A stretch of DNA of 59,322 nucleotides from IMG/VR virus record IMGVR_UViG_3300028197_000779, positions 1-59,322 of that record; one strand, written 5' to 3'. Positions 1 to 59,322 of this stretch are shown one piece after another. Made by a program: the position numbers and the translations under genes. Position 1 is the stretch's first letter; every line of letters begins with the position of its first letter. The notes below the pieces were generated by a model. The model searched no databases, was not told the DNA's origin, and saw only the letters and a list, made by a program, of their open reading frames with translations. This DNA is from a virus.

Positions 1-27
1 ATTGGGTACAGTTGTCCCACTGTCACA

Positions 28-543
28 TTACATCGCATTTATGTATTGCATTATGAAATAATGCTTATCCTCGAAGAAATTGTGATTTGGTGTTGCTATC
101 AGTGGCAGATGAATGAATTGATCAGGAGAAGGTTTTGCAGATGCAGTGATAGTGCTACCCGCTATTTTCACATTGTAGAGTTCACTACCATGACACCATG
201 CAATTTTCATGTTTCTGTAATCAGTGAAGAGATAGTAATCAGCAGCGTGAAATCTATCTAATGATGGTGCTCCATATCCATTTGCTACGATAACACCACG
301 CACCACATTCTTTGCTTTGTTTTTGAATGTAATGCATTTAGATTCGTAGGTCTTAGAGTCCTCAGCACCCAATAGATCTACGCCCTTCCTGTTAACTCTG
401 ATCAGTTGATCATCACTGTATTGTTGCCATGCAAATTCAATCATTCTACCTAAGTCGAAATACTCAGTGGGATCAGTATTACCGCTCAATGTATGCATCA
501 AGCGGGTCATCCTATCAGATTCAAAGCGAGAGAAATCAATCAT
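28..543 (-). CDS. Possible PD-(D/E)XK nuclease-like protein
   Basis: 171-residue protein starting in a TAATG overlap with the stop codon of the upstream helicase, so the two are co-translated. Residues 55-69 read VD, ten residues, then E67-S-K69, matching the D-x(n)-ExK spacing of PD-(D/E)XK nucleases; a following hydrophobic strand (ADYYLFTD near 101-108) resembles the core of type II restriction enzymes. Together with the helicase it could form a small DNA-targeting module. The fold assignment is inference from motif spacing only; no catalytic role is proven and it could be an unrelated conserved phage protein. Confidence 0.5.
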   Translation of the reverse strand: MIDFSRFESDRMTRLMHTLSGNTDPTEYFDLGRMIEFAWQQYSDDQLIRVNRKGVDLLGAEDSKTYESKCITFKNKAKNVVRGVIVANGYGAPSLDRFHAADYYLFTDYRNMKIAWCHGSELYNVKIAGSTITASAKPSPDQFIHLPLIATPNHNFFEDKHYFIMQYINAM

Positions 544-1781
544 TAAACGAGTGCAGTAGCGGGGACGCCCTTAACAAAGATCTCATCAACAATACGCTGC
601 AGGCGCTTGATCACCTGAGCGCCGTAGTTACGATGAACAGGCACGGTGACGAATCCTGTGGGTTTGTTGTATAGTGCCCACTGCTGAGGCAGCAGGGCAC
701 CGCTCTGAAGGCGCTCAGCGTCGTCACGGTCTAAGCGGATCACCCGCCCGATCGTTTGTGCCATCTCCACTACGTTGAGGTTTCTGAGCATGATGACGTG
801 AGTCAATCCAGGGACGTTGATACCCTCAGACAGAATAGAATAATGAAACAACACGAATTTGCGATCTTTGTCCTTACCCCATTGTGTCAACGTGTCAAAG
901 AATACCTCACGAGATACTTTCGTGCGGTTGACATATGCACCGAATTTAGATGTAATGTGCAACACATCGTAACCACGCACAGACAACTCATGGAGCAAAT
1001 CTGTGTGACCGAGGATGTTACCCAGCACACGACTGGATGGCACTGCGATCAACACTTTACTAGCAGCAGCATCATCAAGACCATCAATCACATCCTGCAC
1101 AGTATTACTGTGTACGAGGTGTGGATTCTTCTTGTCTACGCTGTGATCTGTCTCAAAGGGGACAATCGTAGGGGGGAGAATGTGACCGCCTTCAATCAAC
1201 TCAGGAGCAGGGACATTACACAGGACAGGACCAAACACAGCGACGTTATTCATGCCACGGTCGTGCTTATTGGAGATGCGAGGTGTTGCAGTGAAAAAAT
1301 ACTTCATGTCTGCATGAATAGTCATTGCAGCAACAGGAATGAAGAAATTACGAGTACAAGCGTTGTGTGCTTCGTCGAAGTAAATAGCATCAACATCAAT
1401 GCCACTATCTACAACACGGCGCAAACTGTGGTAGGTAGTGAATATAATGCAGGACTCATTTGCTGCTCGCGCAGTATTATTGAAGAGAGCAAGTTTGTCG
1501 CTCTTAGTAGTAGAGAAATGGTGTGTCTCACCGCTGTGGCAGTGTGCGACGTGTGTCCATGTGCCGCTGATATGGGTCATGAACTCATCGCTCAACTGAT
1601 TAGCGAGCAGGATGCGCGGAGCAACCACGACGATCGTGCGAGGTCCGTGCGTCAGCAGGTGCCGAGCGTGCTCGATCATGACGATTGTCTTGCCGCCACC
1701 CGTAGGGACGATCACCTGACCGTGACCAGTGGCACACAATGCATCGAGAGCGCGGGACTGATGAGGGCGAAGTGTGATCAA
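543..1781 (-). CDS. SF2 DEAH-box helicase (paralogue 1)
   Basis: Superfamily 2 helicase/ATPase of about 412 residues. It shows Walker A PTGGGKT, the DEAH box in YFDEAHNA, motif III TAT in FFTATP, and motif VI-like QTIGRVIRL. It is a clear paralogue of the helicase at 53102-54280. The frame stays open to 1934, but a rho-independent terminator (1828-1850) lies in that extension, so the true start must be downstream: either the ATG at 1826 or, as chosen here, the TTG at 1781, which aligns with the start of the paralogue (both continue ITLRPHQ). No strong Shine-Dalgarno is visible. UvsW-like repair or recombination, or a restriction helicase, are possible roles. Confidence 0.85.
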   Translation of the reverse strand: MITLRPHQSRALDALCATGHGQVIVPTGGGKTIVMIEHARHLLTHGPRTIVVVAPRILLANQLSDEFMTHISGTWTHVAHCHSGETHHFSTTKSDKLALFNNTARAANESCIIFTTYHSLRRVVDSGIDVDAIYFDEAHNACTRNFFIPVAAMTIHADMKYFFTATPRISNKHDRGMNNVAVFGPVLCNVPAPELIEGGHILPPTIVPFETDHSVDKKNPHLVHSNTVQDVIDGLDDAAASKVLIAVPSSRVLGNILGHTDLLHELSVRGYDVLHITSKFGAYVNRTKVSREVFFDTLTQWGKDKDRKFVLFHYSILSEGINVPGLTHVIMLRNLNVVEMAQTIGRVIRLDRDDAERLQSGALLPQQWALYNKPTGFVTVPVHRNYGAQVIKRLQRIVDEIFVKGVPATALV

Positions 1782-1827
1782 AGTCTTGTTTGTTTGTCGA
1801 TATAACAAGTATACAGGAAAACCCATG

Positions 1828-1850
1828 AAAAAGCACCCCCTAGAGGGTGC
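1828..1850 (-). terminator. Rho-independent terminator
   Basis: On the minus strand a GC-rich hairpin (GCACCCTCTAGGGGGTGC) is followed immediately by five T residues. It lies after the 53-residue gene ending at 1879 and before the helicase, separating two transcription units. Confidence 0.85.
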
Positions 1851-1878
1851 TAGTGTGCAGGTTTGTAGATTGTCACAC

Positions 1879-2040
1879 TCATCGATAGTCGCGACACGTC
1901 TCATCGTAACTAGCACCAACAGGGACAGATTCACAAAAACGTGTCATCTTAGCGTCTTGCATCTTGGTGACTGTATCAACTGCGCTGATGCCTATATTAG
2001 CACCAACGATGACAACAATAGCAACGAGGATAAGTCTCAC
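1879..2040 (-). CDS. Small single-span membrane/exported protein
   Basis: 53-residue frame starting at a GTG that overlaps the stop codon of the upstream gene (AAGTGA), implying translational coupling. The N-terminus (MRLILVAIVVIVGANIG) is a hydrophobic signal or membrane segment; the rest is polar with two cysteines (FCESV and ETCRDY) that could form a disulfide outside the cytoplasm. It is followed directly by a terminator, so it closes its operon. Function unknown. Confidence 0.6.
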   Translation of the reverse strand: MRLILVAIVVIVGANIGISAVDTVTKMQDAKMTRFCESVPVGASYDETCRDYR

Positions 2041-2375
2041 TTAGATGCCTCCAATGCGTTGCGATGCTGATCATCGAAGATTGCTTGAGATACTGGTTGA
2101 TTGATATATTCAAAGATGAATTGCTTGCACTCTTCAATAGTGTCAAATGTGGAGATTTGGGGGAAGAGATACAATAGGATGTGCTCCATAGTATATTGTT
2201 GACGACGTGCATTCACTCTATACTTTGCACCTTCTGCCATGTTTTCAGTGATCTGAAATGCAGGTACTTTGAAGTTGTCCTCATTATAGATGCAGTCAAA
2301 TTGGATGAATACCTCTTCACAAAAGAGGATAGAATCGCTGACCTTGGTGTAGTCGATGTCGATAGTTTCAATCAT
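2037..2375 (-). CDS. Hypothetical protein, 112 aa
   Basis: Acidic, soluble-looking protein without a recognised motif. Its stop codon overlaps the GTG start of the following small membrane protein, so the two probably form a coupled pair ahead of the terminator at 1828-1850. Function unknown. Confidence 0.65.
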   Translation of the reverse strand: MIETIDIDYTKVSDSILFCEEVFIQFDCIYNEDNFKVPAFQITENMAEGAKYRVNARRQQYTMEHILLYLFPQISTFDTIEECKQFIFEYINQPVSQAIFDDQHRNALEASK

Positions 2376-2408
2376 GATAATGTCAGATAAGGTGATTGGG
2401 AGAGACGC

Positions 2409-2606
2409 TCAAGCGTCGAAAGTCTCGTTGAAAACATCATAAAAGAGATCGAATGCAGCGAGGTCACCAGCGAAGGGACGGGACTGATCTGCAACCCAGT
2501 CGTATGCCATATCTAGATCAGCGTCAGTGCTGAGGAGGAAGGCAGGCAGGTCGCGCAGCGCCTGGATGAAGGAAGAATCGGTAAGAAGCATTGCTTTGTT
2601 TGTCAT
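2409..2606 (-). CDS. Hypothetical protein, 65 aa
   Basis: Small acidic protein (MTNKAMLLTDSSF...). Its ATG lies seven bases downstream of a good extended -10 promoter (2613-2640), so the message is nearly leaderless and this may be the first gene of the small operon running to 1879. No recognisable domain. Confidence 0.6.
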   Translation of the reverse strand: MTNKAMLLTDSSFIQALRDLPAFLLSTDADLDMAYDWVADQSRPFAGDLAAFDLFYDVFNETFDA

Positions 2607-2612
2607 GCCCTA

Positions 2613-2640
2613 ATGATAGCAGAACGAGGGCACCTGTCTA
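2613..2640 (-). promoter_or_regulatory. Sigma70-type early promoter
   Basis: Minus strand: TAGACA, 16-base spacer, TATCAT, with an extended -10 TGC just before the -10 box. The first downstream ATG is at 2606. Confidence 0.6.
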
Positions 2641-2686
2641 CGTGTTTTCCTGATTTTGGGTACAGTGCCTCGATTGGCACACGGTC

Positions 2687-2872
2687 TCAGGTGTCGCTGG
2701 TGAGGTCATCAGGGTGTGCCGTAGAGAGTGCAAGTTGTCTTTGAAGTTCATACTTAACAACGTTAGTATGCTTGAGGATATGCCTGCTGTGCATAAGATC
2801 CTCAGCGATCATCTCAACGTTTCTAATCTGCTGTAACGCAGTTCTCAGTTTATCAGTATTATTCAAAGACAT
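2687..2872 (-). CDS. Hypothetical protein, 61 aa
   Basis: Basic, helix-rich small protein (MSLNNTDKLRTALQQIRN...). It follows the 66-aa gene with a four-base gap and is probably the last gene of a three-gene run starting at 3280. No motif recognised. Confidence 0.55.
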   Translation of the reverse strand: MSLNNTDKLRTALQQIRNVEMIAEDLMHSRHILKHTNVVKYELQRQLALSTAHPDDLTSDT

Positions 2873-2876
2873 TGCA

Positions 2877-3077
2877 TTAACTAATCAAAGTGTTATTGGG
2901 GATGAAGATGAACTCATACTCGCCATCTAGTGGATCGCGACCATTAACAACCCACTCATTTAAGATGCTTTTAGCATCAGTGGGGCGTGAATCTTCGATG
3001 CATAGTCTCATTGCTTCCAGCAATGAATCACCCATGTTATCTAGTGAAGTTTCCTTTTCATCGATGTCGTAATTCAT
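2877..3077 (-). CDS. Hypothetical protein, 66 aa
   Basis: Acidic protein whose start overlaps the stop of the preceding gene by four bases (ATGA). Resembles the short conserved accessory proteins common in cyanophage early regions. Function unknown. Confidence 0.6.
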   Translation of the reverse strand: MNYDIDEKETSLDNMGDSLLEAMRLCIEDSRPTDAKSILNEWVVNGRDPLDGEYEFIFIPNNTLIS

Positions 3078-3280
3078 GATACTGAGTTGATTGGGTTAGA
3101 ATAGAAATTGACTATTTCACGGTAAAGTGAAACTTGTGGATCTGCTGGTTGTTGTAACTGTGCTTCAATGATATCAAGAATCTCTGCACATTCATCAGCA
3201 GAGTCCTCATCAATCAACACAGCATAGTCCTCAACAGCATCAGCAATTAGTGTTAATTGTCGTTGGGTAAATGTTGCCAT
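3074..3280 (-). CDS. Hypothetical protein, 68 aa
   Basis: Acidic, mostly helical protein (MATFTQRQLTLIADAVEDY...). First gene of a three-gene run (3280 to 2687), overlapping the next gene by ATGA. No recognised domain. Confidence 0.6.
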   Translation of the reverse strand: MATFTQRQLTLIADAVEDYAVLIDEDSADECAEILDIIEAQLQQPADPQVSLYREIVNFYSNPINSVS

Positions 3281-3347
3281 GGTGTCCTGATTAGGAGTTT
3301 GTGGGAGGTCTTACGCTTAATACTGTGCTGCCCCCGTTGTTAGTTAA

Positions 3348-3653
3348 TCAACCCACACATGCCATCGGACGATATACATTAGCGGGGATCTTGTCGGTGT
3401 GGTAGTCAGTTACCTCAGCACCACCAGCGAGACGCTCTGCCCACTCATTACGTGCTGTGAGTGCTGTCACTGTGGAATAAGACTGCTGTCCGTTAACACG
3501 AAAGGTGACACACTTAACGAAGCGACGAACTGTGACCTTCATGCCTTTGATGTCACATGACTCAGCGATGAATGCCTCAGGGAAGAAATCAACGATGCAG
3601 ATGTTGTTTGTGAGTTGCATGGGGTGCGTTTCTTTGACTCTCTTAATATACAT
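3348..3653 (-). CDS. Hypothetical basic protein, about 101 aa
   Basis: Start taken at the ATG that begins MYIKRVKETHPMQL; an upstream GTG at 3686 is in frame, but the stretch between contains a TATAGT box that looks like a -10 element, so the shorter form is preferred. The protein is beta-rich and basic (KVTVRRFVKCVTFRVNG) with no known motif. Confidence 0.5.
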   Translation of the reverse strand: MYIKRVKETHPMQLTNNICIVDFFPEAFIAESCDIKGMKVTVRRFVKCVTFRVNGQQSYSTVTALTARNEWAERLAGGAEVTDYHTDKIPANVYRPMACVG

Positions 3654-3687
3654 GGTTTTGGGGTGCTGTGCCACTATAGTGGACACT

Positions 3688-3909
3688 TCACGAGGTGGTC
3701 AGTTTTGAGAGACTGATCACGAGGAGAAACGACAGCATGATCACCACATCCCACGCTTTTGTACGTATAAAATAGGGCACACTGATTAAATCAGCGATAA
3801 GTTGAATACTTACACCTAGTAAGATATTCACATGGAGGATGATGAAATAGGCAGTAATTACTCCTGCACTGCCTATAACTCGTGCTCTACTATCAAGTGG
3901 CATGGACAT
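3688..3909 (-). CDS. Small membrane protein, 73 aa
   Basis: Begins MSMPLDSRARVIGSAGVITAYF and carries two hydrophobic segments (about residues 12-38 and 55-68), consistent with two membrane spans. Its start overlaps the end of the preceding gene in another frame (ATGTCCATGCCACTTGA), so it is translationally coupled. A longer frame from 4056 is open but would fully overlap that upstream gene and is rejected. Function unknown. Confidence 0.6.
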   Translation of the reverse strand: MSMPLDSRARVIGSAGVITAYFIILHVNILLGVSIQLIADLISVPYFIRTKAWDVVIMLSFLLVISLSKLTTS

Positions 3910-4117
3910 GCCAATATGCTTCGCCTTTGATATAATCCCAACCAACACAGTAGGCATCATTTTTACGATAGTACTTACCCTTGCTAGTGAGAGTTTTGTA
4001 GTGGTGTCGGATAACACCATCGGGGTGAGTTTCACTGTTTTTGTAGACCCAAACATTGTAACCTTTCATTCCTTTGTTAACTTGGACAGGAGAAGGGCAA
4101 CCGCCTTTTTTAATCAT
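3893..4117 (-). CDS. Hypothetical protein, 74 aa
   Basis: Aromatic- and lysine-rich small protein (KGYNVWVYKNSETH; KGKYYRKNDAYCVGWDY) overlapping the upstream gene by ATGA and the downstream membrane protein by 17 bases. The many Tyr/Trp residues suggest a small beta-sheet nucleic-acid- or protein-binding fold, which is a guess. Confidence 0.6.
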   Translation of the reverse strand: MIKKGGCPSPVQVNKGMKGYNVWVYKNSETHPDGVIRHHYKTLTSKGKYYRKNDAYCVGWDYIKGEAYWHVHAT

Positions 4118-4365
4118 GAGTAGGAAACAATTTTGTAGTTGTTGAGATTGTCTTGAATGACTCGATTGTTTGGTGCTAACAAACTACGCTCTAGTCGTAG
4201 TTGCCAACCCTCCACAATGTCATTCTCAGCGATGACAGCGAAACCAAAACATCCTGGAGTTGGCATCATAAACAGACCATGCTTTTCTGCCTCTTGACTA
4301 TTAGCGAAACCTCTCGCCGTGATAGTCCAATCTTTACCAAAGTAAGCACAGATGAAGTCAGTCAT
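4114..4365 (-). CDS. Hypothetical protein, 83 aa
   Basis: Starts MTDFICAYFGKDWTITARG and ends inside the ATGA overlap with the next gene. Mixed alpha/beta composition, no recognised motif. Part of the 4365-3688 operon of three overlapping genes. Confidence 0.6.
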   Translation of the reverse strand: MTDFICAYFGKDWTITARGFANSQEAEKHGLFMMPTPGCFGFAVIAENDIVEGWQLRLERSLLAPNNRVIQDNLNNYKIVSYS

Positions 4366-4384
4366 TGTTGTTAATTAAGGGTGA

Positions 4385-4579
4385 TCAGAAAGGGTTAGAC
4401 CATGATTCATACTTTCTCAAGGTGATATAACCTTCCTTGCAAAGTGAATCAGTAAAGTATGACCACTCTTCACGCTTTGCAATAGCATCACCACGAAGGC
4501 GAGGATTCTCCAACGTTGAGACCTTCCAATTGTAACGGAACTGCTCTAGTGCTTGTGCTTTGGTGATAGTCCTGATCAT
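4385..4579 (-). CDS. Hypothetical protein, 64 aa
   Basis: Starts MIRTITKAQALEQFRYNW, basic and aromatic-rich, typical of short conserved cyanophage proteins. A TATAAT box at 4602-4607 lies about 23 bases upstream of the ATG and is a plausible -10 element. Function unknown. Confidence 0.6.
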   Translation of the reverse strand: MIRTITKAQALEQFRYNWKVSTLENPRLRGDAIAKREEWSYFTDSLCKEGYITLRKYESWSNPF

Positions 4580-4636
4580 GGTGTCCTTTGCTTATGAATC
4601 AATTATAAGGGGTCAGGGTGCCCCTCTACCACCAAT

Positions 4637-5164
4637 TCATACCAGTTTACGGATTGGCACACTAGGATAAACTGCTCCCAAACTCACACGATAACCCGTC
4701 TCAGGTCCCTCACCACGGTGCAGCACACTTGAGTTGAATATAACTAAGCGACCTAGTTTCCATTCCACACTATCATCTTCAAACACAGTATTGCCACTAT
4801 TACCATGTCCCATGTAGATAACACTCAAATAATTATCACTATCAGCATCAGTATGATCACACCCTGATTGACCTGCAATCTGAGCATTTAAGAGCACACG
4901 ATGACAGTGACCCACAGTCCATTCTTTACACAAATCATTCCACATGCAGTGATTGAAATATTCAATAAACCACCATGGTTGAATGTCAATAAATTGATCA
5001 TCCTTCACTAACATTGATCCAAAGAATCGTGCTTTCTCGAAATCTGCATACGGTGAGTTATTATACCTAACAGGCATAAACTCCAGATCTGTTGATACCT
5101 TCTCCACCATCCATGGTGGAAAATAGTCATCAACTATCGTTATTTTGTCCTTGGGATGCATCAT
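4637..5164 (-). CDS. 2OG-Fe(II) oxygenase, prolyl-4-hydroxylase-like
   Basis: 175 residues with the iron-binding facial triad of the 2-oxoglutarate/Fe(II) dioxygenase family: H104-T-D106 (CDHTDADSD) and H149 (VLHRGEG), followed by R159, the expected 2-oxoglutarate anchor. The core strand pattern (YLSVIYMG, TVFEDD, GRLVIFNS) fits a double-stranded beta-helix. Such enzymes hydroxylate protein side chains or small molecules; the substrate is unknown. It overlaps the preceding 68-aa gene by 35 bases and is one of nine oxygenase-fold proteins in the window. Confidence 0.88.
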   Translation of the reverse strand: MMHPKDKITIVDDYFPPWMVEKVSTDLEFMPVRYNNSPYADFEKARFFGSMLVKDDQFIDIQPWWFIEYFNHCMWNDLCKEWTVGHCHRVLLNAQIAGQSGCDHTDADSDNYLSVIYMGHGNSGNTVFEDDSVEWKLGRLVIFNSSVLHRGEGPETGYRVSLGAVYPSVPIRKLV

Positions 5165-5336
5165 GTGCTGAGTCTAATAATTCGTTTAATTCTTTACATT
5201 TTTCAATGCGCTGACTAATACTAATTTCAAGTGATTCACCACTCAATGTAGTGTCACTATATTGTGCCATCATTGCAGATAGATCCGCAATTGCCTTAGC
5301 AACTTTCTCTCCTTCCGCTCTACCGTCCTTCATCAT
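5130..5336 (-). CDS. Hypothetical protein, 68 aa
   Basis: Helical, charged protein (MMKDGRAEGEKVAKAIADL...; SISQRIEKCKELNELLDSA) likely forming a coiled coil. Overlaps both neighbours in different frames. Function unknown. Confidence 0.55.
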   Translation of the reverse strand: MMKDGRAEGEKVAKAIADLSAMMAQYSDTTLSGESLEISISQRIEKCKELNELLDSAHDASQGQNNDS

Positions 5337-5526
5337 CTTCTTCCGTGTCCCTGTTAATGATCTCTCGTAATCCTTGCGTGATTAATGTTTGGATTTGCTC
5401 TTCAGTTAAACCCTTAAACATACTGTATCTAGGGTCATTCTCGTCCCATTCTAGTTGAAACGTGCCGTCATCATTAACAGTGACGCCGAGACCATCATTA
5501 GAATCCACGGGGTTGTTGTTTTGCAT
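5320..5526 (-). CDS. Hypothetical acidic protein, 68 aa
   Basis: Acidic protein containing WDENDPRYSMFKGLTEEQIQ, a pattern typical of small regulatory or structural phage proteins. Overlaps neighbours on both sides within one operon (7597 towards 4637). Function unknown. Confidence 0.55.
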   Translation of the reverse strand: MQNNNPVDSNDGLGVTVNDDGTFQLEWDENDPRYSMFKGLTEEQIQTLITQGLREIINRDTEEDDEGR

Positions 5527-5704
5527 CGATTACCTCAATAGTTTTGATAAATTGGTGATAATTCCACCACGCTGTTTGTGCTTCCTCCCATGAGGATACG
5601 ACCTTCACACTATCATCTTTGCACCATATCTTATAACGGTGTCTGTCATAAGGGGCATCGCTGGTCTGTGTGAAATAGGGTGGCAATTCGTTAGTTGATT
5701 TCAT
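5498..5704 (-). CDS. Hypothetical protein, 68 aa
   Basis: Start placed at ATGAAATCAAC (MKSTNELPPYF), which lies in the last codons of the upstream gene; the in-frame extension to 5725 would lengthen that overlap. The sequence VKVVSSWEEAQTAWWNYHQF is aromatic-rich. No domain recognised. Confidence 0.55.
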   Translation of the reverse strand: MKSTNELPPYFTQTSDAPYDRHRYKIWCKDDSVKVVSSWEEAQTAWWNYHQFIKTIEVIDAKQQPRGF

Positions 5705-5894
5705 GATAGTCCCAGTCATTGTCATGTGGATAGTCTACCCAAAACCAGAATTCTACATTGTCAAGAGCACTGAAAAACCAGCGATCAGCACGTTTGTGCT
5801 CAAGATAGACTAATGATTTAGAGTTTAGATTGTCGGCAAAGATGGTCTTTGCCTTGTCACTTTTGGGCGTGACTTTACACTTGCCTCTTAACAT
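5691..5894 (-). CDS. Hypothetical protein, 67 aa
   Basis: Basic N-terminus (MLRGKCKVTPKSDKAK) and an aromatic C-terminal half (RWFFSALDNVEFWFWVDY). Overlaps both neighbours by a few bases. Function unknown. Confidence 0.55.
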   Translation of the reverse strand: MLRGKCKVTPKSDKAKTIFADNLNSKSLVYLEHKRADRWFFSALDNVEFWFWVDYPHDNDWDYHEIN

Positions 5895-6175
5895 AGTATA
5901 CCTGCAAGTGGTCCTAGATCGATTTGCATTGATGTGTATGGGCGAGTACTAGCAAAGTCAACTACTTTGCCTGCTTTCTTTGAATTGATAGGAGCGAAGT
6001 AGGTGTGCTTTCTTGTATTGTAGAAACCCCAAATACATCTATTTGGAGCACCTTGATTGAAAACATATTCATGAAGATCACATATCCAAATGGATAGGAC
6101 ATTCTGCTTATGTTGTGTTACCTCATAAGAATAACCTTTTGGTGGGGTGTGAGTGAAACTCTCGGGTAGCATCAT
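5888..6175 (-). CDS. Hypothetical protein, 95 aa
   Basis: Start chosen at the ATG overlapping the methyltransferase stop (TCATGATG context), giving MMLPESFTHTPPKGYSYEV; the frame is open further but lies inside the methyltransferase gene. Aromatic-rich, cytosolic-looking. Its immediate coupling to the restriction/modification pair could mean a helper or control role, which is inference only. Confidence 0.55.
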   Translation of the reverse strand: MMLPESFTHTPPKGYSYEVTQHKQNVLSIWICDLHEYVFNQGAPNRCIWGFYNTRKHTYFAPINSKKAGKVVDFASTRPYTSMQIDLGPLAGILC

Positions 6176-7011
6176 GATAAACGAGTGAGTACATTGTCTG
6201 TCCATGGTAGCACACGATCAGCACACATTTGATGGTATGTTTCATCGATCTCAAAACCGATAAAATTACGATTCTCTTCTAGGCAAACCTGGGCGGTGGT
6301 CCCTGCTCCCATGAAAGGATCGAGAATTGTGTCATTAACATCAGACCATGTGATTATGTGTCCTCGTGCCAACTCTTCAGGCATAGTTGCAGGATGTTTG
6401 TAACTTGCCTTAGATGATTGTCCGAAACCTCCTGAGTTTTTGATCTTCCAAATGTTGGTCCTTACACCATACTCTCGGATGACTTTACTCTTCTTGCCTG
6501 GATCATTCATGGTGCCATCTTTCTTACGAGTCTTAGCATTGCCGAAACTCGTATAACCTGCCCATGCATTCTTCTTATCTTGGATAAGATTAATAGTCTT
6601 GGGTTTACCCTTGGAGAGTATGAAACAATACTCAAAGATCTGAGTATATCTCACACTCTTAGGACCAGATGCAAAGGCAGTCCCAGTCTTCTCATATATC
6701 ATGGTGTCATGTAGTCTGAGACCACATTGATCCATAAAGTATAAGCATTGTCGGAAACTGCTGCCAGTCTCCGATCCTTTGACTGTTGAGTCATTAACAT
6801 TCCACATGATAACACCACCCGTCTTGAGTACACGAGTGATGTTATCTGCTACGCTTTTGAATACCTCATGATCCCATTTACTGCTGTCATTGTAGGTCCT
6901 GAGGTCATCATAAGGAGGGGATGTGACCACAAGATCTACAGATTCAGCATCCATGAGTTGCATCCCTTCGACACAATTCATGAGGTGAGTTTCATTAAGC
7001 GACAGTCTCAT
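6172..7011 (-). CDS. Beta-class DNA methyltransferase (N4-C or N6-A)
   Basis: 279-residue amino-methyltransferase with catalytic motif TSPPYDDL near residues 30-37 and the SAM-binding motif DPFMGAGTT near 231-239, i.e. motif IV before motif I, the permuted order of the beta class. SPPY is commonest in N4-cytosine enzymes but also occurs in N6-adenine ones. The start (MRLSLNETH) lies inside the end of the preceding nuclease-like gene; a longer form to 7110 is open but fully overlapping. Pairing with the adjacent endonuclease candidate suggests a restriction-modification unit; a solitary protective methylase is the alternative. Confidence 0.88.
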   Translation of the reverse strand: MRLSLNETHLMNCVEGMQLMDAESVDLVVTSPPYDDLRTYNDSSKWDHEVFKSVADNITRVLKTGGVIMWNVNDSTVKGSETGSSFRQCLYFMDQCGLRLHDTMIYEKTGTAFASGPKSVRYTQIFEYCFILSKGKPKTINLIQDKKNAWAGYTSFGNAKTRKKDGTMNDPGKKSKVIREYGVRTNIWKIKNSGGFGQSSKASYKHPATMPEELARGHIITWSDVNDTILDPFMGAGTTAQVCLEENRNFIGFEIDETYHQMCADRVLPWTDNVLTRLS

Positions 7012-7597
7012 ACTCTGTGTGGATATACTTTGTAGTCTTTCTAATCTTACCATAGATTGGCGTAACGCACAATGCATCCTCTTTGTGGATCCTGAGTTGA
7101 CTGAATCCATTGTTATTCTTGCCTGTCTTTGTCACGCTATCAGACCAACCAGTGGCAGGATTAGTAGCGAGTGACAGGTCAACAATGGCAGCGAATACTT
7201 CAGGGAAGTCATTACCATTCTGCTGCAGTTTGCAGACGAAGATAAGATCAACCTTAGTCTTGCTGTGGTTGTTACCAGTAGCGAAGGATGCACCATCTTT
7301 GCCTAATGTCAACTTATTCTCAATCTCTTTAGCGAGGAGAAGAGCATCATAACCTACAGTCTCTTCAGTGACATAATCGACACCTAGATTCCTGGCAGCG
7401 TCCTCAAGGGCAGGGTTGAAGATGTTGGCAAGCAGTTTTGTCTTATCAACGGTGTTGTCTCCAAAATACTCATCAAGGTCGTTGAAACGACCGCCTGAGA
7501 TGACTGAGAGACCCTTCTGGAGGCGTTTGGTGCTAAGATCGATTGCTGTAGGGATGATGCGGAAGAGGGCATCAGCGAGTTGTGTGTTAGTTGTCAT
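6995..7597 (-). CDS. Probable type II restriction endonuclease-like protein
   Basis: 200 residues. A D84, eight residues, E93-N-K95 arrangement (GYDALLLAKEIENK) followed by a hydrophobic strand VDLIFVCKLQ matches the PD-(D/E)XK core used by many restriction enzymes. It overlaps the methyltransferase gene by 17 bases and is first in the operon behind a strong promoter. Position and motif together suggest the restriction partner of that methyltransferase. No direct family match is recognised, so the call rests on motif and context. Confidence 0.55.
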   Translation of the reverse strand: MTTNTQLADALFRIIPTAIDLSTKRLQKGLSVISGGRFNDLDEYFGDNTVDKTKLLANIFNPALEDAARNLGVDYVTEETVGYDALLLAKEIENKLTLGKDGASFATGNNHSKTKVDLIFVCKLQQNGNDFPEVFAAIVDLSLATNPATGWSDSVTKTGKNNNGFSQLRIHKEDALCVTPIYGKIRKTTKYIHTEYETVA

Positions 7598-7703
7598 TGT
7601 AGTGTTTCTCGGTATTAGATGTTGAGTTTATCACCAGCAGTAGAGTTGCCAACTGACTCACTTAGGAGCGGTGAATGGGTGTCCTGTGCCCCTCAACTCA
7701 TCT

Positions 7704-7732
7704 AATATAGACCAAAAAACGATGCACGTCAA
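7704..7732 (-). promoter_or_regulatory. Sigma70-type promoter of the restriction-modification operon
   Basis: Minus strand TTGACG, 17-base spacer, TATATT. It would leave an untranslated leader of about 100 bases before the ATG at 7597. The leader holds no ORF that I can support. Confidence 0.7.
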
Positions 7733-7762
7733 GTTTGGTGGACAGTTTGCTCAACTGGCACA

Positions 7763-8092
7763 CTACCTCTTGTTGAGATCGGGTAGCATATCATTGCCAG
7801 GATGATCCTCTGTCTTGCCCCTGAATGATTTGTGATCATAGAAGTGCTCATCCTCGATCTCTAGATCGTCCCAATATTGGGGATAGATGCACATACAGCA
7901 TTTGTTGTAGGGTTGTCTATATCCTGGTGGATTTTCTTTCTTTGATATGCATAGAGTGATATATGCATCATCAACAAACTCAATCGTCCCCTCAAATTCT
8001 TTATACCTTGCAGGCATTCCAACTTTAAGAGATTTGAGGATGTTAGAGATTTCTTTAGGCACAGATTCAGAAATTAAGAGTGGGATAGTCAT
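7763..8092 (-). CDS. Hypothetical protein, 109 aa
   Basis: Contains GTIEFVDDAYITLCI, a small beta-barrel-like stretch, and a Cys-rich patch NKCCMCIYP. Overlaps the stop of the oxygenase at 8089-8709 by four bases, so it is the last gene of the oxygenase operon. Similar short proteins are frequent in cyanophages; function unknown. Confidence 0.6.
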   Translation of the reverse strand: MTIPLLISESVPKEISNILKSLKVGMPARYKEFEGTIEFVDDAYITLCISKKENPPGYRQPYNKCCMCIYPQYWDDLEIEDEHFYDHKSFRGKTEDHPGNDMLPDLNKR

Positions 8093-8709
8093 AGGGTTAA
8101 TGCAGTGTCTTCATAACCAAATGGTCCTTTAAGGAAATAGTTAAAGGCACACGAGTAACGATCTTCATGAGTATCACTAGGTGACACATAGTGTGGTAAG
8201 TGTGATGGGAAGATAATAATGGTCCCTTCACATGGTTCGATTGGAAACTCCCGTTGATTTAGGTAGTTGCTCTCCATGATATCAGGTTGGACCGTGCTTG
8301 TCAAGTAAGTCGGAAACATGGTTGGCATTCTCAGACGAAACTCACCGCAGTCGGGTGGTACCTTAATATACAAACAACCGCTAAACATACTATTGACATG
8401 AGTATGCTCAGCGGCGCTGTCACCAATACCATGGTGATTAATCCACGATGATTGATGTTGAATTCTGTGTTTACGACTCATTGATAATGCTTCATGCACA
8501 TATATGTCCATGTGTTGATCAACAATGTCTTTGACATCTAGATGATTAGATAACCATTGTGTGTCTTGTGACATAGATCCATTACGTTTATATGCACTGT
8601 CTAGTGACATATCCTGCATGGGTGTTCTTTCTGCTCTCTTCAATACATCAGAGTCTAGATTAACAACGTCAATATAAACTGGTTGTGAGAAGAGAGGTAG
8701 AATTTCCAT
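8089..8709 (-). CDS. 2OG-Fe(II) oxygenase (TIGR02466-like)
   Basis: 206 residues. The N-terminus MEILPLFSQPVYI resembles the family of phage and bacterial proteins typified by a pattern F..P......... followed by an HxH(D) box. Candidate metal ligands are H102/H104 (AEHTHVNS) and H173 (HLPHYV), with R184 as 2-oxoglutarate anchor. Its start overlaps the stop of the 51-aa gene (TAATGG). Substrate unknown; it belongs to a run of six tandem oxygenases ending at 12128. Confidence 0.8.
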   Translation of the reverse strand: MEILPLFSQPVYIDVVNLDSDVLKRAERTPMQDMSLDSAYKRNGSMSQDTQWLSNHLDVKDIVDQHMDIYVHEALSMSRKHRIQHQSSWINHHGIGDSAAEHTHVNSMFSGCLYIKVPPDCGEFRLRMPTMFPTYLTSTVQPDIMESNYLNQREFPIEPCEGTIIIFPSHLPHYVSPSDTHEDRYSCAFNYFLKGPFGYEDTALTL

Positions 8710-8864
8710 TATAAATGTAATGCATTAACTATACTTTGAAGTGAATCATTCTGCACGGTTGTCATCTGACCGTGTTTTTCATGTGCATTCTTCTGATATA
8801 AGAAGAGAGCGTGCTTTAAGATGGACTTTTCCTGCTGTGAGAGGATGGCAGACTTGTTAAACAT
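8709..8864 (-). CDS. Small protein, 51 aa
   Basis: MFNKSAILSQQEKSILKHAL... encoded in the gap between two oxygenase genes, with its TAA overlapping the next ATG. Helical, basic-to-neutral composition. The tight overlap supports expression; function unknown. Confidence 0.55.
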   Translation of the reverse strand: MFNKSAILSQQEKSILKHALFLYQKNAHEKHGQMTTVQNDSLQSIVNALHL

Positions 8865-8902
8865 AAGTGATACTCCGACATGAGTATATTAACGTATTGT
8901 GA

Positions 8903-9607
8903 TCAGTTGTCCATGGATTTCCAAATGTTTTTCACAGTTTCAACATTTAATCCAGCGATTCCTTGATCTTCAACGGGTGGCATATTATTTATTACGTGAT
9001 CAACAAACAGTTTATGTCTAGTATCAGTATCCATATATTTGAATGCCATGATATATCTGTTAAACCTAAACTTGGGCGTTGGTGGTCTACCAGTGTGAGG
9101 AATACGCCCATCAAACATAACAACACGCCCAGGTTTAGGTGCCACGATACGTTGTGGTTCTAAGTTGTTATCATAGAATATAGTTTCACCACCCCAGTCT
9201 GGGTGCCACTCTCCATTGAGATATACCAACACAGTCTTATTATCATCTACAAAGTATGGTGCATCACAATGAATTCCTGGATTATCATTATACTTAAGCA
9301 CGTTGATATATGATGCGTAACATTCTTCGCGTGGTGGCATATCAGGCAACGTTGCTTCAAGATATGTCAACACATCTTTCCACATTGGATCATCACTACC
9401 ATGTAATCCTGGAGACTGTAACATATCAGGATCATCAACTGGACAATAATTATAAAACTGGTGTGTCCAATACATACCAGAAAGATCTAATTCAGGTTGT
9501 GATTCTGTGGGTGGCACATCAACCCTAGTATAATAATATGGGAGATGCACTACTTTACTAAACAACTCATCACTTACTAACTTAGTATCAAATACTTTAA
9601 TTGACAT
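8903..9607 (-). CDS. 2OG-Fe(II) oxygenase, prolyl-4-hydroxylase-like
   Basis: 234 residues with H113-C-D115 (GIHCDAPYF), the GGETIFY turn, H171 (IPHTGR) and R181 as the 2-oxoglutarate-binding arginine: a complete and well-ordered prolyl-hydroxylase-type active site. Overlaps the upstream gene by 11 bases. Likely hydroxylates a peptide, protein or small molecule; the target is not evident. Confidence 0.9.
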   Translation of the reverse strand: MSIKVFDTKLVSDELFSKVVHLPYYYTRVDVPPTESQPELDLSGMYWTHQFYNYCPVDDPDMLQSPGLHGSDDPMWKDVLTYLEATLPDMPPREECYASYINVLKYNDNPGIHCDAPYFVDDNKTVLVYLNGEWHPDWGGETIFYDNNLEPQRIVAPKPGRVVMFDGRIPHTGRPPTPKFRFNRYIMAFKYMDTDTRHKLFVDHVINNMPPVEDQGIAGLNVETVKNIWKSMDN

Positions 9608-10214
9608 AATTACCCATCACATTCATGGACATAACATATCTATCCATATTTGTGTTATTAACTTCAGTTTTATGTGTCAACCATCCTGGGAAGAATAGCA
9701 CATCATTAGTTTGCACCTCAATATACTCCCAGTCCATACCCATGTCATAATAATTATAATCAAGAGGTTCTGATAGTTTATATTGATAGTATGGATTCTT
9801 CACCATAAATCTACCACTACCTTCAGGCACTGATAGATAAGCAGCACATGCCACTTGGACATTTTGATGATGATGCTCATCAGTCCATGCACCATTGGGA
9901 TGCACATTAATCCATGACTCTGACAGCATCTTATTCATAGGAGTAAGATGCCATAGGTCCCAAATTCTATTAACACGCTCATAAAACCATGGCATAAAAT
10001 CTTCAAACTCCTCCCATATATGAGGTGGAGTGATTCTATTAATGACTACACTTGTAGTGCCACCACCTTTCTCATGGGTGACATATTTGTTGTCATCGAT
10101 CACCTGTTGTGCTGCCACCATGTGACCCATAGTTCTTGCTTGTAGTTTTGAATCTTCAAAACCAAAGTCATACTTACATCGGTGAATGATAGGAAATGGA
10201 TTATACGATTTCAT
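9597..10214 (-). CDS. 2OG-Fe(II) oxygenase (TIGR02466-like)
   Basis: 205 residues; N-terminus MKSYNPFPIIHRCKYDF. The box W-INVHPNGAWTDEHHH supplies H114-H116 as candidate ligands, with H181 in PGWLTHKTE and R192 in DRYVMS. Same family type as the genes at 8089 and 11478. Coupled to its neighbours by short overlaps. Confidence 0.82.
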   Translation of the reverse strand: MKSYNPFPIIHRCKYDFGFEDSKLQARTMGHMVAAQQVIDDNKYVTHEKGGGTTSVVINRITPPHIWEEFEDFMPWFYERVNRIWDLWHLTPMNKMLSESWINVHPNGAWTDEHHHQNVQVACAAYLSVPEGSGRFMVKNPYYQYKLSEPLDYNYYDMGMDWEYIEVQTNDVLFFPGWLTHKTEVNNTNMDRYVMSMNVMGNYVN

Positions 10215-10896
10215 GCCATCTCCTACCTTTAGGTTTCAGTGGACACATATGTTGCATTGGAATAGATACACTCAAACGTTTACCACTAGGTTGTGCTTGG
10301 TGATAACATCTAGCGGGGATGTATAACATATCACCTGCAGTCATTGTAACATCAATAGCACAATCTAGATAGTCATGCTCTGGGTTGTCATGTCTCGATG
10401 ACATTAGATTAGAGCAACGATTATTATATACTCTCCAGTGTGTCTCTCCCTCTACTTGAATAATAAAATTATTAGCATAGTCTTCATGGATTTTGAATGA
10501 TTTAGTTTCACCTATTCCAGCATATATGTGCATACTTGCCTGCACTGTAGGAAACATTTCCTCTACACTATTCATTATATTCTGTCTCTTTTGATCAATG
10601 AAATCAAACTCATTGATAATAAGATTATGACCATCATTAAACATCTCAACTAATGTTTCAGCATCGGGTGTTGCTCTGCCCCATGCTCTCTCAAATACTG
10701 GATAGTTTTCAAATGTTGCAGATATTCTATTAATAAACTGTATCTTAAAATGCTCAGGATGATTGAGACAATGCTCCACATCTTCCCAATTACAGTAGTA
10801 GTGAGGGTCCTTAACTACACCCTTCCAATGTTGTGGCGTGTCATCAGTGCTCCAGTCTTTATCAAGACTTTGTAAAATCGAATAGATCATGCTCAC
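10201..10896 (-). CDS. JmjC/cupin-type 2OG-dependent hydroxylase
   Basis: 231 residues. The motif FKIHEDYANNFIIQVEG gives H137-x-D139, and GDMLYIPARCYHQA supplies H199, the arrangement of JmjC (cupin-4/RoxA-like) oxygenases, which hydroxylate side chains of proteins such as ribosomal proteins in bacteria. It sits in the middle of the tandem oxygenase run. A start at the second Met (10890) is equally plausible. Confidence 0.82.
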   Translation of the reverse strand: MSMIYSILQSLDKDWSTDDTPQHWKGVVKDPHYYCNWEDVEHCLNHPEHFKIQFINRISATFENYPVFERAWGRATPDAETLVEMFNDGHNLIINEFDFIDQKRQNIMNSVEEMFPTVQASMHIYAGIGETKSFKIHEDYANNFIIQVEGETHWRVYNNRCSNLMSSRHDNPEHDYLDCAIDVTMTAGDMLYIPARCYHQAQPSGKRLSVSIPMQHMCPLKPKGRRWHEIV

Positions 10897-11515
10897 AATA
10901 AAAATTAAGATTCAATATAACCCTGAATGCATTAGTTGTTGGGTTAGATGATGAGTGGAATCGATGACCATCAAATGCAAATAGTTTATTTGCTTTCGGT
11001 GTTGATCTGAAGCACTCATTATATGACTGTGTTCTTGCTTTTGTCCAGCGTTGATTAACATCACCATACATTGGATCATCATACTCATGAAAGAATACAG
11101 TGTCACCACTGCTATCATGTAAGTAAAACAATGCAGCATAATGATCACTCTCATGATCAGTATGTGGTCCGTTATATGAGTCTTTACCGTTTGCTAGTTG
11201 TAATGCCAACCTAGCACGAAAGAATTCAACAGGATAAGGTAATGCATCACTCACACTATCTAGTAGTGGTTGAAACATAGGCAGAAATGGACTCTCCACA
11301 CCCTCCTGATCTAACAGTACATGAGTAAATCCCAGAGTCTTTTGCTTCTCTGGGATATCACCTAGAGGCACATCACCAAACTGTGCCATCGATGGTGTGT
11401 AACTAATATCCTCAGATAGAAAAAACCATGGGAATCCATTCATCCCTGAGGTCAACTTGCATAACCTCCGAAGATAACTAGGTGTTAGTAGATCGTCTAC
11501 TTGGATATATTTCAT
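10862..11515 (-). CDS. 2OG-Fe(II) oxygenase, prolyl-4-hydroxylase-like
   Basis: 217 residues with H118-T-D120 (GPHTDHESDHY), H187 (GHRFHSSS) and R198 (AFRVILN). The strand pattern YAALFYLHD..GDTVFFHE is typical of the double-stranded beta-helix. Overlaps the JmjC gene by 35 bases and the following gene by 38 bases, unusually long overlaps for this operon. Confidence 0.87.
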   Translation of the reverse strand: MKYIQVDDLLTPSYLRRLCKLTSGMNGFPWFFLSEDISYTPSMAQFGDVPLGDIPEKQKTLGFTHVLLDQEGVESPFLPMFQPLLDSVSDALPYPVEFFRARLALQLANGKDSYNGPHTDHESDHYAALFYLHDSSGDTVFFHEYDDPMYGDVNQRWTKARTQSYNECFRSTPKANKLFAFDGHRFHSSSNPTTNAFRVILNLNFYCEHDLFDFTKS

Positions 11516-12128
11516 GATAATGATTAGAAAATGCCGTTATATTAAATGATATAGAGATCCGATGTCCATCACCAGAAGATGTGCCCACGGAATGTTGTAA
11601 CCATGCTGGAAAGATTACAAGTTGATCTTCTTCTGGGAATACATCATGCTCTGTTTCATTCATGTGCTCCCACCGATGCACATTGCTACCATCACCCCAG
11701 TATTCTTTCATCTGTGAGTAATTGAGATCACGAATGAATGATAGATTACCAAAACAACAGTCAGGTAGTTTCAAATAATATACACCAGACAACACACCAC
11801 CAGGGTGTGTGTGGAGATGATTAAATGCACCTTTACCATTGATATTGATCCACATGTTGATCATTTTCAATGAGTAATTATCGAATCCAAACTCATCAGC
11901 AGCAGCATATGCTCGCTCCATGATAGCATCTCTGATAGGTTTCAATGGATTGATATCCATGACACTATCAATAAAATCTTGTGATTGCCATCCCCCACTG
12001 TTGGATTGTTTACGACCCTCAGGGTCTTCATCTTGCACATAATATACAAAATCAGTGAGAGATTCTCTGTCTATACCTACATTATCAAACTTCCAAACTG
12101 GTGTTGGAAATATCAATTCAGTTTTCAT
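11478..12128 (-). CDS. 2OG-Fe(II) oxygenase (TIGR02466 family)
   Basis: 216 residues, best match to the TIGR02466 pattern: start MKTELIFPTPVWKFD, then FNHLHTHPGGVLSGVYYLK (H106/H108 ligands), VIFPAWLQHSV (H179) and GHRISISFN (R190). First oxygenase of the six-gene run in transcription order, overlapping the coiled-coil gene by ATGA. Substrate unknown. Confidence 0.9.
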   Translation of the reverse strand: MKTELIFPTPVWKFDNVGIDRESLTDFVYYVQDEDPEGRKQSNSGGWQSQDFIDSVMDINPLKPIRDAIMERAYAAADEFGFDNYSLKMINMWININGKGAFNHLHTHPGGVLSGVYYLKLPDCCFGNLSFIRDLNYSQMKEYWGDGSNVHRWEHMNETEHDVFPEEDQLVIFPAWLQHSVGTSSGDGHRISISFNITAFSNHYHEIYPSRRSTNT

Positions 12129-12523
12129 TCAGTTGCAGTTTCCTCCCCACCATCACTAAAAGTAAACTCACGCTCAGTAACTGTTGGATCAACATGATTC
12201 TTATACAGTGACATTGCTTCAACAGCACCAGAAAGTTTATTCATTGTATCTCTTTTGACTTGCAATTCTTCTAAAGAGATCTTTGTAATCGTAGAAGTAT
12301 AATGCATGTTATCAAGTGCTTGCTGCAGTTTGATGTATTCCTCTTTAACATCATCATACTGTTGGATGAAATTCATAACGAGTTGATCAAACGTAATAAG
12401 TCCTTCAACAGGATTTAATGCTCCACGTTTTTCTTCTTCAGTAGAAACTCCTGCCTGTGCAGCAAGATCCACTTCAAGCACATCTTGTTGTGTAACAACC
12501 ATCTGTGATTCTTCTTTTGCCAT
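12125..12523 (-). CDS. Predicted coiled-coil protein, 132 aa
   Basis: Acidic protein with a long heptad-like helix (residues about 50-105: FIQQYDDVKEEYIKLQQAL... EELQVKRDTMNKLSG). It joins the halogenase-side genes to the oxygenase run, two bases after one and ATGA-overlapping the other. Small coiled-coil proteins of this sort often act as scaffolds or chaperones; that is inference. Confidence 0.6.
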   Translation of the reverse strand: MAKEESQMVVTQQDVLEVDLAAQAGVSTEEEKRGALNPVEGLITFDQLVMNFIQQYDDVKEEYIKLQQALDNMHYTSTITKISLEELQVKRDTMNKLSGAVEAMSLYKNHVDPTVTEREFTFSDGGEETATE

Positions 12524-12525
12524 AG

Positions 12526-13413
12526 TTACATAAACCTCTTGATGTTTTTATTTAGTGCAAGTATTACCTTGTGGGATGCGATACGCTCCTTGAGGGTTAC
12601 CATCTCCATAAAAGATTTATGGCGTTGGTATTCCATGATAGCATTGTTTTCAAAGTCTGCCTCATTAGCAGTCTCGCAATGAAAATCAATGTTCCTATTA
12701 CTTAGGAAACTTCTATGCACTGGCACCCATTGACAGAGTGGAGTGCCTGCTTTAATCAGATACTCACCCTCTTCAATCTTATGCCAAAATAGTTGTAAGT
12801 TAATCTCGTATGAATACGATGGGTCAACTATACCCACAGGTGGTGTGAATCTATCCTCATCCCAATAAGGAATAGGCATTTGAATAAACACCAGATCAGG
12901 ATGTGATTGCACTCTCCATGGCAATTCTAGTTTAATTGTCCAGTCAAGTACATCTTTCTGTTGATCAACTAACTGACGTATGCCCTCAGTTTGCTCAGGA
13001 ATATGTGCTGACACATATTTACCTGGGGTACCTGGACCACCAGTTTGTGTGCAGAATCTCATTTGTGAGATCCACTGGAAGTTTACCCCAGTGCCATCAG
13101 TTTTGATTAGAATATCAGCAGGACATTTTAACACATAACCTGAGTCCATAACATCACGCAATGCTGGGCATGTTACAGCATGTTCGTATAACTCATGGAC
13201 GCCCTCCTGACCATTTAATTCAGCAGACATTCTCTCCCAGAGTTTAGTTACCCTGTGATATGGGCAGCGTTTCTCTTTATTCGCAGTCTGTTTTAGTGCT
13301 GCTGTCCGCCATTTACGATGCAGTTTTGCTGCAGGTATCCATGGTTGCAATTCAGCAACTCCAGGATCGACGGAATAAAACCTAACCCACGGTTTCTTCT
13401 TCTTGAAGATCAT
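12526..13413 (-). CDS. Conserved protein next to halogenases, 295 aa
   Basis: Soluble protein starting MIFKKKKPWVRFYSVDPG, with KCPADILI, FTPPVGIVDPSYSYEIN and GTPLCQWVP segments. From memory it resembles DUF6065-type proteins encoded beside tryptophan halogenases, but this is unverified. It overlaps the first halogenase gene by 32 bases, so the three genes are co-expressed. No catalytic motif recognised. Confidence 0.6.
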   Translation of the reverse strand: MIFKKKKPWVRFYSVDPGVAELQPWIPAAKLHRKWRTAALKQTANKEKRCPYHRVTKLWERMSAELNGQEGVHELYEHAVTCPALRDVMDSGYVLKCPADILIKTDGTGVNFQWISQMRFCTQTGGPGTPGKYVSAHIPEQTEGIRQLVDQQKDVLDWTIKLELPWRVQSHPDLVFIQMPIPYWDEDRFTPPVGIVDPSYSYEINLQLFWHKIEEGEYLIKAGTPLCQWVPVHRSFLSNRNIDFHCETANEADFENNAIMEYQRHKSFMEMVTLKERIASHKVILALNKNIKRFM

Positions 13414-15001
13414 AAATGTTGTCCCTCAGATACTCATAGTGTGATGGGAGTTTATCGACCCATTCCATCATTGTTTTGCGGTCTTGTTGGTATTTAGTAT
13501 GGATCTCTTTGATGGTCTCCATATGCTCTTCTAACTCTGATTCAGACCTAGCATACTTTTTCTCTTTGTACATTCCTTCCGAGAAAGGACGATAACCTTG
13601 ACCAGCACTAATGTAGATGGATCCACTTTGTTGCTCTAGGTCAATATATGCATCCTCCATACCCTCAAGCATTACAACTGTATTACCATGTGCAACCCTA
13701 GTAGAATGTCTCCATGTAGGGTCAATATCAAAGTTAATGTTAGTGCAATCTCTCCAGTATTGGTTGTCATCACGTTGACTGAGTGCATAGTGAAGTGCAA
13801 CGAAACACTTCATTGACTCAATCATGTTATCACAACTGTAGTTAAATGCATCCTGCTCCATTGTAGCATAGAATCCCTGTCTTTTCTCTAGAGTATCACA
13901 CAGTTTTAAGATATTCTCGTGAGTTGTCATCAGTCCAGTGGACTCTAGAGGTTCTAAGAATGCATAGGACAATCCAATACCCACAACATTCTTAACCCAT
14001 GCTTTATCGCGTTTACCATGTCTAATATCAATGTGATGTAGTGTAGCATTCTTAGCAATTTCAGGCGTATATCTCTCACTGAGATACTCTCTAAACTCTA
14101 CCTCTGCCTCACACTCATTGATATAATCTGATGAGTAACAATATCCTGTGCCAACACGATGCCATAGTGGGATATTCCACGACCACCCCGCATTCATTGC
14201 AACACAGTCAGTATATGTTTCCATCTGATTCTCACGATCAGAATATGGAATCTGTGTCGCTAATGCTGAGTCATTGAATAGTTTATCGTTGAATGAGATA
14301 AACTCACTACCCATGTGCTGCTCAAGTAATAGTGACTGGAAACCTGTGCAATCAATATATAAATCTGCTTTGATTAGACCATCCTGTGTAGTAACCAGTG
14401 AATCAATACTACCATCAGGATTCTTCATTACCTTCTCAATCTTACCCTTGAGATGCATCACACCATTGGGTATACAATGATAATCCCTCAGATAGTCACC
14501 AAACAATCCTGCATCAAAATGATATGCAGTATCTACATCCATAGTATATGTAGAACCAGGAATCTGATCATTAGTAATCTTACACTGATCTGCTAAGTAT
14601 GTCTGATTGTTTGCAAAGTTAGCAAATTGCTCTGGTGGATACTTATCCATACCATATTCACATTGCAACTCAAAGTATCTCATTAATGAGTCTTTATAAT
14701 CAAATAGATCAAACTGTCCGAATGGATATTGGAATCTCTCTCCCTTACCATCTCTGAAATTCTTAAATGCAATTGATGTCTTGTAAGTTGCATTACATGC
14801 AGGCATCCAGTCTTTATCTTTCAATTCTAGTCTTCTTAGGAATCGATTAAAGTGACCCAATGTAGACTCACCCACACCAATTGGTCCCTGTGCATCCTCA
14901 ATCAGACCAATTTGCATATGTGGAAATGTTTTAGATAGCATTGCTGCTGACATCCAACCACTGCTACCACCACCAACAATAACAATAGATTCAACTCGCA
15001 T
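13382..15001 (-). CDS. Flavin-dependent tryptophan halogenase-like protein 1
   Basis: 539 residues. N-terminal FAD-binding motif GGGSSGWM (10-17), the family signature GVGEST (42-47), the catalytic-lysine region ACNATYKTSIAF with K74, and the halogenase motif WSWNIP (near 272-277), a good match to WxWxIP. These enzymes make HOCl/HOBr from FADH2, O2 and halide and transfer it through the lysine to an aromatic ring. Needs a flavin reductase, presumably host-supplied; none is seen here. Substrate could be free tryptophan, a peptide or another indole/phenol. Confidence 0.9.
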   Translation of the reverse strand: MRVESIVIVGGGSSGWMSAAMLSKTFPHMQIGLIEDAQGPIGVGESTLGHFNRFLRRLELKDKDWMPACNATYKTSIAFKNFRDGKGERFQYPFGQFDLFDYKDSLMRYFELQCEYGMDKYPPEQFANFANNQTYLADQCKITNDQIPGSTYTMDVDTAYHFDAGLFGDYLRDYHCIPNGVMHLKGKIEKVMKNPDGSIDSLVTTQDGLIKADLYIDCTGFQSLLLEQHMGSEFISFNDKLFNDSALATQIPYSDRENQMETYTDCVAMNAGWSWNIPLWHRVGTGYCYSSDYINECEAEVEFREYLSERYTPEIAKNATLHHIDIRHGKRDKAWVKNVVGIGLSYAFLEPLESTGLMTTHENILKLCDTLEKRQGFYATMEQDAFNYSCDNMIESMKCFVALHYALSQRDDNQYWRDCTNINFDIDPTWRHSTRVAHGNTVVMLEGMEDAYIDLEQQSGSIYISAGQGYRPFSEGMYKEKKYARSESELEEHMETIKEIHTKYQQDRKTMMEWVDKLPSHYEYLRDNIYDLQEEETVG

Positions 15002-16436
15002 ATAATGTCCTCAAATAATAATTAAGCGGTGTCGTCATAGTATCTATACCATTGTAAGGAGGGATCTCAAAGGTATTCGCACGAGCATGTTTAGGCACAC
15101 CCCCAAAGAATTCCATCTCATCTAGTATAACATCATTGAATGGATTCCATCCATGTCCTGCCATCACACACAACAATGAATCACTCTCCCATGTAATCTT
15201 GATCGGGAAGTGAATTGATTGCTCCATATAATTGATCTGAGCAGATTTAAACAGATTGTCATATGGATATCTGATATTAGAAACTGCTCTCCAATATGGT
15301 GAGTCATTGCGTTGAGTCATTGCATAGTGCAGTGCAACGAAAGATGCAAACCCATCAAAATTATAGTTGGAGTTGTTATTGAAGGTGTCTCTCATAAACT
15401 GAGTGACATGATCCTTACCTGCCATTACTCGACAGAATTGTGTCAAGAATGTATGTGTAGATAGCAGACCATTTGACTCTAGAGGTTCGATAAATCCTGC
15501 ACTCAAACCAATAGAAACAACCTTACCATTCCATATCTCTTTCTTACGTCCTGTCTTATATTCTATCAGTCTAAATCCATGCTCTTCATGATCAACTTTG
15601 AGATGAGTTGCAAACTCCTGTAGTGCATCATCTGTAGAGATGTACTTATCACAGAAATTATATCCTGTGCCAATTCTCTCCCATGTCGGCACATTCCATA
15701 CCCATCCTGATGACAATGCAGTGCAATCAGTAACAGGTTTCATCTCCTGCTCCTTGTTTATGTAAGGAAGACGTGTTACCCATGCTCTATTATTGGGTAG
15801 ATAGTCACTATAATCAATCCACTCACTATCATTCAACAGTGATTTGAATCCAGTGCAATCAAAGAATAGATCATAGTCTTCATTCAATATATCCCTAGTT
15901 ACATGCTCTTGCTCATACCTTACACCACGAGGTATTGCATAGTTTTCCTTCAACCAGTTTGCAAACTTAACTGCATCAAAGTGAAATCCTGTCTGCCTAT
16001 GAAGATTGAAGTATTCATGATCAACAGGCAGCAAATTCTTTTCAGCACAATATGCTGACACATAAAAGTCTCTGGCAAACTGATCATTAGTCCACCCACG
16101 TTGTGACTGAGCATACCACCACACATCTGGTGGGATATCGATATCAGTTCTTGGCGATCCAAAAGGATACTGCCAAGGTCTATCACCAATTTTATTAAAA
16201 TTATGAAATCTTACACTAATCTTATAAGTTGCATCACATGCAGGCATCCAGTCTTCATCTTTAAGATCTAGAAAATGCGTCCACTGTCTAAACAACTGTG
16301 TCGTAGATTCACCCACACCAACACTGGCAACTTTGGGCGATTCAATTAGGGTTATATCCCAATCAGGAAATGCTTTAACAAGAGTAGAGGCGGTCATCCA
16401 TCCAGACGATCCACCTCCAACAATACAAATTTTCAT
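14991..16436 (-). CDS. Flavin-dependent tryptophan halogenase-like protein 2
   Basis: 481 residues, paralogue of the downstream gene: GGGSSGWMTAS (FAD site), GVGEST, ACDATYKISVRF with K72 as candidate catalytic lysine, and WVWNVP near residue 244. The last motif differs from canonical WxWxIP by Val for Ile, a conservative change. First gene of the halogenase operon, ending in an 11-base overlap with the next. Two halogenases in tandem could act on different positions or form a heteromer. Confidence 0.88.
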   Translation of the reverse strand: MKICIVGGGSSGWMTASTLVKAFPDWDITLIESPKVASVGVGESTTQLFRQWTHFLDLKDEDWMPACDATYKISVRFHNFNKIGDRPWQYPFGSPRTDIDIPPDVWWYAQSQRGWTNDQFARDFYVSAYCAEKNLLPVDHEYFNLHRQTGFHFDAVKFANWLKENYAIPRGVRYEQEHVTRDILNEDYDLFFDCTGFKSLLNDSEWIDYSDYLPNNRAWVTRLPYINKEQEMKPVTDCTALSSGWVWNVPTWERIGTGYNFCDKYISTDDALQEFATHLKVDHEEHGFRLIEYKTGRKKEIWNGKVVSIGLSAGFIEPLESNGLLSTHTFLTQFCRVMAGKDHVTQFMRDTFNNNSNYNFDGFASFVALHYAMTQRNDSPYWRAVSNIRYPYDNLFKSAQINYMEQSIHFPIKITWESDSLLCVMAGHGWNPFNDVILDEMEFFGGVPKHARANTFEIPPYNGIDTMTTPLNYYLRTLYAS

Positions 16437-16472
16437 ATAATAAAGTTAAGTCTAGGACTTTAGATCACTATT

Positions 16473-16901
16473 TTACCCAGGTGGGGTCCAATTGTCAACC
16501 CAGTCTTCCCATGCTTTACGTCCTTCGAGTTGCGTATGTCTAGGATTAGGCACAAAATCAGGAATAGTGCTAGGTGAAGTTGTAGTTGCTCTTACATTAG
16601 CAACATGATCTTTCCAACGGCTGCCACCATCACCTTGATCCAAATACTGCATCTCTAGTTGCTCACCAGTAGTGCCATATCCTAGCACACGAGTAACAGT
16701 TGCACGCTCTTTAAGATCTTCAAGGTCATCTCTATGGACTGCTACTCCATTAATAATGCAGTGCTCATAGGTGACATCATCAGGAACTGGCACCCACTTC
16801 ATACTAGAGTCTGGACCTTCATAGATCTCAAACTTATCTTCTTCATCGCAGATGTCGTTTAATTGACCTGTCGCTGCGTCGCAGATTGCCCATTTAGCCA
16901 T
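16473..16901 (-). CDS. Virion-associated protein, tail-fibre region, 142 aa
   Basis: Starts MAKWAICDAATGQLNDICDE. Acidic, modular sequence with a Trp-rich C-terminus (WKDHVANVR; WEDWVDNWTPPG). It lies behind its own late promoter box and next to the three adhesin-like genes, which suggests a tail-fibre or fibre-assembly role. No family recognised. Confidence 0.5.
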   Translation of the reverse strand: MAKWAICDAATGQLNDICDEEDKFEIYEGPDSSMKWVPVPDDVTYEHCIINGVAVHRDDLEDLKERATVTRVLGYGTTGEQLEMQYLDQGDGGSRWKDHVANVRATTTSPSTIPDFVPNPRHTQLEGRKAWEDWVDNWTPPG

Positions 16902-16925
16902 GATAGATTAAAACTCCTTCGTTGT

Positions 16926-16933
16926 TATTTATC
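16926..16933 (-). promoter_or_regulatory. T4-type late promoter box
   Basis: GATAAATA on the minus strand about 25 bases before the ATG at 16901; one mismatch to the T4 late consensus TATAAATA. Confidence 0.6.
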
Positions 16934-17741
16934 AGCTGTAGTATTCATAAACTACAACTACACCCTCACGACCTCTAGCACCTCTATTGCCATGCTGAGA
17001 TCCGTTGCCACCTGCACCCCATGCTGCGTGAGATTGGTGTCTATGAGAATAGTTTCCCTGGTTATGTGATGATGGTTGAGATCCACCCATGAAGGAAGAT
17101 CCACCAGCGTGGTTACCATAACTATGATGAGATCCGTGACCATTGCCACCTCCACCATATACATTTAAGTTACCACCTGATCCATTACCACCAATACCAC
17201 CAGCGTGTTGTTGACGACAATTTGCGCCATATCCGCCCGATGCTGAGCAGAATGATCCAAAACTTGATGCGTTACCGTTACCACCACATCCAGCGTAGTT
17301 TGTACCACCACCAGGACTGCCGATAGTAACTGGAACACTTGAAGTATTAGTTACATCAAGGACTCTTTCTGACATACCACCAGCGCCTGCTGATTCGCAA
17401 TAACCTGATCCCCCGCCACCAGCGCCGACTACGACGACTTTAATTGATGCAACACCACTTGGTCTAGACCAAGTGCCATTAGAAGTCCATACTTGCATGG
17501 ATCTGAATCCACCTGTAGCAGAAACTGCTGCCCACTGCAGATTGCTACCATCCGTGGATAGATATTTACCACTTTGACTACCAAAGTTGGGAATCACATA
17601 AGTAGATGCCCCTGAAATACTGCCGTTGATGTTAAGGTTAGTGACCTTTAATTCACCGTTCGCAGTAATAGACCCACTATTGAGGGTAAACCCACCAACA
17701 CCAGAGGGATCTCGTACTGTAGTAACTTTTAAGACGCTCAT
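16932..17741 (-). CDS. Glycine/histidine-rich adhesin-like tail protein C
   Basis: 269 residues, third of three tandem paralogues of identical length. Residues 1-90 are an ordinary beta-rich domain with MQVWTSNGTWSRPSG at its end; the rest is a Gly-rich array (GAGGGGSGYCESAGAGG, SPGGGTNYAGCGGNGN, VYGGGGNGHGSHHSYGNH) ending GNRGARGREGVVVVYEYYS. This resembles glycine-rich distal adhesins such as the gp38 type of T-even phages, where polyglycine II helices present variable recognition loops. Copies differ mainly in the His/Ser/Tyr loop near residues 210-240. Likely role: host receptor binding. Confidence 0.72.
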   Translation of the reverse strand: MSVLKVTTVRDPSGVGGFTLNSGSITANGELKVTNLNINGSISGASTYVIPNFGSQSGKYLSTDGSNLQWAAVSATGGFRSMQVWTSNGTWSRPSGVASIKVVVVGAGGGGSGYCESAGAGGMSERVLDVTNTSSVPVTIGSPGGGTNYAGCGGNGNASSFGSFCSASGGYGANCRQQHAGGIGGNGSGGNLNVYGGGGNGHGSHHSYGNHAGGSSFMGGSQPSSHNQGNYSHRHQSHAAWGAGGNGSQHGNRGARGREGVVVVYEYYS

Positions 17742-17760
17742 TTCTTAATGCCTGACTTAG

Positions 17761-17768
17761 TATTTATC
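17761..17768 (-). promoter_or_regulatory. T4-type late promoter box
   Basis: GATAAATA on the minus strand, about 20 bases before the ATG at 17741 and inside the last codons of the upstream paralogue. Confidence 0.65.
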
Positions 17769-18573
17769 CGAAGAATTCTTGGACTACAACTACACCCTCA
17801 CGACCTCTAGCACCTCGGTTACCATGCTGAGATCCGTTACCACCTGCACCCCATGCTGCATGTGATTGATGTTGGTGGGAATAGTTTGATTGACCATGAG
17901 ATGATGGTTGTCCACCACCATAATATGATCTACCAGAGGAATGGTTACCATAACTGTGGTGTGATCCATGACCATTACCGCCGCCACCGTATACATTTAG
18001 GGTGCCACCTGATCCGTTACCACCAATACCACCAGCATGTTGTTGGCGACAGTTAGCACCATATCCACCAGATGCTGAGCAATAACTACCGAAAGACGAG
18101 GAGTTACCGTTACCACCACATCCAGCGTAGTTTGTACCACCACCAGGACTACCAATAGTTACAGAAACTGACGATACATTAGTTACGTCAAGGACTCTTT
18201 CGGATGTGCCCCCTGCACCTGCTGATTCACAGTGTCCAGATCCACCACCACCTGCTCCAGTAACAGTCACGATGATAGATTTGCAGTTACTAGGTCTAGT
18301 CCAAGTGCCATTAGATGTCCACACTTGCATAGATCTAATACCAGATCCACCACCAGCACCTGCCCACTCAAGACCAGATGCACCTGCTCTCAGGTATTTG
18401 CCTGCGTTACCAGACATATTGGGTATAATATAATCACTATTACCACTAATCTTACCGTTGATGACAATGTTAGAGACAGTCAACGTCCCGATAGCGTGAA
18501 TTTTACCTGTAGAAAGTAAAAATCCAGTACTATCAGAAAGATCTTTAATAGATGATACTCTAATCTGTGACAT
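17764..18573 (-). CDS. Glycine/histidine-rich adhesin-like tail protein B
   Basis: Second of the three 269-residue paralogues. N-terminal domain MSQIRVSSIKDLSDSTGFLL diverges from its neighbours while MQVWTSNGTWTRPS and the Gly-rich tail are nearly conserved. The variable loop here reads GNHSSGRSYYGGGQPSS. The conserved cysteines (GHCESAG, GCGGNG, YCSASGG, NCRQQ) suggest disulfides or metal binding within the Gly-rich region. Separate late promoter. Function as host-recognition adhesin is inferred from composition and context. Confidence 0.72.
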   Translation of the reverse strand: MSQIRVSSIKDLSDSTGFLLSTGKIHAIGTLTVSNIVINGKISGNSDYIIPNMSGNAGKYLRAGASGLEWAGAGGGSGIRSMQVWTSNGTWTRPSNCKSIIVTVTGAGGGGSGHCESAGAGGTSERVLDVTNVSSVSVTIGSPGGGTNYAGCGGNGNSSSFGSYCSASGGYGANCRQQHAGGIGGNGSGGTLNVYGGGGNGHGSHHSYGNHSSGRSYYGGGQPSSHGQSNYSHQHQSHAAWGAGGNGSQHGNRGARGREGVVVVQEFFG

Positions 18574-18590
18574 AATAGTCTCTTTTTTAG

Positions 18591-18598
18591 TATTTATC
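18591..18598 (-). promoter_or_regulatory. T4-type late promoter box
   Basis: GATAAATA on the minus strand, about 18 bases upstream of the ATG at 18573. Confidence 0.65.
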
Positions 18599-19403
18599 CG
18601 TAGAATTCGTGGACTACGACCACACCTTCACGACCTCTAGCACCTCTGTTGCCATGCTGAGCACCGTTGCCACCAGAACCCCATGCAGCATGAGATTGGT
18701 GATTATGAGAATAGTTTGATTGACCGTGAGATGATGGTTGAGCTCCACCGAAGTAACTTACTCCTGAGGTGTGGTTACCATATGAGTGGTTGGATCCATG
18801 TCCGTTACCTCCACCACCGTAGATATTGAGGGTACCACCACTCCCGTTACCACCGTATCCACCTGCGTGTTGTGTACTGCAGTTTGCACCGATTCCACCA
18901 CTTGCACTACAATAGGATCCAAAGGATGAACTATTGCCATTACCCCCACAACCAGAATAGTTAGTGCCACCACCAGGACTGCCGATAGTAATTGAAACTG
19001 ATGATACATTAGTCACATCAACCTGTCTCTGTGCAGTGCCAGCAGCACCACCAGATTCGCAGTATCCGCTACCTCCACCACCTGCACCTGTCACCGTGAC
19101 CATGATGGTTTTAACACCAGATGGTCTGCTCCAAGTACCATTAGAAGTCCATACTTGCATGGATCTAACACCAGCAGCACTGCTTAGGTCACCCCATTGA
19201 AGGACCGCAGCATTATTCGTCAGGAATTTACCCTGATACGACGATGGGTTTGGGATAATATAATTAGAAGATCCAGAAATGGTCCCCTCCACAGAGAGAT
19301 TAGTAACGGTCAATGTGCCGTTAGCAGTCAATCCACCACTAGACAAAGTGAATCCACCGATTCCCCCTAAGTCTTTAATAGCGTTTACATTTAACTGTGC
19401 CAT
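18594..19403 (-). CDS. Glycine/histidine-rich adhesin-like tail protein A
   Basis: First of the three 269-residue paralogues in transcription order. N-terminus MAQLNVNAIKDLGGIGGFTL; Gly-rich part includes GGAAGTAQRQVDVTNV and the loop GNHTSGVSYFGGAQPSS. It carries the same terminal motif GARGREGVVVV as its copies, probably a capping strand. It may coexist with the others on the virion or be used alternatively to widen host range. Confidence 0.72.
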   Translation of the reverse strand: MAQLNVNAIKDLGGIGGFTLSSGGLTANGTLTVTNLSVEGTISGSSNYIIPNPSSYQGKFLTNNAAVLQWGDLSSAAGVRSMQVWTSNGTWSRPSGVKTIMVTVTGAGGGGSGYCESGGAAGTAQRQVDVTNVSSVSITIGSPGGGTNYSGCGGNGNSSSFGSYCSASGGIGANCSTQHAGGYGGNGSGGTLNIYGGGGNGHGSNHSYGNHTSGVSYFGGAQPSSHGQSNYSHNHQSHAAWGSGGNGAQHGNRGARGREGVVVVHEFYG

Positions 19404-19423
19404 GCTACTTTAATTCCTACGTT

Positions 19424-19978
19424 TTATTTATGCAATTTCCTGGTCTTAAACATCAGAGTCATTCTAAGCGAATCACTATACTGACTAACTGATCTGACTC
19501 CGTGCCAGACATTACCAGGAAAACCTAAGATTGATCTAAACTTAGGTAATACCGAATGAGTTATCAATTGGTTTTCCTTATCCCAAAGAATAGTTTCTCC
19601 TCCAGAATCAACACCCCAAGATTTATTCACATAGACAATTATAGTCTTACTTGTATCTAGGGTATCATCAGTGTGTAGTCTTTGATCTTGACCGCATGTT
19701 TGAGCATTTGCATAACAACGAATCAAACAATCATCAGGATCCAAGTATGGTTTGATATCTTTCCATACATCAAGTATTAATCCACTAATTTCATACTCAC
19801 AGTCATAACATGACTGCTCCAGTGTAGTCGGTCCACCGAAAAAGATGGTCCAATGAGGTATACTTCTCCTTACTATACTCGGATGACTGCGATATCCCCA
19901 TTTCCAGGAAGAATTTCTCAAGTATTCATATAATTCAGATGCTCTAGATTCAGTTAGTGCATTCTCATGATAAAACAT
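19424..19978 (-). CDS. 2OG-Fe(II) oxygenase, prolyl-4-hydroxylase-like
   Basis: 184 residues with H102-T-D104 (RLHTDDTLD), the GGETILWD turn, H159 (NVWHGVRS) and R172 (LRMTLMF), a complete active site. It sits inside the tail-fibre block, between structural genes and the three adhesin genes, which makes a virion protein an attractive substrate. Follows the 275-aa structural gene by eight bases. Confidence 0.9.
   Translation of the reverse strand: MFYHENALTESRASELYEYLRNSSWKWGYRSHPSIVRRSIPHWTIFFGGPTTLEQSCYDCEYEISGLILDVWKDIKPYLDPDDCLIRCYANAQTCGQDQRLHTDDTLDTSKTIIVYVNKSWGVDSGGETILWDKENQLITHSVLPKFRSILGFPGNVWHGVRSVSQYSDSLRMTLMFKTRKLHK
19425..19432 (-). promoter_or_regulatory. T4-type late promoter box
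   Basis: CATAAATA on the minus strand, about 22 bases before the ATG at 19403, overlapping the stop region of the oxygenase gene. Confidence 0.6.
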
Positions 19979-19985
19979 TATTCAA

Positions 19986-20813
19986 TCAATCCCATCCAAA
20001 ATGTTCTTCTGCTGATGCTAAGAAGTTATTGACAAATGTTTGTGCTTGAGATTGACTGATCTGTCCATTGGTCTGACCATTTGATATTAGCGCAGTCCAA
20101 ACAAAACAGTTTGTTGACGTTGATTCATATTGAGATGTATCACTGTCAGAATTACTTGCAAAAGTATTAACAGTAAATCCATCCGAAACATCACTACCAT
20201 CCCACTTACTTGTACCAACAGTGCAGTATAAGTGTGAAACGCCAGGGTCACTATTCTGATTCCATGCTTTGTTTACCAACCATGCATAAACCATATCAAA
20301 TTCTCCCACAGTAGCATTATTATATACTGTAAGTGCAGCAGGAGTTCCACCACCATTATCAGCACCTAGGTTACCATTTCTTGACCATCCATATCGAGTT
20401 TGTTGTCCTGTTGGAGCAACTGCAATACCAACCAAGGGCCAAGAATAACTAAGTGGAATATATTTAATGGTACTATATGTTAATAGATTACTATTGTATC
20501 CCATATTACCACTGGCACCACCATCCTTTCTCACCTGAGTATAGTTACCTGTATCATACATGTCAGATTGTGCATCACCAATATTGGTGTCACCAGAATC
20601 TGTTTCATACTGATAATTAGTGCCACTTGATCCCCAACCTACTTTTCGCGCTTCCATGTAGTCACGGAATGCTGTTAATTCAGAATCATCATATAATGGA
20701 AAAGGAGTATTAGTGGCACCTGAATTTGGATCACCAGCAGCACCACCAATCGTGCCTCTTCTTGCGATAGTAGCACCAAGGGGAGAAAAAGCGCCAGAAA
20801 GTCCAATACTCAT
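19986..20813 (-). CDS. Virion structural protein, tail-fibre region, 275 aa
   Basis: Starts MSIGLSGAFSPLGATIARRG; rich in Gly, Ser, Thr, Asn and Tyr as in phage fibres, with a Trp- and Asp-rich C-terminal half. Overlaps the upstream structural gene by four bases. No family recognised; fibre or decorating protein inferred from composition and place. Confidence 0.55.
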   Translation of the reverse strand: MSIGLSGAFSPLGATIARRGTIGGAAGDPNSGATNTPFPLYDDSELTAFRDYMEARKVGWGSSGTNYQYETDSGDTNIGDAQSDMYDTGNYTQVRKDGGASGNMGYNSNLLTYSTIKYIPLSYSWPLVGIAVAPTGQQTRYGWSRNGNLGADNGGGTPAALTVYNNATVGEFDMVYAWLVNKAWNQNSDPGVSHLYCTVGTSKWDGSDVSDGFTVNTFASNSDSDTSQYESTSTNCFVWTALISNGQTNGQISQSQAQTFVNNFLASAEEHFGWD

Positions 20814-21667
20814 GATGCGTAGTTTCCTCCACTACCTAACACTGTATACTGACCTGTGCTACCAGTATTAAATGCAATGAATGAGAAAGATACAACACAA
20901 ATACTACCACCACTATGTCCAGGGTTAACACCCCCAGGCCATTTAATCGTCTGTTGTTGACCATCTACGTTGACTGTAGAGGGAATACCTGTACCACCAG
21001 CGTCGTTAATAATACAAGTAATTGTATATGCCGCAGAGTCTGTGGGCATATTGTTAATATTTAAGGTAAAGTTACCACCGCCAGTCTTTTCAACAAAGAT
21101 AGCATTGTTGTTATTAAAATCGTGAGTGATATCACCACTGGTGTTGTAGAAGGTCAGACTTTCTTTTGTCTCAGAGAAGTGTAGAGTCCCTGTGCTGGTG
21201 ATATTTCCAGATGTTAACTCTTGAAATTCTGCAGTGCTGGAGTCTTCCTCACCAATAATGTTCCATGCAGCACCATTTTCAACGGTAACTGTGAATCCAT
21301 TGTCAATGCTAACAGGACCAATCGTGGCACCGTTGGCAAATTCGGGCGCACCATTAGCAGTCACACCAACAGTAATATTCTCTTGAATATTCTTACCGTT
21401 AGTCCTGATAATAGATCCTTCACCCAATGAAGGACCGCCACCACCAACATCAGTCCATCCAGCAGCACCTTGAGCAGCATCTGCCTTATAGATCTGCGCC
21501 ATATCCTCGGTGGTGTTATACACCAACGTGCCGAAAGCAGGAGTACCTAAGGCAGTAACTGCTGCTTGGTTGAGTGCAGGCAGGTTGATCTGCTCGGTTA
21601 CCTGTAGTGCCTCCATAATGGCACGGGTAACCTGATCAATCTGGTTTCCTATAATCTTTGTGGACAT
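20810..21667 (-). CDS. Virion structural protein, tail-fibre-like, 285 aa
   Basis: N-terminus MSTKIIGNQIDQVTRAIMEALQV is a helical attachment segment; then FGTLVYNTTEDMAQIYKADAAQGAAGWTDVG, a motif typical of cyanophage fibre proteins, and a beta-rich C-terminus. Coupled to the next gene by ATGA. Probably a trimeric fibre component. Confidence 0.62.
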   Translation of the reverse strand: MSTKIIGNQIDQVTRAIMEALQVTEQINLPALNQAAVTALGTPAFGTLVYNTTEDMAQIYKADAAQGAAGWTDVGGGGPSLGEGSIIRTNGKNIQENITVGVTANGAPEFANGATIGPVSIDNGFTVTVENGAAWNIIGEEDSSTAEFQELTSGNITSTGTLHFSETKESLTFYNTSGDITHDFNNNNAIFVEKTGGGNFTLNINNMPTDSAAYTITCIINDAGGTGIPSTVNVDGQQQTIKWPGGVNPGHSGGSICVVSFSFIAFNTGSTGQYTVLGSGGNYAS

Positions 21668-21690
21668 TCTAGACCCCGATTAGTGTAACT

Positions 21691-24600
21691 TTAGATAACC
21701 AATTCACGGATTTGAACAGCGTCACCAGCTTGTGGAATAGTGCCAACTGAGAAATCTACAGCGTTAGCAGTGACTGTGTAGTCAGTCCCAGGACGTTGAC
21801 AAACACCATTCAAGAATACAAGTAACGAATATGCATTATGACCAGGCGAAATTGCAAAGGATGATGTGGATCCATTACCCGTATACATTACGCCGCTGTT
21901 TCCATTATTAATTCCAGTCGCCAGAGAGTATTTATCAGCGCAACCATATTTACCAGTAACATCAATGTCACCGCTAACCATTACGTTACCAGCAATCTTC
22001 ATGCGATTGGATGCATCAGGTGCGATGCCAATACCATAATGTGTTTCACCACTGAACCTATTAGATGTAATAGGTGTAGTATCACTTAGACCAAACTTAT
22101 ACCATACACCTGAGTCGTAAATCCAACCCAAAGCATTACCAGGAGTCCAGTCAATGTTATAGCAGAGATCACCGCTGTTGTATGCTTCAGTAGCATCAAC
22201 TTCGGGATTACCTGAAGAATCCTCTTCTGCCATGAGGATATTTCTCAACACCGTGCCATCATCATTAGATAATGTGAAGTTAAGAGTTTGGATAGTATCC
22301 TGTGATGTTATTTTCTTCTGGAAAGTAACAGGACCAGAGAATACTGATTCTAATTGGTTAGATGCACCACCAATAACAGTCAGTTTATCAGTTAGCACCA
22401 ACTCAGAGAATGTCTCAATAGTTGTGCCTTCCTCACCCAACACGTTAAGTTGTGCAATATCTTCGTTAGTAATCTGACCTGTAACTGGGTTAATAACTTG
22501 GTTACCAACAAACAACTCACCGTCAGAGTTAACACCAGAGTAATATGCAACACCTGCTGCTTCCTTCAATGACTGAGATAGTCTCACCGCTCGCGGTGTT
22601 AACACCTCAACCTGTGTAGATGGGAATGCAGTTGAGTAGTTACCAGGACCAAATCCAAGATACTCAAACGTGTGACCAGATGCTCTAAGAATAGAGTATC
22701 TTCTCAACTCACAAAGAATAGGTTGGACACTATTATCAGCGTTAAGTTTTAATGGGATCTTACGATCTTCTGCTTCACCCAAGCGTGCAGTGACAGAAAT
22801 ACCATTCAGCACGTTAGATGTAGTGTTATAACCTAAGTTATTCTCAGTCTCCAGCAAGAAGAATTGTGATGTCTCCTTCGTGATAGATCTCTCGGTATCC
22901 TCATTAGGGACAGGAGATGCACCATCAGTTGTAGTAACTAGACCTAAAGTCTCATTATCAGCAATAGATACAGATGCTGCAGGATCAGCGACAGGGTTAT
23001 CTCTGTCGAATGCTGGATACAAATCAACTGTCTGCTGTGAGAAGAAGAAGTCGTTAAAGTTAGAGGTAGATGGTGATACTGACGCATTCAATAGTGTCAC
23101 ATAATATACACCGTCAGTTACACCCCTCACAAACGTTTGGTATGTTTCAGTAGCATAAACGTAGTATGACTTAGTATATGCGGGTGAGTTTGTTTCACTG
23201 GATCTAGGTTGAATAACGAAACCAGTGATAGGTTCTCTAGGCACTGGGAATGAATCTTTGTCTAGCACATAGCGATAACGATATACTCTGTCAACCAAGT
23301 TACGGGCATCAGGCACACGACGAATATAAGTCGTAGGTGTGAATCCGAGGTTTTGATAGAGTGAGTTTGCTTGTAACGTAGTATAAATGGTATTCTGTGC
23401 TGCGTTACCGTCAACCTGAAGATACCAATGGTTGTTGCTACTATCCCATTTAATTGGTGAGTCATCATCACCAGCACGGGTGCCAGTTACAGTCTTACCA
23501 GAGGGATTAATGTCTGCATAGTGTGCAGTGGGTTCAGACGCGCCAGATGCAAGTAACAGGACGTACAAACGGTCAGGAGTGTTAACGTCGTCTCTTCTTG
23601 CACCAACAGTATAACCTTGGACCTTACTTGGTGGTCTTGCAGTTTCTACTGTGTATCCATAAATGAATAGTTTAGTTGGGTCTGCTACAGATCGGGTCTT
23701 AGTAATATCAACTGTGACCCAGTTGATTGAAATTTCATCAACATCTGACAGCGACTTGGGAGGAATAACGTGGGTAATTTGCCCAGCTTTATCCTTAGTA
23801 AATGATGCTGCTTTGAAACCTTTGCTTCGCAGCGATGTATTTCCGAAGTTAGAGTTTGAGTTAGTAATGGATAGGTCACCGCCAGACTCACTAAAGAAAT
23901 GGTCACCAAATCCCACAGCAAACACAGACACAACCTGAATGAATGAATCATTGGATGCATGAATGTGGACGTGACGCCATCCTTTACGGTACTTACATAG
24001 ACCGTTAATGTGTGCGCCAGATCCAGAAGCTTGTGCTTCATAGTTTCCTGTGTTTGGATTATACAGCACGAATGCACGGTCATCCTTTTGGAGGGAGATT
24101 CCAGTGAATTGAGCCACAACCATGGACTTAAATCCAGTTGCTTCACTACCATCGGCGTGCATACCGTTGATACCCCAAACACTTCTCAGTGATAGGTTGA
24201 AACAATATGGTGATGCAGAGTCAACTGTATCAATCTCAACTTTAACTAGGACATTACTACCCAAAGCATTACCTGAGGGCTCTGCTGACATCTGATAGGT
24301 AAATTGGTTACCCTGTGCAGATGTTACCAGGAATGATCCATTGTAGAGGAGAGCATCTTGATCAGTAGGACCTGTAACCCCAGAAATATTAACAGCGACA
24401 CCCACGGAGAATCCATGATTCTTCGGGTTGCCCAACTCATCCACCGTAAAGGCGGTTGCGGTTTGCCCATTTCGGATAATTTGTGAGACTGCGAATTCGT
24501 CAGAAATAGGACCAACAATTCTATTTTCTTCAACTCTTGGTTGCAACTGATCTTGCGCTGGCAAACCTGAAGTATCAGGAATAACTGCATAACCTTTAGA

Positions 24601-25269
24601 GATCTTCTGATAGTAGAGCTCTAGATCTGCAGTGTTTGCATACTCAAAACAAGTAATCTTGTGATGAGAGAAGTTAGGTGCAATCTGACTCAGGTCATCT
24701 CTATAATAGACACCAGTATTGTCCCCATCAAAGAAGGACATTTGCCAGAAATAGCAACCACCTGTTAACCTAAAAATCGCAGTATTGCCAGGTTCATTAG
24801 CAGCAGTGATACCGAGACTGCCCTGTACTGTGGGATAAGGGACATATTTCGGAATGATTTTGGTTCTACGAAGGTCCGAACCAACAACAGAGACACCACG
24901 AGGACAGATAACACCGCCACGAGTTGAATTAAATTTATAAAGCTCATTACTTGCTGAGGTTAAATCAAAGTTGGTGTTTTCGTTAAACGGTTGAATCTGG
25001 TTGTAATCTGCAAGACCAGGACGATTATCAATAACATACTCTGATGGATACAGGTAGATACTGAATGCGTCAAATTCGTCATTACTTAGACCAACGCGAT
25101 ATGAGAAACGTGATACCTCAAGGAAAGCACGTTGCAACGACTTAAATGGACGCAGTGCCGAGTTACCTCGGTTGTCAAATGCATCAGAGGCATCAAAATC
25201 ATCGGGGTTGACGTAGATAATACGTCCCGTCCTCGACGTGATGATATTCTTAAGACGAGTAAGTGCCAT
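21691..25269 (-). CDS. Large virion structural protein, tail appendage, 1192 aa
   Basis: Long beta-rich protein. The N-terminus (MALTRLKNIITSRTGRIIYV; ALRPFKSLQRAFLEVSRFSY) is characteristic of a conserved cyanomyovirus structural protein; the C-terminus (SLLVFLNGVCQRPGTDYTV) is a common phage fibre end domain. The middle resembles a right-handed beta-helix (repeated short strands around VVGSDLRRTKI). It probably forms a side fibre or baseplate-attached appendage. Own late promoter box at 25293-25300. Confidence 0.7.
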   Translation of the reverse strand: MALTRLKNIITSRTGRIIYVNPDDFDASDAFDNRGNSALRPFKSLQRAFLEVSRFSYRVGLSNDEFDAFSIYLYPSEYVIDNRPGLADYNQIQPFNENTNFDLTSASNELYKFNSTRGGVICPRGVSVVGSDLRRTKIIPKYVPYPTVQGSLGITAANEPGNTAIFRLTGGCYFWQMSFFDGDNTGVYYRDDLSQIAPNFSHHKITCFEYANTADLELYYQKISKGYAVIPDTSGLPAQDQLQPRVEENRIVGPISDEFAVSQIIRNGQTATAFTVDELGNPKNHGFSVGVAVNISGVTGPTDQDALLYNGSFLVTSAQGNQFTYQMSAEPSGNALGSNVLVKVEIDTVDSASPYCFNLSLRSVWGINGMHADGSEATGFKSMVVAQFTGISLQKDDRAFVLYNPNTGNYEAQASGSGAHINGLCKYRKGWRHVHIHASNDSFIQVVSVFAVGFGDHFFSESGGDLSITNSNSNFGNTSLRSKGFKAASFTKDKAGQITHVIPPKSLSDVDEISINWVTVDITKTRSVADPTKLFIYGYTVETARPPSKVQGYTVGARRDDVNTPDRLYVLLLASGASEPTAHYADINPSGKTVTGTRAGDDDSPIKWDSSNNHWYLQVDGNAAQNTIYTTLQANSLYQNLGFTPTTYIRRVPDARNLVDRVYRYRYVLDKDSFPVPREPITGFVIQPRSSETNSPAYTKSYYVYATETYQTFVRGVTDGVYYVTLLNASVSPSTSNFNDFFFSQQTVDLYPAFDRDNPVADPAASVSIADNETLGLVTTTDGASPVPNEDTERSITKETSQFFLLETENNLGYNTTSNVLNGISVTARLGEAEDRKIPLKLNADNSVQPILCELRRYSILRASGHTFEYLGFGPGNYSTAFPSTQVEVLTPRAVRLSQSLKEAAGVAYYSGVNSDGELFVGNQVINPVTGQITNEDIAQLNVLGEEGTTIETFSELVLTDKLTVIGGASNQLESVFSGPVTFQKKITSQDTIQTLNFTLSNDDGTVLRNILMAEEDSSGNPEVDATEAYNSGDLCYNIDWTPGNALGWIYDSGVWYKFGLSDTTPITSNRFSGETHYGIGIAPDASNRMKIAGNVMVSGDIDVTGKYGCADKYSLATGINNGNSGVMYTGNGSTSSFAISPGHNAYSLLVFLNGVCQRPGTDYTVTANAVDFSVGTIPQAGDAVQIRELVI

Positions 25270-25292
25270 TCTTCAGGAATCCTTCTTCGGTA

Positions 25293-25300
25293 GTATTTAT
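25293..25300 (-). promoter_or_regulatory. T4-type late promoter box
   Basis: CATAAATA on the minus strand, about 24 bases before the ATG at 25269. Confidence 0.6.
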
Positions 25301-25306
25301 GATCAG

Positions 25307-27535
25307 TTAAGGAGCAGCAGCGCCACCATCTTCAGTTGTAATCTTAGTCATGTTGACGACAGTGAGATCATCCGAAGGAGACTCAAAACCATTAACAACG
25401 TAACTTAGATCACCAGCAGAAGAATAGACGAGCAGATTCTGTCCTGGACCCACTACGATACCAGAATTCTTTTCTGTATCATTTGCTGCAATAGCATTAT
25501 CGTAGTAGAGATAATCTTCAGGATTATAAAGTCCTGTGGATCCTGTTTGCTCAGCGGCGCTAATAGTTGCTGCATTAAATGTTAGTGCAGCACCGCCACC
25601 GTTACCCAGTTGTGCATCATTGATCTGAATAGTTTCAGCAGCAGCGAAATCTTCACCACCATCAACAATAGTAATAGTTGCAGCACCAGACCCATCAACA
25701 ACTACAGTGAATTTTGCCTTAGCAATATTACCTGAAGAAGCAGTGGCATTTGCGGTCAGACTGGCATATGTGCCAGCAGAACGAGCAGCATCAGCAGCAC
25801 CAATAGTGTCAACAGACAGGATCTTACCACTGACTGCTTTAGCTATGACACGAGTGCCATTATTTAATGTAGGTGAATCAGGAAACTCAGTATTATCTGC
25901 GAATGCAGTAGATCCTTCACCCAAAGCAACCTTAAGGTGTGCTTTTGCAGGATCCCAATCCATCACATAACCATAAGGTCCAGCAACAACGCCACTTTGC
26001 TGCACAGTTTGAGTTACGTTGTTGACAGTGAAACTATCACCTGCAATCAGAGGCTCACCAGCAACATCATAGATAAAGACTTGCTCGTAAGAAGGGTCAG
26101 TTTGGACACTGATAGAGAAACCAATACCTGTTGTTACAGCAGGAGGACTACCAATAGTGCCATCTGCATATGCAAACAGTGAGATTCCAGTATTCTCATC
26201 GATAGCAATCGATGTGTATGCACCTGCTTGACCTGCAGTACCTACCTTACTAACACCCTGAGTAAATTCTGTGCCAGGAGTAGCGTCATTAGGACCCTCA
26301 ACGGCATCACCAGACAACTTCAGAGGATAGTTTGTATTGGAAGAATTACTTAAATCAAATTTATAGGTAAGGTCAATATTAAGTTGTAACTGACCGATAT
26401 AAACATGATCGGTAGCAGAAGATCCAGTTGAAGTAACAACATATTTATTTTCAATCAATGCACTACTGGTAGCCAAGAAATTAAGACCAGCAGAGGCATT
26501 AGATGTGGATCCAGTAATTGTCTCACCTTCTTGGAAGAAATTAACCAGATAGGTGCCGTTATCTGTCAGCAGAGTAACATTAACACCATCGTTATGATCA
26601 ACATCGGCAGTGCCGTATATGCCACGAGTCAGGGTAAGATCGTTGCCGTTAACCTGAGCAATAGTGCAAAGCTCGTTATCAATTAGGACAACACCACCAG
26701 ATACAAACCCAGTAGAGTCAGTAAGAGTTAGAGTTGCATCACCAGCAACATAAGTTGCACCCTCGTTAATAGTTGTAACAACAGCAGATGCAGACCATGC
26801 ATTAGATGCAAGACCAGCAGGAACTGTACGAGCAGTTGTGCCCAGTGCAGCGCGAGTAACAGTTACTCGATCAAAGTCTTCGTTAACACCAGATGCATCG
26901 ATAGTAACAACTTCAGCATCAGTGTCCGCTGGTTGCCCCAGAGTCACATACATGCCATCAGCAAGACCTGTTGTGCGGGAGAATGCCATGGTTGTAACAC
27001 CTGTGGCATAAGTAACGAATTCAAAATATGCACTTGCCGCGCTCCCACCACGATATACAGCAGTAAAGAGTGATCCACTTCCAGTTACAGTCTCACCACC
27101 TTGCAAGGTGCCAGCAGCAGAGTCTGCTATGAATGCAACAGTGGAGATTTCCTTCACCTGCGTATAGTAGGTGACCTCACCTGATGCCTTGAAAATATCA
27201 AGGATCTTACCAGTTGCGTTATTTGTAGTTGTAAATTGGGTGCCAGGAATAGCATCACCAAAGGTAAACCCAGGGTTTAATGTGAGTCTATATGCCGATA
27301 TGGGATTTCCCTTGGCAAATTTATAACTGGATGCCAATCCACCATTCTCGGATTCGGGTCCATCTAGGTGCAGCACCTGATCATAGTCTCTTAGTGCCAT
27401 CCGATAGGATGCACCACTACCAGACTGGTTGCACACACTAACAACTGTGCTGCCAGTTACAGTAGTAGGACAACGATAGAGGACCGTATTAGCGGTCGCT
27501 CCTGGTTTTTTAGCTGCGAGTCTTCCTGCTGTCAT
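25307..27535 (-). CDS. Virion structural protein, 742 aa
   Basis: Ala/Gly/Thr/Asn-rich beta protein made of similar short modules (for example TLTDSTGFVSGGVVLIDNELC followed by LTRGIYGTADVDHNDG), suggesting repeated domains along a fibre. N-terminus MTAGRLAAKKPGATANTVLY is typical of phage structural proteins that attach to a baseplate or neck. Function as fibre or appendage is inferred. Confidence 0.62.
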   Translation of the reverse strand: MTAGRLAAKKPGATANTVLYRCPTTVTGSTVVSVCNQSGSGASYRMALRDYDQVLHLDGPESENGGLASSYKFAKGNPISAYRLTLNPGFTFGDAIPGTQFTTTNNATGKILDIFKASGEVTYYTQVKEISTVAFIADSAAGTLQGGETVTGSGSLFTAVYRGGSAASAYFEFVTYATGVTTMAFSRTTGLADGMYVTLGQPADTDAEVVTIDASGVNEDFDRVTVTRAALGTTARTVPAGLASNAWSASAVVTTINEGATYVAGDATLTLTDSTGFVSGGVVLIDNELCTIAQVNGNDLTLTRGIYGTADVDHNDGVNVTLLTDNGTYLVNFFQEGETITGSTSNASAGLNFLATSSALIENKYVVTSTGSSATDHVYIGQLQLNIDLTYKFDLSNSSNTNYPLKLSGDAVEGPNDATPGTEFTQGVSKVGTAGQAGAYTSIAIDENTGISLFAYADGTIGSPPAVTTGIGFSISVQTDPSYEQVFIYDVAGEPLIAGDSFTVNNVTQTVQQSGVVAGPYGYVMDWDPAKAHLKVALGEGSTAFADNTEFPDSPTLNNGTRVIAKAVSGKILSVDTIGAADAARSAGTYASLTANATASSGNIAKAKFTVVVDGSGAATITIVDGGEDFAAAETIQINDAQLGNGGGAALTFNAATISAAEQTGSTGLYNPEDYLYYDNAIAANDTEKNSGIVVGPGQNLLVYSSAGDLSYVVNGFESPSDDLTVVNMTKITTEDGGAAAP

Positions 27536-27542
27536 TTGTTAA

Positions 27543-28880
27543 TTACCAACCTGCTTGGAAAAATGATTGTAGTCTTATTTGCCCACCCAACACAGGAGCG
27601 GCAAGTGCTCCACCGAAACTAATTGCAACATCACTAATGTTATTAGTAGATAGAAGTGTTGCATCAGCGTCAGGGAATTGAATGGAGCGAGCCCCAGTCA
27701 AATTGCTGGCATCAATAGTAATGATACCATTAACGTCTTCTGGGTTATTTATCTTCGCCAGTTCTAACGTTTTATTATAAAGAGTTTGTGTCTTCCTTTC
27801 AGCAACCAGCATGTTAGATGCTATGCCATTATTCAAAGGTGCTGCTGGATCGTCATCAGGAAAACTAAACACATAGGTTTGGTTATCTTCAATATTAGAG
27901 AGATCTAAAGAAATCTTTCTAGTATCATCGCCAACGTCAGCAAAAATTGCACCTTTGTAAATCTTATTACTAAGTGTCTGTGACGATGCTTCACCAACTG
28001 CCCTGATATTCATATCAGGGAAGGTCACCACACGATTATTACTTAATAGTGAAGAGTCAAAAATCACATATCTTGTGGGGGCATTCTCTTCATCTGCTGA
28101 GGGAGTGTTAGAGAATGTGGGGTTGACCATGTTTTTGTTGAAAACATTCTGGTCAGTGATGTCGTCCAACAAAGTAGACTGAGTATTAGCAGCACCAAAG
28201 TCAGGCAACTTGTAAGTGTGCTGACCAGGACTCTCCCAAGCGTCACATTCAAATTTTGCGATCTTATCAGTTGACGTAGATCCAGTAATCTGGAGCTCGC
28301 CGTCTTTAATAATGATCGTCTTGTTTGTGACAGTTTGGAAGGTGTCATTTGCCAGCAGAGTTGTGCTTGTGTTTGTACCTACGTTAGGTAGATCAAAACG
28401 ACGTGTGCCAGACTGGGTTGAGATTGTATCAACGTTAAATTGCACTCTCTTTGCAGGGTTTTGATCACCTTGCAAGAAGAATTGTGCATCGGTCTGAATG
28501 ATAGGACCATTAACAGTGAAAAATCCACTACCCTGTGGTGTAAGCTCCATGCTTGACGTTGCTGATGCACTGTCAACTGCACGGACGATCAGGGTAGAGG
28601 ATCCATCAGTATTTTCTCTTCGGGTATTATAAAGAGATGCTGATCCAAATGTAAGTCCAATCTCATTGATTGCAGACTGATATATCCCAGAATCTCGGTC
28701 CAGGTCAAACGCTAATCCTGGTGCTGTTGCGCTACCTGCGCTTACACCACGGAATAGCTGATTGACCTTTGCCTTGCGGTTTGGAATCAGAGGATCAGAG
28801 ATAACGATAGGCAGAATTGCCTCGCCAGTAACGAGGGCGTCTGCAATCGTATCTAATTGGGATATACGTTTAGTTGCCAC
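27543..28880 (-). CDS. Virion structural protein, fibre-like, 445 aa
   Basis: Starts MATKRISQLDTIADALVTGEAILPIV, a motif common in cyanophage fibre proteins (interaction with preceding components), followed by repeated segments of the form NTSTTLLANDTFQTVTNKT and TQSTLLDDITDQNVFNKNM. These internal repeats indicate a fibrous shaft. It has the best late promoter match in the window at 28908-28915. Confidence 0.65.
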   Translation of the reverse strand: MATKRISQLDTIADALVTGEAILPIVISDPLIPNRKAKVNQLFRGVSAGSATAPGLAFDLDRDSGIYQSAINEIGLTFGSASLYNTRRENTDGSSTLIVRAVDSASATSSMELTPQGSGFFTVNGPIIQTDAQFFLQGDQNPAKRVQFNVDTISTQSGTRRFDLPNVGTNTSTTLLANDTFQTVTNKTIIIKDGELQITGSTSTDKIAKFECDAWESPGQHTYKLPDFGAANTQSTLLDDITDQNVFNKNMVNPTFSNTPSADEENAPTRYVIFDSSLLSNNRVVTFPDMNIRAVGEASSQTLSNKIYKGAIFADVGDDTRKISLDLSNIEDNQTYVFSFPDDDPAAPLNNGIASNMLVAERKTQTLYNKTLELAKINNPEDVNGIITIDASNLTGARSIQFPDADATLLSTNNISDVAISFGGALAAPVLGGQIRLQSFFQAGW

Positions 28881-28906
28881 GAAATCTCAGCACAATTGCT
28901 ACACTT

Positions 28907-29584
28907 TTATTTATAACCGTTTTTCTCTAACCATTCATTTGTCATAGGAGTTGGTGGATATACTTCCCACATATTACCACCAGCACATGCTGCTAGGGCA
29001 TTCATAGTCATGTTTTCAGTCTTACCTGCCCACATTGCTTCCTTCTCCCACGGAATTGCTCCTGGTTGCAACATATATGTCCGCTTCACCATCTCTTGCC
29101 ACAACATTGGCACATCATCTTCAGGCATAATAATAGCAATCATACTATTATCAATCGTGCCTGCCATACAATCTTGAGCAGCGTGCCATCCTTCATGTCG
29201 CATTACAGACATCAATGTGCCAGGACGACCCATAAATGCCTTGTTTAAGAAGAAGTTATTACTCACAGTATGATAGACACCACGATGTCCTACTGGAAAA
29301 TACTTTTCATCAGCAAGATACACACCCACACCGATTTGATTCAGTGACATAAGCATATTATGAAATTCACCAGTAACACCAGTGAATTGTTCAGTGTTAT
29401 CATACTCCGATGAGATGTCAAGCATAGAAAATACTTCCTTCACATCATCAGTACACTCTTGAAGGAGCATACATCCCATAGAATGGGTAGTAAAGTATTC
29501 ACTATCCTTAAGTGGGTCTGCCTTTAAAGGCAACGTTGCCAGTCCTAGCAGTGCTCCTGCCAGTAATACATTGCGAAATTTCAT
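28907..29584 (-). CDS. Predicted secreted zinc metalloprotease-like protein
   Basis: 225 residues. Residues 1-22 form a signal peptide (MKFRNVLLAGALLGLATLPL, cleavage probable after KA). The motif H130-E-G-W-H134 in VMRHEGWHAAQDC is the HExxH zinc site of zincin peptidases; cysteines at 38, 44 and 139 may form disulfides in the periplasm. Exported phage peptidases could modify the cell envelope at lysis or during superinfection. A third zinc ligand is not obvious, so a non-catalytic metal-binding role remains possible. Confidence 0.65.
   Translation of the reverse strand: MKFRNVLLAGALLGLATLPLKADPLKDSEYFTTHSMGCMLLQECTDDVKEVFSMLDISSEYDNTEQFTGVTGEFHNMLMSLNQIGVGVYLADEKYFPVGHRGVYHTVSNNFFLNKAFMGRPGTLMSVMRHEGWHAAQDCMAGTIDNSMIAIIMPEDDVPMLWQEMVKRTYMLQPGAIPWEKEAMWAGKTENMTMNALAACAGGNMWEVYPPTPMTNEWLEKNGYK
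28908..28915 (-). promoter_or_regulatory. T4-type late promoter box, perfect consensus
   Basis: TATAAATA on the minus strand, about 28 bases before the ATG at 28880. It lies across the C-terminal end of the secreted HExxH gene. Confidence 0.72.
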
Positions 29585-29907
29585 ACTAATACTCGGTTTA
29601 ATTTACCATCGATAAAATGAAGCATCATCCTAGGAAAGGGTGCCCAATGCACATTCCAAACTGCAGGATAGATTTCAATACTTTTCGTAACAAAATAAGG
29701 TTTTACCTTACCATGCAAACCGTTGGACACATAACCTTTAGGATCTTCTCTTGAAAAATCCTGAGTTTCTGTGTAATCAACTTCCCATAAGCGCCCTCTA
29801 GGATCTAAGAAAAATGTATATGCCCACCCGTCAAGATCTTTTGTTTGCAGAGATTTTTTGAAAAATCCTGCACCAAGATCATAATAACATAGGATGGTAT
29901 CATACAT
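29581..29907 (-). CDS. Conserved hypothetical protein, 108 aa
   Basis: Starts MYDTILCYYDLGAGFFKKSL, with aromatic-rich strands and a C-terminal PRMMLHFIDGKLNRVLV. Overlaps the secreted protein by ATGA, so the two are coupled. Pattern seen in several cyanophages as far as I recall; no function known. Confidence 0.6.
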   Translation of the reverse strand: MYDTILCYYDLGAGFFKKSLQTKDLDGWAYTFFLDPRGRLWEVDYTETQDFSREDPKGYVSNGLHGKVKPYFVTKSIEIYPAVWNVHWAPFPRMMLHFIDGKLNRVLV

Positions 29908-29917
29908 TATAAAATCC

Positions 29918-30403
29918 TCAAGAAAAACTTAATGTTGCCCTCGGTCCTAATACCGAGGGCTCATGATAGACATATTTAGGTATATACAATATATCGCCTG
30001 GCTCCATTAAAATTTCACCAAGACCATCTACAGTATAACTTATATCTCCAATAACTGGCACAATCATTACATCTACTTCATCATTGTGCCTACCAAAGGT
30101 GCTAGATCCACCACAAAGTGAGACATATTGGTGAAAATCTTTCATATTATAATTGATTTTCATATGCTCTGCGAGGGGACGCATACTCCATGGAGTATAA
30201 CTTCCTTCACACACCATAGTATTCATTACACCTCTGTGTAGGATGACATTTTCTGATTCGTTAAGAATTTCTTCAGGTTTGACTTTTGGTGCAATCACCG
30301 TGAAAGTTTTTTGTGCCCTATCATATTCTAACTTGTCAAATACATCTTCCCAAGTGATGTTACTTACATCAACTTTTCTTTTTGATAGATACGCTTGAGT
30401 CAT
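29918..30403 (-). CDS. JmjC/cupin-type oxygenase-like protein
   Basis: 161 residues. FGRHNDEVDVMIVPVIG gives H106-x-D108, and PGDILYIPKYVYHEP supplies H147, the same ligand layout as the JmjC-type protein at 10201-10896 though much shorter. This is probably a minimal cupin dioxygenase; the 2-oxoglutarate anchor is not certain. Downstream of small genes 30369-31381 in one operon. Confidence 0.72.
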   Translation of the reverse strand: MTQAYLSKRKVDVSNITWEDVFDKLEYDRAQKTFTVIAPKVKPEEILNESENVILHRGVMNTMVCEGSYTPWSMRPLAEHMKINYNMKDFHQYVSLCGGSSTFGRHNDEVDVMIVPVIGDISYTVDGLGEILMEPGDILYIPKYVYHEPSVLGPRATLSFS

Positions 30404-30491
30404 AGAGTTTTTTGACTGCTTTAACTACAGCGGGAGTTTCTTCCCATTCCCAGGTGTCTCCACTCTTTGAAATGAATTGTTTCTTAGGCAT
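30369..30491 (-). CDS. Micro-protein, 40 aa
   Basis: MPKKQFISKSGDTWEWEETP and a lysine-rich C-terminus (VKKLYDSSVSIKKKS). It begins in the stop codon of the upstream gene (AATGCCTAA) and overlaps the oxygenase start in another frame by 35 bases. The WEWEETPAV stretch recurs in small cyanophage proteins. Function unknown. Confidence 0.5.
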   Translation of the reverse strand: MPKKQFISKSGDTWEWEETPAVVKAVKKLYDSSVSIKKKS

Positions 30492-30687
30492 TTTTCTCCT
30501 CCTTTTTTGTTTTGAAGTAGAGTTTATAATACCTCTTCTTCATTTCATTAATGGTGTCCATGTCTTCCTTGAATCCCATATATTTGAGATGTTGGGATGT
30601 ACCTTCCATCTCACTAATAAGGAGTAAAAGACCTACCGCTGTGATAGATCTTCCACCAAAGTCATATTTAGTCAGGGACTTCCTCAT
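30484..30687 (-). CDS. Hypothetical basic protein, 67 aa
   Basis: Start taken at ATGAGGAAGTCC (MRKSLTKYDFGGRSITAVG), in the end of the upstream gene; a longer start at 30705 is unlikely. Lys-rich helical C-terminus (MKKRYYKLYFKTKKEEK). May bind nucleic acid; unproven. Confidence 0.55.
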   Translation of the reverse strand: MRKSLTKYDFGGRSITAVGLLLLISEMEGTSQHLKYMGFKEDMDTINEMKKRYYKLYFKTKKEEKNA

Positions 30688-30940
30688 AATTTTCAATCCA
30701 ATCACTTAGATCAAACAAGATAGGATGACATCCTTCCATCACCAGATAATCTGATGACGTGTATAGATCATCCAACGTATATTCTCGTGCAGTATCTGCA
30801 TCCAGTGTGACTTCTTCTAATTCAGTCATAAACTTCGGCAGCTCTTCAAATGTAAACGGCATACCCTGGATGAAATACATCTGGACTATACCTATGTCTT
30901 TCAAATGATGAAACGAGCTTGTGATCCGAATCTTATTCAT
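30668..30940 (-). CDS. Hypothetical acidic protein, 90 aa
   Basis: MNKIRITSSFHHLKDIGIVQ start and acidic helical remainder. One base after the Phd-like gene and overlapping the next gene by 20 bases. Downstream of an antitoxin-like gene, it is the only toxin-position candidate, but its acidic composition does not resemble known Doc/RelE toxins. Confidence 0.5.
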   Translation of the reverse strand: MNKIRITSSFHHLKDIGIVQMYFIQGMPFTFEELPKFMTELEEVTLDADTAREYTLDDLYTSSDYLVMEGCHPILFDLSDWIENYEEVPD

Positions 30941-30941
30941 T

Positions 30942-31190
30942 TTAGAAGTTCTGCGTCATTTCTCCTAGTGACTCTGCAACGTATGCACCGACCGCAGCAG
31001 GATCAGGCACAAATTCTTCAGGGTCTGGAATATTTATCTCAGATCCCTTATCTCTAGTAACAATAGGCGTCAACATACAAACTCCACCATCATGGGTGAT
31101 TTTGATAGTGTGACCTCTCTCAACTAGAGAAAATACGAATTCAAAATTTGCTTCAACTTCGGCACAGGATAATGCAATAATACTATTCAT
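30942..31190 (-). CDS. Phd/YefM-like antitoxin-type protein
   Basis: 82 residues. The first 45 (SCAEVEANFEFVFSLVERG, HTIKITHDGGVCMLTPI) follow the Phd/YefM pattern: an N-terminal helix with A-x-F, then a two-strand hairpin ending in a hydrophobic PI. Phd proteins bind operator DNA and neutralise a toxin. No convincing toxin gene is adjacent, so it could regulate transcription or counter a host toxin. The resemblance is from pattern only. Confidence 0.45.
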   Translation of the reverse strand: MNSIIALSCAEVEANFEFVFSLVERGHTIKITHDGGVCMLTPIVTRDKGSEINIPDPEEFVPDPAAVGAYVAESLGEMTQNF

Positions 31191-31381
31191 GCTAGGTAAG
31201 TGATTAGATCTGTTGGAAGGTTTTCATTAAAGGAAACTATCGTTTCCTGAAATCCCTCGGCACCTTCTTCATCAAACTTCCATTTGATCAACTCGTCCAC
31301 ACCCTCATTGTCCATCATTCGGATGGTGCGTTGAGAGATGTTGACCCAGATGTGCTCAAGGTAGGTTTCGTCGGTGGGCAT
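31187..31381 (-). CDS. Hypothetical acidic protein, 64 aa
   Basis: MPTDETYLEHIWVNISQRTI; acidic helical protein overlapping the Phd-like gene by ATGA. First gene of the small run 31381-29918. No motif recognised. Confidence 0.55.
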   Translation of the reverse strand: MPTDETYLEHIWVNISQRTIRMMDNEGVDELIKWKFDEEGAEGFQETIVSFNENLPTDLITYLA

Positions 31382-31412
31382 GGAAGCATGATGAAGACTT
31401 CCATATCATACA

Positions 31413-34193
31413 TCAATTTAGCAGTAATGGCAAGCCATAGACCTGATGGGGTCCGAGTCCGCAACCAGTTGCCATGTAACCTGTGCCAACACCTGTATGG
31501 ATAAGACCAGTGGCAACCTGATTCAGCAGGGCACCCGTGGGCACAAACTCAGCGATCACACCAGTGGGAGATGCAATGAAGGTTGAGTGGACACCTGCAG
31601 TAGATCCCATGATGATATCATTCATAGATGCAGGCATCGATGTACCTAAGCAGATCCTAGTCTGTGTTGGTGGCGCAAGACCAGGGATAGGAAGGTCAGT
31701 AGTGATATCAATGATAGCACCATTTACAAAGGTGAATTGACCAGACAATGCTTTGAGTGGGTTGAATACTGCAACGATCTCAAATCTACCACTGTTGAGG
31801 AAGGAAGAGATCCAGTTTGCTTCATTAGTGATCTCACCAGATGCCACGTTTTCAATCGTATTTGCTTCAGTCTTAATAGTCTGAGAGTTAAATGCTAGTG
31901 AGTTAATTGCAGTGATCTTAACCTTGGCACCCTGAATACTAACATCGCCAGTGTATGCAATGTCATGATCACCCTCTTTACGAGATGCAGACTTCTGCTC
32001 TTGGGTATCTTCCAACTTACCAGACAGTTGACTACCCCATGACACTCTACCCTGATCATCTGCCTCAGGATGGAAAGGAATCTCATCAACAGGATAGAAG
32101 TGACCACCAGGCAATGCCTTGAAATATTGATCACGCTCAGTCTGCTGAATATGGACCATGTTGTAAGAGTTATTATTGTTATTCTTCTTCCTCCTAGTAG
32201 AAGACTTATCAGCACCACCAGTGTCTAACCTAGAAGTAACATCTGTTTCTGCTTTAGAGATTCTAGTTGACTTTTTACCAGTAGCAATGATATTACCGTC
32301 TTCATCTCTCGTGACATTAGCACGTTGAGTTGATTTAATTGCCTGAGCATCAAGGTCACTCTTTGCCTCAACCTTATTTGCCTTCTTACTTGATCCCTTA
32401 GACTTTGCTTGAGGACCCTGAGATGCGTTGTCATTCTTAGCACCTGTCACTTCCTCGTGATAGTTACCCATGACCTTCAGATAGAAGTCACCCTCAACTG
32501 TCAGCACATAGTTACCTTTAATGGTCTCACACTTATCCTTAGCAACGATCTTAGTTTCGTTGTTAGGGACATTCTTGTGAGTATTACCATGAGCATCTTG
32601 GAAGTCTGTAACACCACCAGGACCTTGAGTAATCTGCTTCTCAATGCCAGGTGTTGCATCATTGATGACCTTAGCACCATTTAGATGGGAAACTACCTCC
32701 ATGAGGTTTGTATTGATGCCAGTAAACATCCTATCGATGTAACTACCACCTCCACCTTTACCAGTGACACCATCATCAAAACTAGAGAATGGTGTGCCAA
32801 CGATTGCTTCATTGATGTTACCACATTCCGTGGTCCCGATCAACGGATACCACGCCTTTGATTTCGGTCGTTTAATCTTCCTCCCGCAATCTTTCTGGAA
32901 GAACATCGACAAGAGGGCAAAGAGGAGTTTGATTAAACCCGCCCAGTTAAGAGTGGTGAAGTCAAACTCAAAGATTGATGTTACTGCATCTCCAAATGCC
33001 CTTGCTTGTCCAGCAATACCCTTTGCCATATCAACAGCAGCAATCACATCTCCAGCAATATCTTTGACACGATTCATTGTCTTGGTGATACCACTAAGGA
33101 TACGGTTAGTAACACCCTTAACAGCAGAGTCAACGCCCTTAAGTTTATCAGCAACCTTATCTACAATCTGCGTCGCTATATTATTAGCGAACGCAGAGAC
33201 ATCCGATATTGCGGCTTGCACTAGCCCCAACCACATCGGTTTCTTCATGCAGAAGATGTCAAAGATCATGTTGAGAAACATCATGATTGTGTTGATCACA
33301 ACCAGAGGGACGAAACTGGAGATGATTTGCACAATCTTACCGACAACCTCAGCAATGAGTTTGGCAAGCATTTCTTTCAATGGTGCAAGAATACCAGCGA
33401 TACCACCAGCAAGGAAATTCATGATCTTACCCATGTGCTCCATCACCTTATCGCCTGCAACCTTCTTACCCGTTGCAAGAGAGATGAATCCACCAGGACC
33501 ACTAGCAAGAGTTGCTGCCATGTTACCGAGCTCAGTCAACTGACGCTCTAGATCGATCTGGAATCCTTCACCAGCAGGACCTGCAACACCATCAGCAATC
33601 GATTGCTTCTCTACAGGAGGTTTAGTAGGATTAGTAACAGAGTTACCAGGCAGAGTTTCTTCAGCAGCAGAGATAACTCCGCGAGACTCTTCACCACCTG
33701 GAGTCCCAGGTTGAGTGGGTGTTTGTGTCTGGACCTTAGGATATGGGTTACCATCATTCCTTTCATTACCTGCTAAGTCTTTCTTCTGTGGAGTCTCGGT
33801 CTTCAACTCTTCTGCAACGGTACCATCGGCAGTAGTTGTTTTCTTCTTAGGATCTTCTTTTACTTGGAATCCACGGAATGCACCCATGACAATAGGCAAC
33901 TGTGCCTCATCACCATCAAGGAAGAATCCCATGACCCATGCGCCAGGCTGCAATCCACAGGTTGTGCCAGCACCTTTAGTCTGTGCATGATCTGTTGGCA
34001 ACAGCACCTGTGCCCAGGGCAGCACCTTTGTAGGCATCTCTTTCGTGTATGCCTGCTTTGCCTTGTGTCCCGTATACCAACCAAGAATACGCACTTGGAC
34101 ACGACCGATCTCAGAGGGGTCCTTGATATTCTCAACTTCCCCGATCCACCAAGTGTATCCGTCCCGTCCTAGGTAATCAGTGCGTTCTCTCAT
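31413..34193 (-). CDS. 5: Baseplate central spike gp5-like protein
   Basis: 926 residues. The N-terminal 110 residues form a gp5-type OB-fold (GYTWWIGEVENIKDP, GRVQVRILGWYTG, GAWVMGFFLDGDEAQLPIVMG) as in T4 gp5/VgrG. The middle is long and hydrophobic (residues about 240-450) instead of the T4 lysozyme domain. The C-terminal part has the repeated strands of a VgrG-like beta-helix needle (GNYVLTVEGDFYLKVMGNYHEEVTG region). Role: membrane-piercing spike at the baseplate hub, bound to gp27-like hub. The missing lysozyme is probably replaced by the hydrolases in the 1202-aa protein at 39453. Confidence 0.82.
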   Translation of the reverse strand: MRERTDYLGRDGYTWWIGEVENIKDPSEIGRVQVRILGWYTGHKAKQAYTKEMPTKVLPWAQVLLPTDHAQTKGAGTTCGLQPGAWVMGFFLDGDEAQLPIVMGAFRGFQVKEDPKKKTTTADGTVAEELKTETPQKKDLAGNERNDGNPYPKVQTQTPTQPGTPGGEESRGVISAAEETLPGNSVTNPTKPPVEKQSIADGVAGPAGEGFQIDLERQLTELGNMAATLASGPGGFISLATGKKVAGDKVMEHMGKIMNFLAGGIAGILAPLKEMLAKLIAEVVGKIVQIISSFVPLVVINTIMMFLNMIFDIFCMKKPMWLGLVQAAISDVSAFANNIATQIVDKVADKLKGVDSAVKGVTNRILSGITKTMNRVKDIAGDVIAAVDMAKGIAGQARAFGDAVTSIFEFDFTTLNWAGLIKLLFALLSMFFQKDCGRKIKRPKSKAWYPLIGTTECGNINEAIVGTPFSSFDDGVTGKGGGGSYIDRMFTGINTNLMEVVSHLNGAKVINDATPGIEKQITQGPGGVTDFQDAHGNTHKNVPNNETKIVAKDKCETIKGNYVLTVEGDFYLKVMGNYHEEVTGAKNDNASQGPQAKSKGSSKKANKVEAKSDLDAQAIKSTQRANVTRDEDGNIIATGKKSTRISKAETDVTSRLDTGGADKSSTRRKKNNNNNSYNMVHIQQTERDQYFKALPGGHFYPVDEIPFHPEADDQGRVSWGSQLSGKLEDTQEQKSASRKEGDHDIAYTGDVSIQGAKVKITAINSLAFNSQTIKTEANTIENVASGEITNEANWISSFLNSGRFEIVAVFNPLKALSGQFTFVNGAIIDITTDLPIPGLAPPTQTRICLGTSMPASMNDIIMGSTAGVHSTFIASPTGVIAEFVPTGALLNQVATGLIHTGVGTGYMATGCGLGPHQVYGLPLLLN

Positions 34194-34214
34194 TTGAATA
34201 ATAATTCTATGTGA

Positions 34215-34682
34215 TTATTTATCGAGTAATACGAATTGGAATTCTCCTTCCTCTTCAGGTTTACCCCATGCTTGTTTATCAGTTTCAGTATCCCATCCCT
34301 GATCTAAGGATCTATAATCTAATCCATTGAATCGGATCCTAGACTTAATCAAAAATTTACCTACCTGACAGAAACCATCAGGAATTCCTGTCCACCATTT
34401 ACCATCCCAAGTCCATATGAAAGGACAACTGTCCTCTGTGCTCAAGTAATTATAGATATCTGTCTTAACAGTATCCTCAGTTAACTCGGTGATCCTATAC
34501 CTTAACCAATTATATGGTGCTTTCTCACCTTTATACTTGTACCAGGACTTGGATTCAAAAATTCCAGATGATGTTTGCCAAATCCTGATATCTATCTGTG
34601 GCCATTGAGAGGGATTACTCTGTGCCTGCAGTTTATTACGATAATGCCCGTATAAGAGCTCTTCAAAGTTATTCATTTTCAA
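34215..34682 (-). CDS. cpeT: CpeT-like phycobiliprotein lyase
   Basis: 155 residues. The N-terminal NKLQAQSNPSQWPQIDIRIW matches the CpcT/CpeT pattern (SN..QAQ.NP..F..I), and the C-terminal SLDQGWDTETDKQAWG matches the family's S.D.G.D..T..Q.WG box. CpeT lyases attach bilin chromophores to phycobiliproteins. Cyanophages carry this gene as an auxiliary metabolic gene, presumably to sustain or reshape light harvesting. It has its own near-perfect sigma70 promoter despite sitting among late structural genes. Confidence 0.85.
   Translation of the reverse strand: MKMNNFEELLYGHYRNKLQAQSNPSQWPQIDIRIWQTSSGIFESKSWYKYKGEKAPYNWLRYRITELTEDTVKTDIYNYLSTEDSCPFIWTWDGKWWTGIPDGFCQVGKFLIKSRIRFNGLDYRSLDQGWDTETDKQAWGKPEEEGEFQFVLLDK
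34216..34223 (-). promoter_or_regulatory. T4-type late promoter box
   Basis: GATAAATA on the minus strand, about 23 bases before the gp5 ATG at 34193 and overlapping the cpeT stop region. Confidence 0.65.
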
Positions 34683-34695
34683 CCCTTACATGGTT

Positions 34696-34724
34696 ATTAT
34701 AATAAATTATTGGATCTTTGTCAA
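34696..34724 (-). promoter_or_regulatory. Perfect consensus sigma70 promoter for cpeT
   Basis: Minus strand TTGACA, 17-base spacer, TATAAT, ending about 14 bases before the cpeT ATG. The cp12 stop codon TGA is the TGA inside the -35 hexamer, so the promoter is built onto the end of cp12. This is host-type (early) rather than T4 late-type. Confidence 0.85.
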
Positions 34725-34948
34725 TCCTCGTAAACTAAACACTCAGGTTCTGATGGATTTTGATCACAAAAGAGCTCTAGGTATGTGGGATCATGATGAT
34801 CACCTTTCTCAATCTCTTCTTTGTGATGCTCTACATAATCTTCCAATTCATGCAACTCACCTTCAATGTGGCGACGTTGATTGGGTGAAATCATAGGATT
34901 GTCAAGGATTTCTTTGTCCTTTTCAATATGCTGCTCGATGCTGTCCAT
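34721..34948 (-). CDS. cp12: CP12-like Calvin-cycle regulator
   Basis: 75 residues. The C-terminal DPTYLELFCDQNPSEPECLVY, ending ED, matches the CP12 tail with the C61/C70 pair that forms a regulatory disulfide. The N-terminal half is helical and lacks the second cysteine pair of plant CP12. CP12 binds GAPDH and phosphoribulokinase and shuts down the Calvin cycle; phage versions are proposed to push carbon into the pentose phosphate pathway for nucleotide synthesis. Sits between the hub gene and cpeT. Confidence 0.85.
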   Translation of the reverse strand: MDSIEQHIEKDKEILDNPMISPNQRRHIEGELHELEDYVEHHKEEIEKGDHHDPTYLELFCDQNPSEPECLVYED

Positions 34949-34953
34949 TTTAG

Positions 34954-36324
34954 TTATTTTTGTGGAATTGAGTCTCTAATTAAAAGCAATTCAGAAGTGC
35001 AACCTTTCTTGGTGTATGTAAACGTATGGGCAGCAATAAGATACTTCCCACTGAATTTTCTATCTCTCTCAACTTTTCTACCCGATTCGCGAGAAGCAGG
35101 GATGATGAGTTTGATAACGTCTCCTGCACAGAGTGCAGTGTTTCCAGGAACCTTGATAGTTAACTGAATTGCTTTCATTAGATTATATCTAGCCGCTGCA
35201 TATTCTGCAACTGCTAATGTGTCGAAAGTTTGAGTCCCATTGTCAGGATGTCCTTTCGGTTGACCTGATTCTCCTTGCTGATGTGCAAGTGCTGGGATAA
35301 TTCTCATCTTTTGTCTAGTAGGAGATGCACCTTCCCCCTTGACCTCTTCAGGCATGTCAAATGGGGGTGCATCATGAAGGGTCTTAGCTCTTCCAAAGAT
35401 AGAATCAAATGCGGTCTCTCTAGCAGCGTATATTGTACCTGAAGGTGAGGACTTATTATTGTTACTACCACCCGACTGTGTGATATTATTCAACGTTGGA
35501 ATGGTCAGACAGATACCAGTAGTAACTGTTTTATATGTGCCCATTCTCATATGTCTGAGATGATTCGCCTTGTCAGGATATTGAATAGATTCAATATTAT
35601 AGTAACCAGGATCTCCTTCTTCTAATTGACCCTGCTGTTTGTATGTATATACGAAGTCAAATCCCTGCTCACAGAGACTATCAATAGACTTAAAATTATA
35701 TCCTCTTTGATTCTCAAAGAATAAGAATCCAGATTGCTTCGCTTTACCCTTACCACTTGTTACCCTAGTAACCTTGTCGGAAACATATGAGATAAGGTCC
35801 ACAGGTCTCCAGTTAGGAGATACCACTATGACTCTAGAGTGTGACTCAAAATTCTCTTCTTTAATCCTCTTGCCAGGTGCTTTCAGATATTTCTTGCATA
35901 CATGCTTGGGGATATTCTCAACGTCCTTAGATCCACCCTCATCAATAGGACCAAATGCCTTGAAAACCTTATTCAACTCGTTATTATACATCTCTGGTGA
36001 GCAACAGAAGAGTTTATACATCTGTCCCCTTTCAGACTTAATGATGTCACCAATCTTATATACTTTGAATTCTAATTTTAATTCACCTTTACCGTCTGCT
36101 GATAAGGTTTTTAGATTAATATTAACAGGCTCACCACCTTGCAAATTCAAATTAAAGTCAATCGAGTCAACTACCGTAAGCTCAACACGAACAAATGGTG
36201 CCTCAATAGACTCATAGTAGAGAAAATTTGCCACCATTTCTTTAAGATCATACTCTTTTTCATCCCTGATAGTCGTCAGAGTAATCTTATTACATTTGAA
36301 TTGTCTAGACTGATTGTCTGCCAT
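34954..36324 (-). CDS. 27: Baseplate hub protein, gp27-like
   Basis: 456 residues, starting MADNQSRQFKCNKITLTTIRDEKEYDL. The beta-rich first half (FVRVELTVVDSIDFNLNLQGG, a hub ring motif) and WRPVDLISYVSDK resemble T4 gp27 and the P2 gpD hub family. It would form the trimeric ring that carries the gp5 spike. Start overlaps the stop of the 1041-aa protein (TAATG). Assignment by position and fold impression, not by a diagnostic motif. Confidence 0.65.
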   Translation of the reverse strand: MADNQSRQFKCNKITLTTIRDEKEYDLKEMVANFLYYESIEAPFVRVELTVVDSIDFNLNLQGGEPVNINLKTLSADGKGELKLEFKVYKIGDIIKSERGQMYKLFCCSPEMYNNELNKVFKAFGPIDEGGSKDVENIPKHVCKKYLKAPGKRIKEENFESHSRVIVVSPNWRPVDLISYVSDKVTRVTSGKGKAKQSGFLFFENQRGYNFKSIDSLCEQGFDFVYTYKQQGQLEEGDPGYYNIESIQYPDKANHLRHMRMGTYKTVTTGICLTIPTLNNITQSGGSNNNKSSPSGTIYAARETAFDSIFGRAKTLHDAPPFDMPEEVKGEGASPTRQKMRIIPALAHQQGESGQPKGHPDNGTQTFDTLAVAEYAAARYNLMKAIQLTIKVPGNTALCAGDVIKLIIPASRESGRKVERDRKFSGKYLIAAHTFTYTKKGCTSELLLIRDSIPQK

Positions 36325-39300
36325 TACATTAAGTTGCTAAGGGTCGAAGTAAACTCAGTCAAGACACCAAATTTAGGCATCAAGAAATCGTCAGCATCAT
36401 TCTTATTGTTACCTGGAACAATAATCTCATTCTCTTCACCACCCATTATGGGTGCTTCTTCCGTTTGAGTGACAAAAGGTTGCATTGCTGCATCACGAGA
36501 TGCAGTCATTGCCTTCAGATTATCTAGTTTAGTTTCAGTTTTCTTCTGCTGCTCCTCTTCAAGTTTCACACCAGGAGCAACCTTAGCAAACTCTGTAAGA
36601 CCTTTTGATAATAAACCACCATCTCTTTTACCCTCAACCTCTTTACCAAAGAGTCTATCGATGATGTCATCAGCAGTTTCCGGCTTATCCGTCTTAGTAT
36701 CATCTTTCGCTACTGATACCTTACGTTCTTTATCAGTAAGGACAGCATCCTTCATAGTCTCAGGTGCTGCAAACTCATTAGCAGCGCCAGGTTTGACAGA
36801 CATCTTAGTTGCAGGATCGATCTGGTAACCCTCTGTTGCTGCCCTCGCTGCATTTTGATCATTAGCACCTGCTGTTTTATGATCTTGAAATGATTTATTA
36901 AACCAGTATGCAGTATCTGCCTGTGGGTGAATCTTAATCGATTTGATATTTGCTGCTGTAGATGTCCCCTTCGTACCTAAAGTCTTATGTCTATTGGCAA
37001 TGTCAGTCTTAAGACCACCTGAGTTCATTACTGCCTTAAATTCGTCGGAGTCTGGTTTAACACCCTGCCTCTCTTCACCCATACCCATGAATCCTGCCTT
37101 AGTCCTTTTAGACATCGACTTAACAGATACCTCACCATCATTATATGCATAAGTTGTATAGTATGACTTATCATTTAAGACAACTCTACTTGCTTGCAAA
37201 CTATCTTTTTTATACTTTACAGGGTCAAACTTACCACCAGCAGCAAACTTAGGCAAATGTCCACCTTTAGAGAATCCAGGCATAGTGTATCCACCACGCG
37301 ATGCCTCACCCCATCTCTGAGATGTTAACCCAGGATTCATTCTGGTTGCAGGGGTGTCAAATGGCACAACAAATGCACCACCACCTGCAAATCCTTTCAT
37401 ACCAACCCACTCAGTGCCATGACCAATGAATGATGTGCTAGCACCACCATCTAATGACACAGGGTAACCAGACTGTGGACCAGAGATCCATCCACCCGTT
37501 GCTCTACCAGGGATCTGACCACCCTCAGAGAATCCAAAAACACTACCAACAGCACCCAGTAGACCCTGAGCAACTGCCTTCACACCTTTGAAGATGGGAT
37601 GCTCTACGATTGCTTTGAATAGTTTACCAAACAGTGCAATAGTACCGTCATCACCAGCAATTGCCTCTAGGAGTTTTTCTTCCCAACTTACTGATACCCT
37701 ATCTGCTTTTCCCTTATCCCCACCCTTCATATCTTCTTTATTGGCAGCACTACCACCAATAACAGAAGTTGATACACCAAAGATTTTAGCAAGGGGTGCG
37801 ATCATCGACCCCAGCATATTCCTGATAGGTGCAGGTAGGAATGCTCCGAATACTTTACCAATACCACCGATGGCAGTCATAATACCAACACCCAGTGCCT
37901 TGAATGGGAGTTGCATCAACTGACCGAAAGCTTTAGCTACCTTCGCAGTCTTGCGAAGTTGCTTTGCCATCTCATCTTGTAGGTTGAATGTCCCACCAGA
38001 TGCCATCTTAGGTTTGACCATCTTAGCGGTCTGGAAAGATCCGCCTGCTGCCTTACCCGACTTAGTAGCTTTATCTACTTCTTTCGTCTTAGGTGCAAAG
38101 AATTTCAGCACTGCAGTCAGTGCTTTAAGACCCAAGAATAGGGGTGCAAACATGACCTGAATACCAACACCCAGGATCTTACTGATCATTGGGAGGTGGG
38201 GCTCAATGAAATCGAGCACTTGGGTCATTACTGATCCAAGGATTTCAAAGAAACCACTTAGACTATCCTTAATAGGTGCCATCACCTGCTTAAAGACATC
38301 ACCAATCATGCTGAAGAATCTGCCGATTGGTTTGAAGATGGGTTCCATAAACCCACCGATTGCTTTACCTGCTTTACCACCAACGAATGCACCAGCAGCA
38401 CCGCCGATCATCCCACCAAGGGGACCACCAAGTTTGCTACCAATAGCTTCACCAGCCAGAGCACCGCCTGCAGTACCTGCACCAGCGCCAATTGCCTCTG
38501 CATCACTGTCACCAGCGCCTTTAGCACCAAGGTATGCACTAACGCCAAGACCACCAGCAATCAAACCCTTACCGAGTTTGCTGCCCATAAACTTCCTAAT
38601 CTTGGCACCAGCTGCCGCTGCCTTGCCGATGTTAAAGATACCCTTAACAAGACTTTTAACAACCCACCCAACAGTCTTCGCTGCTGCTAATGGATTTTTA
38701 AGAAATGCTATCCCTAGGAATATAGGAGCAGCAGATAATAGAAACTGTCCAAATCCCAATAACCCCTTAAGGGATATGGGATTCTCCATAAACTTCACCA
38801 GTCCATCAAATGCCGACCCTACAAGGAATGACGTTATCTTAAAGACAAACTTACCAATAGCAGCAAGTCCCTTTGCAAGTTTCTGGACTTTTTCTGGATT
38901 CTTAGAAACCCAATCTAATACGCCAAATGCAATGAATATCTTAAAGATACCACCTAAGAATCTAGCAATAGCACCAAAGAATCCACCAAAAGCAGACTTT
39001 GCTGCCTCCTTAAAATTCTGCATTGCTCCTTCTTTTTCCTTCTTCCCCTTCTTCTCGCTCTGATCTTCTGCCTCGCCTCTCTTTTTCTTTGCTTCTCTAC
39101 GTTTTTCCTCAGCAGTTTTCTTCTTCTCTCTATCTGCTTCTGCGGAGTTTGCTGCTACCTCTGCTTTCTTAACGATAGTATCGCCTTTGATCTTGGCAGA
39201 GACTCTATCCTTCATTGCTTGAGTCATTCCCTCCACTTGGAGAGCAATGCCGTTCATAGACGCGCCTAAGGAATTCAGACCAGAAGTAATAGTTCTGAAT

Positions 39301-39449
39301 GCTTTGTCCTGATCCTTAGCAATCTTACCTAACTCATCAGCAGCAGTAAGAGCAGTAAATTTCTTGCCACCACCAGTACCCTTATAAGATATCATCTTAT
39401 AAAGTTTTGCTTTCTGGACCTTAACTGCTGGTGCTTTTGGTGATGCCAT
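36324..39449 (-). CDS. Tape-measure/hub-like protein 1, 1041 aa
   Basis: Features: N-terminal head, then a highly charged coiled-coil (Lys/Glu/Ala-rich, residues about 90-150), a hydrophobic domain (FGGFFGAIARFLGGIFKIFIAFGVLDW), and a Gly/Ala-rich stretch (EAIGAGAGTAGGALAG...), typical of tail tape-measure proteins that also act in DNA ejection. It is a paralogue of the next gene upstream, sharing EPIFKPIGRFF against EPIFGPIGKAF. It occupies the position of T4 gp29/gp28 hub genes. Late promoter box at 39509-39516. Confidence 0.65.
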   Translation of the reverse strand: MASPKAPAVKVQKAKLYKMISYKGTGGGKKFTALTAADELGKIAKDQDKAFRTITSGLNSLGASMNGIALQVEGMTQAMKDRVSAKIKGDTIVKKAEVAANSAEADREKKKTAEEKRREAKKKRGEAEDQSEKKGKKEKEGAMQNFKEAAKSAFGGFFGAIARFLGGIFKIFIAFGVLDWVSKNPEKVQKLAKGLAAIGKFVFKITSFLVGSAFDGLVKFMENPISLKGLLGFGQFLLSAAPIFLGIAFLKNPLAAAKTVGWVVKSLVKGIFNIGKAAAAGAKIRKFMGSKLGKGLIAGGLGVSAYLGAKGAGDSDAEAIGAGAGTAGGALAGEAIGSKLGGPLGGMIGGAAGAFVGGKAGKAIGGFMEPIFKPIGRFFSMIGDVFKQVMAPIKDSLSGFFEILGSVMTQVLDFIEPHLPMISKILGVGIQVMFAPLFLGLKALTAVLKFFAPKTKEVDKATKSGKAAGGSFQTAKMVKPKMASGGTFNLQDEMAKQLRKTAKVAKAFGQLMQLPFKALGVGIMTAIGGIGKVFGAFLPAPIRNMLGSMIAPLAKIFGVSTSVIGGSAANKEDMKGGDKGKADRVSVSWEEKLLEAIAGDDGTIALFGKLFKAIVEHPIFKGVKAVAQGLLGAVGSVFGFSEGGQIPGRATGGWISGPQSGYPVSLDGGASTSFIGHGTEWVGMKGFAGGGAFVVPFDTPATRMNPGLTSQRWGEASRGGYTMPGFSKGGHLPKFAAGGKFDPVKYKKDSLQASRVVLNDKSYYTTYAYNDGEVSVKSMSKRTKAGFMGMGEERQGVKPDSDEFKAVMNSGGLKTDIANRHKTLGTKGTSTAANIKSIKIHPQADTAYWFNKSFQDHKTAGANDQNAARAATEGYQIDPATKMSVKPGAANEFAAPETMKDAVLTDKERKVSVAKDDTKTDKPETADDIIDRLFGKEVEGKRDGGLLSKGLTEFAKVAPGVKLEEEQQKKTETKLDNLKAMTASRDAAMQPFVTQTEEAPIMGGEENEIIVPGNNKNDADDFLMPKFGVLTEFTSTLSNLM

Positions 39450-39452
39450 CTA

Positions 39453-42400
39453 TTACTGACTGAGAAGTGGCGATGGAGAGGTATACACTGCGCTAGTGCC
39501 CCCTCCTGTATTTATCGTCTGTTTAACCTTTTGGATAACTAAACGCTCTGTAACAATGGGGAGAATGGTTGCTTGTTCATCACGCTGTGCTTTGTCTCTA
39601 ATTGTTTTCAATTTAGTGACAGCTTTCTCTTTAGAAGATGCCATCTGCGTAATCTTAGAAGTGGATACGGTTGATGTAGTAACAGGGTTTCCAGGGAGAT
39701 CTCCTGCGGATTTAGTGGGATTATCTTTAGACACGTTGGTGCTGATCTTTGTCAAGGCAGATGTTAAACCTGTCTTGAATGCCTCCAACATCTCTTCAAG
39801 AGTCTTAGGTTTTTCAGGTTTTATATTTTTAGCAGATTGTTTTGATTCTGATGACTGAGTTGAGGTATCACCACCACCTGAATTACTAGAGTTACTAGAG
39901 GAGGATGTACTACTTCCATCTGTTTCTTTAACAGTGGAGTCGCCACCCATATATCCGCGTGCCTTAGCACGCAAGATGTTACCACCCGATCCGTCTTCAC
40001 CACCCTTAGTCAAACGTAAGAGGTCCCATCGAGTGCCATCACCACCCCACATAGTAGGACCATAGTTATCATTACGAGGTAGTTGACCATCTTTACCAGC
40101 CGCTGCTTCAGCGTGAGTCATCACATTCTTGATATTGATATCTGAAGCATTCCAACCCCATGCTTTAGCAGCGTTAGCAATCTCTTTCGCTAGACCCTCA
40201 ATCTGGACATCCTTAACAGGGACAGTCCAATAATCTGGATCACCGCCCATGGCAGCAATACTCATGCCAATACCCTGACTATTTCTTAGATATGTGTGGG
40301 CAACACCAGATCTTTGATCGTATGGGTGTGCTTTGAAGATACTACCATCACCCTGCACAATAGAGTGATACTTATTCTTATATTTTGCACTATATCCACC
40401 ACCTGTCCAGTGTAGGAAGATCTTTCCACCCTTAGCGTATCCTCTAACAGCACTAAATCCATTTTCACCACCTGACATCCTATCCTCAGAGTAGGCACCC
40501 TGTTTAGGACGTTTTTTAATCTTGCCCCCCTTTGCCAACTGTTGAAAAGCATCATACATCATGTCGGGTTTGATGTGTGCTACATTGACGCCATCTCCAG
40601 CATAAAAACTAGCACCACCATCATCCTTTGGAATTGCAGCCCAAACTCTTGACAGTCTGAGCATTGCCTCCTTGGGATTCTCCTTCGCCATCTGCTTGGA
40701 GACCTGTGCCTGACCAGGACCAATTAAATATTCAGCAATCTTCTGCTGATTCTCTGCATTGTATAAATCTGTTTTGGGGTCTAGACCTACTGCTACTGCT
40801 CTCTGATTAAGATATTCTGGTAAGTTTTGCCATGCACCAACAGCACCTGTTGCTTGACGAGCAACCTGACCAATAGGCATTTTAGATGCACCTGGCAACG
40901 TAGTGCCTGGATACATTGCATCATATCCACCAGAACCAGATTCATACTTTAGGATTAGATTAAGTACTGGGGACCATCCACCTTCAACCTCTTGTGATGT
41001 AGATGTAGATGTGGACCTAGCAGAAGAAGGTGCAGGTCCTGAAGATGGGGTTTGCCCTGCTCCTCTCTGTTGCTCAACCTTTGTAGCATATTGTGGGTCA
41101 AATATCTTGATACCATTGATGAGTAGTTTGTTTAACCCCTCACTAATTGCTATGAAAGTATTCTCTTTATAGGAAAGATTCTTTATATTCTCAACTTTTT
41201 TCTTTTCACTCTGAGGTGCTTGGAATTGCACACTATTACTCACACCACCAGCAGTGCCACCACCGCCAGTACTGACCTGCACACCTAGTCCACCAGCAAT
41301 CTTTTGAATGTCAGGTGCTAAGGAAGATTTTACTTTATTACCAACAAATCCAAATGCACCAAATGATCCAACTATGGCTTTAAGGTAGAGACCACCCACC
41401 ATGCCCAGCATGTCAGGGTGACTACCAAACTGCATGGCACCACCCGCTGCCATCTCTACAGGACCGCCTGCTGCCTTCTTATTCTCTTTGTCGAAGTCAA
41501 ACAGGTTGAATGTCAACGCATCAGCAATACCACCTGCCACAGAAGCAGGATTTATCAGACGCTTGGCATTATTGACGACAAACTGCACAGTGCTACCAAT
41601 AGCATCCATCAGTCCACCGAAGATAAACCCAGCGAAGTCACCAAGGATCTTGGCAGCATCCATTAGGACTTTGCCAAGTTGACCTATCATATTAAATATC
41701 AATCCAAGCGGCTCAGCGAGCTGCTGGAATAGAGGTCCGATGGTCATCTTGACCACCTCAAACATCATCTTAAATGCTTTACCAATAGGTCCGAAGATAG
41801 GCTCCATGATCGGACCTAACTCTTTACCTACCCACTCACCTAAGAAACTACCGATCGCATTACCAACGATAGGTGCAAAGGGTCCCAGGAATGGTCCTAA
41901 GAGTGCTGTGCCAGCAATACCGCCAACCAAACCACCTATACCCTGACCGACACCAGCACCAACAGCAGAGGATGCTTTCTCACCGCTTGCAAGACCTGCT
42001 GCGATCCTTCCAGCGCCTCCTACGACGCTCATACCGACGTTTAACTTACCGCCAAGCTTACCAAATGCTTTGTTAGCACCAGCACCAAATCTTTTGCGTG
42101 CTGCACTTGCTTTACCTTTATACTTAGAGAAACGACCTTCTTTACCAAATCTGCCCTCAAATGCTTTTTGAGCACCAGGATTCTTTCTGCCTGCCTTTGC
42201 GGCAGACTTCTTCATCTTCTCGTATTCTTCTTTGGAGTAGATAACTCCAGTCTTCTTGTCTCTATATCCGCTCTTTCTTACTTTCTGGTTAGCATCTTGC
42301 TCAGCAGACTGTCTACCAGACGACTCAAAGATCATCCTCAGACGATTAACATCCTTGAGGAGTTTCCATGGCATGATCATATACTGTGCTGTCCTAAGCA

Positions 42401-43061
42401 CAGCAAGTCCACCCATCAGTTGCACAACTCCAAGTATACCTCGGAATCCACGTTTGATAGAACCTTCATCAGTATAATTACCAAAAACGTTAGTCAGACC
42501 ATCCATGATCATCCCAACGCCCATCTTGGCAACTTTGAAAGCAAACTTGCCTATGGTGAATAATACCTTGAATACCTTTACCGCACCCTCAGCATTTTTA
42601 GGGTTACTTAACCAATTTAATGCTCCAAATAAAATAAAATATTTGAAGACACGGAAAATACCACTCAAGAATCGACCGAGCATACCCATTTTGGGTGCTT
42701 CTTTCTTGATTGCCTTACGACCTTCTTCTTTACCTTCCTCTACGCCCTTTTCTGCTTCATTCTCTAAGCGTGCTCGTTTCTTCTTTTGGAAAGTTTTTTT
42801 GAAATCCCTCATGGATCCAGTCCACTTGGTCTTATCTTTCTTATCTTTCTTTTTAATATCCGAGACTTCTTCCTTAGAAGTGTCTGAAAGATACTCTTTT
42901 TCAAACTTTAGAAGCTCAGTCGTATCATAAAAACTCTTGGCAATACCATCGGTCACGCTCCCCAGGCGATTGATGCTTTTACGCACCTGATCCATGTTTT
43001 GAGCGATACCTGACTTACCAGTTATCGGTTGAATTTTTATGAAACTACGGATTGCTGCCAT
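39453..43061 (-). CDS. Tape-measure-like protein 2 with two cell-wall hydrolase domains
   Basis: 1202 residues. The first 570 resemble the neighbouring tape-measure-like protein: charged coiled-coil, hydrophobic segment (FLSGIFRVFKYFILFGALNWL), Gly-rich membrane-active stretch. Residues about 690-840 form a lysozyme/transglycosylase-like domain (LKYESGSGGYDAMYPG, VGAWQNLPEYLN). Residues about 880-1010 form an N-acetylmuramoyl-L-alanine amidase-like domain: HWTGGGYSAKY, YHSIVQGDGSIF, AHPYDQ and MTHAEAA. These likely cut peptidoglycan during DNA entry. Starts in a TAATG overlap with the gp51-like frame. Confidence 0.72.
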   Translation of the reverse strand: MAAIRSFIKIQPITGKSGIAQNMDQVRKSINRLGSVTDGIAKSFYDTTELLKFEKEYLSDTSKEEVSDIKKKDKKDKTKWTGSMRDFKKTFQKKKRARLENEAEKGVEEGKEEGRKAIKKEAPKMGMLGRFLSGIFRVFKYFILFGALNWLSNPKNAEGAVKVFKVLFTIGKFAFKVAKMGVGMIMDGLTNVFGNYTDEGSIKRGFRGILGVVQLMGGLAVLRTAQYMIMPWKLLKDVNRLRMIFESSGRQSAEQDANQKVRKSGYRDKKTGVIYSKEEYEKMKKSAAKAGRKNPGAQKAFEGRFGKEGRFSKYKGKASAARKRFGAGANKAFGKLGGKLNVGMSVVGGAGRIAAGLASGEKASSAVGAGVGQGIGGLVGGIAGTALLGPFLGPFAPIVGNAIGSFLGEWVGKELGPIMEPIFGPIGKAFKMMFEVVKMTIGPLFQQLAEPLGLIFNMIGQLGKVLMDAAKILGDFAGFIFGGLMDAIGSTVQFVVNNAKRLINPASVAGGIADALTFNLFDFDKENKKAAGGPVEMAAGGAMQFGSHPDMLGMVGGLYLKAIVGSFGAFGFVGNKVKSSLAPDIQKIAGGLGVQVSTGGGGTAGGVSNSVQFQAPQSEKKKVENIKNLSYKENTFIAISEGLNKLLINGIKIFDPQYATKVEQQRGAGQTPSSGPAPSSARSTSTSTSQEVEGGWSPVLNLILKYESGSGGYDAMYPGTTLPGASKMPIGQVARQATGAVGAWQNLPEYLNQRAVAVGLDPKTDLYNAENQQKIAEYLIGPGQAQVSKQMAKENPKEAMLRLSRVWAAIPKDDGGASFYAGDGVNVAHIKPDMMYDAFQQLAKGGKIKKRPKQGAYSEDRMSGGENGFSAVRGYAKGGKIFLHWTGGGYSAKYKNKYHSIVQGDGSIFKAHPYDQRSGVAHTYLRNSQGIGMSIAAMGGDPDYWTVPVKDVQIEGLAKEIANAAKAWGWNASDINIKNVMTHAEAAAGKDGQLPRNDNYGPTMWGGDGTRWDLLRLTKGGEDGSGGNILRAKARGYMGGDSTVKETDGSSTSSSSNSSNSGGGDTSTQSSESKQSAKNIKPEKPKTLEEMLEAFKTGLTSALTKISTNVSKDNPTKSAGDLPGNPVTTSTVSTSKITQMASSKEKAVTKLKTIRDKAQRDEQATILPIVTERLVIQKVKQTINTGGGTSAVYTSPSPLLSQ
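39509..39516 (-). promoter_or_regulatory. T4-type late promoter box
   Basis: GATAAATA on the minus strand inside the C-terminal coding end of the 1202-aa gene, about 60 bases before the ATG of the 1041-aa gene. Confidence 0.5.
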
Positions 43062-43258
43062 TAGAGGGACATGCGTGACTGATCTTGGTTTTGCCGTCTT
43101 TCTTCCTCGGCAATATGTGCGAGGAGAAGATTCACATATACATCACGTTCCCACGGTATCATATTCTCTAACTCGGTCAGTGAATATTTGTGGTGCTGCA
43201 TCAAAGCAAAGTTTGTTTTATAGTAATTTTCAAGACTATCGTGCAGTAGGGCTATGCG
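43061..43258 (-). CDS. 51: gp51-like baseplate assembly frame, probably made by frameshift
   Basis: 65-codon frame (RIALLHDSLENYYKTNFALMQHHKYSL...) in the -1 frame of the gp26 gene. The first in-frame ATG is codon 20 and lacks a Shine-Dalgarno; the preceding codons are coding-like and no standard start lies nearer. The C-terminus runs to TAA overlapping the tape-measure-like gene's ATG. Similar to the short gp51-type catalyst of hub assembly in cyanophages, from memory. It is placed as the end of a gp26-gp51 fusion by -1 slippage at 43258-43264. A short internal start would be the alternative. Confidence 0.6.
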   Translation of the reverse strand, partial: RIALLHDSLENYYKTNFALMQHHKYSLTELENMIPWERDVYVNLLLAHIAEEERRQNQDQSRMSL

Positions 43259-43956
43259 AAAAAACTCGCGAGTCCTTCAAGCACAACATCAGATACGACT
43301 TTGGTGTTAGGATTAACAACTTCAAGTGTGTATGATAGTTTAGGCATAGTCTCAAAGAATTTCTGGATTTTCCCAAACTGCTCAGAATTCAAGTCTTCCA
43401 AGAATTCAAGTGCTTCTTTCTTAGTGAAGTTGTCATAGACTTCTTCCTTATCGTAAACACTTTCAATACACCCTGCTGCCAACTCGAAAACGTCTTCGAT
43501 ATTGGGATTATCCGACATATTTTGACTGATGAATACATCAATCGACGGATACTTCATAACAATACCTACATTATCGTCAAGAAGCATTTTCTTCTCATGA
43601 TCTGCAGGAATAACTACCTCAACGTCATTTAGAGGTATCATTACTTCGACCTGGGTCTCTTCATCATCAGGGCAGGTGATTTTGAATTCACTTGCTTCAC
43701 CAACAGCAGTAGCACGAATGCGAAGGAAGATGTATTCAATCTCGAATGTTGCGAGATCTTCAACCTTACCTTTTAGGTTGGTGCAATTTCTGATGATAGT
43801 CTTAACTGCTTTAATCATCTGCTTGTCGTCTTGCGACTCCATAGCGAGATATAGCAGTTTTTCCTCTTTAACAAGGAAAGGTCTATATGTGACTTTAGTG
43901 CCTGTGATAGGCAACGTCAAATCATACTCGGGGATAGCGAGCTTAGGTAAAGGCAT
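43252..43956 (-). CDS. 26: Baseplate hub subunit gp26-like
   Basis: 234 residues, T4 gp26 family (Pfam T4_baseplate): MPLPKLAIPEYDLTLPITG, RPFLVKEEKLLYLAMESQDD, IEYIFLRIRATAVGE, and a C-terminal DVVLEGLASFFA. Forms part of the hub around the tape-measure/spike. Good Shine-Dalgarno (GGAG) before the ATG. Its last codons contain the slippery heptamer T TTT TTC immediately before GCA TAG, so a fraction of ribosomes could read into the gp51-like frame. Confidence 0.85.
   Translation of the reverse strand: MPLPKLAIPEYDLTLPITGTKVTYRPFLVKEEKLLYLAMESQDDKQMIKAVKTIIRNCTNLKGKVEDLATFEIEYIFLRIRATAVGEASEFKITCPDDEETQVEVMIPLNDVEVVIPADHEKKMLLDDNVGIVMKYPSIDVFISQNMSDNPNIEDVFELAAGCIESVYDKEEVYDNFTKKEALEFLEDLNSEQFGKIQKFFETMPKLSYTLEVVNPNTKVVSDVVLEGLASFFA
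43258..43264 (-). promoter_or_regulatory. Probable -1 programmed ribosomal frameshift site
   Basis: Heptamer T TTT TTC (X XXY YYZ) in the gp26 frame, two codons before the TAG stop. Slippage by one base gives CGC ATA GCC and continues into the gp51-like frame. No stem-loop downstream was worked out by hand. Confidence 0.65.
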
Positions 43957-43981
43957 AATGCTCCATAACTATTAAATTTAT

Positions 43982-44734
43982 TTAGGTGCCAAAGAAAGAT
44001 GAATCTATCTGATCGGTAGAGAATCCTAAACGAGAAAATACCTCATCAAAGTTGCGAATGACCTTATCATTGGCATCAGGTTTGAATGACAGCACATCTT
44101 CTGCAACTGTATCAAATCTAAATCTCTCATATTTGAAGTCAACATCTATCTTTAATAGATCTGCTGGTCCGTTGTTGAGAGACATTGCTGAAATGTCAAA
44201 AGGATATGCGCCATACATCTGCCATACTGCAGTAGATCTATTCATCCGCTGCTCAAATTGGACTGGTTGTCCAGTACCACTATTTGCCATACCTTTGTAT
44301 ATAACATTACCACCATTCTCCCATTTTAGGATCTGAATCTGTGATGTATACTCATCGTAGAATGTAACTCTGTTTTCAGCATCACTGGCAGTCATATTCA
44401 TCCAATTCTCAAAGAATTGTCGATGATACATATCTTTCGTCATAATGAAAGACATTCGGACTTCTTGCTTCTGCTGACCATATGCATAATCATATGGCAT
44501 ACCAATATTCTTGACTGATTGCGTCTTAATCCTTCTGGCAGGAATTGTTACACTATCAGCGAAGTAATTGATAGATTCGTAATGCTCTCGATACTGAGGT
44601 GCCGTACCAGTAGCATACATCATCGCAGGAAGAGTGATCTCTACCGAAAATAGATTGGATTTTGCAATATCCTTCTCACCACTTGCTACTAGATCAGCAA
44701 ATCGGAGAAAACTATTGGGATTTCTGTAACTCAT
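43982..44734 (-). CDS. 54: Baseplate-tail tube initiator, gp54-like
   Basis: 250 residues with the tail-tube fold seen in gp54/gp48/gp19: YFADSVTIPARRIKTQSV, QEVRMSFIMTKDMYHRQFFENWM, and a conserved VTFYDEYTSQIQI strand pair. It caps the baseplate and starts tail-tube assembly. Its start sits one base from the upstream gene's stop (TAATG). Another tail-tube-like protein (gp48) is encoded divergently nearby. Confidence 0.75.
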   Translation of the reverse strand: MSYRNPNSFLRFADLVASGEKDIAKSNLFSVEITLPAMMYATGTAPQYREHYESINYFADSVTIPARRIKTQSVKNIGMPYDYAYGQQKQEVRMSFIMTKDMYHRQFFENWMNMTASDAENRVTFYDEYTSQIQILKWENGGNVIYKGMANSGTGQPVQFEQRMNRSTAVWQMYGAYPFDISAMSLNNGPADLLKIDVDFKYERFRFDTVAEDVLSFKPDANDKVIRNFDEVFSRLGFSTDQIDSSFFGT

Positions 44735-45204
44735 TAAACTCGACTCCAGATGTGACTGCTAGGGACCTCGATCCAGCGACCTGCTGCATTAAATAAGAAT
44801 TGCTCTATGGGCAATGGAGTCATATCCTGCAGATCAATCGGTTTAACAGTGTAAATGTTGGTAGCATTTGACATAAAGTATTTATGATAGCAACGGGAAG
44901 GAAATGCGGGACTACCCATAGACCACTGTGCAGCGATTGTCTTCCTTGCTGTTGGTTGTAGATAATGTAAGTTACCACCTGAAAATTGCATATTACGTGA
45001 GTCCTTATCAGATATCTTAACCATTGGAAATCTATCATAAAACTGCAGTTTTTCAGTTGCTGCAGAATATGCAAAGAAAATGACATCACCAACATCAAAG
45101 GTGCCTTCATATGGCTCTAGACCATACTGCAGTTGACCGCGATACCACTCTTTTGATTGTGTCTTACCTTCGGCAAGATCTTTGACATCAGTGAAGATGC
45201 TCAT
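44734..45204 (-). CDS. Conserved myovirus protein downstream of gp4, 156 aa
   Basis: Contains VGDVIFFAYSAATEKLQFYDRFPMVKI and GGNLHYLQPTARKTIAAQW, a pattern shared by small T4-like virus proteins found near head-completion genes. Overlaps both neighbours (ATGA and TAATG). Structural or assembly role probable; exact function not recognised. Confidence 0.55.
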   Translation of the reverse strand: MSIFTDVKDLAEGKTQSKEWYRGQLQYGLEPYEGTFDVGDVIFFAYSAATEKLQFYDRFPMVKISDKDSRNMQFSGGNLHYLQPTARKTIAAQWSMGSPAFPSRCYHKYFMSNATNIYTVKPIDLQDMTPLPIEQFLFNAAGRWIEVPSSHIWSRV

Positions 45205-45635
45205 ACGTTTAACTCTTTTTCAGTAAGTACTAAGAATTCCATACGACGATCCTTACAGTATTCTCTTGCTGCCTTCCATTTTGCTTGGTTGACACCGTAA
45301 GTTTTCACTTCAGTTATATATCTTCTAGTTTGCCTTTTAGGGCGTTTCGGTGGCGAGCACTGTATCTTCGGTTTAACTTCAATAATGAATTTCTGAGTCC
45401 CTCCATTTCTAGTTCTTGCTCTGACGTAGAAGTCAGGAAAATAGCGATGAATCCGACCGTCAACAGGACTGATGTATGGAATAACGATCTCTTCACTACC
45501 CCACTCCAATACGTTTACATTTTTGTCGCACCAGACCATAAACTTTCTTTCCCACAAACTCCTATAAATAATATTCGTGGGATCACCCTTGTACTTATGT
45601 TTATTTGATGGTCTATACTTGCCAGAATAACTCAT
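45201..45635 (-). CDS. 4: Head completion protein gp4-like
   Basis: 144 residues using the ATG at MSYSGKYRPSN. The motif YRSLWERKFMVWCD, VLEWGSEEIVIPY, HRYFPDFYV and FIIEVKPK resembles T4 gp4/gp50 and the TnsA-type endonuclease fold (E, D and ExK residues). Gp4 is needed to finish filled heads before tail joining. Start codon overlaps that of divergent gp48. Confidence 0.8.
   Translation of the reverse strand: MSYSGKYRPSNKHKYKGDPTNIIYRSLWERKFMVWCDKNVNVLEWGSEEIVIPYISPVDGRIHRYFPDFYVRARTRNGGTQKFIIEVKPKIQCSPPKRPKRQTRRYITEVKTYGVNQAKWKAAREYCKDRRMEFLVLTEKELNV
45562..45570 (+). promoter_or_regulatory. T4-type late promoter for gp48-gp53
   Basis: CTATAAATA on the plus strand, inside the gp4 coding sequence, about 64 bases before the gp48 start. 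Exact match to the T4 late -10 consensus TATAAATA; position may be off by one base. Confidence 0.72.
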
Positions 45636-46566
45636 GTCAAAAAATCTAATATTTCCAAGGGTCAAACCGTTAGGGACAAGTGGCAGCACTAGAGCGTCTA
45701 TTAGAGACAAAGCTGCATTCCCAACGGAGGTCGTGGACTACCTCAAGTTAAATATTTATAAGCACCAAAAGAGTGGCACATATAAGAGCAAAAGCAGTGC
45801 TGAGGTAGGAAGTGGCGGGATTGAAAAGAGTCTCTACCTATATCTTCCTCCTGGAATGAATGAGAGGTATTCTGCTAAGTATGAAGGCAAAAACCTTGGT
45901 GCTGTTGGTAAGGCAGCTTTGAATGCTGCTACAAATGTAATGGACTCTGGTGGATCACTTGATAACATCGGTGACGATGTTTCTGCCGCTGCTGCAGCAG
46001 CAAAACCTGCTCTCGGATTCAAACTAGGATCCCAGGCAATTAACGCATTGGTTGGTGAAGTATCACCCTATGGATTCAATCTTGATAGTAACGATCTTTC
46101 CCAAATAACAACAGGTAAGGTATTCAACCCTTATGAAGAAATGCTCTTCAAAGGTGTTGGATTTATGTCTCATAGTTTCAGATTTACCTTTGTACCTAAG
46201 AGCGCATCTGATGTGCAGACGATCTATGAAATTATCAGTTGTCTTAGGCAATCATTACACCCATCGAAGAAAGATGACTGGTTGCTCATCCCTGACAAAT
46301 TTTCAGCTGAAATTGTTAGGTATGTATCAAAAGATGATAAAGAAGAATTGAAAGGGGGCAGTAAAAAAAATGGATATATGAATACACTCCTGCGATTCCC
46401 TCACAAAATGGTGTTGCAAGACATGAATCTTGACTTTGGTGATTCAACTGCAATTCGCACCCAAATTCCTGGCATGGATACAGAGGATTTCGGTTTTGCT
46501 GTCTATAACATGTCACTTTCTTTCCAAGAAACCAAATACCGCACACGCGAGGACTTTGAAGACTAA
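45634..46566 (+). CDS. 48: Baseplate tail-tube cap gp48-like
   Basis: 310 residues; N-terminus MSKNLIFPRVKPLGTSG, mid-part with Gly/Ala-rich loop, and a tail-tube-like core (HSFRFTFVPKSASDVQTIYEIISCLRQSLHP; GFAVYNMSLSFQETKYR). Matches the cyanophage gp48 pattern that closes the baseplate before tail-tube growth. First gene on the plus strand and followed by gp53 with a TAATG overlap. Confidence 0.78.
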   Translation: MSKNLIFPRVKPLGTSGSTRASIRDKAAFPTEVVDYLKLNIYKHQKSGTYKSKSSAEVGSGGIEKSLYLYLPPGMNERYSAKYEGKNLGAVGKAALNAATNVMDSGGSLDNIGDDVSAAAAAAKPALGFKLGSQAINALVGEVSPYGFNLDSNDLSQITTGKVFNPYEEMLFKGVGFMSHSFRFTFVPKSASDVQTIYEIISCLRQSLHPSKKDDWLLIPDKFSAEIVRYVSKDDKEELKGGSKKNGYMNTLLRFPHKMVLQDMNLDFGDSTAIRTQIPGMDTEDFGFAVYNMSLSFQETKYRTREDFED

Positions 46567-47519
46567 TGGCAAATTATTTCTCATACATACCAGATGTATT
46601 TGTAAGGACATCCAGCTATCGCTCAGGTAGCAATGATCCTTACGTCATGGCAAAGAATCTATTTCGTCGCGTCAAGATCAGAGATGATCTAAGCGATGTA
46701 ATTCTTGGATTTGAAAAATACATGATCCAACATAATGAAAGACCTGAGCAAATTGCGGACAGGGTATATGGTGATGTTAGTTATGATTGGATTGTACTCC
46801 TAACTAATAACATTATCAATTTATATGATGAATGGCCTATGTCTGAGCAGGAGATGTATAACTACATGGTCCGTAAGTATGGAAAGAATCATGTGGAGAG
46901 CATTCACCACTGGGTAACACAAGAGATTAGAAGCACACGAGGTGATGTAGTCTTAAGAGCTGGATTTGAAGTGGCTCAAGACTTTGAATACTCAAGACCT
47001 GACGGCACATCTATCCCTAGAGAAGAGTTAGTTAGACCTATCTCTAACTATGATCATGAAACACAATTAAATGATTATAAGAGAGGTATACATATCCTTA
47101 AACCTCAATATGTCAGTTCATTTATTGAAGAATTTGAAGATCTGGTCACATACCTGCCTTCTAATGAAGTTGATCCTATTACAGGTATTAAAAAGACTGT
47201 AAATATTATTGCAGAGGCATTTACCAATGTCAAACCGACATATCAGACTTTGGTGGGTCAAGTGCCTTCGATCCAATTTGCATCTGCAGCAGAATACACC
47301 TCCAGAAACTTTGGATCTTCCGATCCTACTATCTCTGAAGGTGATATACTTGCTGATGGTAGCACCGTTGCAGTTACTGTTTCTACAGGCACTACCAGTG
47401 CAACTATTGAGCAGGCAGGACAGATGGATACAACTGAAACTAATCAATATGGATCTGCTGGATCATCTAGTAGTCAACAGTCTTCAGGATCGTCCTACAG
47501 CGGTGGTGGTGGATATTAA
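46566..47519 (+). CDS. 53: Baseplate wedge gp53-like
   Basis: 317 residues; N-terminal LysM-like/gp53 domain with YMIQHNERPEQIADRVYGDVSYDW and NNIINLYDEWP, followed by GIHILKPQYVSSF and a long Ser/Thr/Gln-rich tail ending SGSSYSGGGGY. gp53 links baseplate wedges. The low-complexity C-terminus is longer than needed for the T4 homologue. Its stop overlaps the stop of the convergent glutaredoxin gene by four bases. Confidence 0.85.
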   Translation: MANYFSYIPDVFVRTSSYRSGSNDPYVMAKNLFRRVKIRDDLSDVILGFEKYMIQHNERPEQIADRVYGDVSYDWIVLLTNNIINLYDEWPMSEQEMYNYMVRKYGKNHVESIHHWVTQEIRSTRGDVVLRAGFEVAQDFEYSRPDGTSIPREELVRPISNYDHETQLNDYKRGIHILKPQYVSSFIEEFEDLVTYLPSNEVDPITGIKKTVNIIAEAFTNVKPTYQTLVGQVPSIQFASAAEYTSRNFGSSDPTISEGDILADGSTVAVTVSTGTTSATIEQAGQMDTTETNQYGSAGSSSSQQSSGSSYSGGGGY

Positions 47520-47758
47520 ATAAGTCCTTTCTCTTTTGCTACATGTAGCAAATCTTTTAAATTACCCACATGTTGCGCTCCAAGTGCAATTTGTGGGTAT
47601 TCTGCTTTTGGACCAAATTCGTTTTCAAACGATTTTTGCGTAAAATGCTGGTTTAGACGATATTCGAGATATTCACCATCTAGTGATAGTAGCAGTTGTG
47701 CTGCCCTTTCACATTCTTGACTTCCATTTGAATAGATTACAGCGGTCTGAGGGATCAT
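47516..47758 (-). CDS. Glutaredoxin-like protein (degenerate active site)
   Basis: 80 residues with glutaredoxin fold features: IYSNGSQECERA at the active-site loop, FENEFGPKAEYPQIALG (TVP/cis-Pro loop) and HVGNLKDLL. The usual CPYC is replaced by GSQEC, so only the second cysteine survives, a monothiol-like or non-redox variant. T4-like phages use NrdC-type proteins to feed ribonucleotide reductase; this one may have lost that role. Overlaps the gp53 stop convergently. Confidence 0.78.
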   Translation of the reverse strand: MIPQTAVIYSNGSQECERAAQLLLSLDGEYLEYRLNQHFTQKSFENEFGPKAEYPQIALGAQHVGNLKDLLHVAKEKGLI

Positions 47759-47949
47759 GATTGTTTCTCCTTACGATCGTAGGTAATTACAATTTTTTGA
47801 TGTTGAGTCTTTTTATCGGTGCAAATATAATGAGTTGCTTCACCACCCAATATTCTGCATATGTTATCTAGTTGATAATCAACTATGAATTTTTTAAAAC
47901 CTTCATCCATCCAACTTTTATTGGATCCTGGTGTGTTAAAGTCCTTCAT
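47755..47949 (-). CDS. Hypothetical protein, 64 aa
   Basis: MKDFNTPGSNKSWMDEGFKK start, basic C-terminus. ATGA overlaps with both the glutaredoxin gene and the previous gene, so it belongs to the operon running 48583 towards 47516. Function unknown. Confidence 0.55.
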   Translation of the reverse strand: MKDFNTPGSNKSWMDEGFKKFIVDYQLDNICRILGGEATHYICTDKKTQHQKIVITYDRKEKQS

Positions 47950-48179
47950 AAATCAAGCTCAAGTTGTAGTTTGCGTTCTTCCTCTATCCTATTGTGCTCT
48001 GCTATCATATCAGCAACCATATCAACATTATGTCTTACTGGTTGAGGGATAGGAGTAGCATTTTGCCACTTATCAATCACTTCTTGTGTAGGGACAGCAA
48101 TTCGGAATGGAGTATCATCTCTGATAAACTCTTCATTCATATCAATGTATGTTTGGGGAGTGATCTTAATCTTTTTCAT
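47946..48179 (-). CDS. Hypothetical protein, 77 aa
   Basis: Start at MKKIKITPQTYIDMNEEF (an in-frame start at 48194 lies inside the upstream gene). Acidic helical C-terminus (IAEHNRIEEERKLQLELDL). ATGA overlaps with both neighbours. Function unknown. Confidence 0.55.
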   Translation of the reverse strand: MKKIKITPQTYIDMNEEFIRDDTPFRIAVPTQEVIDKWQNATPIPQPVRHNVDMVADMIAEHNRIEEERKLQLELDL

Positions 48180-48313
48180 TTTTTCGACCAACAAGGTTTA
48201 CATAACGAATTCTTGTATCTTTTCTCGGACGGGACATAGCATCCAACCTGAGGGCATTGATTCGCTGGAAACATTTTACCACAATCAACGCATTTTGTCT
48301 CCCACATTTTCAT
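48176..48313 (-). CDS. Small zinc-ribbon-like protein, 45 aa
   Basis: MKMWETKCVDCGKMFPANQCPQ followed by CKPCWSKK. Two CxxC pairs plus C20/C25 fit a treble-clef or zinc-ribbon binding one zinc. The ATGA overlap with the next gene supports translation. Such peptides often contact nucleic acid or RNA polymerase; speculative. Confidence 0.58.
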   Translation of the reverse strand: MKMWETKCVDCGKMFPANQCPQVGCYVPSEKRYKNSLCKPCWSKK

Positions 48314-48583
48314 CTAATAAATTTCTCCTTTAGCAATTTGCTCACGACGTTTTAGTTTCCATACTATGTAATCCATCGTGGGGATACACATAGGATTCCA
48401 ACCAACAAAGGTTGTTGACTCTCCACTAGGTATCTTCCAACACTCAGCATCATCATTGTCAAGGTCTAGTGATTCACGATATGCATCATCACCATACATA
48501 ACAACTGCTCTCTCTGCTTCATTCAAACTCTTAAAGCAATCAAAAGAATTCTTTCTAATGATGTCAGGGACATGATGCTTCAT
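48314..48583 (-). CDS. Duplicated acidic protein, copy 1 (89 aa)
   Basis: MKHHVPDIIRKNSFDCFKSL then ERAVVMYGDDAYRESLDLDN and CIPTMDYIVWKLKRREQIAK. Differs from copy 2 (50429-50698) at nine of 89 positions. No known domain; the conserved acidic helix and Trp-rich end suggest a binding protein. Copies flank purM. Confidence 0.68.
   Translation of the reverse strand: MKHHVPDIIRKNSFDCFKSLNEAERAVVMYGDDAYRESLDLDNDDAECWKIPSGESTTFVGWNPMCIPTMDYIVWKLKRREQIAKGEIY
48320..48560. repeat. Direct repeat copy 1 (about 240 bp)
   Basis: Nearly identical to 50435-50675 in the same orientation; most of the coding sequence of the duplicated 89-aa gene. The two copies bracket purM and four small genes. Confidence 0.85.
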
Positions 48584-48879
48584 AATGTCCTCTCAAGTCT
48601 ATTTTCTGCTTGATCTGGGAAGTCTCTGGGACGACTATCAGTAGCATTATCAGTTTTAGGTGAACCTTCATTCGCCTTCATGGTATGCTGATAGTTTGCT
48701 CTCGGATATCTGATACGAAATGGATCAGGCATCCAATAGGTAACTTGCCATTCTTGCTCAGGACACAACTCAAGATGCTTCTCTACAGTATGGGAGAAAC
48801 TGCCGAGTTGGATGTAACCATCGTGACTGACACATCTGCCATTGCCAGTGTCAACCAAAAACATCATTTTGCTACTCAT
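48580..48879 (-). CDS. Hypothetical protein, 99 aa
   Basis: Start chosen at MSSKMMFLVDTGNGRC, overlapping the end of the 44-aa gene (ATGA); the open frame extends to 48963 but inside that gene. Contains HLELCPEQEWQVTYWMPDPF, then a low-complexity charged C-terminus. Function unknown. Confidence 0.55.
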   Translation of the reverse strand: MSSKMMFLVDTGNGRCVSHDGYIQLGSFSHTVEKHLELCPEQEWQVTYWMPDPFRIRYPRANYQHTMKANEGSPKTDNATDSRPRDFPDQAENRLERTL

Positions 48880-49010
48880 AGCACTTCTTGCTCTGGGTTG
48901 AGGTTTTTCACGAATTGCACAGGATCCTTTTCTGACTTGTGTACCCAATGATAGCGCATACACTCAAAAATAGGATCCCATGTAGGGACACAGACATAAT
49001 CAGATTTCAT
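48876..49010 (-). CDS. Micro-protein, 44 aa
   Basis: MKSDYVCVPTWDPIFECMRY and EKDPVQFVKNLNPEQEVL. Start overlaps the end of the 58-aa gene and its stop overlaps the next start (ATGA). The aromatic/cysteine N-terminus is a small fold; function unknown. Confidence 0.55.
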   Translation of the reverse strand: MKSDYVCVPTWDPIFECMRYHWVHKSEKDPVQFVKNLNPEQEVL

Positions 49011-49176
49011 AATCTTTAATCAATCGTTCCACTTGTTTCTTATCACTACCACAAGGAGCATTTCTTAGACACCTAAGAATTAATTCATTATCACTGATAG
49101 AAGGTTTGATTGTAAACCCCCATCGATCAACTTCACCTTCTGTAGGTGCTTCGACGTAATCAAATTCACTCGGCAT
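49000..49176 (-). CDS. Hypothetical protein, 58 aa
   Basis: Start at ATGCCGAGTGAA (MPSEFDYVEAPTEGEVDRWG), inside the end of the upstream gene; longer starts are possible. Acidic, with a Cys-containing tail (CLRNAPCGSDKK). Function unknown. Confidence 0.5.
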   Translation of the reverse strand: MPSEFDYVEAPTEGEVDRWGFTIKPSISDNELILRCLRNAPCGSDKKQVERLIKDYEI

Positions 49177-49339
49177 TATTATAATATGCGATAGTTGCAT
49201 GGAACTTATCTATGGGATCAATTGTCTCTCCCAATGCACTCCGTATTCTTACCTTCACTTCTTCATTACTAATCTCTTTCAAGATCTGTCGTAGTTCATC
49301 ATCATCAAACTTGACGTAATAGTTATCACGATGCTTCAT
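49166..49339 (-). CDS. Hypothetical protein, 57 aa
   Basis: MKHRDNYYVKFDDDELRQIL and KVRIRSALGETIDPIDKFH; charged helical. ATGA overlap with the gene ending at 49336 and a short overlap with the next. Function unknown. Confidence 0.55.
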   Translation of the reverse strand: MKHRDNYYVKFDDDELRQILKEISNEEVKVRIRSALGETIDPIDKFHATIAYYNNAE

Positions 49340-49503
49340 GATTTCTCCCTCTCATCAAGTGCTTCATTTATAATCTGCTTCAACTCCATACGTTCTTGTG
49401 GTGTGAAAATTGTACGATGCTTCACAGGCATAGGAGCATAACTACTTGGTTTCTTTGATTTACCAGGAAGACTCATGCCCTGTGTGTCGATCTTATCTCT
49501 CAT
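49336..49503 (-). CDS. Hypothetical protein, 55 aa
   Basis: MRDKIDTQGMSLPGKSKKPS, basic, with a C-terminal helix (FTPQERMELKQIINEALDER). ATGA overlap with the purM stop, so it may be coupled to purine synthesis or simply ride the operon. Confidence 0.6.
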   Translation of the reverse strand: MRDKIDTQGMSLPGKSKKPSSYAPMPVKHRTIFTPQERMELKQIINEALDEREKS

Positions 49504-50429
49504 TCTACTTCTCCAATAACCCAAGACCGCATACCAAAAGGAGTATCAGCAATCAAATTTTGAGTTAGTGTTACTACCTCTTGTGGTACAACTAAACAAA
49601 ATCCAATACCAAGATTGAATACATTCTTCATCTCCTCCTCAGAAATGTCTCCTGCCTTCTGGATCTTATTAAAGAGTTCTGGTCTCTCCCATGCTCCATA
49701 ATCTACATCAACTGTAAGACCCATTGGAAGGCATCGTGGGAGGTTCTCAGGTAGTCCTCCGCCCGTGATGTGTGCCATACCTAAGATAGGAATCTCATCT
49801 AATAGGTACTGAATTAGACGAGCATAGATGGTGGTTGGTCTCAGCAGTTCTGGCATCTCCTTGTAGTAAATATAATTTCTCCATAACATATCATTGATAA
49901 GAGTATATCCATTACTATGAAGTCCACTGCTCTCAATACCAATGACTACGTCACCTGCTCGGATACTACTACCATTAACAATGTCATTCTTCTCTACAAT
50001 ACCAGTACAGAAACCAGCAAGGTCATAGTCATTTGTTCTAAAATGCTCGGCAGTTTCTCCACCAATCAGTTCCATTCCTGCCATTGTACAACCAACATTG
50101 ATACCATATACAATGTCACTGACATTAGCATCAATTGTTTTGGCAGAGATATAATCTAGAAAATATAATGGTTTAGCACCAGAACATATAACATCATTGA
50201 CGCACATAGCAACAAGATCTTGCCCAATAGTGGTGTAATCATTAGCAATTCTACAGATATTCATTTTAGTACCAACACCATCAGCACCAGATATTAATAC
50301 AGGTTTGTCATATCCTGATGGGACCTCCATCATTCCACTGAAACCACCAATCTTAGGTGATAATACCTTGAGATACTCTACAAAGGAACGTCCTTTGATA
50401 ATATCAACGCCAGAAGTTTTATAGTCCAT
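49500..50429 (-). CDS. purM: Phosphoribosylformylglycinamidine cyclo-ligase (AIR synthetase)
   Basis: 309 residues, slightly shorter than bacterial PurM (about 345). Contains the family motif SGADGVGTK near 47-55, DLVAMCVNDVICSGAKPLYFLDY, GCTMAGMELIGGETAE, and GESSGLHSNGY-type SSGLHSNGYT. It converts FGAM with ATP to AIR, the fifth step of purine synthesis. Phage copies supplement nucleotides for replication; purC is encoded just upstream. Its start overlaps the stop of the duplicated gene copy 2. Confidence 0.95.
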   Translation of the reverse strand: MDYKTSGVDIIKGRSFVEYLKVLSPKIGGFSGMMEVPSGYDKPVLISGADGVGTKMNICRIANDYTTIGQDLVAMCVNDVICSGAKPLYFLDYISAKTIDANVSDIVYGINVGCTMAGMELIGGETAEHFRTNDYDLAGFCTGIVEKNDIVNGSSIRAGDVVIGIESSGLHSNGYTLINDMLWRNYIYYKEMPELLRPTTIYARLIQYLLDEIPILGMAHITGGGLPENLPRCLPMGLTVDVDYGAWERPELFNKIQKAGDISEEEMKNVFNLGIGFCLVVPQEVVTLTQNLIADTPFGMRSWVIGEVE

Positions 50430-50698
50430 TAGTGAATTTCTCCTTTTGCAATTTGTTCACGACGTTTTAGTTTCCATACTATGTAATCCATTGTTGGGAT
50501 ACACATAGGATTCCAACCAACAAATGTTGTGGATTCCTTACTTGGGATCTTCCAACAGGGAGCATCATCATTGTCAAGGTCTAGTGATTCACGGTATGCA
50601 TCATCACCATACATAACAACTGCTCTCTCTGCTTCATTCAAACTCTTGAAACAGTCAAAGCAGTTCTTTCTAATCTCCTCGGGGATTTCTTGTTTCAT
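50429..50698 (-). CDS. Duplicated acidic protein, copy 2 (89 aa)
   Basis: MKQEIPEEIRKNCFDCFKSL; differs from copy 1 mainly in the first 13 residues and at E/P47, G/K54 and the C-terminal Y/H. Start preferred at MKQ because this makes both copies 89 residues, rather than the longer MGSCCE start at 50716. Overlaps the purM start. Function unknown. Confidence 0.68.
   Translation of the reverse strand: MKQEIPEEIRKNCFDCFKSLNEAERAVVMYGDDAYRESLDLDNDDAPCWKIPSKESTTFVGWNPMCIPTMDYIVWKLKRREQIAKGEIH
50435..50675. repeat. Direct repeat copy 2 (about 240 bp)
   Basis: Same orientation as 48320-48560. Recombination between the copies would delete purM and the small genes between. Confidence 0.85.
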
Positions 50699-50916
50699 TT
50701 CACAACAACTTCCCAAGCTTTCTCAAATTTATCATCCCAATTTTCAGTATAAACTGGAAGGAAAGAATTTAGTGCATAGCAAATGTCAACAATTTTCATT
50801 TGATTTTGTTCATCTACAGCTTCTTGTAGTTGATCAAGAAGAAATGAGAATGTATTAATCTGATTGAATGACTCTTGAAGGTCATTCATTACTGTCCAGG
50901 TTTTGTTATCTGTCAT
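50695..50916 (-). CDS. Hypothetical protein, 73 aa
   Basis: MTDNKTWTVMNDLQESFNQI and a coiled acidic helix LLDQLQEAVDEQNQMKIVDI. Lies between purC and purM in one operon with short overlaps. Function unknown. Confidence 0.6.
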   Translation of the reverse strand: MTDNKTWTVMNDLQESFNQINTFSFLLDQLQEAVDEQNQMKIVDICYALNSFLPVYTENWDDKFEKAWEVVVK

Positions 50917-51167
50917 TGGATTGCAAACGCAGCTGCTGAATAATAATAATCAAACATAGCATATCCTTTACACTTTGCAAGTGACATATTATCAATGCGT
51001 TCTACAAGAGTATGATGTGATGGTGGATTACTATTAGGATCAGAAAAATACCTATAGAAAGAACTACCACTAGGAGGCACTTCTCTTTTCAAGTTTTCTT
51101 TTAACTCCATCATTGCATAGGCATTTTTATAGTTTTCTAATGCTTGATAAAAGTTTTGCATGGTCAT
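50913..51167 (-). CDS. Hypothetical protein, 84 aa
   Basis: MTMQNFYQALENYKNAYAMM; helical with a C-terminal KGYAMFDYYYSAAAFAIQ. ATGA overlaps with purC and the next gene. Function unknown. Confidence 0.6.
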   Translation of the reverse strand: MTMQNFYQALENYKNAYAMMELKENLKREVPPSGSSFYRYFSDPNSNPPSHHTLVERIDNMSLAKCKGYAMFDYYYSAAAFAIQ

Positions 51168-51862
51168 TGAATAGCAAGTGGTTGTAGTCGGTCAAGGATC
51201 TCACGATAGGCAGGAACAATATCACCCTCATCCTTCCTGAATAGATCCTTATCAAATCTTTCATCACTACCAATCTTCCAGAGTCTCATACTATCAGGAC
51301 TGATCTCATCTGCAAGATATAAATCACCGTGAGCATCATAACCATACTCAACCTTAAAATCTACAAGATCAATACCCAAGATATAAAACATCTGACGGAG
51401 GTAATCATTAATACGCAATGTCATCTCAATGAAAGGTTCTGGATCATATCCCATTAGTTTTACACGATCCTTTGTAAGTAGAGGATCATGCTTGCTATCA
51501 TCCTTCAGAAAGAATTCAACAATTGGATGGGGTAGTGAGTAACCTTCTTGCAGAGTTGTCTCACGAACAATAGATCCAGCAGCACGATTTCTACAAATAA
51601 CTTCCAGAGGAACGATCTCTACCTTCTTACAGACCATCTTGTTAGCACCAACCATATTAATATAATGTGTTGGGATATGTTCTTTGGAAAGTTTTTCAAA
51701 GATGATTGATGAGATACTACAACAGAGAGATCCTTTTCCTAAAGGATGATCTTCTTTCTCTCCGTTACCAGCAGTGACCTTATCGTGATACTCAATAATA
51801 ACCTGTTGTGCATCATCACCCAGATAAACAGTTTTAACCTTGCCTTCTATAATTACTTCCAT
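51164..51862 (-). CDS. purC: SAICAR synthetase
   Basis: 232 residues, typical length for PurC. Motifs: EGKVKTVYLGDD, KGSLCCSISSIIFEKL, KKVEIVPLEVICRNRAAGS, and LADEISPDSMRLW near the end. It joins CAIR and aspartate with ATP to give SAICAR. It starts an operon with purM and shares with it a probable promoter at 51888-51916; a hairpin with a U-run sits directly before its ATG. Confidence 0.95.
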   Translation of the reverse strand: MEVIIEGKVKTVYLGDDAQQVIIEYHDKVTAGNGEKEDHPLGKGSLCCSISSIIFEKLSKEHIPTHYINMVGANKMVCKKVEIVPLEVICRNRAAGSIVRETTLQEGYSLPHPIVEFFLKDDSKHDPLLTKDRVKLMGYDPEPFIEMTLRINDYLRQMFYILGIDLVDFKVEYGYDAHGDLYLADEISPDSMRLWKIGSDERFDKDLFRKDEGDIVPAYREILDRLQPLAIQ

Positions 51863-51863
51863 T

Positions 51864-51885
51864 AAAAAGAGGGTGTTTAACCCCC
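51864..51885 (-). terminator. Hairpin with U-run directly before purC
   Basis: Minus strand GGGGGTTAAACACCCTC followed by TTTTT, ending one base from the purC ATG. Shape of a rho-independent terminator, but it lies downstream of the purC promoter, so it may act as an attenuator or as read-through control. Confidence 0.7.
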
Positions 51886-51887
51886 AT

Positions 51888-51916
51888 AGTATACCATTCT
51901 TCAGTTTGTTTGTAAA
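51888..51916 (-). promoter_or_regulatory. Sigma70 promoter of purC operon
   Basis: Minus strand TTTACA, 17-base spacer, TATACT with an upstream TGG extension. A transcript would start near 51881, inside the hairpin. Confidence 0.72.
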
Positions 51917-51925
51917 GGATATTTT

Positions 51926-52240
51926 CTAGTCTCTCTGACGCCAATCATCTGGTTTATCTCTTTGAAACCAGTCTACAATTTCATCAGCATCACCAAACCC
52001 CGTTTTGTAATTGGATGGATCGGGGTCTCCTAAACCCATCCTATTCATAAAATCATCTATACTGCCTTCTTCAATATCTTGCGATGCCTGACGACGTGCT
52101 TTATTCAACCAATCTCTAGCAAGAGTATGTGCTTTAGCAAGTTTTTCTGCCCAGATCATATCATCTAAAGGAACTTCTTGATTGTTTGCAATACAACGAC
52201 AAATAGATTCAAGACGAAGGCGATACGCAGTAGATAACAT
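51926..52240 (-). CDS. Hypothetical protein, 104 aa
   Basis: MLSTAYRLRLESICRCIANN then acidic helices (WAEKLAKAHTLARDWLNKAR; ADEIVDWFQRDKPDDW). Conserved-looking cyanophage protein. Closest upstream of the purC promoter. Function unknown. Confidence 0.6.
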   Translation of the reverse strand: MLSTAYRLRLESICRCIANNQEVPLDDMIWAEKLAKAHTLARDWLNKARRQASQDIEEGSIDDFMNRMGLGDPDPSNYKTGFGDADEIVDWFQRDKPDDWRQRD

Positions 52241-52244
52241 AAAT

Positions 52245-52487
52245 TTATGTCTCTTTATTTTTATTTATTTCTACCATCAATTTTTTAGCAATTTGCAAAG
52301 AACGACGGTGTATCATATATTTTACCACAGGATTGCGTGGATTGTTAGTCAACCACCACCAATAGCGTTTTATTTCAGTATTTGCTAACTTTGACCCATA
52401 CACAAAAATAGCAGCAGCACGTTCATCGGTTATGATGATATATGCAACTACCACAAACATCCCCAAAAGGATTATGTATGAGTGCAT
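52245..52487 (-). CDS. Small membrane protein, 80 aa
   Basis: MHSYIILLGMFVVVAYIIIT is one membrane span; the rest is basic (RYWWWLTNNP, HRRSLQIAKKLM). Start overlaps the stop of the 59-aa gene. Function unknown. Confidence 0.62.
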   Translation of the reverse strand: MHSYIILLGMFVVVAYIIITDERAAAIFVYGSKLANTEIKRYWWWLTNNPRNPVVKYMIHRRSLQIAKKLMVEINKNKET

Positions 52488-52666
52488 TAGTTAAACTCCT
52501 CATTCCTACGATTATCGATATATGAGATAATTTCAGTTCTCCACTCCATCAATTCATGAAAACACTCTTGATTGTGAGCACATTCACGAAGTTGATGATC
52601 TGGTTTTAGAACACTCTCATAAAATAAACCTAGAGCATCGCGTCGTTTTTGCTGTTTATCGGTCAT
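52487..52666 (-). CDS. Hypothetical protein, 59 aa
   Basis: MTDKQQKRRDALGLFYESVL; His/Cys-rich middle (PDHQLRECAHNQECFHEL) could bind a metal. Overlaps both neighbours. Function unknown. Confidence 0.6.
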   Translation of the reverse strand: MTDKQQKRRDALGLFYESVLKPDHQLRECAHNQECFHELMEWRTEIISYIDNRRNEEFN

Positions 52667-52890
52667 TTTTGTGACTTCTTTTTAAGAGTTTTCCGTTGGT
52701 TGTTGATAAAATCAACAGATTGCTTATAGGTATTCAATACCTTTACCTGACACCCATTATGTATAATCATGAATTTCTTACCAAATGGAACGGCAGCCCA
52801 CATTCCATCATTAGTCACATAACCCAACGGATCTTTTGGTTTTGGATTAAGGACTCCAGGACGAGAAACAAAAGGTTTAAGAAATCCCAT
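52663..52890 (-). CDS. Hypothetical basic protein, 75 aa
   Basis: MGFLKPFVSRPGVLNPKPKD and a lysine-rich tail. Start at ATG overlapping the stop of the 46-aa gene (TGATGG). Function unknown. Confidence 0.6.
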   Translation of the reverse strand: MGFLKPFVSRPGVLNPKPKDPLGYVTNDGMWAAVPFGKKFMIIHNGCQVKVLNTYKQSVDFINNQRKTLKKKSQK

Positions 52891-53030
52891 CAAAAAACAG
52901 CAGTAACACTAACAACTTTAGCGTTAGGATTACGTGCTAGAGCAACTTGCTTTGCCTCTTGATAATCACGAGCACGAACTTGCTCAGTGAAAACTTGACC
53001 TGCAACGTAAAGTTTGACTTCGCATTTCAT
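52890..53030 (-). CDS. Micro-protein, 46 aa
   Basis: MKCEVKLYVAGQVFTEQVRA then DYQEAKQVALARNPNAKVVS, ending TAVF. A compact ferredoxin- or KOW-like beta/alpha/beta pattern widely found in cyanophages, to my recollection. First gene behind the extended -10 promoter at 53057. Function unknown. Confidence 0.65.
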   Translation of the reverse strand: MKCEVKLYVAGQVFTEQVRARDYQEAKQVALARNPNAKVVSVTAVF

Positions 53031-53056
53031 GGTGGTGTTCCCTTGATTACTTTAAT

Positions 53057-53088
53057 ATTATAGCAGAGTGGAGCAGGGTTTCTGCTCC
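53057..53088 (-). promoter_or_regulatory. Hairpin followed by extended -10 promoter TGCTATAAT
   Basis: TATAAT at 53057-53062 with TGC before it (TGCTATAAT). A GGAGCAG/CTGCTCC hairpin lies just upstream of it on the minus strand, after the helicase stop. The hairpin lacks a U-run, so it is a weak terminator. Drives 53030 and following genes. Confidence 0.6.
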
Positions 53089-53101
53089 CAGTGTGACAGT
53101 T

Positions 53102-54280
53102 CTACTTCCGCACCACTGAGATAGCAGGTTCTCCCTGCTGGAATACGGTATCTACAACCGCTTGAACGCTCTTGGCAGTGCCTATGCCCACCTTATCAAA
53201 CACTGGCACACATACCAATCCGAACGTCTTCTCAGCGCCACCCAGGCGGATTACACGCCCAATGCTCTGGGAAATACCGATATAATCCATGTTCCGCATG
53301 AACAGAACTGCCTCCAGTCCCTTTACGTTGATGCCTTCAGAAAGAATACTATGGTGCATCACAACAAACTTACGATTCTCTTCTGTGCCCCACTGATTAA
53401 GAGTCTTGAAGAATACTTCGCGGGATACTTTCTTACCGTCGATGATAGCACCAGTTTTGCTAGTGATAAACATCCAGTGATAACCACGTTCATACAATTC
53501 TTTGCAGAAGTCAGATTGAGTAACAAGACGGACAATCTGCTTTGTGGAACGTGCAGCAATCAGAACCTTGCCGATCTCGTTATCATCAATGGTATCAAGC
53601 AGATTCTTCTCATCAGACTGCTTGAAATCACCCTGAGGTAGTTGCTGAACCACAACTTTGGGGGGCAGGATGTAACCTTCCTTGACTAGTTGTGGTGCAG
53701 GAACATTACAAATGACCTGACCATAAACCTCAGGATCATTCATTCCTGGTTTGAATACAGTCAGCGAATGTTTTGGGGTTGCAGTAAAGAAATAGCAACG
53801 ATCAGCATCGTTAGAAAAGAATTCAGTAGGAGGGAAAAAGTTACGTTGAACTGAGTTATGTGCCTCATCAAAGTAAATTGTATTTACTTCAATGTCTGCC
53901 TCTTGAATGCGATGCAGAGAATGATATGTGGTGAAGATAATAACATTCTCACCAGCAGTTCTTGCAGTGTTGTTGAACAGTGCAATCTTCTCTGGTTTGG
54001 TGCTACTGAAATACTCAATCTCACCACTATGAACGTGCATCACATGGGTGTGAGTGGTGTCAATAATATCAAGAAACTCTTTGCAGAGTTGTTCAGCAAG
54101 AAGAATACGGGGGGCAACAACAACAAAAGTCTGACCGCGATCAATCAATTCCATGTTAGTCATGGCATCTTCGATCATGCAAATGGTCTTACCACCACCT
54201 GTAGGGATGATCACCTGACCTCTGCTGTTGTCCCACATTGCATTAACTGCCTTTTTCTGGTGGGGGCGAAGGGTGATCAA
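53102..54280 (-). CDS. SF2 DEAH-box helicase (paralogue 2)
   Basis: 392 residues with PTGGGKT, DEAHNS, TAT (FFTATP) and the motif VI-like QSIGRVIRLGGAE. Paralogue of the helicase at 543-1781. Start is TTG, preceded by GGAG at a good distance and by the promoter TGCTATAAT at 54306. Likely role is DNA or RNA remodelling, recombination (UvsW-like) or restriction support. The two copies are too diverged to be a recent duplication. Confidence 0.88.
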   Translation of the reverse strand: MITLRPHQKKAVNAMWDNSRGQVIIPTGGGKTICMIEDAMTNMELIDRGQTFVVVAPRILLAEQLCKEFLDIIDTTHTHVMHVHSGEIEYFSSTKPEKIALFNNTARTAGENVIIFTTYHSLHRIQEADIEVNTIYFDEAHNSVQRNFFPPTEFFSNDADRCYFFTATPKHSLTVFKPGMNDPEVYGQVICNVPAPQLVKEGYILPPKVVVQQLPQGDFKQSDEKNLLDTIDDNEIGKVLIAARSTKQIVRLVTQSDFCKELYERGYHWMFITSKTGAIIDGKKVSREVFFKTLNQWGTEENRKFVVMHHSILSEGINVKGLEAVLFMRNMDYIGISQSIGRVIRLGGAEKTFGLVCVPVFDKVGIGTAKSVQAVVDTVFQQGEPAISVVRK

Positions 54281-54305
54281 ATGCTCTCCTGTCCTGTATG
54301 AACAT

Positions 54306-54311
54306 ATTATA
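54306..54311 (-). promoter_or_regulatory. Extended -10 promoter of helicase 2
   Basis: TGCTATAAT about 26 bases upstream of the TTG start at 54280; follows a terminator hairpin. Confidence 0.65.
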
Positions 54312-54315
54312 GCAG

Positions 54316-54338
54316 AAAGGGATCCCCAAAGGAACCCC
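54316..54338 (-). terminator. Terminator of the split-methyltransferase operon
   Basis: Minus strand GGGGTTCC...GGGATCCC stem (with G-U pairs) then TTT, a few bases after the stop of the 136-aa gene. Confidence 0.6.
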
Positions 54339-54346
54339 CTGTGCCA

Positions 54347-54757
54347 CTAAAAGAACTGTTCTACACCAACTGGTTCCCCGAAACTATAATCATATGTAAG
54401 AGCATCATGACACACATAATGTGGGTGATCAGTAGGAACACCAACTCTCTCACATAATTCTTTATGATTATCTTCCATTAACTCAACAGCATATACCATA
54501 TTACCAATAACATATTGACGATCATGATATTCTGAGAGTTTATCAATCAAAGCAACAATAAAGTTTCCAGAACCAGCAGAGTTGTCAAGGAAGGTTGAAG
54601 TAGGATCCTTTAATTTCTCTTCTGAAATCTCATTAACCATCTCATTACAAAGTTCTGTAGGAGTGAAAACTTCTTGTGTTTCAGCAATACGCTCATCAGA
54701 TCTTTCAATCTTAGATCCAACATCTTGATTATGTTTATTCTTACTCACCTTTACCAT
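54347..54757 (-). CDS. Split adenine methyltransferase, SAM-binding half
   Basis: 136 residues. EVFTPTELCNEMVNEI (motif X) leads to FLDNSAGSGNF (motif I, residues 56-66) and CHDALTYDYSF near the end (motif III). The chain stops before motif IV, so this is the N-terminal half of a typical N6-adenine methyltransferase. The catalytic half is in the upstream overlapping gene. Probably works as a two-chain enzyme. Confidence 0.8.
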   Translation of the reverse strand: MVKVSKNKHNQDVGSKIERSDERIAETQEVFTPTELCNEMVNEISEEKLKDPTSTFLDNSAGSGNFIVALIDKLSEYHDRQYVIGNMVYAVELMEDNHKELCERVGVPTDHPHYVCHDALTYDYSFGEPVGVEQFF

Positions 54758-55487
54758 CCAAACACTTTATATAAGTTGAAATAAGATCATTCTTACCAAA
54801 ATGATATCTACCATTGCATTGGTTTGCAACTTCTCTAAACTTAGGAGCAAATTCAAGAAAGTTATCAATTACTTGAGGATTATTTACTTTGATAAAATGA
54901 TGTCCCTTTGCATAGTGAGTGAAGTCTTCCGTTTTTACTCTACCACTAGGTCCACAACCATACTCACCAATGAAAACATCAGCATCAAATCGATTCTCAT
55001 ATGAAAGGAACTCAAAATCTGGATGAATTGTGTGCATGAAAATCTTTTCACGCTTCTCTTTTCTTACAACCCAACGTTGTTTTACAGCACTAATACCACC
55101 AGGGAAAGTAGCTGGATCGAGATCTTGATCACCAACACAATGTAAGTTTGGTGAAATCTTATTCAGTGAAGATGGTTTACGAACAGAAGTTGGCAACACA
55201 AACCGAATATCATCAGTGAGTTTTGAAGTTTTATTCAGAAACTTGATTGCTAGATTTGCACCAACCCCATATGGTGGATTGCCGATTGACATTGTGAAAC
55301 GCATTTTTCGTTGAATAAGATAATCTAGATTTTCTGTTATAGTTATTTTAGCATGTTGTTGTTGAATTGCATAAGTGTGCGTAGAATTATCTTCCCAAAC
55401 CCAAATATTCTCTGGTTTCCACCCACTTTTCAAGGAAGCAAGAGTATGAACACCAGAAGGATCACCAACAATAAGGAGAGAGTTCAC
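54741..55487 (-). CDS. Split adenine methyltransferase, catalytic (NPPY) half
   Basis: 248 residues. SIGNPPYGVGANLAIKFLNK contains the catalytic motif IV NPPY (70-73) followed by a helix and a target-recognition-like C-terminal portion. The N-terminal GDPSGVHTL and WVWEDNST resemble a partly degraded Rossmann start. Overlaps the helicase-nuclease gene (ATGA) and the SAM-half gene by 17 bases. Needs the 136-aa partner to bind SAM, by inference. Confidence 0.8.
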   Translation of the reverse strand: MNSLLIVGDPSGVHTLASLKSGWKPENIWVWEDNSTHTYAIQQQHAKITITENLDYLIQRKMRFTMSIGNPPYGVGANLAIKFLNKTSKLTDDIRFVLPTSVRKPSSLNKISPNLHCVGDQDLDPATFPGGISAVKQRWVVRKEKREKIFMHTIHPDFEFLSYENRFDADVFIGEYGCGPSGRVKTEDFTHYAKGHHFIKVNNPQVIDNFLEFAPKFREVANQCNGRYHFGKNDLISTYIKCLDGKGE

Positions 55488-57610
55488 AGGGAGATGTCCA
55501 ACAGAGATTTTACCAATTCTAAAGGCATTGACTTCTGATTCTGACGAGAGCAGGACAGTTTCTCAAGTGTCTTGCACTCATCTTCTTTCATAGAGTGCTG
55601 AATATCGACGACTGCCTGGTTGATACGATAAGAGAAGGACTTTGCATCGATCACACCTTCATGAACCAGTTCAGCAATAATCCCCTCCGAATCAAGAGTA
55701 TTGTGAATGTAGTGCTCAGAATTAATGACCTTGTCAATACTGTTTGGGACTGAATCGCTCTTGATGCAGTGATACACAGTTAGTGGAACTCGCTCCAGGA
55801 TAGAACGAATCGTCTCTTTTTTAGCAAGAAGTTCAGAATTATCTTGTTTTTCAGATGCTTCACCTTCACTCTTAAGATTGCTCTTACCGTTGGCACCGTT
55901 ATCATTTACGTCACGCTTATCAACCTTTTTCTTCTCTGTGGAAAAAAGATTAAGGTTGAACTGACAGTGAGAGAGTTTTTCATAATCTATGCCACGGATA
56001 GTGCCCGAGACCATCGAGATTGTATTGGAAACATCAGAAGCAAAAATTGCTGCGATCTGATCCTGAGAAATAGACTCAAATCCATTAGACCACTCGGTGA
56101 TCGAGACGAAATCTAACATAGTGAACTCAGATATCTGAGGAGCGTTATCACAAGCAGCAATAAATGCCTCGCGGAGAGAGTTCAAACAGCGTTGAGGGCA
56201 GAAATCAATCACATCCCAATCATGCTCAGAAGACCCACCACGGAAGGCAAACTGAGTCCAGAAGTTGAGTGATTCACCTTCGGTTGCATTGATGACAGTA
56301 TCAATCTCACGTACCGTAACACCAAGAACATTTGCAGAGACCGTCAGAATAATCGAATACTCATTTTCTGCGACGTGCTTTCTGATGCTATCAGGATCTT
56401 TCTTTGCATCGCCAGTAACAACTAGAGGAGAGAACTTGGTTTTTTCTAGGTACTTCACAGAAGCATAACATGCTGCTACCGAAGGCAGTGCCATGTAAAT
56501 GTGAAACTTACCATTAAGCAGACGATCTTTAGGTTTCAGAAACTTTTGATCACCAAAATAGGTTGCATAAAAGTCTTGAACCAAGGAAGGTTCCATGAAA
56601 TCAGTCTTATCCTCATTTATAGAAAAGAGGTTCTTCATTGCATCAGGATCATCCCCATAGAGTTTCTGATAAGAATCAGTATCATATTTGGCAAGAATAA
56701 CTCTCATAGAAGGAGCATTATTCAGACCTTGTTTCTTATTCAATTGCTCTTCAAAATAAGAGTAAGTATAAGAATTAGACTCGGAGAAATCCCAGATCAT
56801 ATCAAAAGCAGTGCCAGTTACATACAGAACCTGGCAATCAAACTTCTTATGAAGATTCTTGAATTGAGTTGAATTATAACCATGGTGTGCTTCATCATAG
56901 ACGATTAAATCTACATCACATGGAATCTTGTTCCAGCGATTGTTACCCTGAACCGTGGTCCACAAGACCAGTTGTTTGTCAGTATTGTACCAATATTCAA
57001 TGTCTTCCAGATAGTTTTTATCTGCAAGATCAATGAATACGAGATCATTGTACTCTGAAAAGTCTTTGCTATCATCCTTCCAAGATTGAATAGGAGAAGT
57101 GTAGCGAGAAACAATCAGACTAACTTTGACACCTTTACGTGCAATTGCTGACAAAACCATGATGGATTTACCAGCACGGCACTTAGCAAATAAAAGAAAC
57201 TCTTTCCATTCTTCCCAACTAGAAAGAACTTTATTGACAAACTCTTGCTGATGTTTTTCGAGAGTCAGACGTTTCTTGGTCTTGGGAGTCTCAGGAAAAA
57301 ATTCTTTTTCAATACGATTAGCAAGAATATCAAGATCTACCTTATGAGAAAACCATTCAGCAGACTTTTGAATTGTAGGTTGTATCTTCAACCAATCATG
57401 AACCCAAGTATCTAAAACAGGAACACCTTCCCACCAACCAATTAAAATTAGTTTTTCTCCCCTTGCTTTCAAATAATTATGAAACTTTGCCCAGTCACCG
57501 TCTTTATGTCGTTTTTCAAGAGGACGTTCGGTCATACCAAAACAGAAAACCTTGTAATCCTCTGAAGCAAGCATATAAAGATTTTTCTTGATCTTAAAAC
57601 CAGTCGTCAT
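55484..57610 (-). CDS. GIY-YIG-like nuclease fused to SF2 helicase
   Basis: 708 residues. N-terminal domain (LYMLASEDYKVFCFGMTER, PLEKRHKDGDW, and SAEWF near 83-87) resembles GIY-YIG/T5orf172-type nucleases. The helicase part has CRAGKS (Walker A, 144-149), YDEAHHG (DEAH, 239-242) and TGT (265-267) and a helicase C half. The C-terminal ~200 residues are unassigned and contain a charged linker (EKKKVDKRDVNDNGANG). First gene of an operon with the split methyltransferase, suggesting a restriction-modification or anti-competitor system. Confidence 0.75.
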   Translation of the reverse strand: MTTGFKIKKNLYMLASEDYKVFCFGMTERPLEKRHKDGDWAKFHNYLKARGEKLILIGWWEGVPVLDTWVHDWLKIQPTIQKSAEWFSHKVDLDILANRIEKEFFPETPKTKKRLTLEKHQQEFVNKVLSSWEEWKEFLLFAKCRAGKSIMVLSAIARKGVKVSLIVSRYTSPIQSWKDDSKDFSEYNDLVFIDLADKNYLEDIEYWYNTDKQLVLWTTVQGNNRWNKIPCDVDLIVYDEAHHGYNSTQFKNLHKKFDCQVLYVTGTAFDMIWDFSESNSYTYSYFEEQLNKKQGLNNAPSMRVILAKYDTDSYQKLYGDDPDAMKNLFSINEDKTDFMEPSLVQDFYATYFGDQKFLKPKDRLLNGKFHIYMALPSVAACYASVKYLEKTKFSPLVVTGDAKKDPDSIRKHVAENEYSIILTVSANVLGVTVREIDTVINATEGESLNFWTQFAFRGGSSEHDWDVIDFCPQRCLNSLREAFIAACDNAPQISEFTMLDFVSITEWSNGFESISQDQIAAIFASDVSNTISMVSGTIRGIDYEKLSHCQFNLNLFSTEKKKVDKRDVNDNGANGKSNLKSEGEASEKQDNSELLAKKETIRSILERVPLTVYHCIKSDSVPNSIDKVINSEHYIHNTLDSEGIIAELVHEGVIDAKSFSYRINQAVVDIQHSMKEDECKTLEKLSCSRQNQKSMPLELVKSLLDISL

Positions 57611-57641
57611 GATGAGTATGCTAGGAACTCAGAATATGATT

Positions 57642-57647
57642 ATTATA
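57642..57647 (-). promoter_or_regulatory. Extended -10 promoter TGCTATAAT before the nuclease-helicase gene
   Basis: TATAAT with TGC upstream, about 31 bases before the ATG at 57610, just past a terminator hairpin. Confidence 0.65.
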
Positions 57648-57651
57648 GCAG

Positions 57652-57675
57652 AAAAGGGAACTCGTGAAAGTTCCC
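57652..57675 (-). terminator. Terminator hairpin with U-run
   Basis: Minus strand GGGAACTTTCACGAGTTCCC then TTTT. Seven-base perfect stem. Ends the transcript arriving from the tail-fibre gene. Confidence 0.85.
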
Positions 57676-57733
57676 TCAACCACTTTAAGTATTGTCATAA
57701 GGTCAAAGCTTTCTCTTCAACCTTAACAAAGGC

Positions 57734-57762
57734 ACTCTAGCAAAAGTAGGGCACCTTGTCAA
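57734..57762 (-). promoter_or_regulatory. Sigma70-type promoter after the tail-fibre gene
   Basis: Minus strand TTGACA, 17-base spacer, TAGAGT. It lies after the right-hand structural gene and before the terminator at 57652-57675. Confidence 0.68.
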
Positions 57763-57768
57763 GCCATA

Positions 57769-59322
57769 TTAGTGGAGATTTACAAATGTTCCGTTTGCTT
57801 TTACTTTTAGTTTATTATTATTAGTATCATAAACAACTGATCCGTTTGGAATATCAGAATCATTTTGCAGTGTAGTTACGTTTGCACTAGTAACTTGTGG
57901 GAAAGCAATAGATTCAAGCGTTCCACTCATAGTTACATGAATGATTCTCTTAAAAGTATTAGTATCATTATTTGTAGCAATACCAACCTTGACACAATCT
58001 AATTGTCTATCGTAGAATATTCCTCCAGGAACTTGCTTTCCACTACCAGCTGAGTCTACGTTATTATCAATTGTTGAATCGGATGGACTATTAACTAGAT
58101 TAGTCAATGCCGTTGTTGACATTGATGGTAAAATCAATGGACTTGATGATCCACCAAGATCTAAACAAGATCTAGGAACATGAGTGTTAATGCCAACACT
58201 ATATTGGTAAGTGTGATTTTCACTTATTTGTGTTTGAACGTATTTGATAGTATTAACAGCATCATTATGAAGACCAGAAATGAAGATAGTGGATCCACTA
58301 GTATTACCAAGAACTGATAAATTTCCTACAAAATGAGCATTACCATAGTTAACATCACGTTGATTGCCCGCGTTTGCTCTATTGTCTGCTGGAATTGAGG
58401 TTGTTCCAACTGCAAGAGATCCATCTTGGGTATCAAAAATTCTTAGACTTTTTTCAATAAAGGCATTACCCTGAACTTGTAATGTTGGATTACCGTAACC
58501 TGAGGTAAATGCTGCTCTAGATTCTGTGCCAATGTTTGCTCCGGTAACAAATGTTCCGATGCCAGAAGTAACTTTGAAATCAGTTATTGTTGCAATATCA
58601 ATAGTTGCGCTAGCAAAAGTGCTAATTCCAGTAGAATTAATATCACCATCAATGTTTGAAGTAAGTGTTGTCGTTCCGCCACCAAAAGTAACTTGGTTTG
58701 AACCTTGTCCTGCTGTTATAGTTCCTTCTACAACAATATTTCCAGTTGCTGCAACGTTTCCAGTAACATCTAATGCTTGTGCTGGAGTTGCTTTATTGAT
58801 ACCAACAAGACCTTCATGAGATGCTACAAGAATATTACTTCCACTATGAGAAACTGTGAAATCACTTGTTGTATTGATTCCAGAACCACCAGCAAGTATT
58901 ACACTAATATCACCACTAGCATCTTTATTTGTAAGTGTTAGATCTGTTCCATTATAAGCAATGGTTGCTGTATCATCTGTTGAACCAGTGAGATCTCTAG
59001 AAAGTGTAATGCTCGATGTAGCATTTTCTGAGATCAATCTCAGTTCGTTATCTGCATATTTTACAACTTGAATCGAAGATGTTGGTGCAGAAGTTCCAAT
59101 TCCAATATTTTGTGAAGAACCTAGAAGGGCAACACCAGTTGAACCCGAACCAACAAATTGATTAGTGTTGACAGATAAACTACCAGTAACACTAGTATCA
59201 CCAGTTATTGCAAGATTGTCATTAACGTTTGTATTTCCTGAAGCAGAATTTAGATTAAGATCACCAGTTCTAGTATCTAAAGTATTTGCAACAACACCCA
59301 ATCTTAATTCTTCGGCATGAAC
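57769..59322 (-). CDS. Tail-fibre-like structural protein, N-terminus beyond window
   Basis: Frame open to the window edge, so the N-terminus is missing; at least 517 residues. Motifs: GDLNLNSASGNTNVNDNLAIT, SASGNTNVND-like repeats, LVGINKATPAQALDVTGN and TGNVAATGNIVVEGTITAGQ, the repeated knot pattern of phage tail fibres. C-terminus ends NNKLKVKANGTFVNLH. A fibre or fibre-domain role is inferred. Confidence 0.65.
   Translation of the reverse strand, partial: VHAEELRLGVVANTLDTRTGDLNLNSASGNTNVNDNLAITGDTSVTGSLSVNTNQFVGSGSTGVALLGSSQNIGIGTSAPTSSIQVVKYADNELRLISENATSSITLSRDLTGSTDDTATIAYNGTDLTLTNKDASGDISVILAGGSGINTTSDFTVSHSGSNILVASHEGLVGINKATPAQALDVTGNVAATGNIVVEGTITAGQGSNQVTFGGGTTTLTSNIDGDINSTGISTFASATIDIATITDFKVTSGIGTFVTGANIGTESRAAFTSGYGNPTLQVQGNAFIEKSLRIFDTQDGSLAVGTTSIPADNRANAGNQRDVNYGNAHFVGNLSVLGNTSGSTIFISGLHNDAVNTIKYVQTQISENHTYQYSVGINTHVPRSCLDLGGSSSPLILPSMSTTALTNLVNSPSDSTIDNNVDSAGSGKQVPGGIFYDRQLDCVKVGIATNNDTNTFKRIIHVTMSGTLESIAFPQVTSANVTTLQNDSDIPNGSVVYDTNNNKLKVKANGTFVNLH

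Follow-up and report, generated by a model that had tools for sequence, protein, structure and literature searches.

A putative -1 ribosomal frameshift and tail assembly chaperone pair at the gp26-gp51 locus of a T4-like cyanophage-type virus

The gp26-like gene of a T4-like virus of cyanophage type ends in a slippery heptamer, T TTT TTC, at which, judging from sequence comparison, a -1 programmed ribosomal frameshift very probably gives rise to a tail assembly chaperone in two forms; the slippage itself, its efficiency and the chaperone role of the products are what we infer here. The DNA analysed (the window) is the full 59,322 bases of the source virus record, a fragment of a T4-like cyanophage-type virus whose nearest named relatives are in Kyanoviridae, e.g., S-SZBM1 and P-TIM40. 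The features of the locus, from upstream to downstream, are as follows.

43982-44734, minus strand: tail-tube-like protein, directly upstream of gp26 (PF23849 Phage_TTP_2, E = 1.2e-9; phrog_45 tail tube, E = 1.4e-40)
43252-43956, minus strand: gp26-like gene in the zero frame, 234 aa, putative short form TAC-N (PF12322, E = 7.8e-70; phrog_150, E = 1.6e-75)
43273-43278, minus strand: Shine-Dalgarno (SD)-like GAAGGA, ~8 nt before the heptamer (weak, -5.8 kcal/mol; many relatives have a stronger GGAGGG)
43258-43264, minus strand: slippery heptamer T TTT TTC in the gp26 frame
43252-43254, minus strand: zero-frame stop TAG, one codon (GCA) past the heptamer
43064-43258, minus strand: -1 frame extension of 65 codons, gp51-like C-terminal domain (phrog_634, E = 4.5e-31; phrog_150 columns 230-276, E = 2.1e-7)
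43199-43201, minus strand: earliest ATG in the second frame, 17 codons beyond the gp26 stop
43063-43061, minus strand: TAA stop of the -1 frame
39453-43061, minus strand: tape-measure-like protein of 1202 aa immediately downstream, overlapping the -1 frame at TAATG; it has an amidase-like domain

The gp26-like protein matches PF12322 (T4_baseplate) with 235 bits against a cut-off of 24.5, covering profile positions 2-219 of 219, and its frame ends AGT TTT TTC GCA TAG. The preliminary description had put T TTT TTC in this frame just before TAG, and it lies there, at 43264-43258 on the minus strand, with the GCA codon between. It had also proposed that a -1 slip opens a 65-codon frame ending at a tape-measure-like start, and this too is borne out: after the slip, reading continues as CGC ATA GCC and onward for 65 codons (43258-43064) to a TAATG overlap, in which the stop of the -1 frame shares one base with the tape-measure-like ATG. 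The predicted fusion, gp26-51, consists of the first 233 gp26 residues and the 65-codon extension, 298 aa in all, and the peptide spanning its junction would read ...LASFFRIALLHD....

In the window and its relatives the gene order is tube, gp26, gp51, tape measure, placing the putative chaperone pair between a tube-like gene upstream and a tape-measure-like gene downstream. Two successive very long proteins (39453-43061 and 36324-39449) follow the chaperone, both matching PHROG families named "endolysin". The amidase-like domain lies in the first (39453-43061), and either protein is a candidate tape measure.

As a bare 7-mer, TTTTTTC is not enriched, with 9 copies in the window versus 12.8 expected. 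Its placement in gp26 is distinctive: the genes of the window (~17,200 codons) hold 38 in-frame X XXY YYZ heptamers, and the gp26 site is the sole one from which the -1 frame continues past its gene's stop. Conservation in relatives, to which the preliminary description had tied its proposal, extends to 172 of 173 loci, which carry T TTT TTC or T TTT TTT; these loci come mostly from IMG/VR, range in protein identity down to ~25%, and are not independent counts because they are related and partly redundant. A first set of 97 loci comprised the window, 80 IMG/VR contigs and 16 phage records, including Vibrio, Pseudomonas, Stenotrophomonas, Sinorhizobium, Agrobacterium and Cronobacter phages. Here T TTT TTC was present in 95 and T TTT TTT in one (phiM12), and the single locus with neither was Vibrio phage 1.255.O (Ackermannviridae). 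The second set, 76 more divergent loci that are mostly 30-40% identical to the phiM12 query, was gathered with phiM12 gp26 and a KVP40-like gp26, the latter finding only two IMG/VR loci; all 76 carry T TTT TTY (T TTT TTC in 62, T TTT TTT in 14). In six second-set loci (L107, L133, L152, L153, L155 and L167) the zero-frame stop lies 31 nt past the heptamer start, compared with the usual ~10, and the tail of the short chaperone would therefore be slightly longer.

The site encodes a Phe-Phe pair that is itself conserved, and one could suppose that TTT TTC is kept for these residues alone, with the -1 frame a coincidence or an assembly error. We regard this explanation as having a negligible chance of being correct, since the codons used at the site differ strikingly from those of the other Phe-Phe pairs in the same genes, which in the first set are written TTCTTT 63 times, TTTTTT 24 times, TTCTTC 12 times and TTTTTC only twice. 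Moreover, the wobble base preceding the pair is T in all: the heptamer takes its first T from a codon that may specify Ser, Ala, Asp, Asn, Thr or His, yet this codon ends in T without exception in both sets. The two-frame layout is also common to more than 170 loci from different assemblies, which argues against an assembly error.

The preliminary description held that the second frame has no good start codon of its own. Indeed, no ATG, GTG or TTG occurs in it before TTG 43204 and ATG 43201, and the sole near-cognate codon upstream of TTG 43204 is a CTG. The segment ahead of the internal ATG, whose conservation had been named as a check on the proposal, proved to be conserved as protein in the -1 frame: within the clade of the window, the 17 codons from the gp26 stop to the ATG show 487, 248 and 1114 pairwise differences at codon positions 1, 2 and 3, respectively, and the window and two of its relatives (L007 and L008) have the same residues throughout this segment, with synonymous changes only. 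The -1 ORF overlaps gp26, is protein-conserved from the slip and lacks a start of its own, and its product matches phrog_634, the baseplate hub assembly catalyst (gp51) family. On this evidence the second frame codes for protein all the way from the slip. An automatic annotation would probably start gp51 at ATG 43201 or TTG 43204.

A competing explanation dispenses with frameshifting and makes gp51 a gene of its own, expressed through termination-reinitiation or from an internal start. Public records do annotate gp51 as its own CDS, and many relatives have an ATG at +2, +5 or +8 of the gp26 stop; such an ATG, no more than 8 nt from the stop, occurs in 60 of 96 first-set loci and could also start a separate gp51. 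In the heptamer-less Ackermannviridae phage 1.255.O, the second frame (L094:2118-2294) opens with a TAATG overlap, and termination-reinitiation may therefore be possible in that phage. Against the separate-gene explanation, the window and 58 of the 76 divergent loci have no ATG for at least the first 12 codons past the slip, and in the clade of the window this segment is protein-conserved all the same. The position of the first ATG also shifts among relatives (+2, +5, +8, +14, +23, +35, +41, +50, +53 or +92), while the heptamer does not. A further argument comes from T4 gp51 (below), which contains a gp26-like domain in frame. Taken together, we consider a separate gp51 very unlikely, and frameshifting at the heptamer the better account of the second frame.

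Comparison of the relatives points to RNA elements on both sides of the heptamer. Upstream, the codons of an LEGL segment favor an SD-like GGAGG ending ~10 nt before the heptamer: Glu at the SD-like position is encoded by GAG in 65 of 89 cases, compared with 34% elsewhere, and the mean anti-SD energy is -7.3 versus -5.9 kcal/mol for synonymous shuffles, with a z of -8.9 that is inflated by relatedness. Downstream, folding was compared with shuffles that keep the -1 frame protein, revealing a sharp local minimum 9-15 nt from the heptamer start (mean z of about -2.3 to -2.5) against background means between -0.05 and -0.8 across gp26 and between -0.2 and -0.7 in later parts of the -1 frame. In one clade of 12 loci, a hairpin between columns 13-23 and 33-43 is 96% paired, with one pair seen as UA, GC and AU; in a second clade of seven loci, an 8-bp hairpin is 95% paired, and both bases of one pair have changed. 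Covariation in these hairpins is modest, yet slid controls pair at only 24-61%.

These elements bear on the possibility that RNA polymerase, rather than the ribosome, slips on the T6 run and yields a shifted mRNA. The run is homopolymeric, and the dnaX products of Thermus arise by transcriptional slippage (PMC5009743), but in most loci it is exactly six T followed by C, whereas bacterial slippage has been described on runs of 9 A or T (PMC5009743). Polymerase slippage would also not need an SD-like element and a downstream hairpin, spaced as expected for ribosomal frameshifting. We therefore judge it extremely unlikely and retain ribosomal frameshifting as the explanation.

A predicted downstream hairpin is present in most relatives (mean z of -2.4). 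In the window (z of about +0.2), L007 and L008, it was not detected by pseudoknot-free folding (43208-43255 in the window), z for the three lying between about -0.3 and +1.1 versus synonymous shuffles. Because no downstream structure stands out and the SD-like element is weak, frameshifting in the window may be inefficient or may use other signals. A tentative reading, somewhat less likely than not, is that T4-like phages share a three-part recoding cassette (SD-like GGAGG, T TTT TTY and a hairpin) whose stimulators differ by lineage; the clade of the window might have lost the hairpin and tune the ratio of short to long form with nothing but the slippery site and a weak SD-like element, and Tevenvirinae might have exchanged recoding for two genes. 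A longer downstream structure in the window was also considered and rejected, none being evident at 36-90 nt. The MFE fold of L007 contains a 5-bp CUGCA/UGCAG long-range pairing.

In T4 itself, genes 26 and 51 are two distinct genes with divergent transcription. T4 gp26 and T4 gp51 each match PF12322 over the full profile; T4 gp51 covers positions 13-280 of the 282 in phrog_150 and also matches phrog_634, and T4 gp26 covers positions 14-235. When aligned with the frameshift fusions using MAFFT, T4 gp51 is colinear with them end to end, the junction included, and so resembles a natural in-frame fusion, and T4 gp26 stops at the slip site, indicating that gp26 and gp26-51 are the counterparts of a putative short and a putative long chaperone that T4 encodes as two separate genes. 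The T4 (Tevenvirinae) proteins thus belong to the same family, with gp26 as the short and gp51 as the long form, but the two forms come from two genes without a frameshift. Matches covering at least 80% of T4 gp51 occur in 1334 phage records and, among the matches listed, include Enterobacteria, Acinetobacter and similar T4-group phages. The preliminary description had cast gp26-gp51 as a T4-like version of the lambda-type layout, which holds for a frameshift in cyanophages and several other T4-like lineages and fails for T4, with its separate divergent genes. The data fit a picture in which the frameshift persists in many T4-like lineages, marine cyanophages among them, and the group of T4 has two paralogous genes instead.

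In the mechanism that we propose, most ribosomes would stop at TAG and release the 234-aa gp26 form (TAC-N), while a minority would shift one base backward at T TTT TTC, read past TAG and add the 65-residue gp51-like domain, yielding the 298-aa fusion (TAC-NC). By analogy with lambda gpG/gpGT, a -1 frameshift tail assembly chaperone whose mechanism is summarised in PMC5009743, the part common to both forms would coat the tape measure protein and the rare form would use its C-terminal extension to recruit tail tube subunits; neither form would be found in the virion. An AlphaFold model of gp26 (pLDDT 86, from a 53-sequence alignment) has as its two best PDB matches the HK97 tail assembly chaperone gp13 (2OB9), with probabilities of 0.91 and 0.82, E-values of 0.48 and 0.93, and TM-scores by target of 0.54 and 0.52. 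This match of a predicted structure is suggestive of a chaperone; a sequence search of the PDB returned nothing useful. A tail assembly chaperone is the best reading of the pair because gene order, the two-form layout and the HK97 gp13 match point to it together.

The locus resembles lambda G/GT in having a -1 slip close to where the first ORF ends, an extension frame entered from that ORF, and a position upstream of the tape measure gene. It differs in that its proteins belong to the PF12322 (T4 gp26) family, the likeness to lambda being one of layout, and in that the site is T TTT TTC with a stop one codon later. In P2, E/E' is the counterpart of the lambda -1 frameshift chaperone pair. According to a 2016 review of frameshifting, the tail-chaperone frameshift is widely conserved among phages with long tails "except T4" (PMC5009743). 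For T4-like phages, the genes of these chaperones were identified by Vladimirov, Gautam and Davidson (2022, Virology 566:9-15), as represented in two papers that cite this work (PMC10885494, PMC12846349): the PRFect paper (PMC10885494) cites it in connection with T4-like phages that have a short gene and a fused long one, and the Adele paper (PMC12846349) in connection with the poly-T slippery signals that TAC-N genes of T4-like phages carry. Phage Adele and its relatives in Vandenendeviridae/Andersonviridae (PMC12846349) similarly have a conserved poly-T -1 site ending TAC-N and an uninterrupted -1 frame to the tape measure; they belong, however, to other phage families, and their motif is GTTTTT. 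In the literature that we found, where Vladimirov et al. is represented by the papers citing it, there was no description of the site in cyanophages. As those papers convey it, the general idea of frameshift chaperones in T4-like phages is already in the literature, and the site described here adds to a known kind.

In the cyanophage records examined, gp51 appears as a separate short gene, sometimes begun at an internal ATG; at least one other T4-like record omits it. We propose that gp51 be annotated as a joined CDS with gp26. In the record of Cronobacter phage LPCS28 (Nanhuvirus), the -1 frame extension (L091:2211-2375) is unannotated, so that the stretch from gp26 to the next long gene is left empty.
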